This document shows positions 1 to 64,000 of a stretch of DNA of 64,000 nt, piece by piece. The notes beneath the pieces were generated by a model that saw only the letters and a program-made list of their open reading frames with translations, had not been told where the DNA came from and did not search any database. Origin of the DNA: Leptolyngbya sp. NIES-2104. Its GTDB lineage: Bacteria; Cyanobacteriota; Cyanobacteriia; Leptolyngbyales; Leptolyngbyaceae. The stretch lies in contig NZ_BBWW01000001.1 in assembly GCF_001485215.1 (NCBI RefSeq), positions 3,844,001 through 3,908,000 on the forward strand, written 5' to 3'. The stretch's first letter is position 1. Every line of letters begins with the position of its first letter. Position numbers and translations under genes: made by a program.

Positions 1-75
1 AGAGATTTCCCGACATTTCCCCACCGAGCGTAAGAAAGCACTAAGATCAGTACACACTTCAGCACGATCGAGACG

Positions 76-411
76 ATGGCAACTTCAGATTTACCTCGCG
101 ACCTTGAGCCGATTCACGAACACGATCCAGCGCATCCCCACGTTCACAGCGAAGAATCGGTGCGCCGAGTGATTAATCGGTTGTCACGGATTGAAGGGCA
201 CATTCGCGGTATTAAAACGATGGTACAAAGCGATCGACCTTGCCCCGATGTGCTGATTCAGGTTGCCGCTGTTCGAGGAGCACTCGATCGAGTGGCACGA
301 ATGATTCTAGATGAGCATTTATCGCAATGTGTGTCGCGTGCCGCTAAAGAAGGCAACATCGATGCGGAGATCGAAGAATTGAAGGCGGCACTTGATCGAT
401 TTTTACCCTAA
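76..411 (+). CDS. CsoR/InrS-type metal-sensing repressor
   Basis: This 111-residue protein belongs to the CsoR (DUF156) family of all-helical, DNA-binding metal sensors. Members release DNA when Cu(I) or Ni(II) binds and so derepress efflux genes. The family metal ligands appear as Cys56, His81 and Cys85. The N-terminal tail carries a histidine cluster (His14, 16, 20, 22, 24), as in the cyanobacterial nickel sensor InrS. The 'RLSRIEGHIRGI' helix is the family signature. The tail suggests nickel rather than copper, but this is inference. No efflux gene lies next to it in the window. Its TAA stop overlaps the stop of the convergent SDR gene. No G-tract CsoR operator was seen in the 75 bases upstream. 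Confidence 0.88.
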   Translation: MATSDLPRDLEPIHEHDPAHPHVHSEESVRRVINRLSRIEGHIRGIKTMVQSDRPCPDVLIQVAAVRGALDRVARMILDEHLSQCVSRAAKEGNIDAEIEELKAALDRFLP

Positions 412-1067
412 GCAACTTGTGCAAATAATTCAGAGAACGGTTTGGGAGCCGCTTCTGGATTTGCTACGATTTCAACGATTTTATTTCGCGCCGCAGGTTG
501 AAAAATCGACTCGATACACACTTGAGCCACTTTCGTCCGGGGAATGCTGCCCTCAGAAAGCGTATCGGCGGACGACATGACGACCGCATTCTCATTTTCT
601 TCGTTTTTCAATCCGCCCGGACGTATGATCGTATAAGTCAGCCCGCTTTTCTGTAGGTATTCTTCCGCCTGCTTTTTCCACACCAGAATCAACCAAAACA
701 AATTCAAGGGGTGGAATAGCTTTGACGTACAAAGCGAACTTACAAAAACGAAATGCTCAATCCCTTTTGCTTTTGCGGCATCGACTAAATTTTTTGTGCC
801 TTCGTAATCGACCTTGTAAGGCTGAGTGGGATCAAAACTCGGTTTCGCTCCGGTCGCACAAAACACCACTGTAGAATCTCCCATTGCAGCGATTAACTGC
901 GATCCCTGCAACACATCCCCTTGAACTAGCTCGACCTCGATCGGCAAAATTGATCGAGCCGCGTCAGGATTCCGTACCAATGCCCGAACGGGAATTCCGC
1001 GATCGACGAGTTGTTTCACGATCCGCCGTCCTGTTTCGCCCGTTGCGCCTGCGACAAATGCTTTCAT
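408..1067 (-). CDS. Atypical SDR, NAD(P)-binding (NmrA/Tic62-like)
   Basis: The 219-residue protein is an atypical short-chain dehydrogenase with an N-terminal Rossmann fold. The nucleotide-binding GATGETG motif lies at residues 8-14, and 'VSSLCTS' occupies the position of the catalytic Ser region. Such proteins bind NAD(P)H and act as reductases or as redox-sensing, scaffolding proteins. The cyanobacterial group is related to plant Tic62 and NmrA-like proteins. No substrate can be assigned. The gene is convergent with the CsoR-type gene, with overlapping stop codons, and is probably transcribed alone. Confidence 0.85.
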   Translation of the reverse strand: MKAFVAGATGETGRRIVKQLVDRGIPVRALVRNPDAARSILPIEVELVQGDVLQGSQLIAAMGDSTVVFCATGAKPSFDPTQPYKVDYEGTKNLVDAAKAKGIEHFVFVSSLCTSKLFHPLNLFWLILVWKKQAEEYLQKSGLTYTIIRPGGLKNEENENAVVMSSADTLSEGSIPRTKVAQVCIESIFQPAARNKIVEIVANPEAAPKPFSELFAQVA

Positions 1068-1374
1068 ACACGATCCCCAAAAATTCAGTGTCTACAGTTA
1101 TGATCGCTTTCTTTTCACTTTACATCTCGCGGCGGAAAGACTTGATCCCGCCCGATCGCTGAAATTTTTTGCTATAACTTTCCAGAACCCTTGTCCACAA
1201 AGTAAGATACAAAACAGTATTGTTTTAACTTTTGTAACGTAAAACACAACCTCCCACCTTCCGCAGAAAGATATTAATTCAATAAACTTTCAGTAGCCGC
1301 TCTGCTGAAATTGAATCCTATCTGTATCCTTTAGGGAACCTTGACCTAGACCCACGGCAAACGGTGTAGAGTGA
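1068..1374. other. Intergenic region between divergent SDR and DUF1997 genes
   Basis: About 300 AT-rich bases separate two divergent genes and must hold both promoters. A TATAAC hexamer near 1173 and AT-rich stretches near 1215-1290 are -10 candidates, but none has a convincing -35 partner. No gene, repeat or strong hairpin was seen. Confidence 0.4.
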
Positions 1375-2055
1375 ATGCAATCGCAACCGACCGATCCTTC
1401 AGATTTCGCTAATCCTAATTTTGTCCGCACGGATGCCGCTCATCCGAGTGAAACGTCCGCTCATCCGAGTGAAATGTTACTAAACGAGCCGACGATCTTT
1501 TCTAGTCAGTTTATCGACTGCATGGAGATGAATGCGGATGCTCAAACAGTGGCGCAGTATCTCGATGTGCATCAGGACTGGTTTCATCGTTGCGCTCACC
1601 CGATGCACGTTGAATCGATCGGGCAAAATAGCTATGCGCTGACCATTGGACATTTCGGGGCGTTTGGGTACGATGTCGAGCCGAAAGTTGGTTTAGACCT
1701 CCTGCCGCAGCAAGAAGGCATTTATCGGATTGAGACGGTTCCAGTTCCGGGTGAGGTGCCGCTGGGGTATGAAGTCGATTTCCAAGCGGCTTTAGAGCTA
1801 GTTGAACATCCGAGCCAGTTTGATCCGGCTGCAAAAATGACTCAGGTGCAGTGGCAGCTTGATTTGAAAGTGGCGATTCAGTTTCCCAGATTTATTCATG
1901 CACTGCCAGATTCATTGATTCAGAAAACGGGCGATCGCATTCTTCGTCAAGTGGTTCGCCAAGTCTCGCGCCGTCTAACTCACAAGGTTCAAGAAGATTT
2001 CCATTCTTCTCGCCATCTCTCGCTACCCAAACGAAGCCGTAGAAAGCTTTTATAA
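1375..2055 (+). CDS. DUF1997 family protein
   Basis: The 226-residue protein matches the DUF1997 family of cyanobacteria and plastids, whose biochemical role is unknown. The conserved part begins near residue 45 and includes the segment around 'YALTIGHFGAFGYDVEPKVG'. The first 35 residues are low-complexity and contain a near-duplicate of AHPSE, so Met34 (ATG at 1474) is a plausible alternative start. There is no signal peptide or membrane segment. The gene is convergent with the 2H phosphoesterase gene, and their 3' ends overlap by six bases. Confidence 0.75.
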   Translation: MQSQPTDPSDFANPNFVRTDAAHPSETSAHPSEMLLNEPTIFSSQFIDCMEMNADAQTVAQYLDVHQDWFHRCAHPMHVESIGQNSYALTIGHFGAFGYDVEPKVGLDLLPQQEGIYRIETVPVPGEVPLGYEVDFQAALELVEHPSQFDPAAKMTQVQWQLDLKVAIQFPRFIHALPDSLIQKTGDRILRQVVRQVSRRLTHKVQEDFHSSRHLSLPKRSRRKLL

Positions 2056-2529
2056 AGTGATTTCACGCCAAGATTCAACATCGTCGCGGGTTTGGGGATG
2101 AGTTGGAACTTCAATTGCAGAAAGTCGATCGAAGCGAATCACGCGATCGCGTAATCGAATTTTTTCAGACAGCGATCGTTTTTCCGCTTCATTTAAGTGC
2201 GCGTAAATCAGACTGAGATGCGGATCAAGCGAATACGGTGAGCCAAAATATTTCTGAGTTGATTCGCTTAATTGCTCTAGTTGCGGATTCGAGACAAGCT
2301 GAATGAACAGCGTTTTAGTGAATTGATCAGAATGAGTGATGCGATCGACTGCTAAAACAAGATCGATCGGGGTTCGGAGAAATTCCAAGATTTTAGTCCG
2401 CTCAAAGTTGCCGCTGTAAAGAGTTACATGCGGTTGGAAAATTGGAGCATCGTATCGCTGAGCAAGATCGTTAATCAGAGATTGATAGAAAGCTTGCTCG
2501 GTTGGAATGAGCCAAAATGCAACTTTCAT
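2050..2529 (-). CDS. 2'-5' RNA ligase / cyclic phosphodiesterase-like protein (2H superfamily)
   Basis: The 159-residue protein has two HxTL/HxSL-type motifs, 'PHVTLYSG' and 'PHLSLIYAH', about 70 residues apart. These are the paired catalytic histidines of the 2H phosphoesterase superfamily, which hydrolyses or ligates 2'-5' or cyclic phosphodiester ends. I start at the ATG at 2529 (MKVAFWLIP) because the fold begins there; a longer reading to 2562 adds only hydrophobic residues. It lies 44 bases downstream of gatB on the same strand and may be cotranscribed. The substrate is unknown. Confidence 0.75.
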   Translation of the reverse strand: MKVAFWLIPTEQAFYQSLINDLAQRYDAPIFQPHVTLYSGNFERTKILEFLRTPIDLVLAVDRITHSDQFTKTLFIQLVSNPQLEQLSESTQKYFGSPYSLDPHLSLIYAHLNEAEKRSLSEKIRLRDRVIRFDRLSAIEVPTHPQTRDDVESWREITL

Positions 2530-2573
2530 GAGAATCAAAAAAGGGCTGAGCAAAATGCCCAACCCAAAATTTT

Positions 2574-4082
2574 CTAACTGTTCAACTTCTTCGCCAGCAA
2601 TTGATTTGTGAGCTTCGGATCTGCTCGTCCTCCGGTTTCCTTCATCACCTTACCGACAAAGAAACCGAGCAGTTTCGTCTTACCCGCGCGGTACTGTTCT
2701 AGCTCGTTCGGGTTAGCGGCAAGAACGGCATCGATCGCAGATTCGATCGCGCCCGCATCCGAAATCTGAATCAAGCCTTTCTTCTCGATTAGCTCTTTTG
2801 CCGATCCGCCTGTTTTCAACAATTCCGGCAAGACATCTTTCCCGATCTTGTTGCTGATGGTACCGTCTTCGATCAGTCCGATCAGTTCCGCCAACGTTTC
2901 GGGCTTGAGTGCTAGTTGAGTGATACTTAATCGCTCATTGTTCAGATAAGCGCTGATATCGCTCATGATCCAGTTTGCTGCCAGTTTCGGATTGGCTTTC
3001 GCAGCGATCGTCGCTTCAAAATATTCGGCGATCGCTCGATCGTCGGTCAAAATCCGCGCATCATACGCCGACAGTCCCAACTCTTCCTCATAACGGTGAC
3101 GCTTTTGGTACGGCAATTCGGGAAGCTGCGATCGCCATTCTTCTAACTGCTCCGAAGCAACCTCGATCGGTCCCAAATCTGGCTCAGGAAAATATCGATA
3201 ATCGCTCGATCCTTCCTTCACCCGCATACTGATCGTACGTTGTGACCCTTCTTCCCAAAGGCGCGTTTCTTGAACAATCTTTTCACCGTTCTCGATCGCT
3301 GCGGTTTGCCGTTCGATCTCGTAGTCGATCGCTTTTTGGATCGCACTAAACGAGTTCATATTCTTAATTTCGACCTTTACGCCGAATTCCTCTTGTCCCA
3401 CCGGACGCACCGAAACGTTCACATCACACCGCAGCGAACCTTCCTGCATATTGCCGTCACTCACACCCAAATAAAGCATGATTCGGCGCAATTCTTGAGC
3501 ATATTCGGCGGCTTCTTGTCCGGTTCGCATATCAGGCTCAGACACGATTTCGCATAGAGGAATGCCCGCCCGGTTGTAATCCACCAGTGAATAGGTTGAT
3601 CCCGACAGTCGATCGCTGCCTCCATGCACCAATTTACCCGCATCTTCTTCCATGTGCAGGCGAGTAATCCCGATTCGCTTCGTTTTCGCTTTCCCGTTTT
3701 CATCGAGAAGTGGCTTACCTTTGTCATCGGTAATTTCAATTTCTAACCAACCGTGTTCAGCGATCGGTAAATCATATTGCGAAATTTGATAATTCTTCGG
3801 CAGATCCGGATAAAAATACTGTTTGCGATCGAACTTACTGTAAGGTGCAATTTGGCAATTGAGCGCGAGTCCTGCCTTGACTGCATATTCCAGCACTTTC
3901 TGATTTAGAACAGGCAGGACTCCCGGCATTCCCATGCACACCGGATCAATATTGACATTAGGATCAGTCGTAAACTTGGTTGAGCTATCCGAAAAAATCT
4001 TCGTCTCGGTATTCAACTGACAGTGAGTTTCGAGTCCGATAATCGCTTCGTACTGAGTTTTAACGGGAGCAGCAGTAGTCAT
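2574..4082 (-). CDS. gatB: Asp/Glu-tRNA amidotransferase subunit B
   Basis: The 502-residue product is subunit B of the GatCAB complex. This enzyme converts misacylated Glu-tRNA(Gln), and in many bacteria Asp-tRNA(Asn), into Gln- and Asn-tRNA. GatB kinase-like cradle motifs are clear: '[11 protein letters not shown]' near residue 15, '[10 protein letters not shown]' near residue 95 and '[12 protein letters not shown]' near residue 145. The C-terminal 150 residues form the tail/YqeY-like tRNA-binding domain. Length is typical. gatA and gatC are not adjacent, which is usual in cyanobacteria. The gene is divergent from the PP2C phosphatase gene. Confidence 0.97.
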
Positions 4083-4281
4083 GAAATCAATCGCCTGTGA
4101 AAAAGCTGGATTCCATTTTAAAGGATCAAGGCAGAATGGGACTGCAAGGACTCAGATCGGATTTCTAGAATTCGGTTGAACCTGAGCTAAGATTGCTACA
4201 CCCGCCTGAAAAATCACGACCGTCTTGCTGAATCTACGTACCATTGAAGAAAAAACTCGATCGGGAACCGAGGAACTTGGA

Positions 4282-6051
4282 ATGCTGGTCTGCCCTCAAT
4301 GCCAATTTGAGAATCCAGAAGATCATAACTTTTGTCAGGCGTGCGGAACTTCGTTAGTTGAGAAACCCTGTCCAAATTGTGGTGAGCGAGTCGATTGGAG
4401 TGCTTACGACTGCCCGAAATGCGGCACTGTCACAGGCACGATTCGATCGCTCTGGATGTCCAAACCTTCCCGGACTTTCCAACTCGATGCCCGGTATGAG
4501 CTTTTAGAATCGTCGCAAGTGCTCGATCGAGAACCCTTAAAGCCCGCCATCCTCGACACGCCACCGGATAGCGCAGTGCCTTATCTCGAATTAGAGCCGT
4601 ACCTACATCAGATTTTGCCCTTATTGTTCAATGCGTGGCAGGACGACGATCGCGATGTGCTCATTCTCGAAGATCGATCGCACTTCACCATTCTGAGCGA
4701 CTTTCTCAAAACCAGTCAGAACGTGCCGCTGCTGCAAATTCTCCACTGGTTCTACGAAATGATTGATATTTGGGAAGCGCTGGAACCCTATCGCTTGTGT
4801 CAAAGTCTAGTAGAGTCTGCCAATCTCCGATTAGACGAGGATCAGCTACTCTGTTTAGAACGATTGATTCCTAACCTTGCAACTGCGCCCACGCTAAAAA
4901 ACTTGGGTACAATCTGGCAAAACCTTCTCGCTCAACTGTCTCAAACGCAATCCGCATCTTTACATATCCTGATTGCTGATTTGCTATCCGACTCTGTTTC
5001 GACCCTCGACGACCTACGATCGCGACTTAAAGCGATCGCGCACGATACCCAAGCCGATTTTACTGACTCTGAGATCATGTCTGACCCGCAATTGCCCGAT
5101 CTGCCCAGTGCCTCTACTTCCGAAGAACCCGAACAGGTGATCACGGTCATCGCTGAACCGGATCACGACAATGATGATATGCCGACCGTGGTTTTACCGA
5201 TGCAGTTGTTTAATCTCGAAGATGCGGGACGAACTGACATCGGACGACAGCGAGATCATAACGAAGACTGTTTCGGGATTGATACGCAGATTGATAAAGT
5301 GCACTCTCCAGCGAATAAAGTTATTCAAGCACGAGGGCTGTATGTGCTGTGTGATGGCATGGGTGGACATGCAGGCGGAGAAGTCGCGAGTCAAATGGCA
5401 CTCGACACGTTAAGAACGTACTTTCGACAGTATTGGCACGAGATTGATAATGGAGTCCATCCGGCAAAGTTGCCTTCTGCGGATGTGATTCGGACTGCGA
5501 TCCAGCAAGCGAACAAAGCGATTTATAACGTGAACCAAGAAGGACTGCGATCGGGCAGTGGCAGAATGGGCACGACCTTAGTGATGGTGATAGTTCACGA
5601 TACCGAAGCCGCTGTCGCTCATGTGGGTGATAGTCGCCTGTATCGCTACACTCGCAAACATGGACTCGAACAGGTCACGCTCGATCATGAAGTCGGACAG
5701 CGTGAAATTCTGCGCGGAGTCGAGCCAGATATTGCTTACGGTCGCCCGGATGCTTATCAGTTAACTCAGGCATTGGGTCCGCGTGATGAATACTTTGTGA
5801 ATCCCGATGTGCAGTTCTTTGAAATTAACGAAGACATGGTGCTGCTGTTGGCATCGGATGGCTTGACCGATAACGATTTGCTTGAAACCTATTGGCAGAG
5901 TCACGTTGATCCGATGCTGAGTTCGCAGAACAATCTAGACCATAGTGTGAGTAATTTGATTGATTTAGCGAATCAGTATAACGGGCATGACAACATTACC
6001 GCGATCGCAATCCGCGCTAAGGTTCGCCCAAATCTCGATCAATTAAAGTAA
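4282..6051 (+). CDS. PP2C-family Ser/Thr phosphatase with N-terminal double zinc ribbon
   Basis: The protein opens with two Cys4 zinc ribbons (CPQC...CQAC and CPNC...CPKC) in its first 50 residues, followed by a variable region of about 260 residues. The C-terminal 250 residues are a PPM/PP2C phosphatase domain. All metal-binding motifs are present: RDHNED, LCDGMGGHAGG, GTTLV, VGDSRLYR, LLLASDGLTDN and GHDNITAI. It should dephosphorylate Ser/Thr-phosphoproteins, opposing Hanks-type kinases such as the one at 35214. I start at the ATG at 4282, preceded by GAGG, rather than the TTG at 4225. A strong terminator follows at 6084. Confidence 0.92.
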   Translation: MLVCPQCQFENPEDHNFCQACGTSLVEKPCPNCGERVDWSAYDCPKCGTVTGTIRSLWMSKPSRTFQLDARYELLESSQVLDREPLKPAILDTPPDSAVPYLELEPYLHQILPLLFNAWQDDDRDVLILEDRSHFTILSDFLKTSQNVPLLQILHWFYEMIDIWEALEPYRLCQSLVESANLRLDEDQLLCLERLIPNLATAPTLKNLGTIWQNLLAQLSQTQSASLHILIADLLSDSVSTLDDLRSRLKAIAHDTQADFTDSEIMSDPQLPDLPSASTSEEPEQVITVIAEPDHDNDDMPTVVLPMQLFNLEDAGRTDIGRQRDHNEDCFGIDTQIDKVHSPANKVIQARGLYVLCDGMGGHAGGEVASQMALDTLRTYFRQYWHEIDNGVHPAKLPSADVIRTAIQQANKAIYNVNQEGLRSGSGRMGTTLVMVIVHDTEAAVAHVGDSRLYRYTRKHGLEQVTLDHEVGQREILRGVEPDIAYGRPDAYQLTQALGPRDEYFVNPDVQFFEINEDMVLLLASDGLTDNDLLETYWQSHVDPMLSSQNNLDHSVSNLIDLANQYNGHDNITAIAIRAKVRPNLDQLK

Positions 6052-6083
6052 CTCTGAGTCATCCAAATACGATCGCAAATCGC

Positions 6084-6117
6084 AAAAAGCGGGAGAGGTT
6101 AAATTCTCCCGCTTTTT
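6084..6117. terminator. Bidirectional Rho-independent terminator
   Basis: A perfect 13-bp stem (aaaaagcgggaga / tctcccgcttttt) with an 8-base loop lies between the convergent PP2C and DUF4327 genes. The A-tract on one side and T-tract on the other let it serve both directions. Confidence 0.9.
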
Positions 6118-6120
6118 GAA

Positions 6121-6348
6121 TTAATCTTCTTCCCAGCTATCGACTGCTAACAGTTCACTGACGGGATCTTTCATCGTAAACTCGAATGCTTCTAATTCTT
6201 GTTTCCAATAGCTCCAATCATCGCCGTAAAGCAACGCAATTTTCCAAAGACTATCAGTCGGTTTAAGCAGCTTCGAGTCCACCAATTTTTGAACTTGACG
6301 CTGCAATTTTTCCATCGGATGGGCGACCTGTAGGTTCATACCAATCAT
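6121..6348 (-). CDS. DUF4327 family small protein
   Basis: The 75-residue protein resembles DUF4327, a family of about 70-residue cyanobacterial proteins of unknown function. The shared pattern is an RQVQKLV-type helix, then 'WSYWKQELEAFEF' and a C-terminal 'DPVSELLAVDSWEED'. No signal peptide or membrane segment is seen. The start could be 6348 or the ATG at 6339 (MNLQ). The homology call rests on pattern memory. The gene is convergent with the PP2C gene across a shared terminator. Confidence 0.65.
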   Translation of the reverse strand: MIGMNLQVAHPMEKLQRQVQKLVDSKLLKPTDSLWKIALLYGDDWSYWKQELEAFEFTMKDPVSELLAVDSWEED

Positions 6349-6580
6349 CTACCAATAATTTAGATTGTGAATTAATTGTGCGAATGTCTCGTGCAAGCAA
6401 CCGCTCTGAACACATTTCACTGTGGAGGTGTCTGTTTCTCGCGGTGCATCACCGTTTCAGTTACCAATGTTAGCGTACTTCCATTGATTTTTGACAAGTC
6501 GTTTCAACATTTAATTGATTCGGATTGCCGAACCTGTGATCAGGATGATTTATCAGTTTAGACACCTCTAGTTCTACACA

Positions 6581-6755
6581 TTAAATCAATCGAATTACGT
6601 CAATCTTGAGTAACATTTTATCTAAGGCATAAAGCAGAACTTGAATACAGTCGATCGCAGTCTGCATTAACCAAGTTGCGATTCTTTGTCGTCGATATGT
6701 CGGTTCTGCATACAGTCCCCGAATGTCCCTGTAAGGCAACCATTGAGAGTCGATC
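6581..6755 (-). pseudogene. GNAT acetyltransferase remnant
   Basis: Just after the cimA stop, on the same strand but in another frame, about 57 codons encode a segment resembling the acetyl-CoA-binding core of GNAT acetyltransferases: 'IRGLYAEPTYRRQRIATWL' followed by a helix. In the family this is the β4-α3 pyrophosphate loop R/Q-x-x-G-x-G/A; here the central Gly is Arg. There is no N-terminal half, no start codon of its own outside cimA, and the frame stops soon after. It looks like the decayed 3' part of a lost gene. Confidence 0.5.
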
Positions 6756-6761
6756 GACGAT

Positions 6762-8381
6762 TTAACAGGGTTGCATTGTTTTAGCACGATGCTGCAACAA
6801 TAGCCCATACTCCAAACTTTCCACGACCGCTTGGTAAGACGCTTCCAGGATATTTCCTGAGACTCCCACAGTTGCCCAGCGTTGACCACCGTTACTTGAC
6901 TCAACCAGCACACGAGTTTTAGCGGATGTCCCAGCCGCACCGTCAAGAATCCGCACCTTGTAATCGGTGAGGTAGAAGGTCGCAATCTCAGGATAAACAT
7001 TGATCAAAGCTTTTCTTAGAGCAGCATCTAACGCAGAAACGGGACCATTCCCTTCAGCCACTTCGAGGATTTCTTTGCCTTGAATTGCCACTTTCACAGT
7101 TGCCAGCGATCGAGCCGTTCCACAATAGCTCCGAGCAGGTGCTGATTCTGCCATCATGTCGTAATGCACTTGGAATCCTCGGACTTCAAACGGGTAAGAT
7201 CGCTCTCCCAAAGCTTCTCGAATCAACAGTTCAAAACTCGCTTCCGCCGCTTCAAACTGATAGCCATCCTGCTCTAGATGCTTAAGGGATTCGAGAATCT
7301 GGCGACAGGTCGGATCGTGCTTATCGAGATTGAAACCGAGCGATCGAGCTTTTGCCAAAATATTACTCATCCCCGATTGCTCGGATATCACAATCCTTCG
7401 AGTATTGCCTACTAACTCAGGCTGTAAATGCTCGTAAGTGATTGGATTGCGCTGAACGGCTGAAACGTGTAGTCCGCCTTTATGAGCAAACGCAGACAAT
7501 CCGACAAACGGTGCATGATCATCGGGTGCAAGGTTCGCAACTTCACTGACAATTCGACTGACTTGGGTAAGCGTGGATAGCTTTTCAGCGGGTAAACACT
7601 GATAGCCAAGCTTTAATTGCAGATTGGGAATCAGAGAGCAAAGATTTGCATTGCCGCAGCGCTCCCCGTAACCGTTAATTGTGCCTTGAACCATGGTTGC
7701 ACCAGCATTCACAGCGGAGAGGGCATTCGCGATCGCTAACTCACAATCGTTGTGGGTGTGAATGCCGATCTGAGTCGGTGGAATCGCATCGATCACTTCG
7801 CGCACAATGCGATCGACTTCGTGTGGCAGGGTTCCCCCATTTGTATCACAGAGCGTGATCCATTCTGCACCCGCCAAAATCGCCGCCTCTAAAGTTTTCA
7901 GCGCATAGTCTGGATTGTGCTTGTAGCCATCGAACCAATGTTCGGCATCGTAAATGATTCGTCGATCGCAGTGTTTGAGATACGCGATCGTATCTTGAAT
8001 CATCAATAGATTTTCATCGAGCGTTGTTTGCAGTCCTTCGGTGACGTGCAAATCCCAGGACTTGCCAACGATCGTGATCCATTTCGTTCCCGCTGCCAAA
8101 ATCGGCTGCAACATCGGATCAGTTGCGGCAGTTTTTCCTGGACGACGAGTGAAGCAGAACGCCACGATTTCCGCTTGACTCAAAGGTTGCTCCTTGAGAT
8201 GCCAGAAAAATTGCACGTCTTTAGGATTGGCTCCGGGCCATCCCCCTTCGATGAATGGAATGCCTAACTGATCTAATTGACGTGCGATTCGGATCTTGTC
8301 TTCAACCGAGAATGAAATGCCTTCTCGTTGAGCGCCATCGCGCAGAGTGGTATCGTAAATCGACAAAAGAATCTGAGCCAT
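6762..8381 (-). CDS. cimA: (R)-citramalate synthase
   Basis: The 539-residue enzyme condenses pyruvate and acetyl-CoA to (R)-citramalate, the threonine-independent entry to isoleucine synthesis. The HMGL-like TIM barrel starts at once with 'YDTTLRDGAQ' (residues 8-17), has 'CDTNGG' near residue 178 and the HTHND motif near 208. The C-terminal third is the LeuA-type allosteric regulatory domain, through which isoleucine normally inhibits. Length and motifs separate it from 2-isopropylmalate synthase. It is monocistronic in this window, and a GNAT relic follows it. Confidence 0.93.
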   Translation of the reverse strand: MAQILLSIYDTTLRDGAQREGISFSVEDKIRIARQLDQLGIPFIEGGWPGANPKDVQFFWHLKEQPLSQAEIVAFCFTRRPGKTAATDPMLQPILAAGTKWITIVGKSWDLHVTEGLQTTLDENLLMIQDTIAYLKHCDRRIIYDAEHWFDGYKHNPDYALKTLEAAILAGAEWITLCDTNGGTLPHEVDRIVREVIDAIPPTQIGIHTHNDCELAIANALSAVNAGATMVQGTINGYGERCGNANLCSLIPNLQLKLGYQCLPAEKLSTLTQVSRIVSEVANLAPDDHAPFVGLSAFAHKGGLHVSAVQRNPITYEHLQPELVGNTRRIVISEQSGMSNILAKARSLGFNLDKHDPTCRQILESLKHLEQDGYQFEAAEASFELLIREALGERSYPFEVRGFQVHYDMMAESAPARSYCGTARSLATVKVAIQGKEILEVAEGNGPVSALDAALRKALINVYPEIATFYLTDYKVRILDGAAGTSAKTRVLVESSNGGQRWATVGVSGNILEASYQAVVESLEYGLLLQHRAKTMQPC

Positions 8382-8492
8382 GAGGAGATTGACTCGAAAG
8401 AATAACTCTAGAATTAAGACAGTCTTCTATTGTGAAAGACCGTGGGAACAAGCACGATCGCAATTCGCAAATCGTAACGATGAGGGATAAGA

Positions 8493-8831
8493 ATGCCGAA
8501 GATTACAGCTCAGGGAAAAACGATCGAATGTGAATCCGGTGCAAATTTACGTCAAGTTTTGCTCAAAAATGGAATCGATGTGTACAACGGCAATTCAACC
8601 GTGATTAACTGTCATGGAATTGGTACTTGTGGCACTTGTGCAGTCGAAATTGAGGGCGATGTCTCCGAAATGGAATGGCGTGAAAAGACGCGATTATCTC
8701 TACCGCCTCACAGTGCTGAAAAGTCCCGCCGCTTATCCTGTCAAGTTCGTGTCCTGGGTGACATTCGCGTGACAAAATATGGGGGATTTTGGGGACAAGA
8801 TGACACCGTACAGTGGAAACCTGAAGCCTAA
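8493..8831 (+). CDS. 2Fe-2S ferredoxin-like protein
   Basis: The 112-residue protein has the plant-type [2Fe-2S] pattern: Cys40, Cys46 and Cys49, then Cys83. It is a soluble one-electron carrier. It differs from photosynthetic PetF in lacking the usual N-terminal acidic face and in having a longer gap and a basic RRLSCQVRV segment around the last Cys. That makes it one of the accessory cyanobacterial ferredoxins. The ATG at 8493 follows GAGGGA, a good ribosome-binding site. The partner enzyme is unknown. The gene is divergent from cimA. Confidence 0.88.
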   Translation: MPKITAQGKTIECESGANLRQVLLKNGIDVYNGNSTVINCHGIGTCGTCAVEIEGDVSEMEWREKTRLSLPPHSAEKSRRLSCQVRVLGDIRVTKYGGFWGQDDTVQWKPEA

Positions 8832-8901
8832 TCGGTATACTTGACGAAAAAGGCGCTTTTGTCGGGCTTTCTAACATGAGAACGTTATTAGGCAAATTGT
8901 T

Positions 8902-9249
8902 ATGAATCGAAACGGAAGACTTGTTGGCGGCGTACTCGTGGGGATTGCCCTGCTGTGGTTATTGAGAATTTTAGGAGCATTGCCGTTTAGCGATCGCACG
9001 ACTAACCAAATTGGTCAAAATCAAGCCTCCGCCCAAACTCCTCCGGATCGTCCCCCGATCGCTGATTTTGATGCGACCCGAACCAGCATCGCAAATTTTA
9101 ATCCTGGTACCGGAACCGAAGATTTCAATACTCCCGGCTCTGGAACAGTGGCACAAGATCCTGGCACCGGAACCACAACCGGAAATGGAACCGGAACAGG
9201 CTCCGGAGCTTCGACCCGTCCCGCCCCTGCGGTTCCGGGAGCTTGGTAG
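8902..9249 (+). CDS. Small membrane-anchored Gly/Thr/Pro-rich protein, unknown function
   Basis: The 115-residue protein has one hydrophobic segment (residues 8-27, 'GGVLVGIALLWLLRILGAL') that could be a signal anchor. The rest is a low-complexity Gly/Thr/Asn/Pro tail with repeated PGTGTE/NGTGTG-like units. The stop lies three bases before the thiO start, so the two are probably translated from one message. The tail composition suggests an extended periplasmic linker. No known domain was recognised. Confidence 0.6.
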   Translation: MNRNGRLVGGVLVGIALLWLLRILGALPFSDRTTNQIGQNQASAQTPPDRPPIADFDATRTSIANFNPGTGTEDFNTPGSGTVAQDPGTGTTTGNGTGTGSGASTRPAPAVPGAW

Positions 9250-9252
9250 AGC

Positions 9253-10296
9253 ATGACCGAGAGACGCGAGATTTTGATCATTGGAGGCGGAATTATCGGT
9301 CTCTCGATCGCGATCGAGCTAAAGTCTCAAGGCATTCCGGTGACGATTCTCTGTCGCGATTTTTCCGAAGCTGCCACTCATGCCGCCGCTGGAATGATCG
9401 CCCCGCAAGCTGAAGAAATTCCACCGAGTCCGATGCTCGATCTTTGTCTTGCCAGTCGCGCTCTTTATCCGGATTGGATTCACAAGTTAGAATCGCTCAC
9501 CGGAATGAGTGCAAGCTATTGGGCTTGTGGCATTCTCGCGCCTCGGTATCAGGCTTCAGAAGGAATGCTCGATCGAGCTTCGATTCTCTCCCACCAGCCC
9601 GATTTGAGCGATGAAGTCGTTGGCGGATTCTGGTTTCCTCAAGATGCTCAAGTCGATAATCGAGCATTGGCGAAAATGCTCTGGATGGCGGCACAAGAGT
9701 TAGGAATCGAAATTCAGACAGGCGTTCACGTTGAGCGATTTATCTCTGATTCAAACATTACCCATCTGGAAACGACTCAAGGAATTTGGAAAGCCGATCG
9801 CTACATTTTAGCAACCGGAGCTTGGTCACAGGATTTACTACCGATTCCGGTATTTCCGAGAAAAGGACAGATGCTATCAGTGCGGGTGCACGAAACTCTC
9901 CCGCTCAAGCAAGTTCTCTACGGGGAAGAATCGTACATTGTGCCGCGGCAGAATGGGCGAATTATTGTTGGTGCAACAAGCGAGAATGTTGGATTTCAGA
10001 AAGGGAATACAGCGATCGGGGTTCATCAATTACTTTCTGCTGCAATCCGCCTTTATCCGCCGATTCAAGAATTTACCCTCGAAGAAACTTGGTACGGCTT
10101 TCGTCCTGCAACTCCAGATGAATTACCGATTCTCGGTTCTAGCCCATTCGCAAATTTGACGCTGGCAACTGGACACTATCGAAATGGGATTTTGCTGGCT
10201 CCGATTACAGCGAAATCGATCGCTGATTTTGTTCTCACTGAGAAATCTGATTCTCAACTTGCAGCGTTTCACTGGTCGCGGTTTTGTTCTAACTAA
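9253..10296 (+). CDS. thiO: Glycine oxidase ThiO
   Basis: The 347-residue FAD enzyme oxidises glycine to iminoglycine (dehydroglycine) for the thiazole half of thiamine. The dinucleotide-binding motif is at the N terminus ('IIGGGIIGLSIAIEL', residues 8-22). The DAO-family C-terminal pattern 'TWYGFRPATPDELPILG' near residue 280 is intact, as is 'GHYRNGILLAP'. In many cyanobacteria ThiO is fused to ThiG; here thiG is a separate gene 76 bases downstream. It is almost contiguous with the small Gly/Thr-rich gene upstream. Confidence 0.93.
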   Translation: MTERREILIIGGGIIGLSIAIELKSQGIPVTILCRDFSEAATHAAAGMIAPQAEEIPPSPMLDLCLASRALYPDWIHKLESLTGMSASYWACGILAPRYQASEGMLDRASILSHQPDLSDEVVGGFWFPQDAQVDNRALAKMLWMAAQELGIEIQTGVHVERFISDSNITHLETTQGIWKADRYILATGAWSQDLLPIPVFPRKGQMLSVRVHETLPLKQVLYGEESYIVPRQNGRIIVGATSENVGFQKGNTAIGVHQLLSAAIRLYPPIQEFTLEETWYGFRPATPDELPILGSSPFANLTLATGHYRNGILLAPITAKSIADFVLTEKSDSQLAAFHWSRFCSN

Positions 10297-10372
10297 TTTG
10301 CTATTTCTCAAGATTGGGAGCGCGTGATTTTCGTCATAATGAAAATCCGCAATTGAATCGAGGCGACAAGCA

Positions 10373-11200
10373 ATGCAAACTTTAGACAAGCCCCTAGAAA
10401 AATCTTTAGATGATAGTTTAATCATTGCAGGGCGCAAATTCCAGTCTCGCCTCATGACGGGAACCGGAAAGTATCGGAATTTTGATGAAATGCGTCAAAG
10501 TATCGCGGCAAGTGGCTGTGAAATTGTCACTGTTGCCGTTCGTCGAGTGCAGACCAATGCCCCTGGACACGAAGGACTCGCAGAAGCGATCGACTGGAGC
10601 AAAATTTGGATGCTGCCCAACACCGCTGGCTGTCAGACCGCAGAAGACGCGATTCGGGTGGCAAGATTGGGTCGGGAAATGGCGAAACTCTTGGGACAAG
10701 AAGACAATAATTTCGTCAAACTCGAAGTGATTCCCGATGCAAAGTATTTGCTGCCTGACCCGATCGGGACACTCGAAGCTGCTGAGCAATTAGTCAAAGA
10801 AGGTTTTGCCGTGTTGCCTTACGTGAACGCTGATCCGCTGTTAGCGAAACGCTTGGAAGAAGTGGGATGTGCTACGGTGATGCCATTGGGTTCTCCGATC
10901 GGATCAGGTCAAGGAATTCGCAATGCTGCCAATATTGGAATCATTATCGAGAATGCGAAGATTCCGATCGTGGTCGATGCCGGAATCGGAACACCGAGCG
11001 AAGCCGCTCAAGCGATGGAAATGGGAGCCGATGCGCTACTGATTAATACTGCGATCGCACAAGCTGCAAATCCGATGCTGATGGCGCGGGCGATGAATCT
11101 CGCAGCGGAAGCCGGACGATTAGCGTATCAGGCGGGACGAATTCCTGTGAAGGAATATGCCAGTGCAAGTTCTCCGATGACAGGCAGAATTAATTCGTAG
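10373..11200 (+). CDS. thiG: Thiazole synthase ThiG
   Basis: The 275-residue TIM-barrel enzyme builds the thiamine thiazole phosphate from DXP, ThiS-thiocarboxylate and dehydroglycine supplied by ThiO. Family motifs include '[12 protein letters not shown]', 'LPNTAGC', '[15 protein letters not shown]' with the region of the Schiff-base lysine, '[10 protein letters not shown]' and 'VDAGIGTPS'. The first 18 residues are extra and may be what is left of a linker to ThiO, since fused ThiO-ThiG proteins occur in cyanobacteria; that reading is inference. It is in the same orientation as thiO. Confidence 0.95.
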
Positions 11201-11296
11201 GAAAACCATTCCAAAATATTAAGTTTTCATACTTAAGAGTGAGAGCAATTGCCCTAAGATTGTTAAAGTTAACAAAACACTAAGGGAAATTTGCTC

Positions 11297-11467
11297 ATGC
11301 GATATGTCAAGGAAGAAGGTGGTTTGCTAAACAATTTCGCGGTCGAACCGAAAATGTATGAGGCAGAACCACCCACTGCAAGCCAAAAGCGTAACTTCAT
11401 CATTCTCGGCACGGTTGGTGCGATATTGGTCGGAGGCTTGATGTTTGTTGCGGTTTCCGTATCCTAA
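11297..11467 (+). CDS. psb34: Photosystem II assembly protein Psb34
   Basis: This 56-codon gene begins MRYVKEEGGLLNNFAVEPK and has one C-terminal transmembrane helix (about residues 33-55, rich in Ile/Gly/Val). The N terminus 'MRY..(D/E)EGG.LNNFA.EPK.Y' is the signature of the Psb34/Ssl1498 family of single-helix proteins. Psb34 binds PSII assembly intermediates near CP47 at the time light-harvesting-like (Hli) proteins are exchanged. AAGGGA precedes the ATG, and a strong terminator follows, so it is a compact monocistronic unit. It is divergent in function from the thiamine genes upstream. Confidence 0.88.
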   Translation: MRYVKEEGGLLNNFAVEPKMYEAEPPTASQKRNFIILGTVGAILVGGLMFVAVSVS

Positions 11468-11505
11468 CGCTGGCACAAAGTTTTCACTCACAATAAAATT
11501 CAAGC

Positions 11506-11543
11506 AAAACCAGGTTACTTCGAGATTGAGTAGCCTGGTTTTT
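11506..11543 (+). terminator. Rho-independent terminator of psb34
   Basis: A 14-bp stem (aaaaccaggttact / agtagcctggtttt, one G·U pair) with a 9-base loop ends in a T-run. It lies 39 bases after the psb34 stop. Confidence 0.9.
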
Positions 11544-11663
11544 CTAATTGGAAGCAAAACAATAGTATTTACACGGAAAAATTAGTTTCATCCTGAACAC
11601 CAGTAGAAACGGACGAAGAAATCAGTATCTCGTTTATACTGCGCTTATTGCCCGGTTCCTGTA

Positions 11664-13640
11664 ATGCTGATGTCTGTTGTCGATCGTCACTTTGCTCCTG
11701 ATATTCCCGTGACTGAGATCATCGCTCAGGGTTCTCCAAGCCTGAATCAACAGATTTACCTCCGCTTACGGTTGGCGTTGAGTTTGAATCTTCGTCGGCA
11801 GATTTTGATCGCCGTTAGTGATGACCCAGCGCTGCGGAGTCAGTTGGCAACTCAGCTCGAAACCGATTTAGCGATCGAGTTAAATCCGCACGGTTCACGG
11901 TTTACCAGTTTTGCGCTGAATTTAGACAATCCAGATGTACTGGATCAACTTCAGCCGTATTTGAATCCTGAAAGTGGAGTTCCGAATTTTCAGATTACAG
12001 GAATCGATCGATTAACGCGCCAACCCGTTCACATTCAGCGAATTTTTCTAGAATCATTAACCACGATCGCGCAACAACTCGGAAATTTAGAATTCAATCT
12101 GGTTCTCTGGGTTACTCGTCCCTGGTGTCGAGCGATTCAGCAATCGGTTCCTGAATTTTGGCAGTGGCGGACAGGTTTATTTGAGTTTGAAGGTGATCCA
12201 TTCGGGCAGGATCAAATTCAATCTCAACCTGCACCGAATGGATCATCAAACGGGTATCGAAAATTCAAGCTGGATTCTGAACTGGCTGATTTTGTCGTGG
12301 CATCCGTGATGCAAACCGTCAATCTCGATGATCAAACGGCACTGGTGAACGTTTTAGAAACAAATAATCCCGATTCTGAACCGCTGCGAATTTTGCAACA
12401 AATCGAGGACTTACACCAAGCGCGATCGTCGGCTGCCTCTCTCGCTGTTCCTTATCGTCAACTCGGAGATTGGTATCGCGATCGACTTGATCCGGTTCGC
12501 CCTGCGGCTGAGCATTTAACGATCGTGATTCGCGCCTATGAGCAAGCTCTAAAGCTTGTAGACATGAAATCCGATGAAGTGCCTGATCTGCTCAATGACA
12601 TTGCGAATTTGTACTGGATCAAAGCGCGGAGCGGTAGCGGCTCTGTTGTCACCAATTTAGAAAAAGCGCTCAAAGCGTATCAGTTTGCAGTCGATCGTAC
12701 GAATCCAGAACATCAGCCGCAAACCTACGCGATGATTCAGAACAATTTAGGATCGGTTTATAGCGATCTTGCACTGCATCAATCGCCTGAAGAGAATTTA
12801 CAATCAGCGATCGATGCCTATCGTGCCTCGATTCAAGCTCGTCCGTTTGAAACTGATCCAGCCCGATATGCTGCTACTCAGAACAATTTAGGCACCGCAT
12901 ACTGGAACATGGCGCAGCATCGCGCCCCAGTGCAGCATCTTCAAGCAGCGGTCGAAGCTTACAATGAAGCACTCAGATATTACACGCCAGAGCACGAACC
13001 GCTTTACTACGCAATGCTTCAGAATAATTTGGGCACCGCATACTGGAATTTATCGCGCTGTGATCAAGCCGTTCAAGAGTTGGCAATGGCAGAGGACTTT
13101 CTGCATTTAGCAATCGGCGCTTATCGAGTTGCATTAATCTATCGCACCCTAGAAGCCGCCCCACTCGCTTACGCTGCCACTCAGAACAATTTAGGAACGG
13201 CTTACTGGCACTTAGCAAACCAACAAACGACGCATTACGACGATCGATCAATTCATCTGCTTTGTGCGATCGATGCTTATCAAGAAGCCCTCAGTGCAGT
13301 GCAATATCTCGAAGCTGCAAGCACCCCTCACGCACCACCTTTAAGCTTTGATCTGTCTGCGACGCATCATCATATTGGATTGGCTTACTATCAAACTGCG
13401 ATCGATGCCCGAACTGAATTGAGCCTTAGCGATCGGACGAAATTTCTTCATCATGCACTGAGGCATCAAGTTCGAGCGGCGCAAGGATGGGAAAATCAGC
13501 CGGAATTTCAAAAAAGTGCGGTCGGGCAGTTCAGTCAAATTATCCGAGGTATCTATGAGCGCGATGGCATTCAGGGGCAAACTCAAGCACTGTCGCAGAT
13601 TCCGCCCGCATTTTTAGGGCAAGTGATGCGCGAGCTTTGA
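11664..13640 (+). CDS. Large TPR-repeat protein
   Basis: The 658-residue protein has an N-terminal domain of about 190 residues with no recognisable Walker motifs. The part from about residue 255 is tetratricopeptide repeats. The spacing is set by a recurring 'YA.(T/I/L)QNNLG(T/S)AYWN' unit, at least five times, typical of kinesin-light-chain-like TPRs. Such arrays bind proteins. The N-terminal half is reminiscent of the ATP-binding front of STAND-type proteins but has no P-loop, so no enzymatic role is claimed. It is flanked by psb34 and argB and has its own promoter region. Confidence 0.7.
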   Translation: MLMSVVDRHFAPDIPVTEIIAQGSPSLNQQIYLRLRLALSLNLRRQILIAVSDDPALRSQLATQLETDLAIELNPHGSRFTSFALNLDNPDVLDQLQPYLNPESGVPNFQITGIDRLTRQPVHIQRIFLESLTTIAQQLGNLEFNLVLWVTRPWCRAIQQSVPEFWQWRTGLFEFEGDPFGQDQIQSQPAPNGSSNGYRKFKLDSELADFVVASVMQTVNLDDQTALVNVLETNNPDSEPLRILQQIEDLHQARSSAASLAVPYRQLGDWYRDRLDPVRPAAEHLTIVIRAYEQALKLVDMKSDEVPDLLNDIANLYWIKARSGSGSVVTNLEKALKAYQFAVDRTNPEHQPQTYAMIQNNLGSVYSDLALHQSPEENLQSAIDAYRASIQARPFETDPARYAATQNNLGTAYWNMAQHRAPVQHLQAAVEAYNEALRYYTPEHEPLYYAMLQNNLGTAYWNLSRCDQAVQELAMAEDFLHLAIGAYRVALIYRTLEAAPLAYAATQNNLGTAYWHLANQQTTHYDDRSIHLLCAIDAYQEALSAVQYLEAASTPHAPPLSFDLSATHHHIGLAYYQTAIDARTELSLSDRTKFLHHALRHQVRAAQGWENQPEFQKSAVGQFSQIIRGIYERDGIQGQTQALSQIPPAFLGQVMREL

Positions 13641-13739
13641 GCAAAAAAGATTAAGTTGTGCCAAACGGTAACTTAGATCACGATCCGAGGGTGGTAAAGT
13701 ACGCGATCGTAGGTCAGATCACTTTTACCGATTGGTTCC

Positions 13740-14633
13740 ATGCTCAAAGACACCGAATACCTTGAAAGTGCCGCAGAAACTCGCGTTCGGATTCTCAGCG
13801 AAGCCCTTCCCTATATTCAGCAGTTCACCGGACGCACGATCGTTGTGAAATACGGCGGCGCGGCGATGAAAGACAGCACCCTCAAAGAAAAAGTCATTCG
13901 CGATGTGGTGTTTATGGCGTGTGTCGGGTTGCGTCCGATTCTGGTACATGGTGGCGGACCTGAGATTAATTCTTGGCTGAATAAGTTGGGCATCGAAGCT
14001 CAGTTTAAGAATGGATTGCGGGTGACGGATGCCGCGACGATGGATGTGGTGGAAATGGTACTCGTCGGGCGCGTCAATAAAGAAATTGTCTCGCTGATTA
14101 ATCAAGCGGGTGGCTCAGCGGTTGGACTGTGCGGAAAAGATGGGGGATTGTTTGAAGCGCGTCCCGCAGACGAGGAAGGGATCGGATTTGTGGGAGAAGT
14201 GACGCGGGTGAATCCTCAGATTTTGGAAACCTTGGTAAAGAATGGTCATATTCCAGTGGTTTCGAGTGTCGCTGCCGATGAAACCGGACAGGCTTATAAC
14301 ATTAATGCAGACACAGTTGCAGGTGAGATTGCAGCGGCGTTAGGAGCCGAGAAATTGATTTTGCTCACTGATACAGCGGGAATTCTGCGCGACTACAAAG
14401 ATTCATCGACCTTGATTCCCCGATTGGACATTCAGAAAGCGCGGAAGCTGATCGATGATGGCATTGTCTCAGGGGGGATGATTCCAAAGGTGAACTGTTG
14501 TGTACGATCGCTAGCACAGGGTGTGAAGGCGGCACACATTGTCGATGGACGAATGCCGCATTCGCTTTTACTCGAAATTTTCACCGATGAAGGCACAGGT
14601 TCAATGATCGTCGGATCAGAGTTCATGCTGTAA
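13740..14633 (+). CDS. argB: Acetylglutamate kinase
   Basis: The 297-residue amino-acid kinase phosphorylates N-acetylglutamate, the second step of arginine synthesis. Motifs include 'VVKYGGAAM' near residue 37, 'VHGGGPEIN' near 75, and the C-terminal '[24 protein letters not shown]'-like region (written here only in part), which carries the arginine/PII-responsive surface. In cyanobacteria this enzyme is the main target of the PII protein GlnB, which relieves arginine inhibition when nitrogen is plentiful. Length is normal. Confidence 0.96.
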
Positions 14634-14675
14634 AGTCGGGCATTCTGACTGTACTGTTTGCATCTCCTTGTTATC

Positions 14676-15719
14676 ATGTCCACCAATTCTTCAAGCGGCT
14701 ATTCGATCGCGGCACGATCGATCCCTCAGCAAATCAAACAGCAGGAAGATCGATTGCCGATTCGGAATGAGTCGTGTCGATCGCAGTTTCTTTTGCATTC
14801 TGCGCCCACCTCAAAAGTCTGCCTGTTCTTTCACGGGTTCACCGCTGCTCCTTATCAGTTTGCTCCGATGGGACAGGCATTTTATCGAGCAGGCTATAAC
14901 GTGATCATTCCTCGATTGCCGGGTCATGGTCAGGCAGGCGATTGGAACGGGCAAAATCCGCCCCCGCTGCCGATCGATCCGCAGGTGTATAAGGATTTCG
15001 CGCTGGACTGGTTGCAGAAGGCTCAAGGATTTGGCGATCGAGTTATCGTGGGCGGGCTGTCTGGGGGCGGCACGATGGCAGCGTGGTTAGCACTGGAGAA
15101 ACCCACGCAGGTCGATCGCGCTTTATTGTTTGCTTCCTATCTCAGCAGCAGTAATAAAGTCGTTGATCTGTTTGTCAAACTTTTCAATGGTTATTTCAAG
15201 TGGCAAAGTGATCAGCCTGGAGAACCGCTCGGTTATGAAGGATTCATTTTTCCACAACTCCGAGTCTTTCTCGATATCGGTCGTGAGGTTTTGAATGAAT
15301 CGAGAACGGCTACGACTCCCCCGATGTTTATTGTTTCGACTGATGCCGATCGAGCAGTGAGCAATCCGGATCACGAAGCCTTGTTTGAAAATCTCTTACC
15401 GCGTCAGCCAGAAACCTGGTACTACAGCTTCGATCGTGCGCTCAACATTCCCCATTCGATGATGACGAAAGCTGAGGGCAACAATTGGGTTGATTTGCTC
15501 AATGTAATGACCAAAGCGTTTGTCGAGAGTGATCTAACTTGGGCAAACATCGAAGACATTGCCTACCGAATGACCGAAGGTAAAACGTGCAATCAAGCCG
15601 TTGCAGAATTGGGATTAACGAGTAAAGCTTCACCGGATCTACCTGCATTTATGACAATGGTGGATAAGCGCGAAATCGTGCTCAAGCGGAATCCGAGTTG
15701 GGATACCGATATTAGCTAA
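14676..15719 (+). CDS. Alpha/beta hydrolase (carboxylesterase-like)
   Basis: The 347-residue protein has an alpha/beta-hydrolase core. An oxyanion-hole 'FFHGFTAAPYQF' is followed about 80 residues later by the nucleophile elbow 'GGLSGGGTM' (GxSxG with catalytic Ser). Later 'STDADRAVSN' and 'NIPHSMM' supply the expected Asp and His. It resembles monoacylglycerol-lipase/carboxylesterase types. I start at the ATG at 14676 instead of the TTG at 14658. No signal peptide is seen. A Uma2 gene follows 12 bases later and is probably cotranscribed. The substrate is unknown. Confidence 0.8.
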   Translation: MSTNSSSGYSIAARSIPQQIKQQEDRLPIRNESCRSQFLLHSAPTSKVCLFFHGFTAAPYQFAPMGQAFYRAGYNVIIPRLPGHGQAGDWNGQNPPPLPIDPQVYKDFALDWLQKAQGFGDRVIVGGLSGGGTMAAWLALEKPTQVDRALLFASYLSSSNKVVDLFVKLFNGYFKWQSDQPGEPLGYEGFIFPQLRVFLDIGREVLNESRTATTPPMFIVSTDADRAVSNPDHEALFENLLPRQPETWYYSFDRALNIPHSMMTKAEGNNWVDLLNVMTKAFVESDLTWANIEDIAYRMTEGKTCNQAVAELGLTSKASPDLPAFMTMVDKREIVLKRNPSWDTDIS

Positions 15720-15731
15720 AGGAGAACAGAA

Positions 15732-16265
15732 ATGTCGATCGCCATCGCGCCCCCAATTTCACTGGAGGCTTTTTTAGAAGACCCGATCGATCACACCGAA
15801 TGGATCGACGGGCAGTTAATTGAAAAACAGGATATGAATGCAAGAACGGGACGAATTCAAGCTAGACTCGCTCGGTATTGGGGCAACTATCAGGAGTCTA
15901 GTCAGCAAGGTGGAGAGATTTATACAGAAACGCCTTGTCGGACTATTGAGAGAGTCCGCTGTCCTGATGTTGCTTACCTTTCGCCTGATTTGGTTGCTCA
16001 ACATGGTAATTTCAAGGTTCTGCCTCATAGCTTTCTGCTAATTGCTGAAATTATTTCTCCAACCGACAAAGCAGAGGAAGTTTTTACGAAAGTTCGCGAG
16101 TACTTAGCTTCTCAGTGTCAAGAAGTTTGGCTGGTGTTTCCAGAAAGCCAGTATGTTTTGGTGATTACGGCTGAGAATCAAGTCCTCAAAACGTTAGGTG
16201 AAACAGTCAGTACTCAAAAGGTATTGCAAGGATTTAGTGTTTCTGTTGATAACTTACTAGCGTGA
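15732..16265 (+). CDS. Uma2 family putative nuclease
   Basis: The 177-residue protein belongs to Uma2 (DUF820), a PD-(D/E)xK-fold family greatly expanded in cyanobacteria. The acidic motif 'CPDVAYLS' and the following 'LIAEIISP' supply the likely metal-binding Asp and Glu. AGGAGA precedes the ATG. The physiological role of the family is not established; restriction or mobile-element nuclease roles have been proposed. It follows the hydrolase gene closely. Two other Uma2 genes occur in this window. Confidence 0.85.
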   Translation: MSIAIAPPISLEAFLEDPIDHTEWIDGQLIEKQDMNARTGRIQARLARYWGNYQESSQQGGEIYTETPCRTIERVRCPDVAYLSPDLVAQHGNFKVLPHSFLLIAEIISPTDKAEEVFTKVREYLASQCQEVWLVFPESQYVLVITAENQVLKTLGETVSTQKVLQGFSVSVDNLLA

Positions 16266-16301
16266 GCTATTCTATTAATTTGGAAAAATCAGGATTGGAC
16301 T

Positions 16302-16742
16302 ATGAGCGATCGCTTACAAACGATTCGAGACAGTTGGGCAAATCAACACGCCCAAGCTTATCAAGCACAAGAGACTGAGGTTCAATCGTTTCAGGCGAAT
16401 CCGGCGATGAGTTTGGATCTGAGTGATGAAAAAGTGCGATCGACTGTTCCCCAGTCTGTTTTAGAAGCTTACGATTATTACTTGAATCAAATTTCAGATT
16501 GGGGTTCGGTTGCGGTTGCTCAAGAAAAAATTCAAAATCAAGACATCTACGCGGTGACGGTTAGTACGGATGGCGACGATGGCTGGGCGGAACTCTTTGA
16601 TACTGAAGGACAGGAGCTAGGAGCCGCAAGGACGCTGTGTGAAAAAGTGGCTTGGGGTGAGATGAATACGGTGCGATCGTATACCAAAAATTCAGAGTTA
16701 CCTTCAGAACTCCAAGCCAAGGCAGATGAACAGAATGTCTAG
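16302..16742 (+). CDS. Hypothetical protein
   Basis: The 146-residue acidic, soluble protein has no domain I recognise. It has a helical N-terminal half rich in Gln, Ala and Glu, and a central β-like segment 'VTVSTDGDDGWAELFDTEGQELGAART'-type (shown in part). No signal peptide, membrane segment or Cys motif is seen beyond a single Cys. Codon use matches its neighbours, so it is likely a real gene. It lies 36 bases after the Uma2 gene and 42 before the TPR-TM gene on the same strand. Confidence 0.55.
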   Translation: MSDRLQTIRDSWANQHAQAYQAQETEVQSFQANPAMSLDLSDEKVRSTVPQSVLEAYDYYLNQISDWGSVAVAQEKIQNQDIYAVTVSTDGDDGWAELFDTEGQELGAARTLCEKVAWGEMNTVRSYTKNSELPSELQAKADEQNV

Positions 16743-16784
16743 GATTTCGATACTCTAAAAAATAGGCGTATTGATCCTTTCAGC

Positions 16785-17321
16785 ATGACGACAGAACAGC
16801 GTGATCTCGCAGTCCGAGAATATCAAGCCGGAAAAGCTGCCTTCGAGCGGGGCGATTATCGGCAGGCAGTGACGTATTTAGAGCGATCGAATGCTCTGGT
16901 CGCTCCAGGTTCCAGATTGAGCGGCGAGATGCAAATTTGGCTAGTGACGGCTTACGAAGCGGCAGGACAGCGATCGGAAGCGTTAACCCTGTGCCGAAAA
17001 GCTTGCCAGCATCCCGATTTAACCACTCGTAAGCAAGGCAGACGACTGTTATATATTCTGGAAGCTCCGCGATTGAAAACGCGCCCGGAATGGCTGACGG
17101 AGATTCCAGATCTAGGTGCGATCGACGAAAACGAATCCGATCGCGATTTTGGTCGATCGAAATTCGCGCCAACGACTCCTCGAAAGCGACCGGAGAAAAA
17201 AGTGTCGATCGTGCCTGAAGAAGTTGATTTAAGCCAGGTGAATACCAAAGACAATGGCTTTATCTGGGTTGCGTTGATTGCGGGAATTGCGATCGTCGCT
17301 GGATTAGTTTGGTTTAGCTAA
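16785..17321 (+). CDS. TPR-like protein with C-terminal membrane anchor
   Basis: The 178-residue protein starts with a TPR-like pair of helices ('YQAGKAAFERGDYRQAVTYL', residues 13-32), then a basic linker (residues 95-145). It ends in a hydrophobic helix ('FIWVALIAGIAIVAGLVWF') at the extreme C terminus. This topology is a tail-anchored protein with its TPRs in the cytoplasm. Similar small TPR-TM proteins are conserved in cyanobacteria, but their role is unknown. Its 3' end overlaps the convergent amidohydrolase gene by eight bases. Confidence 0.7.
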   Translation: MTTEQRDLAVREYQAGKAAFERGDYRQAVTYLERSNALVAPGSRLSGEMQIWLVTAYEAAGQRSEALTLCRKACQHPDLTTRKQGRRLLYILEAPRLKTRPEWLTEIPDLGAIDENESDRDFGRSKFAPTTPRKRPEKKVSIVPEEVDLSQVNTKDNGFIWVALIAGIAIVAGLVWFS

Positions 17322-18714
17322 GACCCATCACAGAGCGATATCGGGCTTCGGTTTCGGCAACGGCGATCGATTTGCGTTTCGGAGTCCATTCGCTTTGATC
17401 GAATAGTTTTTCCTTCAGCTCCTCAACATTCACATTGCAGATTTGATGATCACTGATCGCAGATTTACCATTGACCCACGCATGACTGACCACATTCACA
17501 GGACGACCGAGCACTAAAAGCCCGATCGGATCAGTTCGAGGCAGTAAAGATAGTGATTTCAAGTCATACATCACGAGATCCGCTTTCTTGCCCACTTCCA
17601 AAGAACCAAACTGATCCGATCGATTCAATCCAGTTGCACCTCCAAGCGATGCCATCTCTACAGATTGCCGTGGTGTGATCCAGTGTTGATAATCAAAGTC
17701 TGTCACCGAATGCAAAATCGAACCAATTTTGATCGCCTCTAGCAAATCTTGAGAGTCATTGCTTGCAGAACCATCACACCCAAAAGCAACATTCACGCCA
17801 GCTTGACGGTACTTCAGAATCGGAGCAATTCCACTGCCTAAACGTAAGTTGCTCAGTGGATTGTGAACAACCGTCGATCGCGTTTCTGCCATGAGTTTAA
17901 TGTCATGCTCATCCAACCAGACACAGTGAGCGAGAGAAGTTTTTTCACTCAAAAAACCAATGTCTTTGAGATGCTGTACTGCACTACAGCCATACTTTTC
18001 ACTCGCTAATAACTTTTGTGCTTTGGTTTCGAGTAAATGAGCATGACGACTGAGATCATAGCGATCGCTTAATTCAATGCACCCCTCAAACAACGCATCT
18101 GAACAAAGCTGAATGCCCGTCGGAGCCACCATAATTTCAACACCTTCCTCCGGGCGATGGAATTGTTTCACCGCTTCCTCAACTAGTTCCAATGTGGCTT
18201 GTGTCGGTCGCACATAGTCCCCGCGACTGACTTCATCGCCACCTGTGGGAATGCCTGCACTTAAATCCTCATCTTGAATCAAAGGAGCAATAAAAGCACG
18301 AATTCCAACATCTCGATAGCCTCGATTTGCAGCCGCGATCGTTTCAATCTCTAGTCCTGGAATCAGCACTAAATGATCAACAACTGTAGTTCCCCCGGTC
18401 ATCAATGTTTCGATCGCAGTTCCAACCGCACTCAGATAAGCTTGCTCTGGATTGAGCGGTGTGAATTCATAGAGTTCTGCGAGCCAAAGTTCGAGCGGCA
18501 ATGGCGGAATGATGCCGCGCTGCCACATCTCAGAAGAATGGGTGTGAGCATTGACAAATCCGGGTAGTAGTAGCTTGTTTGTGCCATCGATCGCGGTTCC
18601 GATGACTTCTAGCTTCGGCGCGATCGCGACAATCCGATCGTTTTGAATCTGCACATCAACCGCTTCATATCCCTCACCTTTCGCAATCAAAACGTTCTGG
18701 ATTGTAAAACTCAT
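17314..18714 (-). CDS. Amidohydrolase, ATZ/TRZ-like deaminase family
   Basis: The 466-residue TIM-barrel metalloenzyme has the metal ligands of the amidohydrolase superfamily. These are 'NAHTHSSE' (HxH, near residue 57), 'SRHAHLLE', 'LAHCVWL' and the catalytic 'CDGSASND' Asp. It is closest in layout to the SsnA/ATZ/TRZ group, which includes S-adenosylhomocysteine/methylthioadenosine and 8-oxoguanine deaminases. The substrate cannot be fixed from sequence. The upstream cytochrome b gene ends 28 bases before it, so the two may be cotranscribed. Confidence 0.82.
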   Translation of the reverse strand: MSFTIQNVLIAKGEGYEAVDVQIQNDRIVAIAPKLEVIGTAIDGTNKLLLPGFVNAHTHSSEMWQRGIIPPLPLELWLAELYEFTPLNPEQAYLSAVGTAIETLMTGGTTVVDHLVLIPGLEIETIAAANRGYRDVGIRAFIAPLIQDEDLSAGIPTGGDEVSRGDYVRPTQATLELVEEAVKQFHRPEEGVEIMVAPTGIQLCSDALFEGCIELSDRYDLSRHAHLLETKAQKLLASEKYGCSAVQHLKDIGFLSEKTSLAHCVWLDEHDIKLMAETRSTVVHNPLSNLRLGSGIAPILKYRQAGVNVAFGCDGSASNDSQDLLEAIKIGSILHSVTDFDYQHWITPRQSVEMASLGGATGLNRSDQFGSLEVGKKADLVMYDLKSLSLLPRTDPIGLLVLGRPVNVVSHAWVNGKSAISDHQICNVNVEELKEKLFDQSEWTPKRKSIAVAETEARYRSVMGLS

Positions 18715-18742
18715 GAATCAGCCCCGATTAAAGCAGACATTG

Positions 18743-19333
18743 TTATTTAACTCGATCGCGCAGTTGGTTGAACCAAAATTTCGGATGGTCATCGGGACGT
18801 ACTTTTAAGCTACTCATAGATAATAAAAGCGTTACGCCTCCGACCTTTGCGCTCATTAATAGATGTAGTGCTAAACACACCAACATTGTCGCCCACGAAA
18901 GTAAATGTAGAGAATACGCCAAATGATGCAATTCTCCAGTTGGCAACCAGGTTTCATCCATCAATTTCCCGCTAATGGCTGCAAATGCGATCGCACCTAA
19001 CATTCCTGTATTAACCAATCGCTGTAGACTAATCCACCAAATCGGTTTTCTCACTTGCGATAATTGTCCGATCGAGTCTTTCTGAATCAATTTCTTCCGA
19101 CCGAGCCAAAGACTATAAATCACAAAGAGTGGCGCAAACAGAAAAAACATCAATCCGATCGTGCCGTGGTAATCAATGATCGGATTAATTCTTGGTAGCG
19201 GAATCTTGCCAAAACGCCCATCGAACGTGTTGTACGCCCAGTAGCCCGTAATCAAAGCACCAATCACAAACAGAGCATTCACACCATGTAGAAACCGGAG
19301 TAGTGAAGATTGATAAGGTTTGGTGCGCGACAT
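18743..19333 (-). CDS. Cytochrome b/b6-domain (b561-like) membrane protein
   Basis: The 196-residue protein has four predicted membrane helices. Paired histidines sit in helix positions expected for two b-type haems: 'RFLHGVNAL' near residue 14, 'IDYHGTIG' near 50, 'HHLAYSLHLL' near 140 and 'LALHLLM' near 160. It resembles the cytochrome b561/Ni-Fe-hydrogenase b-subunit fold and should move electrons across the membrane. The partner is unknown. It precedes the amidohydrolase gene on the same strand. The call is from helix and His pattern, so the exact subfamily is uncertain. Confidence 0.72.
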   Translation of the reverse strand: MSRTKPYQSSLLRFLHGVNALFVIGALITGYWAYNTFDGRFGKIPLPRINPIIDYHGTIGLMFFLFAPLFVIYSLWLGRKKLIQKDSIGQLSQVRKPIWWISLQRLVNTGMLGAIAFAAISGKLMDETWLPTGELHHLAYSLHLLSWATMLVCLALHLLMSAKVGGVTLLLSMSSLKVRPDDHPKFWFNQLRDRVK

Positions 19334-19541
19334 TTTTTCTGCTCCAAAAAAGTTCTTTTATTGATATAGCGCACAATGCTTAAAGAAGTTGGAGCATAAG
19401 CAATGAAAAATCCGCGATCGAAAGTGAGCATTCGTTAACAAAATGGCTCAACCGTGAGGAAAAGATTACATCTATCGAACTGATTAGATAAATGCGATAG
19501 CGTGAGGAAACACCAAAAATTTGACGTGTCTCTTCTCTTAA

Positions 19542-20588
<1,047 letters not shown>

Positions 20589-20600
20589 GTTGAATCAAAA

Positions 20601-20620
20601 TGGGGATCATGCGATCCCCA
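20601..20620 (+). terminator. Hairpin after gap1
   Basis: An 8-bp perfect stem (tggggatc / gatcccca) with a 4-base loop lies 13 bases after the gap1 stop. There is no clear T-run, so its termination strength is uncertain. Confidence 0.55.
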
Positions 20621-20664
20621 CCGCAATATCGCTAAAATAGTCAGCAGCGACATGGTTTGCACGA

Positions 20665-20883
20665 ATGAACCAACAGACGAGACAGGTTATTTTATCTAGG
20701 GATGAAGACGGCGTTTGGATTGCAGAATGTCCAAGCTTGAAAGGTTGCAATAGTCAAGGACAAACGAAAGAAGAAGCATTATCGAATATCAAAGAAGCGA
20801 TCGCTGGATATGTCGCTGCTCTGGAAGAAGATGGCTTGCCTGTCCCAGAAGATCATTTTGAAGCGTTTTTGGTGGTTGTGTGA
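20665..20883 (+). CDS. hicB: HicB-type antitoxin
   Basis: The 72-residue protein has the partial RNase H-like HicB fold: a β-strand start 'VILSRDEDGVWIAECPSLKGCNS' (part shown), then 'GQTKEEALSNIKEAI'. It should neutralise the HicA nuclease toxin encoded directly downstream and may repress the operon, though no separate DNA-binding domain is seen. Order is antitoxin then toxin, and the two reading frames overlap by four bases. Confidence 0.88.
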   Translation: MNQQTRQVILSRDEDGVWIAECPSLKGCNSQGQTKEEALSNIKEAIAGYVAALEEDGLPVPEDHFEAFLVVV

Positions 20884-21101
20884 GCAAGCTGCCGAGTGTT
20901 TCCGGGAAAGAATGTGTCAAAGCGCTAGAGAAAATCGGCTTCTATCAAAAACGACGAGAAAGCAGCCACATTATTATGCGGCGAGATGAACCTTTTGCTC
21001 AAATCGTTGTTCCAGACCATCCAGCGATCGCAAAAGGAACATTAAGAGCAATTATTCGAGATGTTGAGTTGAGCATCGAAGAGTTCGTCGCATTGTTGTA
21101 G
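20880..21101 (+). CDS. hicA: HicA-type mRNA interferase toxin
   Basis: The 73-residue dsRBD-like toxin has the catalytic histidine in 'ESSHIIMRR' (His30) and the usual 'SGKECVKALEKIGF' opening helix. HicA cleaves mRNA independently of the ribosome. Its GTG start overlaps the hicB stop in a GTGA junction, which couples toxin to antitoxin translation. No inactivating change is seen, so the module may be functional. It could also be a chromosomal stabilising module of no further consequence. Confidence 0.88.
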   Translation: MSKLPSVSGKECVKALEKIGFYQKRRESSHIIMRRDEPFAQIVVPDHPAIAKGTLRAIIRDVELSIEEFVALL

Positions 21102-21155
21102 CGAAGAAGTTGGGAAAGTATCTTTGTACTTACTAACAGGCTCCTAAAAAGTTTT

Positions 21156-21722
21156 TTATGCTTCGAGGCAGCTAAAGATTTGTCCAACCGTTGGAGTAAG
21201 ACCTTTGGCAAACTTTGGAACATCAATCTGTTCGTTGGGTGTTTCCAGGTCGTAAAGTTTAACGAGTCGAGAGGGAAAGTAAACAAGGATTGCGTTCTCT
21301 TCAGGATCAATAATCCATGTCATTTGTGTTCCATGCTCTAGAGTGTGTAGCGTTTTCTTGATGAGTTTCGTGCTTGGAGTCTGAATTTCGATCGTCCAAT
21401 CTGGAGCAAGACAAAACTCTTTTGCTACTTTGCCATCTGGATCACGAGGAATACGATCCCAAGTGAATATGGCAATATCAGGAACAATTGCTCGATCGTC
21501 GAAGACACAGCGCAATTCGAGAAAAACACGAGCAATCTTCTTATTCCTCAATTCAGAACCAATCATAGAACTCAATTCGCCCTGAATTGCACTTCGCTTT
21601 CCCGTGGGCGTTGGTTTCTGAATGATTTGACCATGAATAAGCTCACTTGCAGGCTTAGTGTCTTGCAGCTTTAGAAACTCTTCTAGCGTAGTTGGGGTAG
21701 GAGTTTGAGCCATGATTGACAT
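21156..21722 (-). CDS. Uma2 family putative nuclease
   Basis: The 188-residue Uma2 (DUF820) protein has the PD-(D/E)xK-like motifs 'IVPDIAIFTW' and 'PDWTIEIQTPS'. Two start codons are possible (21722 and the ATG at 21713). It lies 10 bases downstream of the UvrD-like helicase stop on the same strand, so the nuclease-fold protein is likely cotranscribed with the helicase. That coupling hints at a DNA-processing role but is not proof. Confidence 0.83.
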   Translation of the reverse strand: MSIMAQTPTPTTLEEFLKLQDTKPASELIHGQIIQKPTPTGKRSAIQGELSSMIGSELRNKKIARVFLELRCVFDDRAIVPDIAIFTWDRIPRDPDGKVAKEFCLAPDWTIEIQTPSTKLIKKTLHTLEHGTQMTWIIDPEENAILVYFPSRLVKLYDLETPNEQIDVPKFAKGLTPTVGQIFSCLEA

Positions 21723-21731
21723 CTTGCACTT

Positions 21732-24014
21732 CTAGAACTCTACATCATCTTCCTCTTCGTCGGTTTCGCCAATTACTGAGAGCGGGAACTGCTGCTTTAA
21801 AGCGGGGATCACAGGGCAGGGTTTACGATCGTCTAAATTTTCCGGTTTGTTCCAACTAAACGGCGCTTGCTTTGCCGCAGACATCCACAACAATCGTTTT
21901 GCTCGTGTCATGGCGACATAGAGCAATCGAAACTCTTCAGCGGTTTTTAAGTATCCCGCTCGTTCCCACGCTTCTTCGGTGTTGGGAATGGGTTCTTGAT
22001 GTACGATCGCTCTAATTTGCGCTCGTGCGACTTCAGAAAGTGTGAAATCGCCTAAAAACTGCATTGCAGGCGGAATGTAGAGTGAACCCGGAATCATGTT
22101 CTCGTGCAGGAATGGAATAAATACATAGTCCCAGTCCAGACCTTTCGCTTTGTGCATTGTGATCACTGTGATCTGACTGGGGCGAACATAGCGATCGTCA
22201 TCTTCAGCTTCGACAGGTTCAAATCGCTCTGAACTCACAATGTCGTTGAGTACTTCTAACAATGCTGTGAGCGAATTTTCTCTAGTTTGCTGCATGATGC
22301 GCTCTGCGAGTTTATCCGCCGTTGCTAGTTCGGTTTGCTCATAGTTCAAGGTGTAAGCTAGAAATGAGATTAACTGATAGAGGGGAAGTTCTAATCTGGC
22401 TCTCAGTAAACTGGTACAAAAACGGCTGGCTTGCTGAACTTGCGGATCTTGAGGGGGATCAAGGGGAGCAGGATAAAGAAACTGTTCTGGGAAAGTGATC
22501 AGTGCGTTGAGATCTTGATTGGGAATGATGCGACGACCGACGAACACAGATAAAGCAGCTTTGAGATTGTCTGGGGAATGAGGTCGATCGAGAAATTGCA
22601 GCAATGAAAGCATCTCTGCTGGAATGTGTGATTGTCGATCGCGCATTCCCACTTCAAAGACAGACAGTTTCTCATCAAACCAGCGGGATAGTTCTCGAGC
22701 TACAAATCGCCCTTGATCATTGGTACGAACTAACACAGCAGCGGTTCGTTCTGGATAAGCGTTGAACAATGCGATCGCTCTTTTTCCAATCCATTCCACG
22801 CTTTGATGCACATCTTCTGGCGTGTGAATCTCAAAGCCTAATCCTTCAGGGTTGGGATTTGCATCGGCTTGTGGATCGTTTGCTGAAACGGGATGGATCA
22901 TCTGCGATCGAAAAGGTGCTGTTTCTTCTTTGCCGTAAGTTCGATTGACCCAATTTAGAACATAGTTTGCGGCTTCGAGAATGATGCGGCTACTGCGACC
23001 TGCTTGGTTCATTTCGGCTAGACGATTCTCGATCGAACAAGTCTGACAAAATTCTCGAAAGAACACCGGATCAGCGGGTGTAAAGGTCGAATTAATGGCT
23101 TGATTCGGATCGCCAACCCGAACTAAGTTTTGATTGTTCGATTCTGGCTCAGCGGCTAATAGTTCTAGTAGCTTTGTCTGGAGTGGGCTAGAATCCTGTG
23201 CTTCATCTTCAAACACAGCAAATACTTGAGATTGCCAACGAGCACGAACGGTTGGGTGCTCTAACACTCGTAGCGCACCTAAAACCATCTCATCGTAATC
23301 AATAAAGTTCCGGTTCTGTAATTGCAGTTGATATTGTTCGTAAAGTCCTGCTGCAATTGACAGAATTGAATACTCATCTGATGAAATTTGATTGCGTAGC
23401 TCGTCCGGTAGCAATCCCGAACTTTTCGCTTCTCGAATGACTGTCTCTGCTAATGCAGGTAAGACTTCAGTTCTCAAAACGGCTTGTCTTCGGAGTCTTT
23501 CGGTTTCTTCTCCGTCGAATTGTTGCCCTTCTAATAAGCGTTGATAGAGATTTGGATTGAGTCCTAACCACTGTTCTACGCTGGTGCGAATCAATCGACT
23601 TCCTTGAGTTGGAGTAATCAGGATTGAATCGGGACTGAAGCCCGATCGCTCTGGGGCACTTCTCGCGATCGACCAAGCTAATCCATGCAACGTATGAACG
23701 ACAAAGCCACCTTGAGGTAAGCTGAGTTTTTTCAAATACTCGCGAATTTTCGATTTAATATTGGCGGCTGCCGATCGCGTAAATGTAACCACCACTAATT
23801 GGTGACGGCTGTGGAGTTGATGACGTGCGATCGCAACGGCTGCCGCGACTGCCATCCCGGTCGATTTTCCGGCTCCGGGAACCGCTGAGACTGCTAATCG
23901 CCCTTCTTGCCAATCTGCAATTTCTCGCTGTCCGGGGCGTAACGTACTTCGCAGCGATTGGAGCAGCTTTTCGCGCAGTTCTAACACATTGGAAACAACA
24001 GGATCGGCAGTCAT
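21732..24014 (-). CDS. UvrD/Rep-like superfamily 1A helicase
   Basis: The 760-residue protein is an SF1A ATP-dependent DNA helicase. It has Walker A 'AVPGAGKST' (Lys50), the motif Ia region 'VVVTFTRSAAANIK', Walker B 'EDEAQDSS' near residue 270, motif IV-V regions, and the motif VI-type 'RLLYVAMTRAKRLLW' near residue 715. It lacks a C-terminal RecB-type nuclease domain. 'VITMHKAKGLDWDYVF' is the motif V region. A one-mismatch SOS-like box lies just upstream at 24024-24037. It is cotranscribed with a Uma2 gene. It is probably a repair or replication helicase; the precise UvrD, PcrA or Rep equivalent is not determined. Confidence 0.9.
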   Translation of the reverse strand: MTADPVVSNVLELREKLLQSLRSTLRPGQREIADWQEGRLAVSAVPGAGKSTGMAVAAAVAIARHQLHSRHQLVVVTFTRSAAANIKSKIREYLKKLSLPQGGFVVHTLHGLAWSIARSAPERSGFSPDSILITPTQGSRLIRTSVEQWLGLNPNLYQRLLEGQQFDGEETERLRRQAVLRTEVLPALAETVIREAKSSGLLPDELRNQISSDEYSILSIAAGLYEQYQLQLQNRNFIDYDEMVLGALRVLEHPTVRARWQSQVFAVFEDEAQDSSPLQTKLLELLAAEPESNNQNLVRVGDPNQAINSTFTPADPVFFREFCQTCSIENRLAEMNQAGRSSRIILEAANYVLNWVNRTYGKEETAPFRSQMIHPVSANDPQADANPNPEGLGFEIHTPEDVHQSVEWIGKRAIALFNAYPERTAAVLVRTNDQGRFVARELSRWFDEKLSVFEVGMRDRQSHIPAEMLSLLQFLDRPHSPDNLKAALSVFVGRRIIPNQDLNALITFPEQFLYPAPLDPPQDPQVQQASRFCTSLLRARLELPLYQLISFLAYTLNYEQTELATADKLAERIMQQTRENSLTALLEVLNDIVSSERFEPVEAEDDDRYVRPSQITVITMHKAKGLDWDYVFIPFLHENMIPGSLYIPPAMQFLGDFTLSEVARAQIRAIVHQEPIPNTEEAWERAGYLKTAEEFRLLYVAMTRAKRLLWMSAAKQAPFSWNKPENLDDRKPCPVIPALKQQFPLSVIGETDEEEDDVEF

Positions 24015-24023
24015 AAGATAAAT

Positions 24024-24037
24024 AGAAAACTTGTACT
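24024..24037 (-). promoter_or_regulatory. Possible LexA box before the UvrD-like helicase
   Basis: On the minus strand the site reads AGTACAAGTTTTCT, ten bases upstream of the helicase ATG. It matches the cyanobacterial LexA consensus RGTAC-N3-DGTWCB except for T in place of the conserved G. One mismatch is common by chance, so this is only a candidate. Confidence 0.35.
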
Positions 24038-24087
24038 ACTACTTTAGACGGTAAACTAATTCGATCGTAGACCTCAAACCGAAATTC

Positions 24088-24474
24088 ATGACGCGATCGC
24101 AAGCTGAAACTATTTTGCGGCAATTTATCTGTACCGAACGATCTTCTGAACCGCTCGATTATGCCGCAATTCGAGAAGCAGTCTTCATCGTGGCAGATTT
24201 GTCTGATTATCAAATTCTCGGAATCTGTGCAGAAACGGCTGAAGAGGGATTGAAAGCGCTTTCGAGCTATACGAGTGCGTTGAAATATGATGTACCCGAA
24301 ACGCGATCAATTCCCGGAACGATCTATATCAAATTCAATCCGTTGACGGGTCGATCGCACATGGAACCGTATGCTGGAGAGCATCGCGGTGCATTAGTAT
24401 CCTGTCAGTCCGCATTTGACGATGGCGTGAATGAAACGTTTGGACATTTGCCGCTGGATTTGTTCGACCAATAA
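24088..24474 (+). CDS. DUF1824 family protein
   Basis: The 128-residue protein matches DUF1824, a cyanobacterial family of unknown function. The shared core is 'YQILGICAETAEEGLKAL', then 'GTIYIKFNPLTGRSHMEPY' and 'RGALVSCQSA'. No signal peptide or membrane helix is seen. It is divergent from the helicase gene and ends in a clear terminator at 24476. The family has no known activity, so none is assigned. Confidence 0.82.
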   Translation: MTRSQAETILRQFICTERSSEPLDYAAIREAVFIVADLSDYQILGICAETAEEGLKALSSYTSALKYDVPETRSIPGTIYIKFNPLTGRSHMEPYAGEHRGALVSCQSAFDDGVNETFGHLPLDLFDQ

Positions 24475-24475
24475 T

Positions 24476-24513
24476 AAACCCAGACCGGAAACCGATCTGG
24501 GCTTGGGTTTTTA
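24476..24513 (+). terminator. Rho-independent terminator after the DUF1824 gene
   Basis: An aaaccc/gggttt outer pairing encloses cccagaccgg / ccgatctggg, which pair with one mismatch, and a T-run follows. It begins at the DUF1824 stop. Confidence 0.8.
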
Positions 24514-24657
24514 TGAACCTGCCTTAATGAAGTTTGGCGGGCGTTTTTGGTAACTTGGAATACCTTTCTTTAGTAATTTCATCTTACAAAACACATCTCA
24601 GATCTGGTGGAAAATCACATTCTTCTTTAACAATTGATACGTTGCTTAATAACTCCG

Positions 24658-25932
24658 CTAGTTCATGAAAATCAGATCTAATCGTTGCTGTGATGCTTTT
24701 AGCGCGTCTTCAGGGGTGGCTTGATCGAGTAATGTGGCTTCGATCGCTCGCCCTAAATTATCCGAAATCCGGTTGTAGCCTGGAAAAATCGGACGCGATC
24801 GCCCAAATTGCGCTTGACTCAAAAACACATCGACTGCTGGCTGTTTGGAGCGAAATTCCTTGTAAGCCTGACTTTCTCGCGATTTCAAGTTCGTGGGTAG
24901 GTAACCAGTCCCGATCGCCCATTCGGTCTGAAACTCCTCGCTCATGACGAATTCCGCAAACTTAAACGCAGCTTGTTCTCGCTCTGGAGTCGATTTGAAA
25001 AAGAAGAGATTTTCGCCCCCGATCGCGGTTCCGGCTTGCGTCCCTTTCGGAATCGGCAACACTCCAAAATCAACTTTGGTCGCTTGCAGTTGTCCGAGCG
25101 TCCAAGGTCCTGAAAGCTGCATCGCGACTTTACCTGCTAGAAATCCATCGAGTTCATAGCCGCGTTCGGGTTGAGATAGAATTGCAGAGCCGTCTTGCAT
25201 CAAATCGCGCCAGAACTGTAAAGCTGCGATCGCGCCTGAATTTGCAATATTGACTCCGGTTTGTGATTCCAATACGCCACCCCCACTAAACATAAAGGGC
25301 AGCCAAGTAAAAACCGTCCATTCTCCTTTTCCTAGCGGTAGCAGCATTCCATATTGATCCGCTTTTCCATCATTGTTTGTATCGCGGGTCAATTGTTTTG
25401 CTACTTGCCGAAATTCCGCCCAGGTTTGCGGTAGTTCTTTCACGCCTGCCGATGCGAACAAACTCGGACGGTAATAGATACCGACATTGTTTGTGCTAAA
25501 AGGAATTGACCAGGCTTTACCCTCAAATTGCATCGTATTAAGTAGAGCCGGATCGAGTTCGGATTTGAGCGGGGAAGCGGCGAACAAATCGTCGATCGAC
25601 CTTAGCGCATCGAGTTCTATTAATTGCCCGGTGATCATCGGCGCAAACCACAACATATCCGGTGCAGCATTTCCAACCACTGCCGCGAGAATTTTCGGCA
25701 TTTGCTGGTCGCCCTGTCCGACATAGAGCGATTCGACTTGGATGTTGGGATTTTGTTGATTAAAGCGATCGACCAATTTCTGCAACACGTCCCGATTCGG
25801 CGGCGGGTTCACCCCTTGCCAGAGAGTCAGCCGAATCACGTTCGAGGATTGGGCAGGCTGACAAGCGACGAGGGTAAGACAAAGCGCGATCGTAAAAACA
25901 AATTTCAGCAAATGGGCAAACCGTAGCGACAT
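24658..25932 (-). CDS. Sugar ABC transporter substrate-binding lipoprotein
   Basis: The 424-residue MalE-type binding protein starts with a lipoprotein signal. Residues 1-24 are hydrophobic, ending in the lipobox LTLVAC, so the mature protein would be lipid-anchored outside the membrane. The core has the family pattern 'WQGVNPPPNRDVLQKLVDRFNQ' (shown in part) and 'GKVAMQLSGPWTLGQL'. I start at the ATG at 25932; a longer reading to 26040 precedes the signal peptide. It is divergent from a second binding-protein gene, 37 bases away. The ligand is probably a glucoside or oligosaccharide. Confidence 0.85.
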   Translation of the reverse strand: MSLRFAHLLKFVFTIALCLTLVACQPAQSSNVIRLTLWQGVNPPPNRDVLQKLVDRFNQQNPNIQVESLYVGQGDQQMPKILAAVVGNAAPDMLWFAPMITGQLIELDALRSIDDLFAASPLKSELDPALLNTMQFEGKAWSIPFSTNNVGIYYRPSLFASAGVKELPQTWAEFRQVAKQLTRDTNNDGKADQYGMLLPLGKGEWTVFTWLPFMFSGGGVLESQTGVNIANSGAIAALQFWRDLMQDGSAILSQPERGYELDGFLAGKVAMQLSGPWTLGQLQATKVDFGVLPIPKGTQAGTAIGGENLFFFKSTPEREQAAFKFAEFVMSEEFQTEWAIGTGYLPTNLKSRESQAYKEFRSKQPAVDVFLSQAQFGRSRPIFPGYNRISDNLGRAIEATLLDQATPEDALKASQQRLDLIFMN

Positions 25933-25969
25933 GATTAGGATGAAGAAATCACAATTCACTGAATAGTGT

Positions 25970-27211
25970 ATGAGAAAGTTGATTCCAAGTTCGATCGCGA
26001 TCGCGTTACTTTGCTTCACGGTGGGTTGTCGATCGAACAATACAAATCAAGTTGAAATCACTTTAAGCGGGTGGCAAGCGAATCCAAACGAAGGTAAATT
26101 ACTCGATCAAACAATTCGAGAATTTGAAGCAAAAAATCCAACGATTAAAGTAAAACGAGAAGTAATCAATAGTCAATATATGGATGTGATTAGAACTCGT
26201 TTGATCGGAGAAGTGGCACCCGATGTTTTTTATCTAGAAGCGTTTGAAGCACCAACTTTAATGAAATTCGGTGTATTAGAGCCGCTGAATTCTTATATCA
26301 AACCAGACTTTAAGCTGAATGATTTTGAACCCAATTTATTAAACGCATTCAAGCGCGATGGAAAGGTTTATGGCATTCCAAAAGACTTTTCAACGCTGGC
26401 ATTATTCTACAATTCAACTGCTTTGAAAAACGCAGGCATCACTCAACCACCGAGAACGTGGGACGAATTGAGAACAGCCGCGAAGAAATTAACCAGTGAC
26501 AAAAACGGCAAAATCGATCGCTACGGAATGGGTGTTGTTCCAGAATTGCCTCGTCAGACTTTCATGATCAAAGCCTTCGGTGGGCAGCTTGTAGACCCGA
26601 ATAATTATGCTGCATTTGCCAGTCCAGAAGGGCTGAAAGGCTTGGAGCTTGTGATTGATCAATATCGGCGCGATCGTACTGCGGCTCAGGCATCCGATGT
26701 CGGAGCGAACTCGAATAGTGAAGCCTTTGGACAGGGACGAGTGGCGATGACGCTCGACGGCGCTTGGGCGATTCCCTATCTCAAAGAGACGTTCCCCAAG
26801 CTGAAGTTTCAAACCGCAGAAGTTCCGAAAATTAACGATCGACAAGGCACAATGCTTTACACGGTTGCTTATGTGATGAATCGCCAATCAAAACAGAAAG
26901 ATGCAGCTTGGAAGTTGATCCAATACCTAACCGATGAAGCAGGAATGAAACGATGGGCAAATCAAGGAGTCGCATTACCGTCTCGGCGATCAGTCCTTGC
27001 GGGATTGAACTACGATCGTAATCCGATTTATTCGCCGTTTGTGTCCGGTGCAAAATACGGAACCATTTGGCAGGCGGGCGAAACATTGCCAACCATTGTG
27101 ACCAGTTTTGATAATCAATTTGTGAGCGCATTGCTCGGACAGCAACCGTTACCTGAAGCGATGAAACGTGCTCAAGATACTGCAAATCGAGAAATTTATT
27201 TATCAAGATGA
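25970..27211 (+). CDS. Sugar ABC transporter substrate-binding lipoprotein
   Basis: The 413-residue binding protein has a short lipoprotein signal ending in 'LLCFTVGC'. The MalE-like fold follows, with 'LSGWQANPNEGKLLDQTI', 'APDVFYLEAFEAPTLMKFG' and 'GRVAMTLDGAWAIPYL' (shown in part). Its stop overlaps the start of the first permease by four bases, so it is the operon's main receptor. Its relation to cyanobacterial GgtB-type glucosylglycerol or sucrose receptors is plausible but unproved. Confidence 0.88.
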   Translation: MRKLIPSSIAIALLCFTVGCRSNNTNQVEITLSGWQANPNEGKLLDQTIREFEAKNPTIKVKREVINSQYMDVIRTRLIGEVAPDVFYLEAFEAPTLMKFGVLEPLNSYIKPDFKLNDFEPNLLNAFKRDGKVYGIPKDFSTLALFYNSTALKNAGITQPPRTWDELRTAAKKLTSDKNGKIDRYGMGVVPELPRQTFMIKAFGGQLVDPNNYAAFASPEGLKGLELVIDQYRRDRTAAQASDVGANSNSEAFGQGRVAMTLDGAWAIPYLKETFPKLKFQTAEVPKINDRQGTMLYTVAYVMNRQSKQKDAAWKLIQYLTDEAGMKRWANQGVALPSRRSVLAGLNYDRNPIYSPFVSGAKYGTIWQAGETLPTIVTSFDNQFVSALLGQQPLPEAMKRAQDTANREIYLSR

Positions 27212-28095
27212 TCTCAAAACAGAAAAATAGAGAAGCTTTATCCGGTTACGCTTTTATGACACCTGCGATCGTGATTCTAGGTGCGTTTCTTGTATTGCCT
27301 ATTATTTGTGCGATCGTCCTTGCCTTTTATCGCGTTCAACTCCTCGGAGAAGTTGATTTTCGCTTTGCTGGATTACGCAACTTTATCCGAATTCAAGACG
27401 ATGAACGAGTTTGGATCGCGCTACAGAATACGATTCAATATGTCCTGATTGTTGTGCCCTGTCAAACGATTCTTGCGCTACTTCTTGCCTTATTACTGAA
27501 TGCTAAAATTCGCGGCAGAAGTTGGTTTCGAGTTGCATTCTTTTTGCCTACTGTGACCTCTTCAGCGGTGCTTACTCTGATTTTTATGTGGATTTATAAC
27601 TCGAACGGGTTATTGAATAATTTTCTGAGCTTTTTAGGATTACCAACTTACAATTGGCTCGGTGATCCAGAAGTTGCACTGAAAGGAATCATGCTGATGA
27701 ATATTTGGGCAACCGCACCTTTATTCATGGTGATTTATTTAGCTGCACTGCAAGATATTCCAGAAAGCTTGTACGAAGCGGCTTCAATTGATGGGGCAAC
27801 GACTTGGGAAAAGTTCTGGTGTATTACATTGCCGTTTCTAAAACCTGTTACTTTCTTCGTAATTACGATCGGGATTATCGGCACGTTCCAATTGTTTGAT
27901 CAATCCTACATTTTCTCGAATGGATCAGGTGGACCGGATAACTCAACATTAACGATCGTACTTTTGATTTATCAATATGCGTTCAATCGCTTGGATATGG
28001 GATATGCACTCGCGCTTACCCTAATTCTTGCCCTCACGATTATGATCGCAACGTTGATTCAACGGTATTTCTTTAAAGAAGAGAGCTTAGATTAA
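27208..28095 (+). CDS. Sugar ABC transporter permease (MalF-like)
   Basis: The 295-residue permease has about six membrane helices. The EAA cytoplasmic loop near residues 187-206 ('YEAASIDGATTWEKFWCITL') contacts the ATPase. It belongs to the carbohydrate-uptake-1 family. It overlaps the binding-protein gene by four bases and abuts the second permease. Codon-level packing indicates one operon. Confidence 0.9.
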   Translation: MISKQKNREALSGYAFMTPAIVILGAFLVLPIICAIVLAFYRVQLLGEVDFRFAGLRNFIRIQDDERVWIALQNTIQYVLIVVPCQTILALLLALLLNAKIRGRSWFRVAFFLPTVTSSAVLTLIFMWIYNSNGLLNNFLSFLGLPTYNWLGDPEVALKGIMLMNIWATAPLFMVIYLAALQDIPESLYEAASIDGATTWEKFWCITLPFLKPVTFFVITIGIIGTFQLFDQSYIFSNGSGGPDNSTLTIVLLIYQYAFNRLDMGYALALTLILALTIMIATLIQRYFFKEESLD

Positions 28096-28931
28096 TGCTA
28101 AAAACACAGAATTTTCGCTGGTGGATTTGGTTGATGTATGGAGGATTGACCCTTTATGCGATCGTCACTTTTATCCCGTTTCTCTGGGCGCTTTCTGCCT
28201 CATTCAAACCACTTTCTGAAATCTCAGCCAGCGGTACAAACTTTATTCCTCAAGAATTCACGCTTGAGAATTATCGGCAGATTTTCTTACAAGAACCGCT
28301 GTTTGGCAGATGGTTGCTGAATAGTGCGATCGTGGCAGTTTTCGTCACCCTTTTCAATCTCTTATTCAACTCAATGGCAGGATACGCGCTGGCTCGAATT
28401 CGATTTCCTGGAAGTAGTTTACTATTCTTCTTAATTCTGGCAGTTCTCGTTGTCCCTGCTCAAATCACATTACTACCTAGATTTCTGATTCTTAGATCAT
28501 TAGGCTGGCTGAATTCTTATCAAGGATTAATTGTTCCAACAATGGTAAATGCCACCTTCATTTTCATGATGCGGCAGTTTTTCATCAACTTTCCAAAAGA
28601 ATTAGAAGAAGCCGCACAACTTGATGGGCTAAATCGATTTGAAACTTTTTTTCAAATTGTTCTACCGTTAGCAAAACCTGCTCTAGCAGCTCAAACAATT
28701 TTTATTTTTATGAGTTCGTGGAATGAGTTTCTATTGCCGCTTGTTGTGATGTCGAATCCTGAAATGTTCACGTTACCGATCGGCTTAAATGCCTTCAAAG
28801 GTCAATACGTAACGTTCTGGAACTACATCATGGCGGCTTCGATGGTGTTCACGCTTCCCGCACTTGTGATTTACGCCTTTTTCAATCGCTATTTCATTCA
28901 GGGAGTCACCTTTACCGGAGGCAAATCTTAA
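28095..28931 (+). CDS. Sugar ABC transporter permease (MalG-like)
   Basis: The 278-residue permease has six predicted membrane helices. Its EAA loop reads 'LEEAAQLDGLNRFETFFQIV' near residues 171-190. It pairs with the preceding permease to form the membrane channel. Its ATG overlaps the preceding stop by one base. No ATP-binding subunit follows; the next gene is yebC. A shared MsmK/UgpC-like ATPase encoded elsewhere probably powers the transporter, as is common for this family. Confidence 0.9.
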   Translation: MLKTQNFRWWIWLMYGGLTLYAIVTFIPFLWALSASFKPLSEISASGTNFIPQEFTLENYRQIFLQEPLFGRWLLNSAIVAVFVTLFNLLFNSMAGYALARIRFPGSSLLFFLILAVLVVPAQITLLPRFLILRSLGWLNSYQGLIVPTMVNATFIFMMRQFFINFPKELEEAAQLDGLNRFETFFQIVLPLAKPALAAQTIFIFMSSWNEFLLPLVVMSNPEMFTLPIGLNAFKGQYVTFWNYIMAASMVFTLPALVIYAFFNRYFIQGVTFTGGKS

Positions 28932-28975
28932 CTTTTTCGATATCCTATTAATCGCACTCGTTACGACTTGTAGGT

Positions 28976-29776
28976 ATGGCAGGACATAGTAAATGGGCGA
29001 ACATTAAACGCCAAAAAGCGAGAGTAGACGCAAAACGAGCGAACGTTTTCACCAAAGTTTCCCGTGAAATCATTGTTGCGGCTCGAAATGGCGTTCCTGA
29101 CCCGGCAGGAAACTTTCAGCTTAGAACCGCGATCGAGAAAGCCAAAGCCGCAGGCATCCCCAACGAAAACATCGATCGTGCGATCGCCAAAGGTGCGGGC
29201 AAACTCGGCACTGATGCCCCACTTGAATCGATTCAATATGAAGGCTACGGAGCGGGCGGCGTTGCTGTTTTAATCGAAGCCCTCACCGACAACCGAAATC
29301 GGACGGCTGCCGACCTCAGAGAAGCCTTTAGTAAGAACGGCGGGAATTTAGGAGAAACAGGCTGCGTCGGCTGGATGTTCGAGCAGCGGGGCATTGTAGA
29401 GTTGTCCTTCGCACCCCAGAAACGGGGACGCAAAATCGAAGAAATCTCGATCGACGAAGAGAGCCTCCTCGAAGCCTGCCTCGAAGGGGGAGCCGATTCG
29501 TACGAATTGATCGAAACCGAAGACGGACAAGCCGCAGAAATTTTTACCACCGTTGAGAACTTAGAAAATCTGAGTCAAAGCCTCAAAGATCAGGGCTATA
29601 CCGTTTCTCAGGTTGAACTGCGCTGGATTCCGCAAAATACGATCGAAGTCATTGATCCTGATCACGCCCGATCGCTTCTGAAACTCATGGACGCACTCGA
29701 TTCGCTCGATGATGTTCAAAATGCGACCGCGAATTTTGATATTGCAGAAGAACTGATGATGGCAGCGATCGCATAA
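28976..29776 (+). CDS. YebC/PmpR family regulator
   Basis: The 266-residue protein has the family start 'MAGHSKWANIKRQKARVD' and the conserved 'VSREIIVAAR', 'NENIDRAIAKG' and 'YEGYGAGGVAV' blocks. YebC-type proteins were annotated as transcriptional regulators; recent work on the family supports a role in relieving ribosome stalling at polyproline stretches. It is a typical full-length member. It ends in two successive hairpins at 29782-29857. Confidence 0.93.
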   Translation: MAGHSKWANIKRQKARVDAKRANVFTKVSREIIVAARNGVPDPAGNFQLRTAIEKAKAAGIPNENIDRAIAKGAGKLGTDAPLESIQYEGYGAGGVAVLIEALTDNRNRTAADLREAFSKNGGNLGETGCVGWMFEQRGIVELSFAPQKRGRKIEEISIDEESLLEACLEGGADSYELIETEDGQAAEIFTTVENLENLSQSLKDQGYTVSQVELRWIPQNTIEVIDPDHARSLLKLMDALDSLDDVQNATANFDIAEELMMAAIA

Positions 29777-29781
29777 AAAAA

Positions 29782-29857
29782 GCCCCGTAGGATCTCTGGA
29801 TGCCCCCATCCATTGTCCTTCGGGGTGTCTGTGCTCTATTCGATTCTTAGAATAGAG
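29782..29857 (+). terminator. Double hairpin after yebC
   Basis: The first hairpin pairs ccccg...aggat with its partner ending cttcgggg at about 29825. The second has a perfect 8-bp stem (ctctattc / gaatagag, 29834-29857). It starts just after an A-run next to the yebC stop. Together they probably end transcription, but there is no strong T-run. Confidence 0.55.
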
Positions 29858-30048
29858 TGAGACTGATCTCACCCGCTTCATCCAAACCGCTCACCCAACT
29901 GGGTGAACTTAAGATCGCTAAACCCCTCGCAAATCAGCACATTGGCGGAATTTCCCTCATAAACTCAGCGGGCGAAACATATACTCTGATTGCTCGGATC
30001 AGAAATTTACGCGAGAATAGACGTAAAGTTTCGTATCGCTTGACAGCT

Positions 30049-31269
30049 ATGCAATTCCCGGAGCCGAGAATTTCTGAATACGATATCGCGATCGTGGGCG
30101 GCGGTGTGGTCGGAACGACGTTCGCCTGTGCTCTAAAAGACTCTGGATTTCGAGTCGCACTCATTGAAGCTGAACTCAAATCACAGGCGGTTTCTCGTTC
30201 TCAGGCTTATTCGATCTCGCTGTTATCAAGTCGGATTTTTGCAGGAATGGATGTCTGGCAGCAAATCCGCTCTCAAGTCGAAACTTATAAGAAAGTTCGC
30301 CTTTCCGATGCGAATCACTCCACCGCTGTTCAGTTTGCACCACCGGATATCGGAACGGAAACATTGGGCTATGTGGCAGAACATCGGGTATTGATTTCTG
30401 CGCTTCAGGAACAGTTGCAAACTTGCGCGAATGTGGATCTGCTCTGTCCTGCAAAAGTCATTAAAACGGAGTATCACACCGATGATGTAGTGCTCGATGT
30501 GCTGCTGGATGGAGAAGTCAAACAAATTCGATCGCGGTTAGTTGTCGCTGCGGATGGATCGCGCTCTCCGCTGCGTCAACAAGCGGGAATCAAAACCTTC
30601 GGCTGGCAATATTGGCAAGCTTGTGTGGTGGCGACGATGAAGCTCGAAGTCCCCCACAACAACACCGCTTATGAGTGGTTCTGGCATACCGGACCCTCTG
30701 GAATTTTGCCCCTGCCGGATAATCGTTGTCGGATTGTTTGGACGGCTTCACACTCAGAAGCGAAAGAATTGTTAGCAATGGACGATCGCGAATTTGTTGC
30801 AGCCTTCAAACAGCGATACGGTGCTCATTTTGGGACACCGGAAATCGAAGGCGATCGCTATCTTTTTCCCATCCAATTGATGCACAGTCGTGAATATGTT
30901 CGATCGCAGTTAGCGTTGATCGGAGATGCGGCACATAGTTGTCATCCGTTGGGCGGTCAAGGCATCAATATGGGAATTCGAGATGCTGCCGCATTGGCGC
31001 AAGTCCTTCAAACCGCAAAGGAGCGCGGCGAGGATATTGCGAGTGTGCGGGTGCTAAAACGATATGAACGCTGGCGACAGTGGGAAAATCTGATCATCTT
31101 GAGCATTACCGATTTACTAAATCGAACTTTTTCAAATCAGATTTTCCCGATCGTGCAGCTTCGCCGCTTCAGCTTGTGGTTTTTGCAGAACATTCAGCCA
31201 ATCCGATCGATCGTCTTTCGCGTCATGTCAGGTTTAACAGGACGTGCCCCGCAACTCGCTCAACGATGA
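30049..31269 (+). CDS. UbiH/VisC-like FAD monooxygenase
   Basis: The 406-residue flavoprotein has the FAD-binding GxGxxG motif in 'IVGGGVVGTTFACAL' near residue 15. It also has the GD-type second FAD motif 'LIGDAAHSCHPLGGQGINMGIRDA' (shown in part) near residue 300. It resembles UbiH/UbiF-type aromatic-ring hydroxylases of quinone synthesis, and cyanobacterial members may act on plastoquinone or related quinones. I start at the ATG at 30049; the longer reading to 29857 overlaps terminator hairpins. It abuts the convergent gene at 31270. Confidence 0.87.
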   Translation: MQFPEPRISEYDIAIVGGGVVGTTFACALKDSGFRVALIEAELKSQAVSRSQAYSISLLSSRIFAGMDVWQQIRSQVETYKKVRLSDANHSTAVQFAPPDIGTETLGYVAEHRVLISALQEQLQTCANVDLLCPAKVIKTEYHTDDVVLDVLLDGEVKQIRSRLVVAADGSRSPLRQQAGIKTFGWQYWQACVVATMKLEVPHNNTAYEWFWHTGPSGILPLPDNRCRIVWTASHSEAKELLAMDDREFVAAFKQRYGAHFGTPEIEGDRYLFPIQLMHSREYVRSQLALIGDAAHSCHPLGGQGINMGIRDAAALAQVLQTAKERGEDIASVRVLKRYERWRQWENLIILSITDLLNRTFSNQIFPIVQLRRFSLWFLQNIQPIRSIVFRVMSGLTGRAPQLAQR

Positions 31270-32016
31270 TCATCTGAGCATCGGAGCGAGGGCGGGAGGA
31301 AAAACATTGCGATCGGATGATTCCACGGCGATCCGCACATAAGCCGAAATCCATCGGAAATGTCCTGCGGTGGCAAGCGAAATTGGCACCTTGCTAAACA
31401 AAATCACCGCAAATAAATTGCCAGAAGGCAACATACCGCCAAATCCTAAAACCGATTGGATCTTATAAGGCACGACAAATTGAGCTTGAGCGGGAATGTG
31501 AGGGCTTCCGACCGCCTCCGGGACATAAAACACATTGAAGGCTTTATGCGAGACTTTCGTAATTAGCGTAGGGGCGGTGTCAACGACCGCGCTGATTTCT
31601 AAGCCGAACTGTTGAATCAGTTGCAAAATCATTGGAGCGCGATAAACGAAATCCTCATCGATCAGAGGAATCGCTTGATGCCCGGTGGAATCTCGTCGAT
31701 CGTTCCAGTATTTTTCATCGCCTGCGGTGGCGAGTAGCGTTAAACATTTGGTCGCTCTGATAATCGATCGACCTTTCAAAATCGCCTGTGCTGATTCTTG
31801 TAGCTCTAGACTGAGATCGCCATATGGATGAGTTTTGAAGAATCGCACTAATGCACAAGCACTTTGCCCAGTGCGGGGATCGATCAAATTCTCATACAGG
31901 TAGCGCACCATTCGATTCGCTGTTTCTTCCATACTGTGCGATCGCTCATCCATATTGCGGAGTTTGATCGCACAGTGCCGCATATCGTCTTTTGTGAAAT
32001 TTGCGAGGTCGTACAT
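31270..32016 (-). CDS. Conserved hypothetical, GAF-sensor-like
   Basis: The 248-residue soluble protein has a recognisable cyanobacterial type of N terminus ('MRHCAIKLRNMD..SMEE.ANRMVRYLYENLIDPRTG..ACALVRFFKTHPYGDL', shown in part). A C-terminal half rich in β-structure resembles a GAF- or PAS-like sensor fold. I know this segment as the front of some cyanobacterial signalling proteins, where it precedes kinase or cyclase domains; here no output domain follows. Function is unassigned. It is tail-to-tail with the UbiH-like gene, with the stops adjacent. Confidence 0.6.
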   Translation of the reverse strand: MYDLANFTKDDMRHCAIKLRNMDERSHSMEETANRMVRYLYENLIDPRTGQSACALVRFFKTHPYGDLSLELQESAQAILKGRSIIRATKCLTLLATAGDEKYWNDRRDSTGHQAIPLIDEDFVYRAPMILQLIQQFGLEISAVVDTAPTLITKVSHKAFNVFYVPEAVGSPHIPAQAQFVVPYKIQSVLGFGGMLPSGNLFAVILFSKVPISLATAGHFRWISAYVRIAVESSDRNVFPPALAPMLR

Positions 32017-32274
32017 CGGAATTCACTCACTCAGGTCGCCTAGCTTTTATTCTTTCATGTTCCTAGAATTCTCGGTTGTCTCCGGATGCTTTTTCTGTAT
32101 GATTTTCAGCGATTCACTACAATCGTGTTTGAACCGTGAATTTTCAGGGGTGAAAGTGTTTAGGATGAACTTTTATGCGATCGAAATTAATTCTCGAATG
32201 CCCGGATCGACGTTAAAATCGATTCCATTCCCGATTGTGGATCAGAACATCTGATCTGCCGTAAAATCAACAGT

Positions 32275-35028
32275 ATGGAAATTCTCTCGGTTAGCCTGAC
32301 CAACTTCAAGTTTCATCGCGATCGCGCTTTTTCGTTTCAACCGGGGACGAATGCGATTTGTGGTGAGAATGGAGCCGGAAAAACGAGCATTCTTGAAGCG
32401 ATCGCGTGGGTGTTGTTTGACTATTCGGGCGCGTACACCAAAGAAGATTTGATTCGCAACGGTGCCAATAGTGCTCAAGTGCGGGTGAGCTTTATTTCGA
32501 GTCGAGATCAGCGGACGTATGATATTAATCGCTGTACTCGATCGAGCTATACGATCTACGATCCAGAACTCGGCGAAAAGCTAAGCTACACCAAAAAAGA
32601 AGATGTGCTTCCTTGGTTGCGCGAACATTTGGGAGTACCAGCGGGAACGAACTTATCTCAATTGTTTCGCAATACGATCGGAGTTCCACAAGGAACATTC
32701 ACTGTAGATTTTCTCGGAACTGCCGAAGAGCGAAAGAAAGTTTTTGACCCGATTCTGAAAGTCGAAGAGTACAAGAAGGTTTACAAAGAGTTAGGCGACT
32801 TAGAAAAATTTGCCAAAGCTCAATCTGAGAAGCTAGAACGTGACATTCAACAGTATGATGAACTGCTCCTGGAATGGGACGACCTGAGCCAACAGAAGCA
32901 AACCCTGAGCAGGACAATCCAGCAGATTCAAACCGATCTGAAGCAATGGGAAGAACAATACGATCGACTAAAATCTGATCAAGAAAAGTACACGGCAATT
33001 GCTTCTCAAGTTCTTCAACTAACAACCAATCTCGAATCGATTTCGAGTCGAATTCGTTCTGAAGAACTGAACGTCGAACGTCTCAAAACTGAACTAGAAG
33101 CGGCTGAGAAATCTGTCAAAATTTGCACAGAGCGGCGTGATAGTTATCAAGCTTACTTACAAGCAGAACAAGCCCTTCGAGAATTCGATCAAAGTCGATC
33201 GCAACAAGAACAACTGATGCGCGATCGTGCAAAACGTGCGAATGCTCTCGGTGCGTGTGAATCGAAAATTGCAGTACTCGCGCAAAAAGAAGAACGTCGA
33301 TCGCAGCTTGAAGCCGACCTAAAACAGTTAGAACCGCTGATCGAACAACAATCTGAACTTGAGCAAAAACAAAAACAGCTAAGCGAACAACTTCAAACTT
33401 GTCAAAGCTGGAAACAAACCCTTCAACGCGACGAAAAACGACTTGCACAACTTCAAGCTAGTCAAAGACAACTGAGCGATGAGATCGAGCGCTTAGAAGG
33501 ATTAGGCGCGATCGTCAAACAAATTCCCCAACTCGAAGAACAACAGCAACGCTACCAGCAACAACTCAGCCGCATTGAAGCTGCTACCCAATTTGAGGCG
33601 GACTTGCGGCAGATCATGTTGCAGGCTCAAAAGCGTGGAGACATCCAGACTCAACAAGTACAAGCGGCAACCGCCACCCTAAAAGAGTTGCAAGCCACAC
33701 CGATTTGGCAACCCCGAATTGAAGCAGTCCTAACCGCACTCGAAAATAGTTCAAAGTTTAACCGTCATCTGATGCAAGACCTTCAAGGTATTCTGGATGA
33801 TTTATCTCAGCAAACAGTTGTCGATCGCTTAAAACAATCGCTCAAAGAAACTCAGAACCAGCTTAAACTCTATCGAGACCACGAAGCTCAGTATCGCGGA
33901 CTAGAGGCTAAATTTGATCAAGAAGAAAAGCTTGATGCTGAAGTTGTAGAACTACGATCGCTGATCGCTGAACATCAATCCCAACTGATTGCAGAACCGG
34001 AACTACAAGCACAGTTAAACAAAATCACAGAACAGTTAACAGGTTTAGAAAATCCCCGCGATCGCAGTCGTTATCTCGCCCGCGACCTAAAGAATCTCTC
34101 TAGTCTTGAGACTGAACGCGCCCTATTGCAAACTGAATTTGATACTGCTCAAGCGGCAATTACCAAGATTGACTCCGATTTGCAAGCATTCGAGAATTTA
34201 GCAGAGCAGATTCAAGAACAACAGAATTTACGCGATCGCGATCGATCGGACTATCAAATCTATCTCGAACATCAGAAATCTGCCAACAGCTACAAAGAGC
34301 GCAAAGCTCAACTCGAAGAAGCGATCGCACAATTAGAACACTATCAAGACCAACTCAAATCATTCACTAATCAAAAAGCGCAACTCGAAGAAACCTATGA
34401 TCCAGAAGAAGTAAAACGAATTAACACAGACTATCAAGAAGCCAATCGCCAAAAGATTTCGCTCAGTACAACACTCCCGATCGAGAAGCAGCGTCTAGAT
34501 GAATGCGAAACTAGACTGGCTAAGCTACAAGTGACTCAACAGAATCGATCCGAAGCTCAAACGCAACTGAAACAAAAACAGAAAACCGATCGATTTATCA
34601 AATTTGCGCGGAAGTCCTACAAAGAAGCGGCACCAAGAATCACTGAACGCTATGTTCAAACCATTTCTTATGAAGCCGATCGCTTATTCCGTGAACTAAT
34701 CAATCGTCCGAATGTTGCCCTACAGTGGACACGAGACTATGAAATCGTGGTGCAAGAAGAAGCACATTCTCGCAGGTTTATTAATCTCTCTGGTGGTGAA
34801 CAGATGTGTGCTGCGTTAGCAGTTCGGTTAGCATTATTGAAAGTTCTAGCAGACATTAACATTGCATTTTTTGATGAGCCGACGACGAACATGGATCGAC
34901 CGAGACGAGAAAGTTTAGCAGAAGCGATCGGTAATATTAAATCGTTCCGTCAATTGTTCGTGATTAGCCATGACGATACTTTCGAGAAAGTCACTGAAAA
35001 CGTGATTCTAGTCGAGCGAGAAACGTAA
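32275..35028 (+). CDS. SbcC/Rad50-like SMC ATPase
   Basis: The 917-residue protein has an N-terminal Walker A ('GENGAGKTS', Lys36), a long central coiled coil rich in Gln/Glu/Lys/Leu (about residues 175-780), and a C-terminal half with signature 'LSGGEQMCAAL' and Walker B 'IAFFDEPTTNMD'. The layout is that of SbcC/Rad50, which bind SbcD/Mre11 nuclease to process DNA ends and hairpins. No CxxC zinc hook was seen at the coil apex. No sbcD nuclease gene lies next to it. It could therefore be a non-canonical SMC ATPase. Confidence 0.82.
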   Translation: MEILSVSLTNFKFHRDRAFSFQPGTNAICGENGAGKTSILEAIAWVLFDYSGAYTKEDLIRNGANSAQVRVSFISSRDQRTYDINRCTRSSYTIYDPELGEKLSYTKKEDVLPWLREHLGVPAGTNLSQLFRNTIGVPQGTFTVDFLGTAEERKKVFDPILKVEEYKKVYKELGDLEKFAKAQSEKLERDIQQYDELLLEWDDLSQQKQTLSRTIQQIQTDLKQWEEQYDRLKSDQEKYTAIASQVLQLTTNLESISSRIRSEELNVERLKTELEAAEKSVKICTERRDSYQAYLQAEQALREFDQSRSQQEQLMRDRAKRANALGACESKIAVLAQKEERRSQLEADLKQLEPLIEQQSELEQKQKQLSEQLQTCQSWKQTLQRDEKRLAQLQASQRQLSDEIERLEGLGAIVKQIPQLEEQQQRYQQQLSRIEAATQFEADLRQIMLQAQKRGDIQTQQVQAATATLKELQATPIWQPRIEAVLTALENSSKFNRHLMQDLQGILDDLSQQTVVDRLKQSLKETQNQLKLYRDHEAQYRGLEAKFDQEEKLDAEVVELRSLIAEHQSQLIAEPELQAQLNKITEQLTGLENPRDRSRYLARDLKNLSSLETERALLQTEFDTAQAAITKIDSDLQAFENLAEQIQEQQNLRDRDRSDYQIYLEHQKSANSYKERKAQLEEAIAQLEHYQDQLKSFTNQKAQLEETYDPEEVKRINTDYQEANRQKISLSTTLPIEKQRLDECETRLAKLQVTQQNRSEAQTQLKQKQKTDRFIKFARKSYKEAAPRITERYVQTISYEADRLFRELINRPNVALQWTRDYEIVVQEEAHSRRFINLSGGEQMCAALAVRLALLKVLADINIAFFDEPTTNMDRPRRESLAEAIGNIKSFRQLFVISHDDTFEKVTENVILVERET

Positions 35029-35213
35029 GCAACAAATTTTTACAGTACGATCGTTGAGAAAATCTGAAGAGTAGCAGGGACTTCATCAGACATCGCGACA
35101 ATAGAAACAGCGATCGTGTCCCCAAAATTCACTGATCGATCGGAAATGAGTGCATCGAATCGTGTAGCTTCCCCTACGCTATCTATTCTCCTGCTCTTAA
35201 CCATTGCATTGAA

Positions 35214-36950
35214 ATGATTAACCAAACACCCTCTAGCCTGCTCAGCCATCGTTACAAAGTCCTCGGTCTTCTAGGCGACGGTGGTTTTGGTAAAACGTTT
35301 TTAGTCGAAGATACGCAAATTCCCTCAAATCGCCGTTGCGTCGTCAAACAACTCAAACCGATTCACGATAATCCTCAAATTCATCAAATCGTTAAAGATC
35401 GGTTTCAGCGCGAAGCAGCAATCCTAGAGCGTTTGGGTGATGGTCATGATCAAATTCCCCAACTCTACGCTTACTTTTCCGAAGATGAGCAGTTCTACCT
35501 CGTTGAAGAATGGGTCGAAGGAGATACCTTAGCTCAGAAAGTTCAAAACGAAGGCATCCAGTCAGAAGCGACAGTGCGATCGATTCTGATGAAGCTCTTA
35601 CCGACGATCGCGTATGTACATCGTCAGCAAATCGTTCACCGCGATATCAAGCCTGATAACGTCATTTTACGGCGGCGAGACAGTCAGCCTGTCTTGATCG
35701 ACTTCGGAGCCGTGAAAGAATCGATGAGCACGATCGTCAATAGTCAGGGCAATAGTACAAACTCGATCGTCGTGGGCACACCCGGTTATATGCCTGCGGA
35801 ACAGTTAGCAGGTCGCCCCGTGTTTGCCAGTGACATCTATAGTTTAGGAATGACTGCAATCTATCTTCTCACTGGCAGAATTCCCCAACAGCTTGATACC
35901 AACCCGATGAACGGAGAACTAAGCTGGCAACAATACGCCCCCTCGATCACGTCAGAATTTGCAGCCATCATTAATAAATCGGTGCAGATGAGTGCTCATC
36001 TGAGATTTGCCACCGCAGTAGAAATGCTCTCTGCACTTCAAGCTTCATCGGTTGCCGCAACGATTCCCCCCACGGTTGCTCCTCCGATTACTCCGCCTCC
36101 GATTCCTGCTCCCTCAGACATTCACACTCAAGCGATCGCATCTATACCGACTCAAAATTCTCAACCTGTTTCAGTCGCCGCCGCTCCATCTGGAGAGTGG
36201 AAACGCTCTGTCATGATCGGGTGCATCATCGGCTTGAGCATTTTAGGAGGAGCTTTCATGCTGCGATCGCAACTTCCAGGAACGACGATCGCATCGAATC
36301 CTACCCCGTCCACCAGTCCCACTCCATCTGTCAGTCCTCCCACCACGCAACTCAAAGAGACACCGGCTCAACCTCTAAACAACAATCCACAACCAACCGC
36401 CCCTGATCCGGCTCCCGCTAAACCCCAACAACCCCAGGTTCCCTCTGCTTCAGAAGGCAACCAGAACGGAGATAGCAACGCCTCAATCATCGACAAAGAT
36501 AGTTCAACCAATGTTCGCTCTGGTGCAGGAACGAACAATCCCGTCACCTACACAGCCCGATCCGGCGATCGCGTTTTCATCTCCGATAGTGCGCTTGATT
36601 CAGGTGGCTACCGCTGGTACTCTGTGCGATTTGCGAAGTCGGGTGTGACGGGATGGGTTGCAAGTCAGTTATTGAAGCTCGATCCGATCGCTCAGCCTGA
36701 TCCGCCACAGAACCCAAATCCTCCTAAAACTGATGACACAAACGCCATCTTAGTGGGTGAGGCAGGCAGCAAGAACATTCGCAGTGGACCCGGAACGAAA
36801 TTTTCCACCCTCCACATGGCATATCCCGGCGATCGCGTCCGAATTCTGGAAACGGCTCAAGATGCGGGCGGCTACACCTGGTACAAGGTTTACTTCCCCA
36901 AGTCCGGTGCAGACGGATGGATTGCAGCCCAATTAGTTAAGGTAGACTGA
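35214..36950 (+). CDS. Hanks-type Ser/Thr kinase with transmembrane segment and two SH3b domains
   Basis: The 578-residue protein begins with a kinase domain: G-loop 'LGDGGFGKTFLV', the lysine in 'VVKQLKP', catalytic 'HRDIKPDN' (Asp144) and 'DFGAVK'. After a Pro-rich linker comes one membrane helix (about residues 337-354). The extracellular part carries two SH3b domains (near 430-490 and 515-577), which in bacteria bind peptidoglycan or peptides. This topology suggests sensing at the cell wall. A VanY-type peptidase gene lies 22 bases downstream, probably in the same operon. Confidence 0.92.
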   Translation: MINQTPSSLLSHRYKVLGLLGDGGFGKTFLVEDTQIPSNRRCVVKQLKPIHDNPQIHQIVKDRFQREAAILERLGDGHDQIPQLYAYFSEDEQFYLVEEWVEGDTLAQKVQNEGIQSEATVRSILMKLLPTIAYVHRQQIVHRDIKPDNVILRRRDSQPVLIDFGAVKESMSTIVNSQGNSTNSIVVGTPGYMPAEQLAGRPVFASDIYSLGMTAIYLLTGRIPQQLDTNPMNGELSWQQYAPSITSEFAAIINKSVQMSAHLRFATAVEMLSALQASSVAATIPPTVAPPITPPPIPAPSDIHTQAIASIPTQNSQPVSVAAAPSGEWKRSVMIGCIIGLSILGGAFMLRSQLPGTTIASNPTPSTSPTPSVSPPTTQLKETPAQPLNNNPQPTAPDPAPAKPQQPQVPSASEGNQNGDSNASIIDKDSSTNVRSGAGTNNPVTYTARSGDRVFISDSALDSGGYRWYSVRFAKSGVTGWVASQLLKLDPIAQPDPPQNPNPPKTDDTNAILVGEAGSKNIRSGPGTKFSTLHMAYPGDRVRILETAQDAGGYTWYKVYFPKSGADGWIAAQLVKVD

Positions 36951-36972
36951 GGACGTTGATCACCGAGCAATC

Positions 36973-37770
36973 ATGAAAGTTCAGATCAGTCTTGCTCAAC
37001 TCCGCAATCTTGGAATCGCGATCGCGACCGCTGCGATCGTGATTGCGATCGGCTGGGTGATGCAACCCGAAGAAAACGCAGTCACTCAAGTCCCGTCTCC
37101 GGTCGCTGCCTCTCCCGCTCCGACCCTAACGACTCCAAAACCCACGATTCCTGCTGCAACCGTGTCTCCTTCTGTTGCTCCAACAGACCCGATCGTCAAA
37201 CCTACACCCGTCGAGAAGCCTGCTCCTGTGGTGAAAACGCTCTACGGTCATTTGCCTTATCAAGAAGATGATCCGGCTCGATTGATCACGTTTGGAAAAT
37301 ATGTTCGTGGCTCTTATGAGCGACCAGAATCACTGGATCTTGAAGCAGCGGAAGCGTTCAAACAAATGGTAGCACTGGCACAATCTCAGGGTGTGAGCTT
37401 GATGCCGATTTCGGGATTTCGGACGATCGCGGATCAAAAAATTCTATTTGCGCGACAAATTGAACGGCGCGGAAGTGCGGAAGCGGCGGCGCGATTGAGT
37501 GCACCACCGGGACACAGTGAACATCACACCGGATACGCGATCGATATTGCCGACCAACAACAGCCCGACACAGATTTAAAGTACAGCTTTGAGCAAACGA
37601 AAGCTTATCAATGGTTGAATGCGAACGCTTATCAGTTCGGTTTTGAGCAATCGTTTCCGAAAAATAACTGGCAAGGCGTGAGTAATGAACCGTGGCACTG
37701 GCGATATGTAGTATCACCGAGAGCGGCTCAAATTTTTGCGATCGCGAAAGGGGGCGATCGAGCCAATTAG
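36973..37770 (+). CDS. D-Ala-D-Ala carboxypeptidase (VanY/M15B family)
   Basis: The 265-residue protein has an N-terminal membrane helix (residues 11-31), a Pro/Thr-rich linker and an M15B peptidase domain. Zinc ligands of the family are His184 (SEHHTG), Asp191 and His242 (PWHW), and the 'SGFRT' motif is intact. It should trim the terminal D-Ala from peptidoglycan pentapeptides in the periplasm. It is close behind the SH3b kinase gene, so both may respond to wall status. Its 3' end faces gdhA. Confidence 0.9.
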   Translation: MKVQISLAQLRNLGIAIATAAIVIAIGWVMQPEENAVTQVPSPVAASPAPTLTTPKPTIPAATVSPSVAPTDPIVKPTPVEKPAPVVKTLYGHLPYQEDDPARLITFGKYVRGSYERPESLDLEAAEAFKQMVALAQSQGVSLMPISGFRTIADQKILFARQIERRGSAEAAARLSAPPGHSEHHTGYAIDIADQQQPDTDLKYSFEQTKAYQWLNANAYQFGFEQSFPKNNWQGVSNEPWHWRYVVSPRAAQIFAIAKGGDRAN

Positions 37771-37784
37771 ATGAAAAGTTGTCT

Positions 37785-39068
37785 TCAACGACTGGTGTAG
37801 TAATTGCGGGTGCCTTTGGCATCAATCGCTTCTCCTAATCGTTGCAGTGCGTGAACATAAGCCGCCGTTCGAATTGAGATTGAAAGTTCTTGCGCGATCG
37901 ACCAAATTCGCTCAGCTTCCTCGACCATTTTCCGCTGTAGTGATTGATTGACTTCTCCTAATGTCCAGTACAATCCATTCCGGTTCTGTACCCATTCAAA
38001 GTAGCTCACCGTAACACCGCCCGCATTCACGAGAATATCTGGGAACACATAGATGCCTTTGTCCTCTAAAATTGCATCTGCACTAGATGTAATCGGACCA
38101 TTTGCAAGTTCAAAGATGAGCTTCGCTCGAATGTTGTTTGCATTGGTCTCAGTGATCTGATTTTCTAAGGCAGCAGGGAGCAGAATATCAACATCGAGTT
38201 CTAATAGTTCTTCGTTGGTCATGCGATCGTGGTCTGCAAGATTACAAACACTCCCTTCACAGTACACCGCTTGAATTTCACGAGTCGAATTCTTATGCTG
38301 TCGGATACTCGGAATGTCTAATCCAGCTTCAGAATAGATTGCCCCTTTAGAGTCGCTCACCGCAACCACTTTATAGCCCGCCCGGTAGAGCAATTCTGCG
38401 ATCGTAGCTCCCGCATTTCCAAACCCTTGAACAGCAACTGTAGTATCTTGCGGCTTCCGGTCAAACTTCGGTAACATTGCCTCAATCACAAACAGTGCAC
38501 CCATTGCAGTCGCGGTATCTCGTCCCAAACTCCCGCCCATTGCGATCGGCTTTCCAGTTACGACTCCCGGTGTGTTCTGCCGTCGAATGATGCTGTACTG
38601 ATCCATCATCCAGCCCATCACCATCGCATTCGTGTAAACATCTGGCGCGAGAATGTCGGTATCTGGTCCGATGAAATCTGCGATCGCGTCAATATACCCC
38701 CGACTCAATCGCTCCAATTCCAACTTTGATAAAGCTTTCGGATTGACTGCAATACCGCCCTTAGCTCCTCCAAACGGTAAGTTTAACGCAGCACACTTAA
38801 ACGTCATCCAAAATGCTAACGATTGCACTTCATCTAGAGTGACATTAGGATGATACCTGACACCTCCTTTGCCTGCTCCACGCGAATCGTCGTAGCGCAC
38901 TCGATAGCCTTGAAACACTTTCAGCGAACCATCATCCATCCGGACTGGAATTGCAACAGATAAGGAAGCTTTCGCGTATTTTAGAGACTCGATCGCATCT
39001 TCGGAAAGGGTCGTATATTTCAAAGCTTGCTGCAATCGTTGTGAGGCATCCGCTAATAGAGAAGACAT
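37785..39068 (-). CDS. gdhA: Glu/Leu/Phe/Val dehydrogenase (glutamate dehydrogenase)
   Basis: The 427-residue enzyme has the glutamate dehydrogenase signature 'LPFGGAKGGI' (Lys in the K-G-G region) near residue 95, and the Rossmann motif 'VQGFGNAGATIAE' near residue 210. It reductively aminates 2-oxoglutarate or oxidises glutamate. I use the ATG at 39068, preceded by GGAGGT on the coding strand, instead of a longer reading to 39167. Whether it prefers NAD or NADP is not decided here. Confidence 0.92.
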   Translation of the reverse strand: MSSLLADASQRLQQALKYTTLSEDAIESLKYAKASLSVAIPVRMDDGSLKVFQGYRVRYDDSRGAGKGGVRYHPNVTLDEVQSLAFWMTFKCAALNLPFGGAKGGIAVNPKALSKLELERLSRGYIDAIADFIGPDTDILAPDVYTNAMVMGWMMDQYSIIRRQNTPGVVTGKPIAMGGSLGRDTATAMGALFVIEAMLPKFDRKPQDTTVAVQGFGNAGATIAELLYRAGYKVVAVSDSKGAIYSEAGLDIPSIRQHKNSTREIQAVYCEGSVCNLADHDRMTNEELLELDVDILLPAALENQITETNANNIRAKLIFELANGPITSSADAILEDKGIYVFPDILVNAGGVTVSYFEWVQNRNGLYWTLGEVNQSLQRKMVEEAERIWSIAQELSISIRTAAYVHALQRLGEAIDAKGTRNYYTSR

Positions 39069-39233
39069 CGCGACCTCCAGAAAAGGTACTATCAGCCTAG
39101 CAAGTTCGGTATCACGGCATACGGTTTTGATGCAGAAATTAACTCCGAAAAAATGAAGCGCAATCAAAAGCGGAGTTTGTCTCGGTGAACTTGTAGAGCA
39201 TCTAAACTATTATCGATCGCACTCTAAATCGTC

Positions 39234-39671
39234 ATGAAAACTGCTGTTGTCTTTGTCAGTTTATTTCTGTATGCGATTTCTCTTGCTAACCCTGTCTTTT
39301 ACTTTATCCGCTCGGAATCTTCGGGCTATACTTCGCCTGAAGTTCAGCACGGAATCAGTGTGTTGCTTACAGCTTGGTTAGGAATCTTTTTCAGTCAATT
39401 TGGTTGGTTTGCTAATCCGCCCTACTTTCTGAGTCTTTTGTTTGTTTGGATGCAACATCAGCGAATCGCGATCGCGTTTAGTGCCCTCGCTCTTGTCGTC
39501 GGCATCACGAATACGATTTGGCTCTTTCACCAGACCCTACCCGCTGATGAGGCATTGATTAATAAAATGAAGCTACAGCACCTAGGGAGCGGTTATTACT
39601 TCTGGATAACCGCACTGATCATTCCGTTTGTTTGGAGCACAGTTCGATCGTTCTACTCGAAGCCAAGATGA
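39234..39671 (+). CDS. Small cyanobacterial membrane protein, unknown function
   Basis: The 145-residue protein has about four hydrophobic segments (near residues 3-22, 40-58, 65-90 and 120-140) and a PNF/PxFY-type loop. It looks like an integral membrane protein, with no known domain or motif recognised. It is divergent from gdhA and overlaps the 3' end of aroE by 19 bases, tail to tail. Confidence 0.6.
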   Translation: MKTAVVFVSLFLYAISLANPVFYFIRSESSGYTSPEVQHGISVLLTAWLGIFFSQFGWFANPPYFLSLLFVWMQHQRIAIAFSALALVVGITNTIWLFHQTLPADEALINKMKLQHLGSGYYFWITALIIPFVWSTVRSFYSKPR

Positions 39672-40504
39672 ACTCGTAACGATCTCCGCATCACCACATC
39701 AGGAACAGTCTGCTCTGTCCAAATTTCCAAAGCTGCCGCGCCTTGTTGGACGAGCATTTCTAAACCGTCGATCGCTTCAATTTCCCGCTGTTGTGCCTGT
39801 TGTAAAAATTTCGTCGGATTTGGCACATAAATCAAGTCGTAAGCGATCGCATTAGGTTTGATCAGATTCGCTTGCTCTTCAGTTAAAGGGGATTGATCGG
39901 AGTTGGGTGACATTCCGATTGGCGTAGTATTGACCACCAAATCCGCACGAGGCAGAAACTCAGAGAGTTGCTCCCAAGTGTGAACTGACAGCGAATCGAG
40001 TGACCAAGATCGAGCAAATTCCTGGATCTTCTCAGCATTGCGTCCGACTACATGAATTTCTGCAAATCCTAACTGATTGCAACCTGCTACAACGGCTCTC
40101 GCGGCTCCACCATTTCCAAGAATAAGCGCGATCGAGGATTTCCAATCTCGCTCTCTAATCGGTGCCATAAATCCAACAATATCCGTATTCGTGCCACACC
40201 AACCGCGATCGCTGTTCCAAACGGTATTCACGGCTCCGATCGCTCTTGCCACATCGGTAATCTCAGATAAGAGCGGCATGATCGTTTGTTTGTGCGGAAT
40301 CGTAACGCTGAAGCCTCGGAGATCGATCGCACGAAAACCCGCGATCGCAGTGTTTAAATCTTCAGGTCGAATGTGAAACGGAACATACGCGAAATCGATT
40401 TGCATTTGAGCGATCGCCGCATTGTGCATGATCGGAGACAAGGAATGTTCGATCGGATCACCAATCACACCCAGCAGCTTTGTTTTACCCGTAATTCGAT
40501 TCAT
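39653..40504 (-). CDS. aroE: Shikimate dehydrogenase
   Basis: The 283-residue enzyme reduces 3-dehydroshikimate to shikimate with NADPH in aromatic synthesis. Substrate motifs are '[14 protein letters not shown]' (residues 15-28) and 'SVTIPHK'. The NADPH-binding part is '[13 protein letters not shown]', in place of the more usual GxGGxA. The start codon lies inside the last part of minE, with a 20-base overlap, so translation is probably coupled. That makes it the third gene of minD-minE-aroE. Confidence 0.94.
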
Positions 40505-40877
40505 TCTTCGGTGGTGCAGGCTTAGCGGGTTCAGTCTTGGGCGGATCTTCGGTTAAAACGGCTTCGGTCAGGGTTAAATCAAGCTGAATCCCATCTTCCG
40601 CAGGCTTATCATCCGTCATTGTCCGAATTCGTCGAATCGGAAGATTGGCGATCAAAGAAGTCGATCGCTGATGATTTTCCAGCGAAAACTCCATCCCTTC
40701 ATCGAGTTCCACATAGCGCGACACCACATCGAGAATTTCCTTTCGCAACTCCTCAACCATATGGGGCGGTAAATCTGCTCGATCGTGTGCCAAGACCAAC
40801 TTGAGCCGACGTTTAACATCCGTGCGGCTATTGTCCACAGTTCGAGAAAATAAGCGATCGAGAAATTCGGTGATCAT
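40485..40877 (-). CDS. minE: Cell division topological specificity factor MinE
   Basis: The 130-residue protein has the MinE start '[12 protein letters not shown]' and the conserved '[20 protein letters not shown]' region. MinE stimulates MinD ATPase and drives the oscillation that places the division site. The C-terminal 45 residues are a longer Pro/Glu/Thr-rich tail than in E. coli MinE (88 residues). I choose the ATG at 40877 over the TTG at 40892. It lies 29 bases downstream of minD and overlaps aroE. Confidence 0.93.
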
Positions 40878-40906
40878 GAGCAACAGATGCAAACAGTGAA
40901 ATGAAT

Positions 40907-41710
40907 TTAATTCTTACCTGAAAATCGACCAAACAATCGAGCAAAGAACCCTTCTTTTGGCGGTTCTAAGTTCATTAAGGGTACCCGTTCTCCTTCCAAA
41001 CGGCGCACAATGTTATCGAAAGCCGTTGCCGCCAGCGAGGGTGTTTCTGATAATACCAGCGGTTCGCCTTTATTCGTCGAAACAATCACTTTCTCATCGT
41101 CCGGAACTACTCCGAGCAGTTGAACCGCCAGGATTTCTTGCACATCTTCGACCGACATCATATCGTTCGCTTGCACCATATTCGGTCGAATCCGATTCAC
41201 AATCAGATTAATCCGTTTAATGTTGTTCGCTTCGAGCAGTCCGATGACCCGATCGCCATCTCGAACCGCTGCAATTTCGGGGGTCGTGACGATGATTGCT
41301 TCTCGTGCGGCAGCGATCGCATTTTGAAAGCCCATCTCAATCCCTGCCGGACAATCGATCAAGATGTACTCATACACTCGTGACAAGGCATTTACCAATT
41401 GTCGCATTTGATCCGGAGTGACGGCTTCTTTAGTGCGATTTTGCGCCGCAGGAAGTAAGACCAAATTTTGGAATCGCTTATCTTTGACTAAAGCTTGTTC
41501 TAACCTGCATTGTCCGGCTAAAACTTCAACCGCGGTGTAGACCACGCGATTTTCTAGCCCTAATAATAAGTCTAAATTTCTCAATCCAAAGTCAGCATCA
41601 ATCACAGCAACTTTACGCCGCCGTTTTGCCAGTGCCATACCGAGGTTTGCGGTCGTGGTGGTTTTGCCGACTCCACCTTTTCCCGAAGTGATAACGATGA
41701 TACGCGCCAT
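40907..41710 (-). CDS. minD: Septum site-determining ATPase MinD
   Basis: The 267-residue deviant Walker ATPase starts '[18 protein letters not shown]', with both lysines of KGGVGKT. It binds the membrane through a C-terminal amphipathic helix ('FFARLFGRF') and recruits MinC and MinE. '[21 protein letters not shown]' (shown in part) is typical. It begins the minD-minE-aroE run. minC lies upstream on the same strand but is split off by 472 bases that contain a mobile element. Confidence 0.96.
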
Positions 41711-42182
41711 TAATAAAAATCCGCCTTGGAGATGAACGGAATATCCTAATTACAGGTTTTATAGGATATCAGAATTCGGAATTTGAAGCGTTCAGAATCT
41801 AGCACGATTTGGAAACGAGATAAAGAAAATTCTCTAAATTCCGGGGTCGATCGCCCACTAGCATAGCGCAGGCAACAATTCGCATTCGTTCTGAGCTACA
41901 AAGCTTTACGGCAGATATGAACGATCGTGACGAATTTCAAATTGAGGATAAGAGAGTCTTTTCGCTTCGATTGCCTGCCGCCCTGAAATGAATTTCGGGC
42001 TAATCGTGGAAAGTCTACTGAAGTAGACTCGGAGCCAACTTGAGATTCTTAGTCCTTTTCAAAGGACTTTCGTCGATTAGCCCGAAATTCCATTTCAGGG
42101 CGGGATATGGCAACGATCGACAACTTTTCAAACATCCTCTAAGACTCATTCCAGAGGGGTTCTTAATTCTGAAAAATACGAT
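41711..42182. other. Intergenic region between minC and minD
   Basis: The 472 bases contain the promoter of minD, the 188-bp MITE-like element at 41952-42139, and a short cctct/agagg hairpin near 42136-42157 just downstream of minC. No gene was seen. The element lies about 40 bases after the minC stop, so it could also end minC transcription. Confidence 0.6.
41952..42139. mobile_element. MITE-like element, copy 1 (188 bp)
   Basis: This is homologous along its whole length to the 208-bp element at 52941-53148. The right terminal repeat is gaggatgtttgaaaagt (read inward); at the left end only GAG is left, after a 20-base internal deletion. It is bounded by TAA on both sides, a 3-bp TNA target duplication. 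Inside are a long inverted repeat around 'gccctgaaat...' and two hairpins (agtctact/agtagact and agtccttt/aaaggact). It encodes no protein. Confidence 0.85.
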
Positions 42183-43088
42183 CTAATCCTCTCTCCGGAT
42201 GACAAAATCTGCTGCTCTCGCGATCCGAATACTGCCTTGCGGTGACACATACGCCACTTCTGGAAAATATTGTGCAGGCGGCGTTTCTGGGGCACGCGCT
42301 ACATAATCCGCAATCCGAATCTGGGTCGGCTCCAATTGCAGCGCCATAATCAAACATTTCGCATTGCCCTTACACCCCGCGTGTGCCACTCCCCGCAGCC
42401 GACCCCAAACGAGAATGTCGCCTTCTGCGATGATCGTACTTCCCGGATTCAGATCGCCCATTACAAGCACGGTTCCGTTGTGGCGAATTTCAGTGCCCGA
42501 TCGTAAAGTCATCTGAATGTAGAGCGGCTCCTCCATTGCGGTTGCAGCTTCCTGCTTCACCACTAACGGATCAGCCGCTGTGATTTGCTCGACTGAATAG
42601 CCCGCTGTTGCCGCGACGACCGCAGTTTGGCGGCGACGAGTGTGGACGGATTTGAGTTGCAGTTGGACATCGGTAAGGGCTTCAGCGATCGCGCTAAGTT
42701 GCCGCGTGTCGAGTAAGCGATCGTCTGAGTTTAGATGCACGATCGTATTCGGTTGCCATTGCCGTTCGCGTCCGGCTAAAAGCTGTTTCAGTTGCTGCCA
42801 AAGTTCTCCCCATGCTAGTGCCACTTTAGAAGTTGCCTCCGATTCGGGCGGTAAGATCAGATGTAGGACTCCCTCTTTGGATTTGAGGCGGACTTGGAGA
42901 TCCTCGATCGCAGTCTTCGGTACATCGGGTGTTTCGAGCGGGGGGAGATCGAGTAAGTTCGCTTCGATATCGGGGCTGGAGACGGGTTCCGGGGTGGTTG
43001 GAGTCGAATCGTTCGAAACGGACGAGACAGAAGTATCAGAAGTCATGCCTTCACTGGGGGCTGCAACGGATAGATCATATTCACTCAT
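42183..43088 (-). CDS. minC: Septum site-determining protein MinC
   Basis: The 301-residue protein ends in the MinC β-helix domain: 'QMTLRSGTEIRHNGTVLVMGDLNPGSTI' (shown in part) and 'GRLRGVAHAG'. It is a division inhibitor carried by MinD. The N-terminal region is longer and more variable than in E. coli, with a Ser/Thr/Glu-rich stretch up to about residue 50. I start at the ATG at 43088 (MSEYDL). The gene is divergent from susA and is separated from minD by the MITE-like element. Confidence 0.92.
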   Translation of the reverse strand: MSEYDLSVAAPSEGMTSDTSVSSVSNDSTPTTPEPVSSPDIEANLLDLPPLETPDVPKTAIEDLQVRLKSKEGVLHLILPPESEATSKVALAWGELWQQLKQLLAGRERQWQPNTIVHLNSDDRLLDTRQLSAIAEALTDVQLQLKSVHTRRRQTAVVAATAGYSVEQITAADPLVVKQEAATAMEEPLYIQMTLRSGTEIRHNGTVLVMGDLNPGSTIIAEGDILVWGRLRGVAHAGCKGNAKCLIMALQLEPTQIRIADYVARAPETPPAQYFPEVAYVSPQGSIRIARAADFVIRRED

Positions 43089-43189
43089 TGGGCGGTTTGC
43101 AACATTGTTTCGATCGACAGACGCGATCCCCAAGTTTTTTTCATTAGGGTGTGATGGCGATTTTCTGACCAATATTACGAGGAGCGGAG

Positions 43190-45589
43190 ATGTCAGACCT
43201 AATTCAAGCAGTTCTAGATAGCGATGAAAAGTCCGATTTACGCAATTTTGCAAGTGTGTTGCGATCGGATGGTAAACAGTATTTTCTCAGAAATGAGATT
43301 TTGCAACTGTTTGAAGAGTTCGCGCAGCAATACAACAAACAAGATTCATTTCGATTGGAAAAACTAATTAGATATGTGCAAGAAATTATCGTCGAAGATC
43401 AAAGTTTATATTTAGTAATTCGTCCGACCATTGCGCGACAAGAGGCGTATCGTCTGTTGGAAGATTTGACGATCGAGCCGATTACGATTCAAGAATTGCT
43501 AGATATTCGCGATCGCTTTGTAAATCACTATCATCCTCAAGATGGTGATGTATTTGAAATTGATTTTGCGTCGTTTTATGATTACTCGCCTGTTCTGCGC
43601 GACCCGAAAAATATTGGAAAAGGCGTAGATTATTTGAATCGCTATTTGTCGAGCCGATTTTTTCAAGATTCAGGAAAAGGACAGGAAACACTGTTTCAAT
43701 TTCTGCAATTGCATCAATATAATGGGGTGCAGCTATTAATTAATGGACGAATTCGATCACCGAAAGAATTGAGCGATCGCGTAAAACAAGCGCTGGGATT
43801 TTTAAGCGATCGAGATCCGAATGAATCTTTTGAATCATTTCGATTTGATCTGCAAAATCTTGGATTTGAACCGGGTTGGGGAAATACAACCGCACGAGTC
43901 AGAGAAACGCTAGAAATTTTAGATCAATTAATCGATTTGCCCGATCACCAAATTTTAGAAGCGTTTGTTTCTCGAATTCCGATGATTTTCCGAGTGGCAA
44001 TTATTTCGCCGCATGGATGGTTTGGACAAGAGGGAGTGTTAGGCAGACCTGATACAGGCGGACAAATTGTTTACATTCTGGATCAGGTCAAAAGTTTAGA
44101 GAAACAATTGCAGGAAGACATTCGGCTGTCTGGATTAAATATAAGTCCGAAAGTCATTGTTTTAACGAGACTGATTCCAAATAGTGATGGAACGCTTTGC
44201 AATCAGAGACTTGAGAAAATTTATGGAACAACAGATGCCTGGATTTTACGAGTTCCATTCCGTGAATTTAATCTAAATTTGACTCAGAATTGGATTTCAC
44301 GATTTGAAATTTGGTCCTATTTGGAGACATTCTCGATCGATGCCGAACACGAACTTCGAGCCGAGTTTCAAGGCAGACCTGATTTAATCATCGGAAATTA
44401 CACAGACGGAAATCTCGTAGCATTTCTACTTTCAAGACGTTTGAAAGTTACATATTGCATTATTGCTCACGCTCTTGAAAAATCGAAATACCTATTTAGT
44501 AATCTTTACTGGCAAGAATCCGAAGAAAAATACCACTTCTCACTGCAATTTACAGCAGATTTGATCGCGATGAACGCTGCAAATTTCATTATCAGCAGCA
44601 CCTATCAGGAAATTGTAGGAACGCCAGAAAGCGTTGGACAATATGAATCTTATAAGTCCTTCACGATGCCCAATTTATATCATGTTGTTAATGGAATCGA
44701 GTTGTTTAGCCCTAAATTTAATGTCGTTCCTCCGGGTGTAAATGAAGCGGTTTATTTCCCCTTTAATCAAACCGAAGAACGATTATTGAACGATCGACAA
44801 CGCCTAGAAAATCTCTTATTCACCGATGAAGATCCAGATTCCATCTTCGGCACACTCGACGATCCAACGAAGCGCCCTTTGTTCTCGATGGCGAGGCTCG
44901 ATCGTATTAAAAATCTCACCGGACTTGCAGAAGCGTACGGAAAAAGCGAAGCGCTTCAATCTCGCTGTAATTTAATCTTGGTGGCTGGAAAGATTCGAGT
45001 TGACGATTCCGATGACTATGAGGAGATTAGTGAGATTGAGAAACTCTACGAAATTATCGATCGATACAATCTCAAAGGCAAAATTCGCTGGCTTGGTGTG
45101 CGACTGCCAAAAGGCGACACCGGAGAAGTCTATCGAGTGATCGCCGATCGACAAGGCATTTTCGTGCAGCCTGCCTTGTTTGAAGCGTTTGGATTGACCA
45201 TTCTCGAGTCGATGCTCACCGGACTGCCAACCTTTGCGACTCGATTCGGAGGTCCACTCGAAATCATCCAAGATAAAGTCAACGGTTTCTACATCAATCC
45301 AACCGATCACGAAGAAGTTGCAGACGTGATTCTGAAATTTTTGGAGCAATGCGATCGCGATCCGAACTATTGGAATGAAATTTCTCGCAAAGGTATCGAT
45401 CGTGTCTACAGCACTTACACCTGGAAGATTCACACAACTCGACTGTTGTCGCTGGCAAAAATCTACGGTTTCTGGAACTACACTTCTCAGGAGAATCGCG
45501 AGGATTTATTGAGATACGTCGAATCGTTGTTCTATCTCCTATACAAACCGAGAGCGCAACAACTATTACAGGAACAAATGCAGCGATAA
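43190..45589 (+). CDS. susA: Sucrose synthase
   Basis: The 799-residue GT4-type enzyme interconverts sucrose + NDP and fructose + NDP-glucose, and mostly cleaves sucrose in cyanobacteria. The N-terminal regulatory half is followed by 'GRPDTGGQIVYILDQVK' near residue 285. The C-terminal GT-B half contains the E-x7-E motif in 'EAFGLTILE' near residue 660. AGGAGCGGA precedes the ATG. It is divergent from minC with 101 bases between. Sucrose metabolism of this type is typical of filamentous cyanobacteria. Confidence 0.95.
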   Translation: MSDLIQAVLDSDEKSDLRNFASVLRSDGKQYFLRNEILQLFEEFAQQYNKQDSFRLEKLIRYVQEIIVEDQSLYLVIRPTIARQEAYRLLEDLTIEPITIQELLDIRDRFVNHYHPQDGDVFEIDFASFYDYSPVLRDPKNIGKGVDYLNRYLSSRFFQDSGKGQETLFQFLQLHQYNGVQLLINGRIRSPKELSDRVKQALGFLSDRDPNESFESFRFDLQNLGFEPGWGNTTARVRETLEILDQLIDLPDHQILEAFVSRIPMIFRVAIISPHGWFGQEGVLGRPDTGGQIVYILDQVKSLEKQLQEDIRLSGLNISPKVIVLTRLIPNSDGTLCNQRLEKIYGTTDAWILRVPFREFNLNLTQNWISRFEIWSYLETFSIDAEHELRAEFQGRPDLIIGNYTDGNLVAFLLSRRLKVTYCIIAHALEKSKYLFSNLYWQESEEKYHFSLQFTADLIAMNAANFIISSTYQEIVGTPESVGQYESYKSFTMPNLYHVVNGIELFSPKFNVVPPGVNEAVYFPFNQTEERLLNDRQRLENLLFTDEDPDSIFGTLDDPTKRPLFSMARLDRIKNLTGLAEAYGKSEALQSRCNLILVAGKIRVDDSDDYEEISEIEKLYEIIDRYNLKGKIRWLGVRLPKGDTGEVYRVIADRQGIFVQPALFEAFGLTILESMLTGLPTFATRFGGPLEIIQDKVNGFYINPTDHEEVADVILKFLEQCDRDPNYWNEISRKGIDRVYSTYTWKIHTTRLLSLAKIYGFWNYTSQENREDLLRYVESLFYLLYKPRAQQLLQEQMQR

Positions 45590-45608
45590 GCGAAAGCGCG
45601 ATCGCATC

Positions 45609-46373
45609 TCAAGATCCGGGCAACTGATTCGGATCGAAACCTTGCGATCGCAAAAATGCTTCTAGCTGTTCTCGACGTTCCCGTTCTTGCTCTGCCCGTT
45701 CCCGTTCTTGCTCTGCCCGTTCATCTGGGGACAGCAGCAAATTGCCCTCACTATCCCACCAGCGCAACCAGGGGGAAGTCATATTGCCATATCGCCCTTC
45801 CCAGATGCCCAACTCCACGCCCAGTGGAGCGATCAAGTAATGTCCCCGCTCATTCGGTTGGCATCTCTGGTAGCGATTCGCAATCAGTTCGTACACTTCT
45901 ACAGAAGCCCGCTGCACTTCATAAATGGCATAAAACGGAATGTGGATCGCTTGCTCATACACCCAAAACTTTCCAGCCTTAGCGGACTCGCTGCTAAACG
46001 GAGACGTATAATCTCGTTCCTCTGTCCCATCACCAGAGACAAATTCGATCGCAATCAACGGCGCAATAATTTCTTTCCACATCACATAAGACCGTCGCCA
46101 CTGCCCATTGATTAGGGGCGGCACATTTGGCACATAAAACCAGTCAGGGGCTTCGGCTCCTCGCTCTGGTGGGTCAGTCAGTTGCCAGTAAATCCCGCAA
46201 TCTTGCCCGATCGCAAACTGTCCATCGGGGTGCAGCGCTTCTAGAATCGGTTGAATCGATGTAGTGAGCAAAATGCTCTGAGGATGTTCCTGGAAGTTTT
46301 TCACGAACGTACCATCGGACTCTGGCAATTGGGTGTGATCCGGTAAGCTAAGGGCGGGTTTGGCGATCGTCAT
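45609..46373 (-). CDS. Uma2 family protein with C-terminal Glu/Arg/Gln repeat
   Basis: The 254-residue protein has a Uma2/DUF820 domain: 'EAPDWFYVPNV' and 'IAPLIAIEFVSGDG' hold the likely Asp and Glu. A C-terminal ERAEQER tandem (about residues 218-238) probably forms a charged coiled helix. The three Uma2 genes of the window differ, so they are not recent copies. It is convergent with susA. The function of the family is not established. Confidence 0.82.
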   Translation of the reverse strand: MTIAKPALSLPDHTQLPESDGTFVKNFQEHPQSILLTTSIQPILEALHPDGQFAIGQDCGIYWQLTDPPERGAEAPDWFYVPNVPPLINGQWRRSYVMWKEIIAPLIAIEFVSGDGTEERDYTSPFSSESAKAGKFWVYEQAIHIPFYAIYEVQRASVEVYELIANRYQRCQPNERGHYLIAPLGVELGIWEGRYGNMTSPWLRWWDSEGNLLLSPDERAEQERERAEQERERREQLEAFLRSQGFDPNQLPGS

Positions 46374-46432
46374 AGCGAATATTTCCCAGAGCGAAAAGCG
46401 ATCGATCCTATTCTATCTGCATCGATCAAACA

Positions 46433-46458
46433 TTAAAAAAGAGGGATTGCTCCCTCTT
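46433..46458 (-). terminator. Rho-independent terminator after the PEP-CTERM gene
   Basis: A perfect 8-bp stem (aagaggga / tccctctt) with a 4-base loop is followed, in minus-strand reading, by a run of T. It lies just beyond the PEP-CTERM stop. Confidence 0.88.
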
Positions 46459-46467
46459 AGCTTTGAT

Positions 46468-47586
46468 TTAGATTTCCGATTCGAGTTCTTGTTTTTTGCG
46501 GTACTTCAGTGCGACCGCGCCGACTAAGGTTAATGCAGCGATCGTGCTGGGTTCCGGTACTTTTTTGGGCTTCGGTGGTGTGATGACTTTGGGGGGCGGA
46601 GTGGGTTCACTCGGCGGTGTGGGCGGTGTTGGATCGGTAGGTTTCGTTCCATCGATCGGGGTCTCGAACAGAGGCGGATTCGTGACCGGAGGATTGGGGT
46701 TAACTGGCGGATTGGTGACGGGGGGATTGGGGTTAACCGGAGGTTCGACGATCGGAGGATTGGGGTTAACCGGAGGATTCGTGACTGGAGGATTGGTGCT
46801 AGGCGGATTCACGACAACAGAGGTACTGCGACCTGTACCGCTTGCACCATTGAGACCAAGAGAAGCGCTGTCGATACTTTGATAGCGAACACCAAAATTG
46901 CTGAGGCTCAGAGTGTTGATGTTGCCTGCGAGTGCCAGCGTGAAGCTGAAAGTTCCAGCGTCAAAGGTTCCAGGCAGTGAGGCGTTATTGTTCACTCCTC
47001 CATTGGTTCCACCTTGGCAGGTGTTTCCAATATTGAAGCAGACACCGATATCCCCGAACTGATTCGGGAAGGAGCCGCCTAAATGCGCTTTGTTGTAGAC
47101 TCCGCTTGTTGTAGGTGTGGTTGCGCTGAGAAGTGTTCCGCTGGTGTTGAAGCCAAATCCCGAAACCCGCGAGAGAATGTCCCCGCTAGAAGTGTTGTCG
47201 ATCAGGGCATCGAAAGCCGCGATCGTATTTCCGTTCTGTGTGGTGAAGCCTTTGAAGGTCAGATCAACGAATGAGGTCAATCCGCTGACTGTTTTCGTGT
47301 CAACATTTCCGTCAAAGTTGATTCGGAAGATTTTTCCTAAGTCTGCAAGTCCAACCGTGAAAGAACTGGTTTCAGGGGAGGCTGTCTGAGTTGGGGTGAC
47401 AACGGTCTGAGTTTGGGTCTGAGTTTGGGTCTGAGTTTGGGTCTGAGTCTGCTCTTTGTTTTGGGAAGCCGAGTTGCCATTCCCATTGTTTGCTTTCGCG
47501 AATGCTGGATTTGAGGCAAACAGTAAGCTTAAACTTGCGATCCCAGAACAAAGCATTAAAAGCGTAGGCGACAAGTTTTTGGACAT
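46468..47586 (-). CDS. PEP-CTERM sorting-domain protein with Gln-Thr and Pro-Asn repeats
   Basis: The 372-residue exported protein has a signal peptide (about residues 1-30, ending AFA) and a QTQTQT tract near residues 45-61. A globular middle (about residues 70-250) has two Cys, followed by a Pro/Asn/Val repeat linker (near 262-315). The end is 'VPEPSTIAALTLVGAVALKYRKK', a PEP-CTERM sorting signal with helix and basic tail, normally processed by an exosortase. The middle domain is not recognised. It may be an envelope or matrix protein. Repeat DNA makes length variation likely. Confidence 0.85.
   Translation of the reverse strand: MSKNLSPTLLMLCSGIASLSLLFASNPAFAKANNGNGNSASQNKEQTQTQTQTQTQTQTQTVVTPTQTASPETSSFTVGLADLGKIFRINFDGNVDTKTVSGLTSFVDLTFKGFTTQNGNTIAAFDALIDNTSSGDILSRVSGFGFNTSGTLLSATTPTTSGVYNKAHLGGSFPNQFGDIGVCFNIGNTCQGGTNGGVNNNASLPGTFDAGTFSFTLALAGNINTLSLSNFGVRYQSIDSASLGLNGASGTGRSTSVVVNPPSTNPPVTNPPVNPNPPIVEPPVNPNPPVTNPPVNPNPPVTNPPLFETPIDGTKPTDPTPPTPPSEPTPPPKVITPPKPKKVPEPSTIAALTLVGAVALKYRKKQELESEI
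46650..46810. repeat. Tandem repeat encoding the NPPVTNPPVNP linker
   Basis: Imperfect tandem units of 21-42 bases, reading ggaggattggggttaacygg in part, encode the Pro/Asn/Val linker of the PEP-CTERM protein. Confidence 0.7.
47401..47458. repeat. Tandem hexamer-type repeat encoding Gln-Thr tract
   Basis: Repeats of a 12-base unit (gtctgagtttgg) encode alternating Thr and Gln near the N terminus of the PEP-CTERM protein. Slippage can change the tract length. Confidence 0.75.
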
Positions 47587-47904
47587 CTGAGTAAATTGAG
47601 ACTACATGTATAAGTTATTACATTAGTCTATTGAAGATTCATGATGATTTCGCTGACTTATAGCATTCTTCATATGAATCTGGCATTTCAGTAATAATAC
47701 GGTAAACTTTGCCTCAATCTAAGCCTGTTTCTGCTGAAAGAAAAGCTGAATTGCGTATCTTACTCAAGCTTTACCTCAAAATTTAATGAGCCGTTGAAGT
47801 AATCTCAGTAAAATCGCGGTCTCAAAAAATGCTTCTACGGACAAAATAAGTCAACGAACCTACGCTTGAGTGTTCTGCATTTTTACCGAGATCAATTGGA
47901 AGGA

Positions 47905-47985
47905 GAATAGTGGCTCCTGTTCTCAAGAATGTGAGATCGTTGTCTTTGCTCAAAAAGCTGCTGATTGAGTTGTGCTGTAATCTGC
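47905..47985 (+). pseudogene. Relic duplicate of the M23 peptidase gene 5' end
   Basis: The segment 'ttgctcaaaaagctgctgat' and its surroundings match 51665-51700, the signal-peptide part of the M23 gene, and the matching leader (cctgttt...tcaagaat.tgag) is present too. Relic codons still read S-L-S-L-L-K-K-L-L-I-E-L-C-C, against SLSSLKKLLIGLCC in the intact gene. There are small deletions and no start codon in frame. Confidence 0.7.
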
Positions 47986-47995
47986 TGACAGCAAA

Positions 47996-48045
47996 ATCCG
48001 TGTTCAGAAACTCAATAAGCGTACTTCGAGCTTCTGAACACGGAT
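47996..48045 (-). terminator. Hairpin with 14-bp perfect stem after the 48075 gene
   Basis: atccgtgttcagaa (47996-48009) pairs perfectly with ttctgaacacggat (48032-48045), with a 22-base loop. It lies 30 bases after the stop of the minus-strand gene and is followed by ATTTTG in that direction. Confidence 0.75.
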
Positions 48046-48074
48046 GTCATGGTTTTGATTGCTCTGTTACCTGA

Positions 48075-49016
48075 TTAAAAAAGGTCAACCAAACGACAGC
48101 CCTTCGTATAGAGTGGAACGGGAGCAGAACCCTGACGTTTCGCCGTTGCTTCCGCCATCGTTTCATCAAACACAATCATGAGATCGCGACCCACCTTGAG
48201 CCATTCTTCATAAGGAATGCAGTTGTCTTCCTCAATGCCAGACTCCATCGCTCCAGATGGAATCATCGATCGGTACGCTTCATTGAACTTTCTGCGGAAC
48301 CGAAAATCGATCGAGATTCGTACACCCTCAGAAACTCGTCGCACCATTTGATGCAGTCCGCGTGCATCATTGAAGTACATTTTGCCGTGCTGAAGCTGAG
48401 CATCCGAATAAGCAATCACTTTGGGAATATCACGCCCTTCATCGAAATCAGACATTACCCGCATTGCTCCGAGTTCCATCTCACGCGGCATTTCACCCGC
48501 TTCGATCGTAATGTTGTCGATATCTCCAAACACAGGCAAAACCACTACAATCGCATCAGAATGAACCCCCGCCCAACCATCACTATGCAACTTCGTGCTG
48601 GTAAAGGGTAGCTTCAGATTTGCAGGATTCATCTGTCCGTAAACCATGCGAACATTCACAGGTAAATCGACCGCATCAATCAAATCATTCCCGCCTAATT
48701 GAGAAAACGCATCTGCAACACTTTTCTGCCCCAAATTAAACGCCAATGCCTGTCCGCGCTTTGGCATCAAAAGTCCTGTTCCTGTGTGATTGACTAACTT
48801 GCCCCTGACTGCCATCAAGCGCTCAATCAGTTCAACTTCAGAAACAATCAACGGACAATCAAGACACGCAGATACATAACCAGCAACAGCCCGCTGGACT
48901 TGCTCGAACAACTCTGGCTTCAGCTTGTGTTCAAACAGCAAGCGATATGGATGTGCAGTTACCATTTGCTCAGCGAGTTCATTGAACAATCGGTCTCCCA
49001 TTTCAGAGAATGTCAT
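48075..49016 (-). CDS. Fe(II)/2-oxoglutarate oxygenase-like protein
   Basis: The 313-residue protein has 'KLHSDGWAG' followed about 75 residues later by 'RGLHQMVRR' and then 'EGVRISIDFRF'. This HxD...H...R order matches the metal and 2-oxoglutarate sites of the double-stranded β-helix oxygenases (phytanoyl-CoA dioxygenase-like). The call is from this pattern only; no substrate can be named. Two Cys in the 'CLDCPL' segment are of unknown importance. It is divergent from the truncated oxidase at 49050 and the H-NOX gene. Confidence 0.5.
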   Translation of the reverse strand: MTFSEMGDRLFNELAEQMVTAHPYRLLFEHKLKPELFEQVQRAVAGYVSACLDCPLIVSEVELIERLMAVRGKLVNHTGTGLLMPKRGQALAFNLGQKSVADAFSQLGGNDLIDAVDLPVNVRMVYGQMNPANLKLPFTSTKLHSDGWAGVHSDAIVVVLPVFGDIDNITIEAGEMPREMELGAMRVMSDFDEGRDIPKVIAYSDAQLQHGKMYFNDARGLHQMVRRVSEGVRISIDFRFRRKFNEAYRSMIPSGAMESGIEEDNCIPYEEWLKVGRDLMIVFDETMAEATAKRQGSAPVPLYTKGCRLVDLF

Positions 49017-49049
49017 CGCTTGTTCAACTGCGAACTAGAAATCGTGAAC

Positions 49050-49316
49050 ATGCTATACAGCCAGCTCTACACAGGAATTGCGGGTGCAGGAAAATTCTTG
49101 TCTGACGATCTGCTGTTCTTTGATGTTCATATCAGCGTCGATGACAGTCACGCAGCGAACCTGGCAGCTTTATTAAAACCTCGAATCATCAATGATGAGA
49201 TTGCTGGTGAGGTCAATCGTGCAGTGCTTGAGGCAATGGATGCTCGTCGCAATTTCTTTGATGGAGTTCAGCGGCAAATTGCAGAGGCTCCTCAGTCGCG
49301 AGTTCTGGTCGCTTAG
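49050..49316 (+). pseudogene. Truncated haem-oxygenase-like diiron oxidase (C-terminal half)
   Basis: The reading frame after 49050 encodes about 88 residues with 'LLFFDVHISVDDSHAANLAALL'-type residues (shown in part) and a final helix '[16 protein letters not shown]'. In the Haem_oxygenas_2/HDO (CADD, PqqC-like) fold these are the C-terminal helices with the H...D..H metal ligands. The N-terminal helices with the other ligands are absent. The frame continues upstream only into the antisense of the 48075 gene. A short protein from the ATG at 49050 is possible, but it is more likely a remnant. Confidence 0.6.
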
Positions 49317-49417
49317 TTCCTCGATCGTACGTTGCCAAGTTGCGTTTTCTCAGAGGTGTTGCTGCTGCATCTCTGAGGGCATCCTATTATCAACGCTTTA
49401 AGAGATGGAGGTGGAGA

Positions 49418-49969
49418 ATGTACGGTCTTGTCAATAAAGCAATTCAGGATATGGTTTGTTCGCAGTGCGGGGAAGAGATTTGGACGCAGATTAAAACGAA
49501 GGCTGAAGTGCAGGACGAGGTTTTCGTGAGTATGGAAGCTTATCCTGATGATCTCACGCATCGATTGGTGAAGGCTGCAAGTCATGTTTTAGGTTTATCA
49601 AGTGCTGAGATCATGCAGGCATTTGGAGAGTTTTGGGTCAAGTATACGGCTGAAGAAGGGTATGGTGAATTGCTAGAAATGAGCGGTGATACGCTGCCCG
49701 AATTCTTGGAAAACTTGGACAATCTTCATGCACGGGTTGGCGTAACCTTTCCCAAGTTACAACCTCCCTCGTTTGAGTGTACGGATACAGAGGAGAGGTC
49801 GTTGCAGTTGCACTATCGTTCTGAGCGGGAGGGACTTGCACCGATGGTTGCAGGCTTGGTGAAGGGACTAGGCGATCGGTTTAACACTGAAGTGGATGTG
49901 GTACAGACGGAAAGTCGGGAGATCGGTGCAGACCACGATGTGTTTGTTGTGAAATACAAAGAGAACTGA
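49418..49969 (+). CDS. H-NOX haem sensor protein
   Basis: The 183-residue stand-alone H-NOX domain binds haem and senses NO or O2. The proximal ligand is His104 ('[10 protein letters not shown]'), and the YxSxR motif that holds the haem propionates is present as Tyr133-Arg-Ser135-Glu-Arg137. The start '[12 protein letters not shown]' is typical. I choose the ATG at 49418, preceded by GGAGGTGGAG, not a longer reading to 49340. It is followed after a strong hairpin by a histidine kinase with an HNOBA domain, the usual H-NOX partner. Confidence 0.95.
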
Positions 49970-49975
49970 GAGGAG

Positions 49976-50026
49976 ACAGTCGCTCGGTATAGCATTTGAC
50001 GCTCAATGAAGTTACCGAGCGACTGT
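49976..50026 (+). terminator. Perfect 14-bp hairpin between the H-NOX and kinase genes
   Basis: acagtcgctcggta (49976-49989) pairs without mismatch with taccgagcgactgt (50013-50026) across a 23-base loop, followed by TTT. It lies six bases after the H-NOX stop. It may terminate part of the transcription and so set the sensor-to-kinase ratio. Confidence 0.8.
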
Positions 50027-50067
50027 TTCGAGGCATTTAAACTTTTTCTTCAACGCGCTCCGAAGCT

Positions 50068-51516
50068 ATGAACGCTCTAAATTTGACGTTTACGCCCGAA
50101 TTATTCTCGAAATTTTTTCCGTTCCATCTCGTTTTCAATGATCAGCAAGAAATCATTCAAGCTGGAGAAGTGATTCAGAGGGTTAATCCAGTAGAATTGC
50201 TGAACAGTGACTTTGACCAGCACTTTTGTATTAATCGCCCAAAGATTTCTTTTGAAATTGGTGCGATTAGGAAGCACGAAAAATCTCTATTTCTACTGGA
50301 ATCGCTTCATACTGGAATGCAGCTTAAAGGGCAGATGATCTGCTTGAATGATCCAGCAGTCGTCTTGTTCATTGGTTCACCTTGGGTCACAGAAACGAAA
50401 AGCCTAGAACCGTTCGGGCTGAAGCTCAAAGATTTTGCAATTCATGATCCGGTTGTTGATTTTCTATTTTTGCTACAGTCACAGAACGCAGCTCTAGCAG
50501 ATACCAAGAAGTTAGCAGATGAGCTTCGCAATCAGCGGGTTCAGCTACAATCGGCGCTGCAAATTAAAGAAAATTTGGCGACGCTCGCTGAAGCGCAAGC
50601 TCGAAAATTAGAGCAGACTTTGATTGATCTTCAGAAAGCTCAAGCGCAGTTAGTTCAAACCGAAAAGATGTCTAGCTTGGGGCAGCTTGTTGCAGGAGTT
50701 GCTCACGAGATTAATAACCCAGTTAGCTTCATTTTTGGAAATTTACAATACGCGGAAGACTACATTGAAGATCTCGTTCACCTGATTCAGCTTTATCAGA
50801 GGTATTATTCAGAGCCTTACCCGCTAGAGTTGCAGCAGCATTTGGAAAGAAGCGATTTAGACTTTGCTTTGCAAGACTTACCAAAGCTTCTGCATTCGAT
50901 GCGGGTTGGTTGTGATCGCATTCGGAACATCGTGCTTTCTCTCCGCACGTTCTCCCGTTTGGATGAGGCAGAAGTGAAACCGTTCAATATTCATGATGGC
51001 ATTGACAGTACGTTGATGATTTTACAAAGTCGCCTGAAAGCAGATTCGCATCGTCCAGCGATCGAGGTAATCAAGCATTATGGAGATTTACCTCTGGTTG
51101 AGTGCAACGGTGGACAACTGAATCAGGTGTTTATGAATCTGATCAGTAATGCGATCGATGCTTTGGAGGAGCAAGATCCAGAGCGCTGGCAAACTTGCCC
51201 AGGTCGCATTTCGATTACAACAACGGCGGCAGGTGAGCATGTGTTGATTTGCATTGCTGATAATGGGACTGGAATGACCGAAGAGGTGAAATCACGGCTT
51301 TTCGACCCATTTTTCACCACGAAGCCGATCGGCAGGGGAACAGGATTGGGGCTATCGATTAGTTATCAAATCGTTACGGACAAACATGCAGGTGAATTTT
51401 GGTGTGAGTCGGAGTGCGGAAAAGGTGCAGCATTTTGGATCAAGTTGCCACTCACGTTTGAGCCAGTGAACACCCAAGCGACTGCTGTACAGGAGATTTT
51501 ATTAGCGAGTGTGTAG
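50068..51516 (+). CDS. H-NOX-associated (HNOBA) sensor histidine kinase
   Basis: The 482-residue protein starts with an HNOBA/PAS-like domain (residues 1-135), the domain that accompanies haem in soluble guanylate cyclase and H-NOX kinases. A coiled coil follows (about 140-205). The kinase core has His213 in 'VAHEINNP', N box 'NQVFMNLISNAIDAL', G1 'IADNGTGM', and F/G2 'FDPFFTTKPIGRGTGLGL'. There are no membrane segments, so it is cytoplasmic. With the H-NOX gene 98 bases upstream it forms an NO/O2-signalling pair. No response regulator gene is nearby. Confidence 0.93.
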   Translation: MNALNLTFTPELFSKFFPFHLVFNDQQEIIQAGEVIQRVNPVELLNSDFDQHFCINRPKISFEIGAIRKHEKSLFLLESLHTGMQLKGQMICLNDPAVVLFIGSPWVTETKSLEPFGLKLKDFAIHDPVVDFLFLLQSQNAALADTKKLADELRNQRVQLQSALQIKENLATLAEAQARKLEQTLIDLQKAQAQLVQTEKMSSLGQLVAGVAHEINNPVSFIFGNLQYAEDYIEDLVHLIQLYQRYYSEPYPLELQQHLERSDLDFALQDLPKLLHSMRVGCDRIRNIVLSLRTFSRLDEAEVKPFNIHDGIDSTLMILQSRLKADSHRPAIEVIKHYGDLPLVECNGGQLNQVFMNLISNAIDALEEQDPERWQTCPGRISITTTAAGEHVLICIADNGTGMTEEVKSRLFDPFFTTKPIGRGTGLGLSISYQIVTDKHAGEFWCESECGKGAAFWIKLPLTFEPVNTQATAVQEILLASV

Positions 51517-51651
51517 CGTTTTGAGTATTGATGCGGTTTTGGTACAGGGATATTTCTGCACGATTTAGAGATTGCCCGTAATTTCAGCATGGTCGATCGA
51601 TGAGTTCTCGACATAATGGTTCCTGTTTTGACAGTGCTGTGAGTCAAGAAT

Positions 51652-52806
51652 ATGAGTGCGATCGTTCAATCGTTGTCTTCGCTCAAAAAGCTGCTAATTG
51701 GATTATGCTGCGTTGTTTTGCTGTGTTTGCCTGTTGCGGCGCAGGAGATTGATCAACTCAAACAGCAACAGCAACAATTAGACCAACAGCGATCGCAGAT
51801 CCAAAAAGAACGCGAGAAAGTTCAACGCCAAGAGCGATCAGCACAAAAAGACCTCAACGGCATTCGTCGGAACATTCAAGCGACCACAACACAGATTCAA
51901 ACGACTGAAGCAAAACTAAGTAATGCGAATCGAGTGCTGAAAAAGCTAGAAGCTCAACTCGGAGAAGCAGAGAAAAGCTATCAGCAACGACAATCTGCAA
52001 CTGTTTCCCGCCTGCGATTTTTGCAACGTCAGCAAAGTAGTAGTGGTTGGGCGGTTCTATTGCAGAGTGAGAACTTGAATGATTTTCTTGATCGTAGATT
52101 TCGCCTAAAGCAGATCTACAAGAACGATCGGCGCAATCTAGCAGAACTAAAAACTGAAGCGGAAACGGTCGATCGCCAACGTCAACAAGTCGAGCAGCAA
52201 AAAATTAATACGACTTTGTTGGCTCAACAATTGATGGGACAGAAAGCCCAATTCGAGCAGCAGGCAGAATCGCAGAAAGAAATTGTCGATCGACTCAGAA
52301 CGAATCGTCGTGCGCTCGAAGCCGCAGAAGCACAACTTGAAAAGGATTCAAAGAGCATCGGTGAACTGATTCAAAGACGCATCGCTGAAGAACGCGCCAA
52401 AAACGGCATTGTGATTCTAGGAACTGGACAGTTTAACTTACCGAGTGATGGACCCATTACCAGCGGTTTTGGCTATCGAACTCATCCGATTCTGGGCTAT
52501 CAGCGCTTTCATGCTGGAGTCGATTTTGGAGCGGATTATGGTGCGCCGATCTTGGCTGCCGATCGCGGAACGGTGATTTTTGCTGGATGGTACGGCGGCT
52601 ATGGAAATACGGTCATTCTCGATCATGGAAATGGCATTACGACGATGTACGCTCACGCTCAGGAATTGTCTGTTTCCGAAGGGGAAACCGTCGAACGTGG
52701 GAAAGCGATCGCGGCTACAGGTTCAACCGGATTATCGACCGGACCACACTTACACTTTGAAGTTCGAGAAAACGGCGAACCTGTCGATCCGATGAACTAT
52801 CTCTAA
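51652..52806 (+). CDS. M23 peptidase / EnvC-like murein hydrolase activator
   Basis: The 384-residue exported protein has a signal peptide (about residues 1-30), a long Gln-rich coiled coil (about 33-245) and a C-terminal LytM/M23 domain. Zinc ligands are His287, Asp291, and His368 in 'HLHFE', all present, so the domain may be active. EnvC-like proteins drive amidases at the division septum. Its 5' end has a relic duplicate at about 47905-47985. Confidence 0.92.
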   Translation: MSAIVQSLSSLKKLLIGLCCVVLLCLPVAAQEIDQLKQQQQQLDQQRSQIQKEREKVQRQERSAQKDLNGIRRNIQATTTQIQTTEAKLSNANRVLKKLEAQLGEAEKSYQQRQSATVSRLRFLQRQQSSSGWAVLLQSENLNDFLDRRFRLKQIYKNDRRNLAELKTEAETVDRQRQQVEQQKINTTLLAQQLMGQKAQFEQQAESQKEIVDRLRTNRRALEAAEAQLEKDSKSIGELIQRRIAEERAKNGIVILGTGQFNLPSDGPITSGFGYRTHPILGYQRFHAGVDFGADYGAPILAADRGTVIFAGWYGGYGNTVILDHGNGITTMYAHAQELSVSEGETVERGKAIAATGSTGLSTGPHLHFEVRENGEPVDPMNYL

Positions 52807-52813
52807 ATTGACA

Positions 52814-52906
52814 TCAGTTCGATGAATTCCTTCGATCCGTTGTTCACTCGCACGGAATGAAATTCGGGGCGAGATCGAATCGAAGCGGGAAGATTCATCG
52901 AACTGA
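52814..52906. repeat. Long inverted repeat after the M23 gene
   Basis: tcagttcgatgaat (52814-52827) pairs perfectly with attcatcgaactga (52893-52906); inside, the arms continue with interruptions and a ctcgc/gcgag pair. It starts eight bases after the M23 stop and may stop transcription. It directly precedes the MITE-like copy 2. Confidence 0.65.
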
Positions 52907-52940
52907 CTTAGAAACGGGATATCGCGATCGCTCAACCTCA

Positions 52941-53148
52941 GAGGGTGTTTGAAAAGTATAAAAAGTCTCTTCGCTTCGATTGCCGCCCGCCCTGAAATGG
53001 AATTTCGGGCTAATGGTGGAAAGTCTACTGAAGTAGACTCAGAGCCAGCTTCAGGTTCTTAGTCCATTTCAATGGACTTGCGTCGATTAGCCCGAAATTC
53101 ATTTCAGGGCGGGCTGTGGCAACGAACGACAACTTTTCAAATATTCTC
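52941..53148. mobile_element. MITE-like element, copy 2 (208 bp, intact ends)
   Basis: Left terminal repeat gagggtgtttgaaaagt and right terminal repeat (inward) gagaatatttgaaaagt match at 14 of 17 bases. TCA flanks both sides (52938-52940 and 53149-53151), a 3-bp TNA-type duplication. The end sequence and TNA duplication are those of IS5/IS1031-group elements, so it is likely mobilised by such a transposase. The interior has an arm of about 29 bp around 'gcccgaaatt' and two hairpins. No protein is encoded. Copy 1 lies at 41952-42139. Confidence 0.88.
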
Positions 53149-53185
53149 TCAGACGAATCCGCGTACCCTCGTTTATTGCAGCAGT

Positions 53186-53785
53186 TTAGAACGGTTTGAA
53201 GATGCCGCGTAATTCACCTGTACGATTCTGCCGGGTGTGAATATCAACGTACAAATTACCGCTTGTTAATGCTGCTACCTGCTCACTTGTCAGCGTATAT
53301 TCTCCCGCCAATCGACCGCGAAGCCCGTTTTCGCTTGGGCTAACCTGCAACGCATACTGAAATGGACCATTGGCAGTCGGTTCACCCCGGTGAATGTGTA
53401 CGCCTGATGTAATGTTGGGATTTGGTGGGCTGGCGGGGTCAGTGGTATAGTCCCGCAACGGACTGGACAGATTACTAAAATCGCCGCGTACCACTAAGCG
53501 ATCGCCAATTAAAACTGCACCTGCCGCCCCAAATGCACTACTTGTCGTAGCGGTCGGCACAACTTCATCTTTAGTCAGCACTGCTACATAGCGCGTGATC
53601 GGGCTGCTCTCTGCTCCTTGAGCCATCAAGACCGTTTCAGCTTCCTGTAACATCGCTTGCGAAGTTCTTAATGTCACCGTCTCTTGACTATGAACTGGCT
53701 GAGAGAAAACAGAAATGCTGACGAGCGTTAGACAAGCGATCGCGCCCAGTAACCCGTACTGGAGCCATTTTTTGAGTGTGTTCAT
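53186..53785 (-). CDS. CHRD-domain exported protein
   Basis: The 199-residue protein has a signal peptide of about 36 residues. A CHRD (chordin) domain follows, with typical 'YVAVLTKDEVVPTA', 'GDRLVVRGDFSNLSSPL', 'GVHIHRGE' and the last block 'LYVDIHTRQNRTGELRGIF' (shown in part). CHRD domains in bacteria are immunoglobulin-like and occur in secreted proteins of unknown function. I start at the ATG at 53785, since the six codons before it lack an ATG start. Confidence 0.88.
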   Translation of the reverse strand: MNTLKKWLQYGLLGAIACLTLVSISVFSQPVHSQETVTLRTSQAMLQEAETVLMAQGAESSPITRYVAVLTKDEVVPTATTSSAFGAAGAVLIGDRLVVRGDFSNLSSPLRDYTTDPASPPNPNITSGVHIHRGEPTANGPFQYALQVSPSENGLRGRLAGEYTLTSEQVAALTSGNLYVDIHTRQNRTGELRGIFKPF

Positions 53786-53922
53786 GATAACTGTTGTAGA
53801 CAATAAACCAGCCCGACGAATTAATATTGCTGTATCAATTGATCTGGCTTATCCGATAGTACGGACTCAGTTTAGAGTTAGATTCACTTGATTGCAAGAA
53901 TTTTCTGCAACAGTAGTGCTTG

Positions 53923-55821
53923 CTACACAGTTTCTGCCACTCGCCGCGCCTGAATCTCTAGATAAATTAACAGCGCATTGATATCTGCCGGGTTAACTCC
54001 ACCAATTCGACTGGCTTGCCCGATCGTTAAAGGACGAACTTTTGATAGTTTTTCTCGCGCCTCTTTCGAGAGCGTTTCGATCTGGTCATAGTTCAAGGTT
54101 TCGGGCAGCTTGCGATTCTCTTGCTTGCTGATTTGATCAATCTGATGCTGTTGGCGCTGAATGTAACCTGAGTATTTGATATCGATCTCAGCCCCTTCTT
54201 TTTCAGCTTGATTCAGGCTCGGATTGCCTAAGTTATACTGCTCTAGATCAACATAGTGAAATCCGGAACGGCGCAGCAATTCAGCAAGCGTGATTGAACC
54301 TTTGATCGCTTGTTGAGTAGATTCGGTAATCGCTTTTCCGACTGGATCGTGTTCCTTTACCCGCGTTTCATGCAGTCGTTCTTTTTCTGCTGCGATGTTC
54401 TCTTGTTTCTGAGTGAACAGTGTCCAGCGTCGATCGTCAATTAATCCAATCTCACGTCCTAGCGGGGTTAAACGCTGATCGGCGTTGTCCGATCGCAGAA
54501 TTAAGCGATATTCCGATCGAGAAGTCAACATCCGATAGGGTTCGCGCAAATCCTTAGTACAGAGATCATCAATCAAGGTACCAATGTAGCTTTGTTCACG
54601 TGAGAAAATGACCATTTCCTTGCCCTGACACAATCTTGCTGCATTGATCCCTGCAACTAATCCTTGGGCGGCAGCTTCTTCGTATCCGGTTGTTCCGTTG
54701 ACTTGACCTGCACAGAACAATCCACTGATTTTTTTAGTCATCAAAGTTGGATAGCACTGTGTTGCCGGGAGATAGTCATATTCGACCGCATAAGCAGGAC
54801 GGAGCATCGCGCAATTTTCTAGACCGGGAAGCGATCGCAACATTTGCAGTTGAACTTTTTCCGGTAATCCCGTTGAAAATCCTTGGATGTAGAGTTCTGG
54901 AATGTCGCGCCCTTCCGGTTCGATAAAGATCTGATGGCTTTCTTTATCCGCAAATCGCACAATCTTATCTTCGATGCTCGGACAGTATCGCGGTCCTTTC
55001 GCATCAACCCAACCGCCGTATACAGGCGATAGATGCAAATTTTCGCGAATGATCCGATGTGTCTCTGCTGTCGTGCGAGTCAGATGACAATCCATTGTTT
55101 CCCGATCGACCCAAACTTCTGGATCAAAGCTAAACCAGCGGGTTTCTGAATCGCTGGGCTGACGTTCCAAAACGTCGAAGTTTACAGAACGTCGATCGAC
55201 TCGTGCGGGAGTCCCAGTCTTTAATCGTCCGGTTTCAAATCCGAATCGATTCAGCGTATCCGTTAAGCCGATCGCAGCAAATTCTCCCGCACGACCCGCA
55301 TCCATCGACTTATTCCCGACCCAAATCTTCCCACCGAGAAACGTTCCGGTGGTCAGCACCACCGCTTTGCACTCAAACGCAACACCGAAGTAAGTTTCAA
55401 CCCCGATCACTTCATCATTCGAGTTCAAAACCAGATCCGTTGCCATGCCTTCCCGGATCGTCAAATTTTCTTGATTCTCAACGATGTTTTTCATGATCGC
55501 TGCATATTCGCGCTTATCGGTTTGTGCTCGGAGCGCCCACACCGCAGGACCTCGCGACGAATTGAGAATTCGCTTTTGCAGATAAGTCCGATCTGCCATT
55601 TTGCCAATCTCGCCGCCCAATGCGTCTGCTTCATGCACCAATTGAGATTTTGCCGGACCGCCAACTGCCGGATTGCAAGGTTGCCAAGCGATTTTGTCGA
55701 GATTTAACGTCAGGAGTAACGTCCGACAGCCTAAACGTGCAGTCGCAAGCGCCGCCTCACATCCTGCGTGTCCGGCTCCGACCACAATCACATCATACGA
55801 ATCAAGAAACTCTGCGCTCAT
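53923..55821 (-). CDS. mnmG: tRNA uridine-5-carboxymethylaminomethyl enzyme MnmG (GidA)
   Basis: The 632-residue flavoenzyme, with MnmE, builds the carboxymethylaminomethyl group at U34 of certain tRNAs. The FAD motif '[14 protein letters not shown]' is near residue 13, '[14 protein letters not shown]' and '[16 protein letters not shown]' are family hallmarks, and the C-terminal helical domain is complete. I start at the ATG at 55821; the longer reading to 55845 adds eight residues. It is divergent from lexA with 138 bases between. Confidence 0.96.
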
Positions 55822-55937
55822 ATCTATCTCGGCGGTTCGGTGCAATCTCCATTCTAAGGGTGAAGTTGGAACTCAGGCAGGATACCGGGAATGTTAGAGA
55901 AATCTAGAATTATCCATAAAGATCAGATATTCTAATA

Positions 55938-55951
55938 AGTACACTTGTTCT
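55938..55951 (+). promoter_or_regulatory. SOS (LexA) box of lexA
   Basis: AGTACACTTGTTCT fits the cyanobacterial consensus RGTAC-N3-DGTWCB at every position. It lies nine bases before the lexA ATG and should let LexA repress its own gene. The divergent mnmG start is further away. Confidence 0.8.
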
Positions 55952-55959
55952 AAATCGTC

Positions 55960-56592
55960 ATGGCTGACCTCTCTCCTCCCAAACAAAAACTATTAGACTG
56001 GCTGGAAGATTACATCGATCGACATCATTCTGTGCCGTCTTACGGTGAGATGGCAGCGGCACTAGGCTACAAGTCGAAAGATACAATCCGCTTTCATTTA
56101 ACCGATCTCAGAAATGCGGGGTATGTTGCCTGGAAAGAGGGTTCGGTAAAGTCGCTCGTGATTTGTAAACCTCGATCGAAAAACATCCCGATTCTTGGCG
56201 TAATCGCAGCGGGTGGACTCGTTGAAACCTTTTCTGATTCTGATGTTGATGAGTATGTTGATATCTCAACGTTGCCGCATTTTGCTGGGAAACGACGGCA
56301 GCAAATCAGTCAGTATTTTGCGCTGCGGGTTCGGGGAGATAGCATGATCGGAGCCGCGATCGCAGATGGTGATGTCGTGATTTTGAGAAAAGAATCGGAA
56401 CCGAAAACGATTAGAAACGGCGAAATTGTTGCAGCCCGATTTGAGACGCAAACGACTTTGAAGCATTTATTTTGGAGCGGCGATCAGATTATCTTGCAGC
56501 CTGCAAATCCGAGCTATCCAGTAATCGAAAAACAGGCGGAAGAAGTCGCGATCGAAGGTGTGTTTGTCGGCTTGGTGCGTGGATTAGTTTAG
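55960..56592 (+). CDS. lexA: LexA repressor
   Basis: The 210-residue protein has an N-terminal winged helix ('PSYGEMAAALGYKS', 26-40) and a C-terminal S24 autoprotease. The catalytic Ser128 (RGDSM) and Lys168 and the Ala84-Gly85 cleavage site are all present. This matters because some cyanobacterial LexA proteins lack them and do not self-cleave. The gene has a consensus SOS box before its start, so RecA-triggered autocleavage and autoregulation are expected. Confidence 0.95.
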   Translation: MADLSPPKQKLLDWLEDYIDRHHSVPSYGEMAAALGYKSKDTIRFHLTDLRNAGYVAWKEGSVKSLVICKPRSKNIPILGVIAAGGLVETFSDSDVDEYVDISTLPHFAGKRRQQISQYFALRVRGDSMIGAAIADGDVVILRKESEPKTIRNGEIVAARFETQTTLKHLFWSGDQIILQPANPSYPVIEKQAEEVAIEGVFVGLVRGLV

Positions 56593-56631
56593 TTCTCAAG
56601 GTAGAGATTTCCCAGAATCGAAACTGAAACA

Positions 56632-57558
56632 ATGGAGCAGTATTCCGCTTTAGGTTGTTCTATGACTTTCAGTTTCTTTGACTTAATTTGGGTATTTTTC
56701 ATTTTTTCGTCCCTACAACCTTTATGGCAACGTCGCCAAACCGAGACTCGACGGTATAACACACTCAAAACTATCGAACGCAAGCGAAATAGTCGCGTAA
56801 TTTTGCTCGTTCACCGTCAAGAATCGATTAGCTTGTTAGGGATTCCATTGTCTCGCTACATTACGATCGAAGATTCTGAACAAATCCTTCGCGCCATTCG
56901 ATTAACTCCGCCTGATGTACCGATCGATTTAATTCTGCACACTCCAGGTGGATTGGTACTTGCAACCGAACAAATCGCCCGCGCTCTGATTCGTCACCCT
57001 GCAAAAGTCACCGTTTACGTGCCGCACTACGCGATGAGCGGTGGAACGATGTTAGCGTTGGCAGCCGATGAAATCGTCATGGATGCAAATGCGGTGTTGG
57101 GTCCGGTTGATCCGCAATTGGGTAACTTTCCGGCAGCAAGTGTGCTGAAAGTTGTGGAAGATAAGCCGATCGGGGATATCGACGATCAAACGTTGATTAT
57201 GGCGGATTTGTCGCGTAAAGCGATCGCGCAAGTGCAGCGATTTGTCCGAACCTTGTTAAAAGATGCTGTTCCACAACCGAAGATTGATCCAGACAAGATC
57301 GAAAACGTGATCGATGCGTTGACGACTGGAAAGGTGACGCACGATTATCCGATCACGGTTGAGGAAGCCTCGGAGCTAGGATTGCCGATTACGGTGGGAC
57401 TCGATCGAGAGATTTACGATCTGATGGAATTGTATCCACAGCCCCAAGGCGGTCGTCCATCGGTGCAATACATTCCATTACCGTATGAACGCCGTCCGAC
57501 GTTGCCAGAACCGAAAGGTAGACCGTTGCCAGAAGGGGCGCGGGCACGAATGGATTGA
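56632..57558 (+). CDS. SDH-family Clp-fold serine protease (membrane-anchored)
   Basis: The 308-residue protein has a single N-terminal membrane helix (about residues 10-32) and a ClpP/SppA-like crotonase fold. 'LILHTPGGLVLATEQIA' (residues near 103-119) and 'HYAMSGGTMLAL', the latter with the putative catalytic Ser, are the family motifs. SDH (serine dehydrogenase proteinase)-type proteins are likely membrane proteases. The start may be the ATG at 56632 or at 56662. It is convergent with crtB across a perfect palindrome at 57609. Confidence 0.82.
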   Translation: MEQYSALGCSMTFSFFDLIWVFFIFSSLQPLWQRRQTETRRYNTLKTIERKRNSRVILLVHRQESISLLGIPLSRYITIEDSEQILRAIRLTPPDVPIDLILHTPGGLVLATEQIARALIRHPAKVTVYVPHYAMSGGTMLALAADEIVMDANAVLGPVDPQLGNFPAASVLKVVEDKPIGDIDDQTLIMADLSRKAIAQVQRFVRTLLKDAVPQPKIDPDKIENVIDALTTGKVTHDYPITVEEASELGLPITVGLDREIYDLMELYPQPQGGRPSVQYIPLPYERRPTLPEPKGRPLPEGARARMD

Positions 57559-57608
57559 TTGGTCATTCGGGCGGTTATATAGATTGATCGTTTATCCCCG
57601 ATCGATCC

Positions 57609-57636
57609 GTAGAGACGCGATTAATCGCGTCTCTAC
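57609..57636. repeat. Perfect 28-base palindrome (GTAGAGACGCGATT / AATCGCGTCTCTAC)
   Basis: A 14-base arm and its exact complement with no loop sit between the convergent protease and crtB genes. Such GTAGAGACGCGATT palindromes occur widely in cyanobacterial genomes. It may also work as a bidirectional terminator. Confidence 0.85.
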
Positions 57637-57678
57637 CCGGATTTTTGCGATCGCCCAATTCCTCCAAACAACCCGAAT

Positions 57679-58614
57679 TTACAACACCTTCGCCCGCAAC
57701 CAGGAAATCGGCAACAACGACATTTTCCGCATTCCCGGCACATATGCCCGCCGACTGAAATTGTCGTAGTTGTTATTCTCGATCGCGTTTAAAATTCGGC
57801 TATACAGCATTAATGCCGACCAAACGGGCCAACGTGCATCCTCATTAAGCGATCGAATTCCCCGTTCTGCCTGGTTATAAAACTGCCGCGCTCGATCGAT
57901 TTGAAATTTCATCAATGCTTTCCATCGATCGTCATTTACGCCTTTGAACAAATCGTCTTCGGTATATCCAAATCGCTCCAGATCTTCCAAGGGCAAATAA
58001 ATCCGACCTCGACGCGCATCTTCACCGATATCGCGCAGAATGTTCGTTAACTGCTTCGCCACACCGAGCGCGATCGCATCATCGAGTGGTGAATAGCCCG
58101 ACTCAGGACGATACCACGGCACACTCGTATCAGGTTCCGCCAATCCCATCACATTCGTAGACATCAGCCCCACCGTACTCGCCACCCGATAGCAGTACAA
58201 ATAAAGCTCATCAAAAGTCTCATAACGGCTGCGATAGAGATCCATGCGTTGACCTGCGATCATGTCGCGGAACGGCTGAATCTCGATCGGGAATCGTTCC
58301 ACCGCATCCACCAGTGCCACATCGAAATCATCTTCGGGATAGCCCGCGAAGATTTTTTCTAAGCGGGTTTCCCACTGATCTAGCGTGTCATCGGTTGCGT
58401 TTTTGCCATTTAAGCCATCGACTAATTCATCAGTACGACGACACCAGACATAAATTGCCCAAATCGCCCGTCGTTTTTCGGTCGGAAATAACAGCGTCGC
58501 CAAGTAGAAAGACTTCGTAAAGTGTTCCATCAATTGGCGGCACTGTTCGTAAGCCTCATCGACAGAAGCCAGCGATCGTACAAAGGAAGAGGGTTGTTCG
58601 GGCAATTGCAGCAT
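57679..58614 (-). CDS. crtB: Phytoene synthase
   Basis: The 311-residue enzyme condenses two GGPP molecules to phytoene, the first committed carotenoid step. The two Asp-rich motifs of squalene/phytoene synthases are 'RRTDELVDG' near residue 60 and 'DILRDIGEDARRGR' near residue 195. It lies 32 bases downstream of crtP on the same strand, the classic cyanobacterial crtP-crtB pair, so the two are likely cotranscribed. Confidence 0.97.
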   Translation of the reverse strand: MLQLPEQPSSFVRSLASVDEAYEQCRQLMEHFTKSFYLATLLFPTEKRRAIWAIYVWCRRTDELVDGLNGKNATDDTLDQWETRLEKIFAGYPEDDFDVALVDAVERFPIEIQPFRDMIAGQRMDLYRSRYETFDELYLYCYRVASTVGLMSTNVMGLAEPDTSVPWYRPESGYSPLDDAIALGVAKQLTNILRDIGEDARRGRIYLPLEDLERFGYTEDDLFKGVNDDRWKALMKFQIDRARQFYNQAERGIRSLNEDARWPVWSALMLYSRILNAIENNNYDNFSRRAYVPGMRKMSLLPISWLRAKVL

Positions 58615-58646
58615 TCGGATATGCAGATGGAAAGGTTGACAAAGCG

Positions 58647-60077
<1,431 letters not shown>

Positions 60078-60308
60078 CTAGTGATCGACAATTCGCTTCA
60101 ATTATACGTTGCGAACTGTTACATCTTGAGATTTTTTCGGAAAGTTGGGCAACGAAACCGCGTATCCGTAAGGCTTTGTATCACTTCTAACTCATTTATT
60201 AAATTTCTAAAGATTGCATAAAGATATGACAGCGATGCGGTCGAGTGTAAATTCTCGCTGTACTGGGATAAGTAAACCTACTGAGAACAGGTTAGACGGT
60301 GCGGCGCT

Positions 60309-61064
60309 ATGAAATTCTTGGAGTTCTTCGATCGAATCTATGTGATCAACCTGCCCGAACGCCACGATCGTCGTCAACAAATTACACAAGAACTGGCGAA
60401 AGCTGGAATGCCATTTCAACGGGGAAAAGTGGAATTATTCGAGGCGGTGAAACCAGATCATGCCGGGATTTTTCCCTTGATCGGGCTGCGGGGGTGCTAT
60501 ATGAGCCATCTCGCCATTTATCGCCAAGCGAAACAACTCGGACTTCAAAACGTTTTAGTGATCGAAGACGATTTAGCGATATCAGAGCATTTCAAGCGTT
60601 ACGAAACACACCTGATCGAGCAGCTACAACAATCCGATTGGGATGTGGTTTTATTTGGGCATCTTCCTGGAGTGGGCGACCCGCCTGAAACTCGGATACA
60701 ACTCGACGATCCAAGTTTTGCCACGCTGCGATCGATTGAAAAGCCCTTCATTGGTACTCATTTCTACGCGGTGAATGCGAAAGCGTTTGACCCCCTCATT
60801 GCGACCTTCGAGCATACGCTATCACTCCCGGATAACTACTCAGCGCCTGTCACGGTTTACTCGGATGGTGCACTCTTCGATGTATCCCGCGAAGAAAATC
60901 TTTGCTTGCTTAAGGCGGTTCCCAGTTTTGGAGGGCAGCGCAGTTCTCGAAGCGACTGTGCAAATCTGAAATGGTTTGACCAATTACCCGCGACCCGACG
61001 ACTTGTGGAAATTGTGAGAAATTCTGGCGCGATCGACAAAGCAAAGGCAATTCTTCAACGATAG
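60309..61064 (+). CDS. Glycosyltransferase family 25-like protein
   Basis: The 251-residue protein starts 'FDRIYVINLPERHDRR', typical of the GT25 (LPS/β-1,4-galactosyl) family, then has 'GCYMSHLAIYRQA' and the acidic 'VLVIEDDLAI' metal-sugar site near residue 93. It should act in cell-surface polysaccharide or protein glycosylation. The donor and acceptor are unknown. It is followed by a strong hairpin at 61092. Confidence 0.85.
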   Translation: MKFLEFFDRIYVINLPERHDRRQQITQELAKAGMPFQRGKVELFEAVKPDHAGIFPLIGLRGCYMSHLAIYRQAKQLGLQNVLVIEDDLAISEHFKRYETHLIEQLQQSDWDVVLFGHLPGVGDPPETRIQLDDPSFATLRSIEKPFIGTHFYAVNAKAFDPLIATFEHTLSLPDNYSAPVTVYSDGALFDVSREENLCLLKAVPSFGGQRSSRSDCANLKWFDQLPATRRLVEIVRNSGAIDKAKAILQR

Positions 61065-61091
61065 TGAATCTGCGATTTAGCATTTATTCTT

Positions 61092-61134
61092 CAGTACTGG
61101 GGTGATCGATCAGCCAGCGATCACCCCGGTACTG
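61092..61134 (+). terminator. Strong hairpin after the GT25 gene
   Basis: cagtactggggtgatcg pairs with cgatcaccccggtactg (17 bp with one G·U) around a 9-base loop. There is no T-run, but the stem is very stable. It lies 28 bases after the stop. Confidence 0.75.
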
Positions 61135-61552
61135 TAAGCAACATAGAAGTCTAAATTTGTGTCAAATAAACTGTTCGTCATGGAAGACATTGAGAATACG
61201 AGTGCCTAAATAACAAAAGAATTCACTAAATAAAATAAAGCTGCGATAAGATACGGAGCGAATTCCATCAGAAACATTACAGCCTTACTACTTAAGCGAT
61301 TCGCTGATTGTGTGATGCTGAGTGATTAAAAGATCTTGGATGCTTAACTAGGAAGAACGTAAAGAATCTGATGAATTTGGTGTGCGTTGCTACCTTGATC
61401 GATTGAGTTTGTTTGATATGTATGTCTCGACGAACAGCAAGTGTGTGTTCTGGCTGTAACTGATTAATGACTCGTTCCTGACTTTTACAAAATCGTCGCC
61501 GTTGTTGAAATTACGGCTGATTTTTGTTTGTCAAATGACAGAGGAATCTTGA
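61135..61552. promoter_or_regulatory. Long leader region of the PA14/glycosidase gene
   Basis: About 420 AT-rich bases precede the gene at 61553. They must hold its promoter and possibly a long 5' untranslated region; GAGGAAT near 61540 is the ribosome-binding site. No small gene or riboswitch was recognised. Confidence 0.4.
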
Positions 61553-63637
61553 ATGGTGTTAGACCCGACTTCCACGCAGGGAGAGATCGGTAGCTTTAGT
61601 TTGCCAAAAAATCTTACGGCTGCTCTATCCACTGACCCGAACCCCGATACCCTTTTTCCATTACTCAATGTGGTTGCTGCTTCGAGTTCAACGACTTATG
61701 GGGCAATCGGACTGAAAGCGGAATACTTTAATGATGCGGATTTAAATCAGCGATCGCTCATTCGCACTGATCCGACGATCGACTTCAACTGGGGCGGAAA
61801 CTCCCCAACTCAAGCCGTAAATCGTGATAATTTCTCGGTTCGCTGGACGGGACAAATTTCGCCTTTGTATTCCGAATCTTATACATTTTCCGCAGAGGCA
61901 GACGATCGCATCCGTGTGTGGATTAATGATCAATTACTGATCGATCGTTGGGATGTACCGAGCGATCGCAATTCCACGATCAATCTTGATGCTGGACAAA
62001 ACTACGATCTTCGAGTGGAATATGCAGAATTCGGAGGAGATGCCAGCGCGAAACTATATTGGGCAAGTCCAAGCCAGACGCGAGAAATCATTCCACAAAG
62101 TCAGCTAAAATCACCGTTTATCAGCACGAATACGAATTCGGGCGCGGCTTTGATGGGAGATGCGCGAGACATTGATATCAACAGTCTCACGTCGATTAAC
62201 GATAGTTTAAGCTCTGAGAATCTTTCGGATTTCTACCGATTTACTCTGACACAATCGACGGCAATCAACGTCACCATTGGAAATCTAGCTGCTAACGTAG
62301 ATCTCAAACTGCTCAATGAGCGGGGCGATATTATTAGCACATCTGCCAATGATGGAACCATGATGGAATCAATCTCCGCAGTTTTGAGCGCTGGAACGTA
62401 TATGCTCCAGGTCTTTTCCGGTCAGCCCGTGAATACTCAGTATGTGATGACTTCCGCGATCGCAGACACAATTCGAGAGCGTGCGCGACCTGCTGATACT
62501 TTTATCGACTCGATGGGAATTAATACCCATTTACGCTACACCGGACTCAGTTATGGACGCTTTGATGATGTGGTCGAGCCGCGTCTAAAAGAATTGGGAC
62601 TCCGACACATTCGCGATGGTGGTAACGATCCGAATCTGTACCCCAAGATTCGACGATTGGCACAGAGTGGAATCAAGACGACGTTGATCATGGACCCGCG
62701 TGATGGAGTGACACCAGATAATGCAGTCTCGCTGATTAAGGCAGGAATGCCCGGAATCGAGGCGGTCGAAGGTCCGAATGAATGGGATGTCGGGAATATG
62801 ACCTATAAAGGTGCAAACTACCCGGACGGACTGCGCTTGTATCAATCGGAGCTGTATCGTGCAGTCAAAAATGATCCCGTGACTGCAAAATTGCCTGTGT
62901 TGATTCCGTCGATGGCACAGCCAGAACATGCTGAAAAAATCGGATCACTGGGCGAATACAGTGATTACGGCAATATGCACAGTTATTCGGGGGGTCGAGT
63001 TCCAGCGTTTGACTTCGATCGACGTTGGTTGCCGTTGACGCGAAAATATTCGGACAACAAAACGATCATCGTGACCGAAACGGGCTATCACAATGGGATT
63101 AACGATCGAGAAACGACACACAAAGCTGTGACCGAGCAAGTTTCAGCAAAGTACATTCCACGCACGTTTCTAGAATTCTTTAATCGAGGTATCAAGCGCA
63201 CGTTTCTCTATGAATTTCTGGATCAGCGCCCCCTGCCTGATTCGGAAAATAACTACGGGATTATTCGGCATGATGGCACTCCGAAGCCTGCGTTTTATGC
63301 GCTGCGGAACATGATTCGTGTGTTGAATGATAAGCCTGGAAGTACGGCAAGTGGATCGCTCTCCTACTATTTCAGCGGCGATGTCAAAGATCTGCGTCAT
63401 ATGTTGCTGCAAAAGAGCAATGGTGAGTTTTATCTAGTGATGTGGCTGAATTCTGAAAGTACAGAAGCGACGAAAACGCAACGGGTCACGGTGAATTTGT
63501 TAACGCCAACAAAGGAAGCGGCGACGTTTTTACCGAATCGATCGGATTCTGCGACGGCGACGTTTTCGACTCCGAGCCGGGTGACGATGGATGTTCCGGA
63601 TGCACCGATTATTTTGAAGGTGGTGCCGAGAGCGTGA
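61553..63637 (+). CDS. PA14-PPC protein with glycoside-hydrolase-like TIM barrel
   Basis: The 694-residue protein has a PA14 domain (about 50-190, 'LKAEYFNDADL...' start and 'YSESYTFSAEADDRIRVWI', shown in part). A PPC-like domain (about 205-300, 'SDFYRFTLTQST...GTYMLQVFSG') follows, then a C-terminal barrel (about 310-600). In the barrel, Glu410 in 'GPNEWDV' and Glu509 in 'VTETGYH' fit the acid/base and nucleophile of clan GH-A glycosidases. The end (about 620-694) is a β-sandwich. PA14 and PPC domains bind sugars and are usually extracellular, but no N-terminal signal peptide is visible, so export may use a different route. Confidence 0.8.
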   Translation: MVLDPTSTQGEIGSFSLPKNLTAALSTDPNPDTLFPLLNVVAASSSTTYGAIGLKAEYFNDADLNQRSLIRTDPTIDFNWGGNSPTQAVNRDNFSVRWTGQISPLYSESYTFSAEADDRIRVWINDQLLIDRWDVPSDRNSTINLDAGQNYDLRVEYAEFGGDASAKLYWASPSQTREIIPQSQLKSPFISTNTNSGAALMGDARDIDINSLTSINDSLSSENLSDFYRFTLTQSTAINVTIGNLAANVDLKLLNERGDIISTSANDGTMMESISAVLSAGTYMLQVFSGQPVNTQYVMTSAIADTIRERARPADTFIDSMGINTHLRYTGLSYGRFDDVVEPRLKELGLRHIRDGGNDPNLYPKIRRLAQSGIKTTLIMDPRDGVTPDNAVSLIKAGMPGIEAVEGPNEWDVGNMTYKGANYPDGLRLYQSELYRAVKNDPVTAKLPVLIPSMAQPEHAEKIGSLGEYSDYGNMHSYSGGRVPAFDFDRRWLPLTRKYSDNKTIIVTETGYHNGINDRETTHKAVTEQVSAKYIPRTFLEFFNRGIKRTFLYEFLDQRPLPDSENNYGIIRHDGTPKPAFYALRNMIRVLNDKPGSTASGSLSYYFSGDVKDLRHMLLQKSNGEFYLVMWLNSESTEATKTQRVTVNLLTPTKEAATFLPNRSDSATATFSTPSRVTMDVPDAPIILKVVPRA

Positions 63638-63642
63638 TAGGT

Positions 63643-63728
63643 ATTGTGTAATGGGGCAATTGTGGGGCAGGCATCCTGCCCGCCACCGGGAAGCAGGCAA
63701 GATGCCTGCCTCACAGTAATTACACAAT
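63643..63728. repeat. Palindromic repeat (GGCAGGCAAGATGCCTGCC type)
   Basis: An outer pair attgtgtaat (63643-63652) / attacacaat (63719-63728) encloses a G-rich near-perfect inverted repeat (gtggggcaggcatcctgcccgc / gcaggcaagatgcctgcctcac, shown in part). It begins six bases after the glycosidase stop. Repeats of the gcaggcaagatgcctgcc type are common in cyanobacteria. It probably ends transcription as well. Confidence 0.8.
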
Positions 63729-63782
63729 TTATGATTCAACTTTCATAATCGCTCTACCCGGATCTTCCGTTGCAACGATAGA

Positions 63783-64000
63783 TTATCGGATCGATCGCAA
63801 TAATTCCAAATGTTTACCCACAGGCGCGATCGTATTTGCCGCGATCATTCCACTCGCAGCCACCGCAGGTAATCCAATGCCTGGAAATGTCGAATCTCCA
63901 CAGCACAACAATCCTGAAATCGGTGTCATCGCACTGGGGAACAATCCATCGGTTGCGCGAATTGCTGCTCCATAAGTTCCTCGATATCGACGTAAAAATC
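63783..64000 (-). CDS. Carotenoid isomerase/desaturase-like oxidoreductase, 3' end (partial)
   Basis: The last 71 codons of a gene that extends past the window end are read from the minus strand. They contain 'GTYGAAIRATDGLFPS' and 'GLLCCGDSTFPGIGLPAVAASG', shown in part. The GDSTFPG-x-G motif with the following Ala/Ser-rich helix is the C-terminal FAD-binding part of CrtISO/CrtH- and CrtO-like oxidoreductases. The exact member cannot be decided from this piece. It is tail-to-tail with the PA14/glycosidase gene. Confidence 0.75.
   Translation of the reverse strand, partial: FLRRYRGTYGAAIRATDGLFPSAMTPISGLLCCGDSTFPGIGLPAVAASGMIAANTIAPVGKHLELLRSIR

Follow-up and report, generated by a model that had tools for sequence, protein, structure and literature searches.

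A probable composite MITE in Leptolyngbya sp. NIES-2104, with IS5-type ends around a four-hairpin cassette related to Y1 transposases

Leptolyngbya sp. NIES-2104 carries, between minC and minD, one of more than a hundred copies of an element that is probably a composite (nested) MITE, in which an outer layer of the IS5 type encloses an inner, Y1-related cassette of four hairpins. The outer layer, with its terminal inverted repeats and TNA target duplications, would be mobilized by a DDE transposase of the IS5 family acting in trans. The inner layer would be a version, without transposase, of an IS200/IS605-like unit with the arrangement [A-H1]-tnpA(Y1, subclass 1.2)-[H2-B], the two layers having presumably come together in one element. 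The IS5 machinery would then have spread the composite through the genome, often onto the TAA or TTAG of stop codons, where the target duplication together with the first G of the element would restore the stop. One such copy would have inserted downstream of minC, with the 20-base loss from its left end following later.

Structure, copies and insertion sites of the element

The window analysed here, a stretch of 64,000 nucleotides of contig NZ_BBWW01000001.1, holds two copies on the plus strand. Copy 1 (41952-42139, 188 bp) is an IS5-type MITE with the four-hairpin cassette inside and the target duplication TAA on its left (41949-41951) and right (42140-42142). Its left terminal repeat is reduced to the remnant GAG (41952-41954, plus strand), after which exactly 20 bases are gone between 41954 and 41955, and its right terminal inverted repeat (42123-42139, plus strand) has no differences from the family consensus. 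Copy 2 (52941-53148) is full length at 208 bp, and its duplication is TCA (52938-52940 and 53149-53151). A sequence-only reading of the window had already placed copy 1 at these limits, recognized its homology to copy 2 and reported the 20-base deletion within its left terminal repeat (188 against 208 bp), all of which our reading of the sequence supports. The TAA that it gave for both sides holds for copy 1; copy 2 is flanked by TCA instead. That the element is small and non-autonomous is upheld by the IS5-type ends, the TNA duplications and the many other copies. Copy 1 itself is likely no longer mobile, because 20 bases of one end are lost.

The genome-wide search with the 208-bp sequence that this reading had proposed returned many further copies. 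In the organism's own genome (G000; 6,386,310 bases in 5 contigs), the query matched at least 40 places on the same strand, 40 of 225 first-look candidates having been scored (best non-self E value, 2e-83). A 21-base hairpin pattern with up to 2 mismatches occurred at 130 places (65+65), compared with 0 for the reversed control; 100 of these places, all exact, were among the matches listed. The copies examined number 102, made up of 98 listed pattern places outside the window, the two copies in the window and two from the 208-bp search. All 102 are distinct and match the repeat profile, with one locus (L193) matching in part only. Both terminal repeats were recognized in 78 of the 102, mostly spaced 207-208 bp apart. 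Some copies are 98-99% identical to one another, so part of the spread is recent. At one locus (L209) two copies of the repeat adjoin, the second of them more divergent (103 bits).

The outer terminal inverted repeats of the composite are GAGGRTGTTTGAAAAGT. Identical 3-bp duplications flank 39 of the 78 two-ended copies, and every one of them is TNA (25 TTA, 12 TAA, 1 TGA and 1 TCA); IS5/IS1031-group elements duplicate TNA. The same genome has 30 PF01609 loci, of which seven are identical 915-bp IS elements. The ends of these seven are identical to the MITE ends at 16 of 17 positions on either side, their duplications read TTA, TAA, TTA, TAA, TGA, TTA and TTA, and their transposase matches the IS5-family model NF033580 with 209.7 bits (cut-off 110). 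The 915-bp IS and the MITE have common sequence at their ends only, and MITEs usually share nothing but their ends with a partner IS. The 208-bp element is an IS5-type MITE, and the likeness of the ends suggests that an IS5 transposase would mobilize it in trans. Like other IS5-family MITEs, it is short and non-coding, has terminal inverted repeats and 3-bp TNA duplications, and is present in copies that far outnumber the autonomous partner; it differs from them in its structured cassette, whose affinity is with a different class of transposase. Nezha, which we take to be a cyanobacterial IS5-family MITE, is likened here by name, not by sequence. At one locus (L091), one of the seven IS5 copies (1444-2358) directly adjoins a MITE copy (2404-2531), and the TAG stop of the upstream ORF is formed at the border. 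Another locus (L089, 1159-2060) holds a 902-bp IS5-like element whose ends, GAGGACGTTTGAGAAGT, are similar to the MITE ends and whose flanks are unequal (TCA and TTA).

The genes around copy 1 lie on the minus strand. The right end of the element is 43 bp from the stop codon of minC (42183-43253; Pfam MinC_C), and its left end is 241 bp from the start of minD (40907-41710); minE is at 40485-40892. The name minD is given from the neighbourhood and the sequence-only reading, the Pfam matches being of the CbiA/ParA type. The element is absent between minC and minD in all three congeners whose adjoining genes were compared (G001, G006 and G007, the last being the genome of L032, FACHB-63), where the gap between the two genes measures 248-251 bp against 476 bp here by the same measure. 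The claim that the element split minC from minD-minE fails on this comparison: because three genomes without the element already have a gap of 248-251 bp, the element widened an existing gap and did not split the genes. Spacing alone was rejected as evidence of insertion, minC-minD gaps in the family ranging from 30 to 517 bp. The comparison of relatives that the sequence-only reading had suggested thus found the element missing from three congeners, but a clean empty site with a single TAA cannot be read at minC-minD, because about 36 extra bases to the right of the element fail to align. The min cluster is partly broken up in the genus, with minC standing beside other genes, and not beside minD, in G002 (L060), G004 (L056) and Leptolyngbya Prado105 (L033).

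Insertion is proven by clean empty sites at two other copies. In the first (L185), the element lies within the TAA stop of pheS (TIGR00468), and the joined flanks align without gaps to five congeners (G001, G003, G004, G006 and G007); with G002 and G005 the alignment is limited to the pheS side. In the second (L136), one congener (G003) aligns without gaps across a natural TAG, and the other congeners give one-sided or separate-piece alignments.

The four-hairpin cassette

The interior of the element, overlooked by the sequence-only reading, is a widely conserved cassette and not filler. It is 129 bp long and consists of four hairpins, which in copy 1 are hairpin A (arm A, 41978-42003), H1 (42012-42029), H2 (42051-42068) and hairpin B (arm B, 42077-42104), all on the plus strand; B is TTAG-tagged and is the inverted partner of A. 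Similar sequences in other genomes have only this inside in common with the element. An alignment of 17 sequences from 14 genomes, five of them IS5-type copies from G000 and G007, shows four local hairpins with 93.3% of 510 cells paired. Changes on both sides of a pair were seen at 16 of the 30 pairs and in 58 cells, compared with 8.1 and 15.8 in shuffles, and 0 of 500 shuffles reached either value; the structure was drawn from one of the 17 sequences, and the test favours the drawn structure against slid versions of it. Further pair types in the 17-sequence alignment showed no excess over shuffles (46/500). Single copies nonetheless fold into a long stem of A with B. This stem was rejected as the conserved structure, 84.4% of its cells being paired against 91-98% for the local hairpins, which are the better conserved form because they are paired more often across genomes.

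A covariance model (R1) matches the cassettes of copy 1 (41977-42105, plus strand; 134 bits, E 3.5e-37, this sequence being among those used to build R1) and copy 2 (52986-53114, plus strand). At E <= 0.001, the E-values of R1 being rough, it also finds the cassette in 59 of the 145 genomes of the class that were searched, and seven of these 59 had supplied sequences to R1; the matches cover 41 of 87 genera and 17 families. In a draw from the whole phylum, 59 of 292 genomes match, and all 59 belong to the same class. Two named plasmids, from Allocoleopsis franciscana PCC 7113 and Nostoc edaphicum CCNP1411, carry the cassette unannotated. HEARO or another known RNA was rejected as its identity, since Rfam gave 0 matches at gathering score in the window; across 10 loci searched at E up to 10 there were 4 matches, all far below gathering. 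One sub-gathering match, MIR4378 (26 of 90 bits), overlies the element in L036. The cassette was not found in the text, figures aside, of the openly licensed papers searched.

Four further types of ends surround the cassette in other genomes. G020 and G010 have the ends CTGATTGACTGACAAA, and 11 of their 18 good-ended copies show 8-9-bp duplications; the ends GGTGTCAACTTAA occur in G130 and G165, with a duplication of at least 9 bp in two of six good copies. The ends GGGCGTGTTTTAAA were found in G011, where TA was seen by eye on either side of five copies, and the ends TAACTGAGATCTTGCACC in five copies from G011, G090 and G026. Inspection by eye of five copies in G153 and G148 revealed no terminal repeats.

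Conservation of the arms and placement at gene ends

We measured constraint as substitutions, deletions and insertion events per site relative to the family consensus over the 102 copies. Per-site change was 2.0% in arm A, 2.8% in arm B and 8.0% in H2 (paired variants included for H2), compared with 12.9-25.8% in the ends, flanks, links and spacer, so that the arms have changed 5-13 times less than the ends, linkers and spacer. H1 was excluded from the conservation claim because the pattern used to list copies selects intact H1. The arms are similarly preserved in 27 copies with decayed ends, where they are changed at 2.1 and 4.1% of sites, as against 30-41% of end sites. Among 47 copies with clean termini, 17 of 138 sites are unlike between the two duplications, a count that omits one copy with three differences, and the arms are changed at 32 of 2538 sites, insertions not counted. 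Since the duplications differ more than the arms, much of the change came after insertion: the duplications altered in place and the arms were retained. Simple gene conversion was rejected as the source of the intact core: the spacer and the links between hairpins have changed as much as the ends, and conversion tracts would therefore need to be less than the 27 bases of an arm in length. The intact arms are most simply explained by selection in place, with palindrome correction and earlier Y1 activity as possible alternatives.

With gene positions taken from simple, crude ORF calls, none of the 102 copies lies inside an ORF of at least 90 aa. Convergent genes border 38 of them, tandem genes 56 and divergent genes 8, compared with 1, 13 and 13, respectively, of the 27 other gaps of at least 100 bp in the same loci. 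Both ends are defined in 74 copies. Of the 88 gene 3' ends that face these copies, 40 fall at -3 to 0 from the element, and 34 of the 74 abut or overlap a stop codon, six of them on both sides. The stop is supplied either by the TAA before the element or by TTA plus the element's first G, giving TAG. Offsets -1 and 0 hold 37 insertions, with 0.61 TTA/TAA sites available per gene end; the following 99 nt hold 34, with 0.0273 such sites per nt. The resulting enrichment at stop codons is about five-fold, an upper estimate given the short gaps, and selection alone could cause it.

These data bear on a rival explanation that we consider possible though unlikely, namely that the cassette is a host 3'-end structure that protects or delimits transcripts on either strand, selection keeping the arms intact in each copy. 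The avoidance of ORFs, the excess between convergent genes and the copies at stop codons are all consistent with it, as are the arms of the 27 decayed-end copies, which are intact though the genome is without an intact Y1 gene. It also agrees with the strong fold of copy 1 RNA, read on the minC-minD strand (-85.4 kcal/mol, z -8.6). However, the same distribution would result if selection removes insertions elsewhere, palindrome correction or past Y1 activity could also keep the arms alike, and a search of 41600-42300 found no U-tract terminator-like site. As modelled, the RNA structure of copy 1 may protect the 3' end of minC or hinder read-through into minD; the ending of minC transcripts or change in minD expression that the sequence-only reading proposed would likewise be possible effects.

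Y1 transposase genes beside the cassette

The reading of the element as a composite MITE draws its inner layer from Y1 transposase genes. A search of 12 genomes with PF01797 gave matches in 11, and the cassette was matched at 6 of the 30 Y1 loci (L312, L313, L314, L315, L329 and L330; one weak, E 0.041). In G130 (L312/L336) and G011 (L313/L348), tnpA lies exactly between one half-cassette of A and H1 and another of H2 and B. The G130 protein, from L312 and picked for its flanking cassette halves, matched 22 of 145 genomes below 1e-15, a threshold set after the gap in the match list was visible; the next best match had an E-value of 9e-11. All 22 proteins of this clade combine Y---Q--HH with [DN]HuH and WQ, a combination absent from all 8 weaker matches and from the other 24 PF01797 loci.

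Of the 22 Y---Q--HH genes, 18 have an R1 match no more than 1.5 kb away, 9 of them on both sides, and four have no cassette match at that distance. The count is 14 of 17 genes without the five genomes that the PF01797 search had already covered. None of the 8 weaker matches has an R1 match within 1.5 kb, and none of the 24 remaining PF01797 Y1 loci has a cassette match. Among genomes with the gene, 20 of 22 carry the cassette, versus 39 of the 123 others (Fisher p 2e-7). The gene is present and the cassette absent in G053 and G054; conversely, no subclass-1.2-like gene was matched at E < 1e-15 in 39 of the 59 genomes with the cassette. In NIES-2104 itself, the single Y1 match is broken by a TGA, and H2 and B stand behind the gene.

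The accessible part of Quentin et al. (2018; PMC6006769) gives Y---Q--HH as the signature of TnpA-Y1 subclass 1.2 of Cyanobacteria and Bacteroidetes, for which it enters 'no' under REP and which it describes as generally without IS200-type terminal structures. Our proteins have in common with that subclass Y---Q--HH, [DN]HuH, WQ, a length of about 145-160 aa, low copy number and occurrence in Cyanobacteria. They differ in the cassettes beside 18 of the 22 genes, and the lack of terminal hairpins and REPs, as stated in that part of the paper, is revised by the present data. Beside the Y1 genes of G020 and G078 (L350 and L353), short hairpin units are repeated next to the gene.

It is improbable that the cassette is instead a REPIN of the canonical kind, a dimer of GTAG REPs that a standard RAYT mobilizes. 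As described in the accessible parts of Bertels and Rainey (2011; PMC3116915) and Di Nocera et al. (2013; PMC3733652), such dimers likewise pair two inverted tagged hairpins across a spacer and occur at gene 3' ends and beside Y1 genes, and the latter text places GTAG-15 dimers of Anabaena variabilis within long palindromes. In the flanks of more distant Y1 genes (L349, L352 and L353), GTAG precedes the hairpin, which could form a bridge to GTAG REPs. Against this, the copies here have TTAG as their tag and two additional hairpins inside, and the Y1 proteins, which pass the IS200/IS605 NCBIfam model (85.7 and 100.4 bits; cut-off 55), stay far below the cut-off of 80 bits for the RAYT model NF047646 (21.0 and 24.5 bits). 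A plain IS5-derived MITE, its palindromic inside a neutral filler left by one internal deletion and its conservation due to recent spread, would fit the ends, the duplications, the partner IS and the near-identity of some copies, but it is very improbable, being contradicted by compensatory changes of the inside across genomes of 17 families, also within other ends, and by arms that have changed so much less than the rest of the element and its duplications.

The composite MITE has likenesses in several known systems. With the REPINs described in the accessible text of PMC3116915 it shares inverted tagged hairpins (A and B) acting as one folding unit, intergenic dispersal, a link to a single-copy-like Y1 transposase, and the possibility of both hairpin and clover folds; it differs from them in the TTAG tag, the four hairpins, the IS200-like rather than RAYT protein, and the spread by IS5-type ends. 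The PATEs of Haloquadratum, as set out in the available part of PMC3119063, are likewise transposase-less derivatives of the IS200/IS605 type with near-terminal palindromes. Ends of a Y1 element without its transposase are found here too, as the half-cassettes around tnpA in G130 and G011 indicate. The present cassette differs from PATEs in its position within MITE ends of the DDE type, with duplications, and in hairpins that covary throughout a bacterial class; PATEs have neither target duplications nor inverted terminal repeats, whereas the composite in NIES-2104 has both, the boundaries of the bare cassette aside. GTAG-15 of A. variabilis, in the accessible portion of PMC3733652, resembles the composite in its hairpin dimers nested in a longer palindrome and in repeat ends that give TAG stops, but that palindrome ends in TATAGGA..., unlike every end type here. 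GTAG-12, GTAG-15 and GTAG-16 were compared by description, not by consensus letters, and may equal part of the Nostocales copies.

We tentatively put forward, as a serious possibility that falls somewhat short of an even chance, that the orphan HUH subclass 1.2 has its missing DNA partner in the cassette. The two would form a cyanobacterial REPIN-like system apart from GTAG REPs and RAYTs, its units being kept by in-place selection at gene 3' ends even after loss of the transposase and repeatedly riding in unrelated DDE MITEs (with TNA, TA and 9-bp duplications). The cassette is a candidate substrate for a transposase subclass described without one, and subclass-1.2 activity is therefore directly assayable. 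The presence of one structured cassette inside elements of several unrelated transposases raises the question of why it was taken up repeatedly, and the more than 100 marked copies per genome, many exactly at stop codons, offer a testbed for the effects of hairpins on cyanobacterial transcript ends. At two loci in other genomes (L345 in G046 and L344 in G145), at least three cassette matches stand in a row beside a subclass-1.2-like gene.
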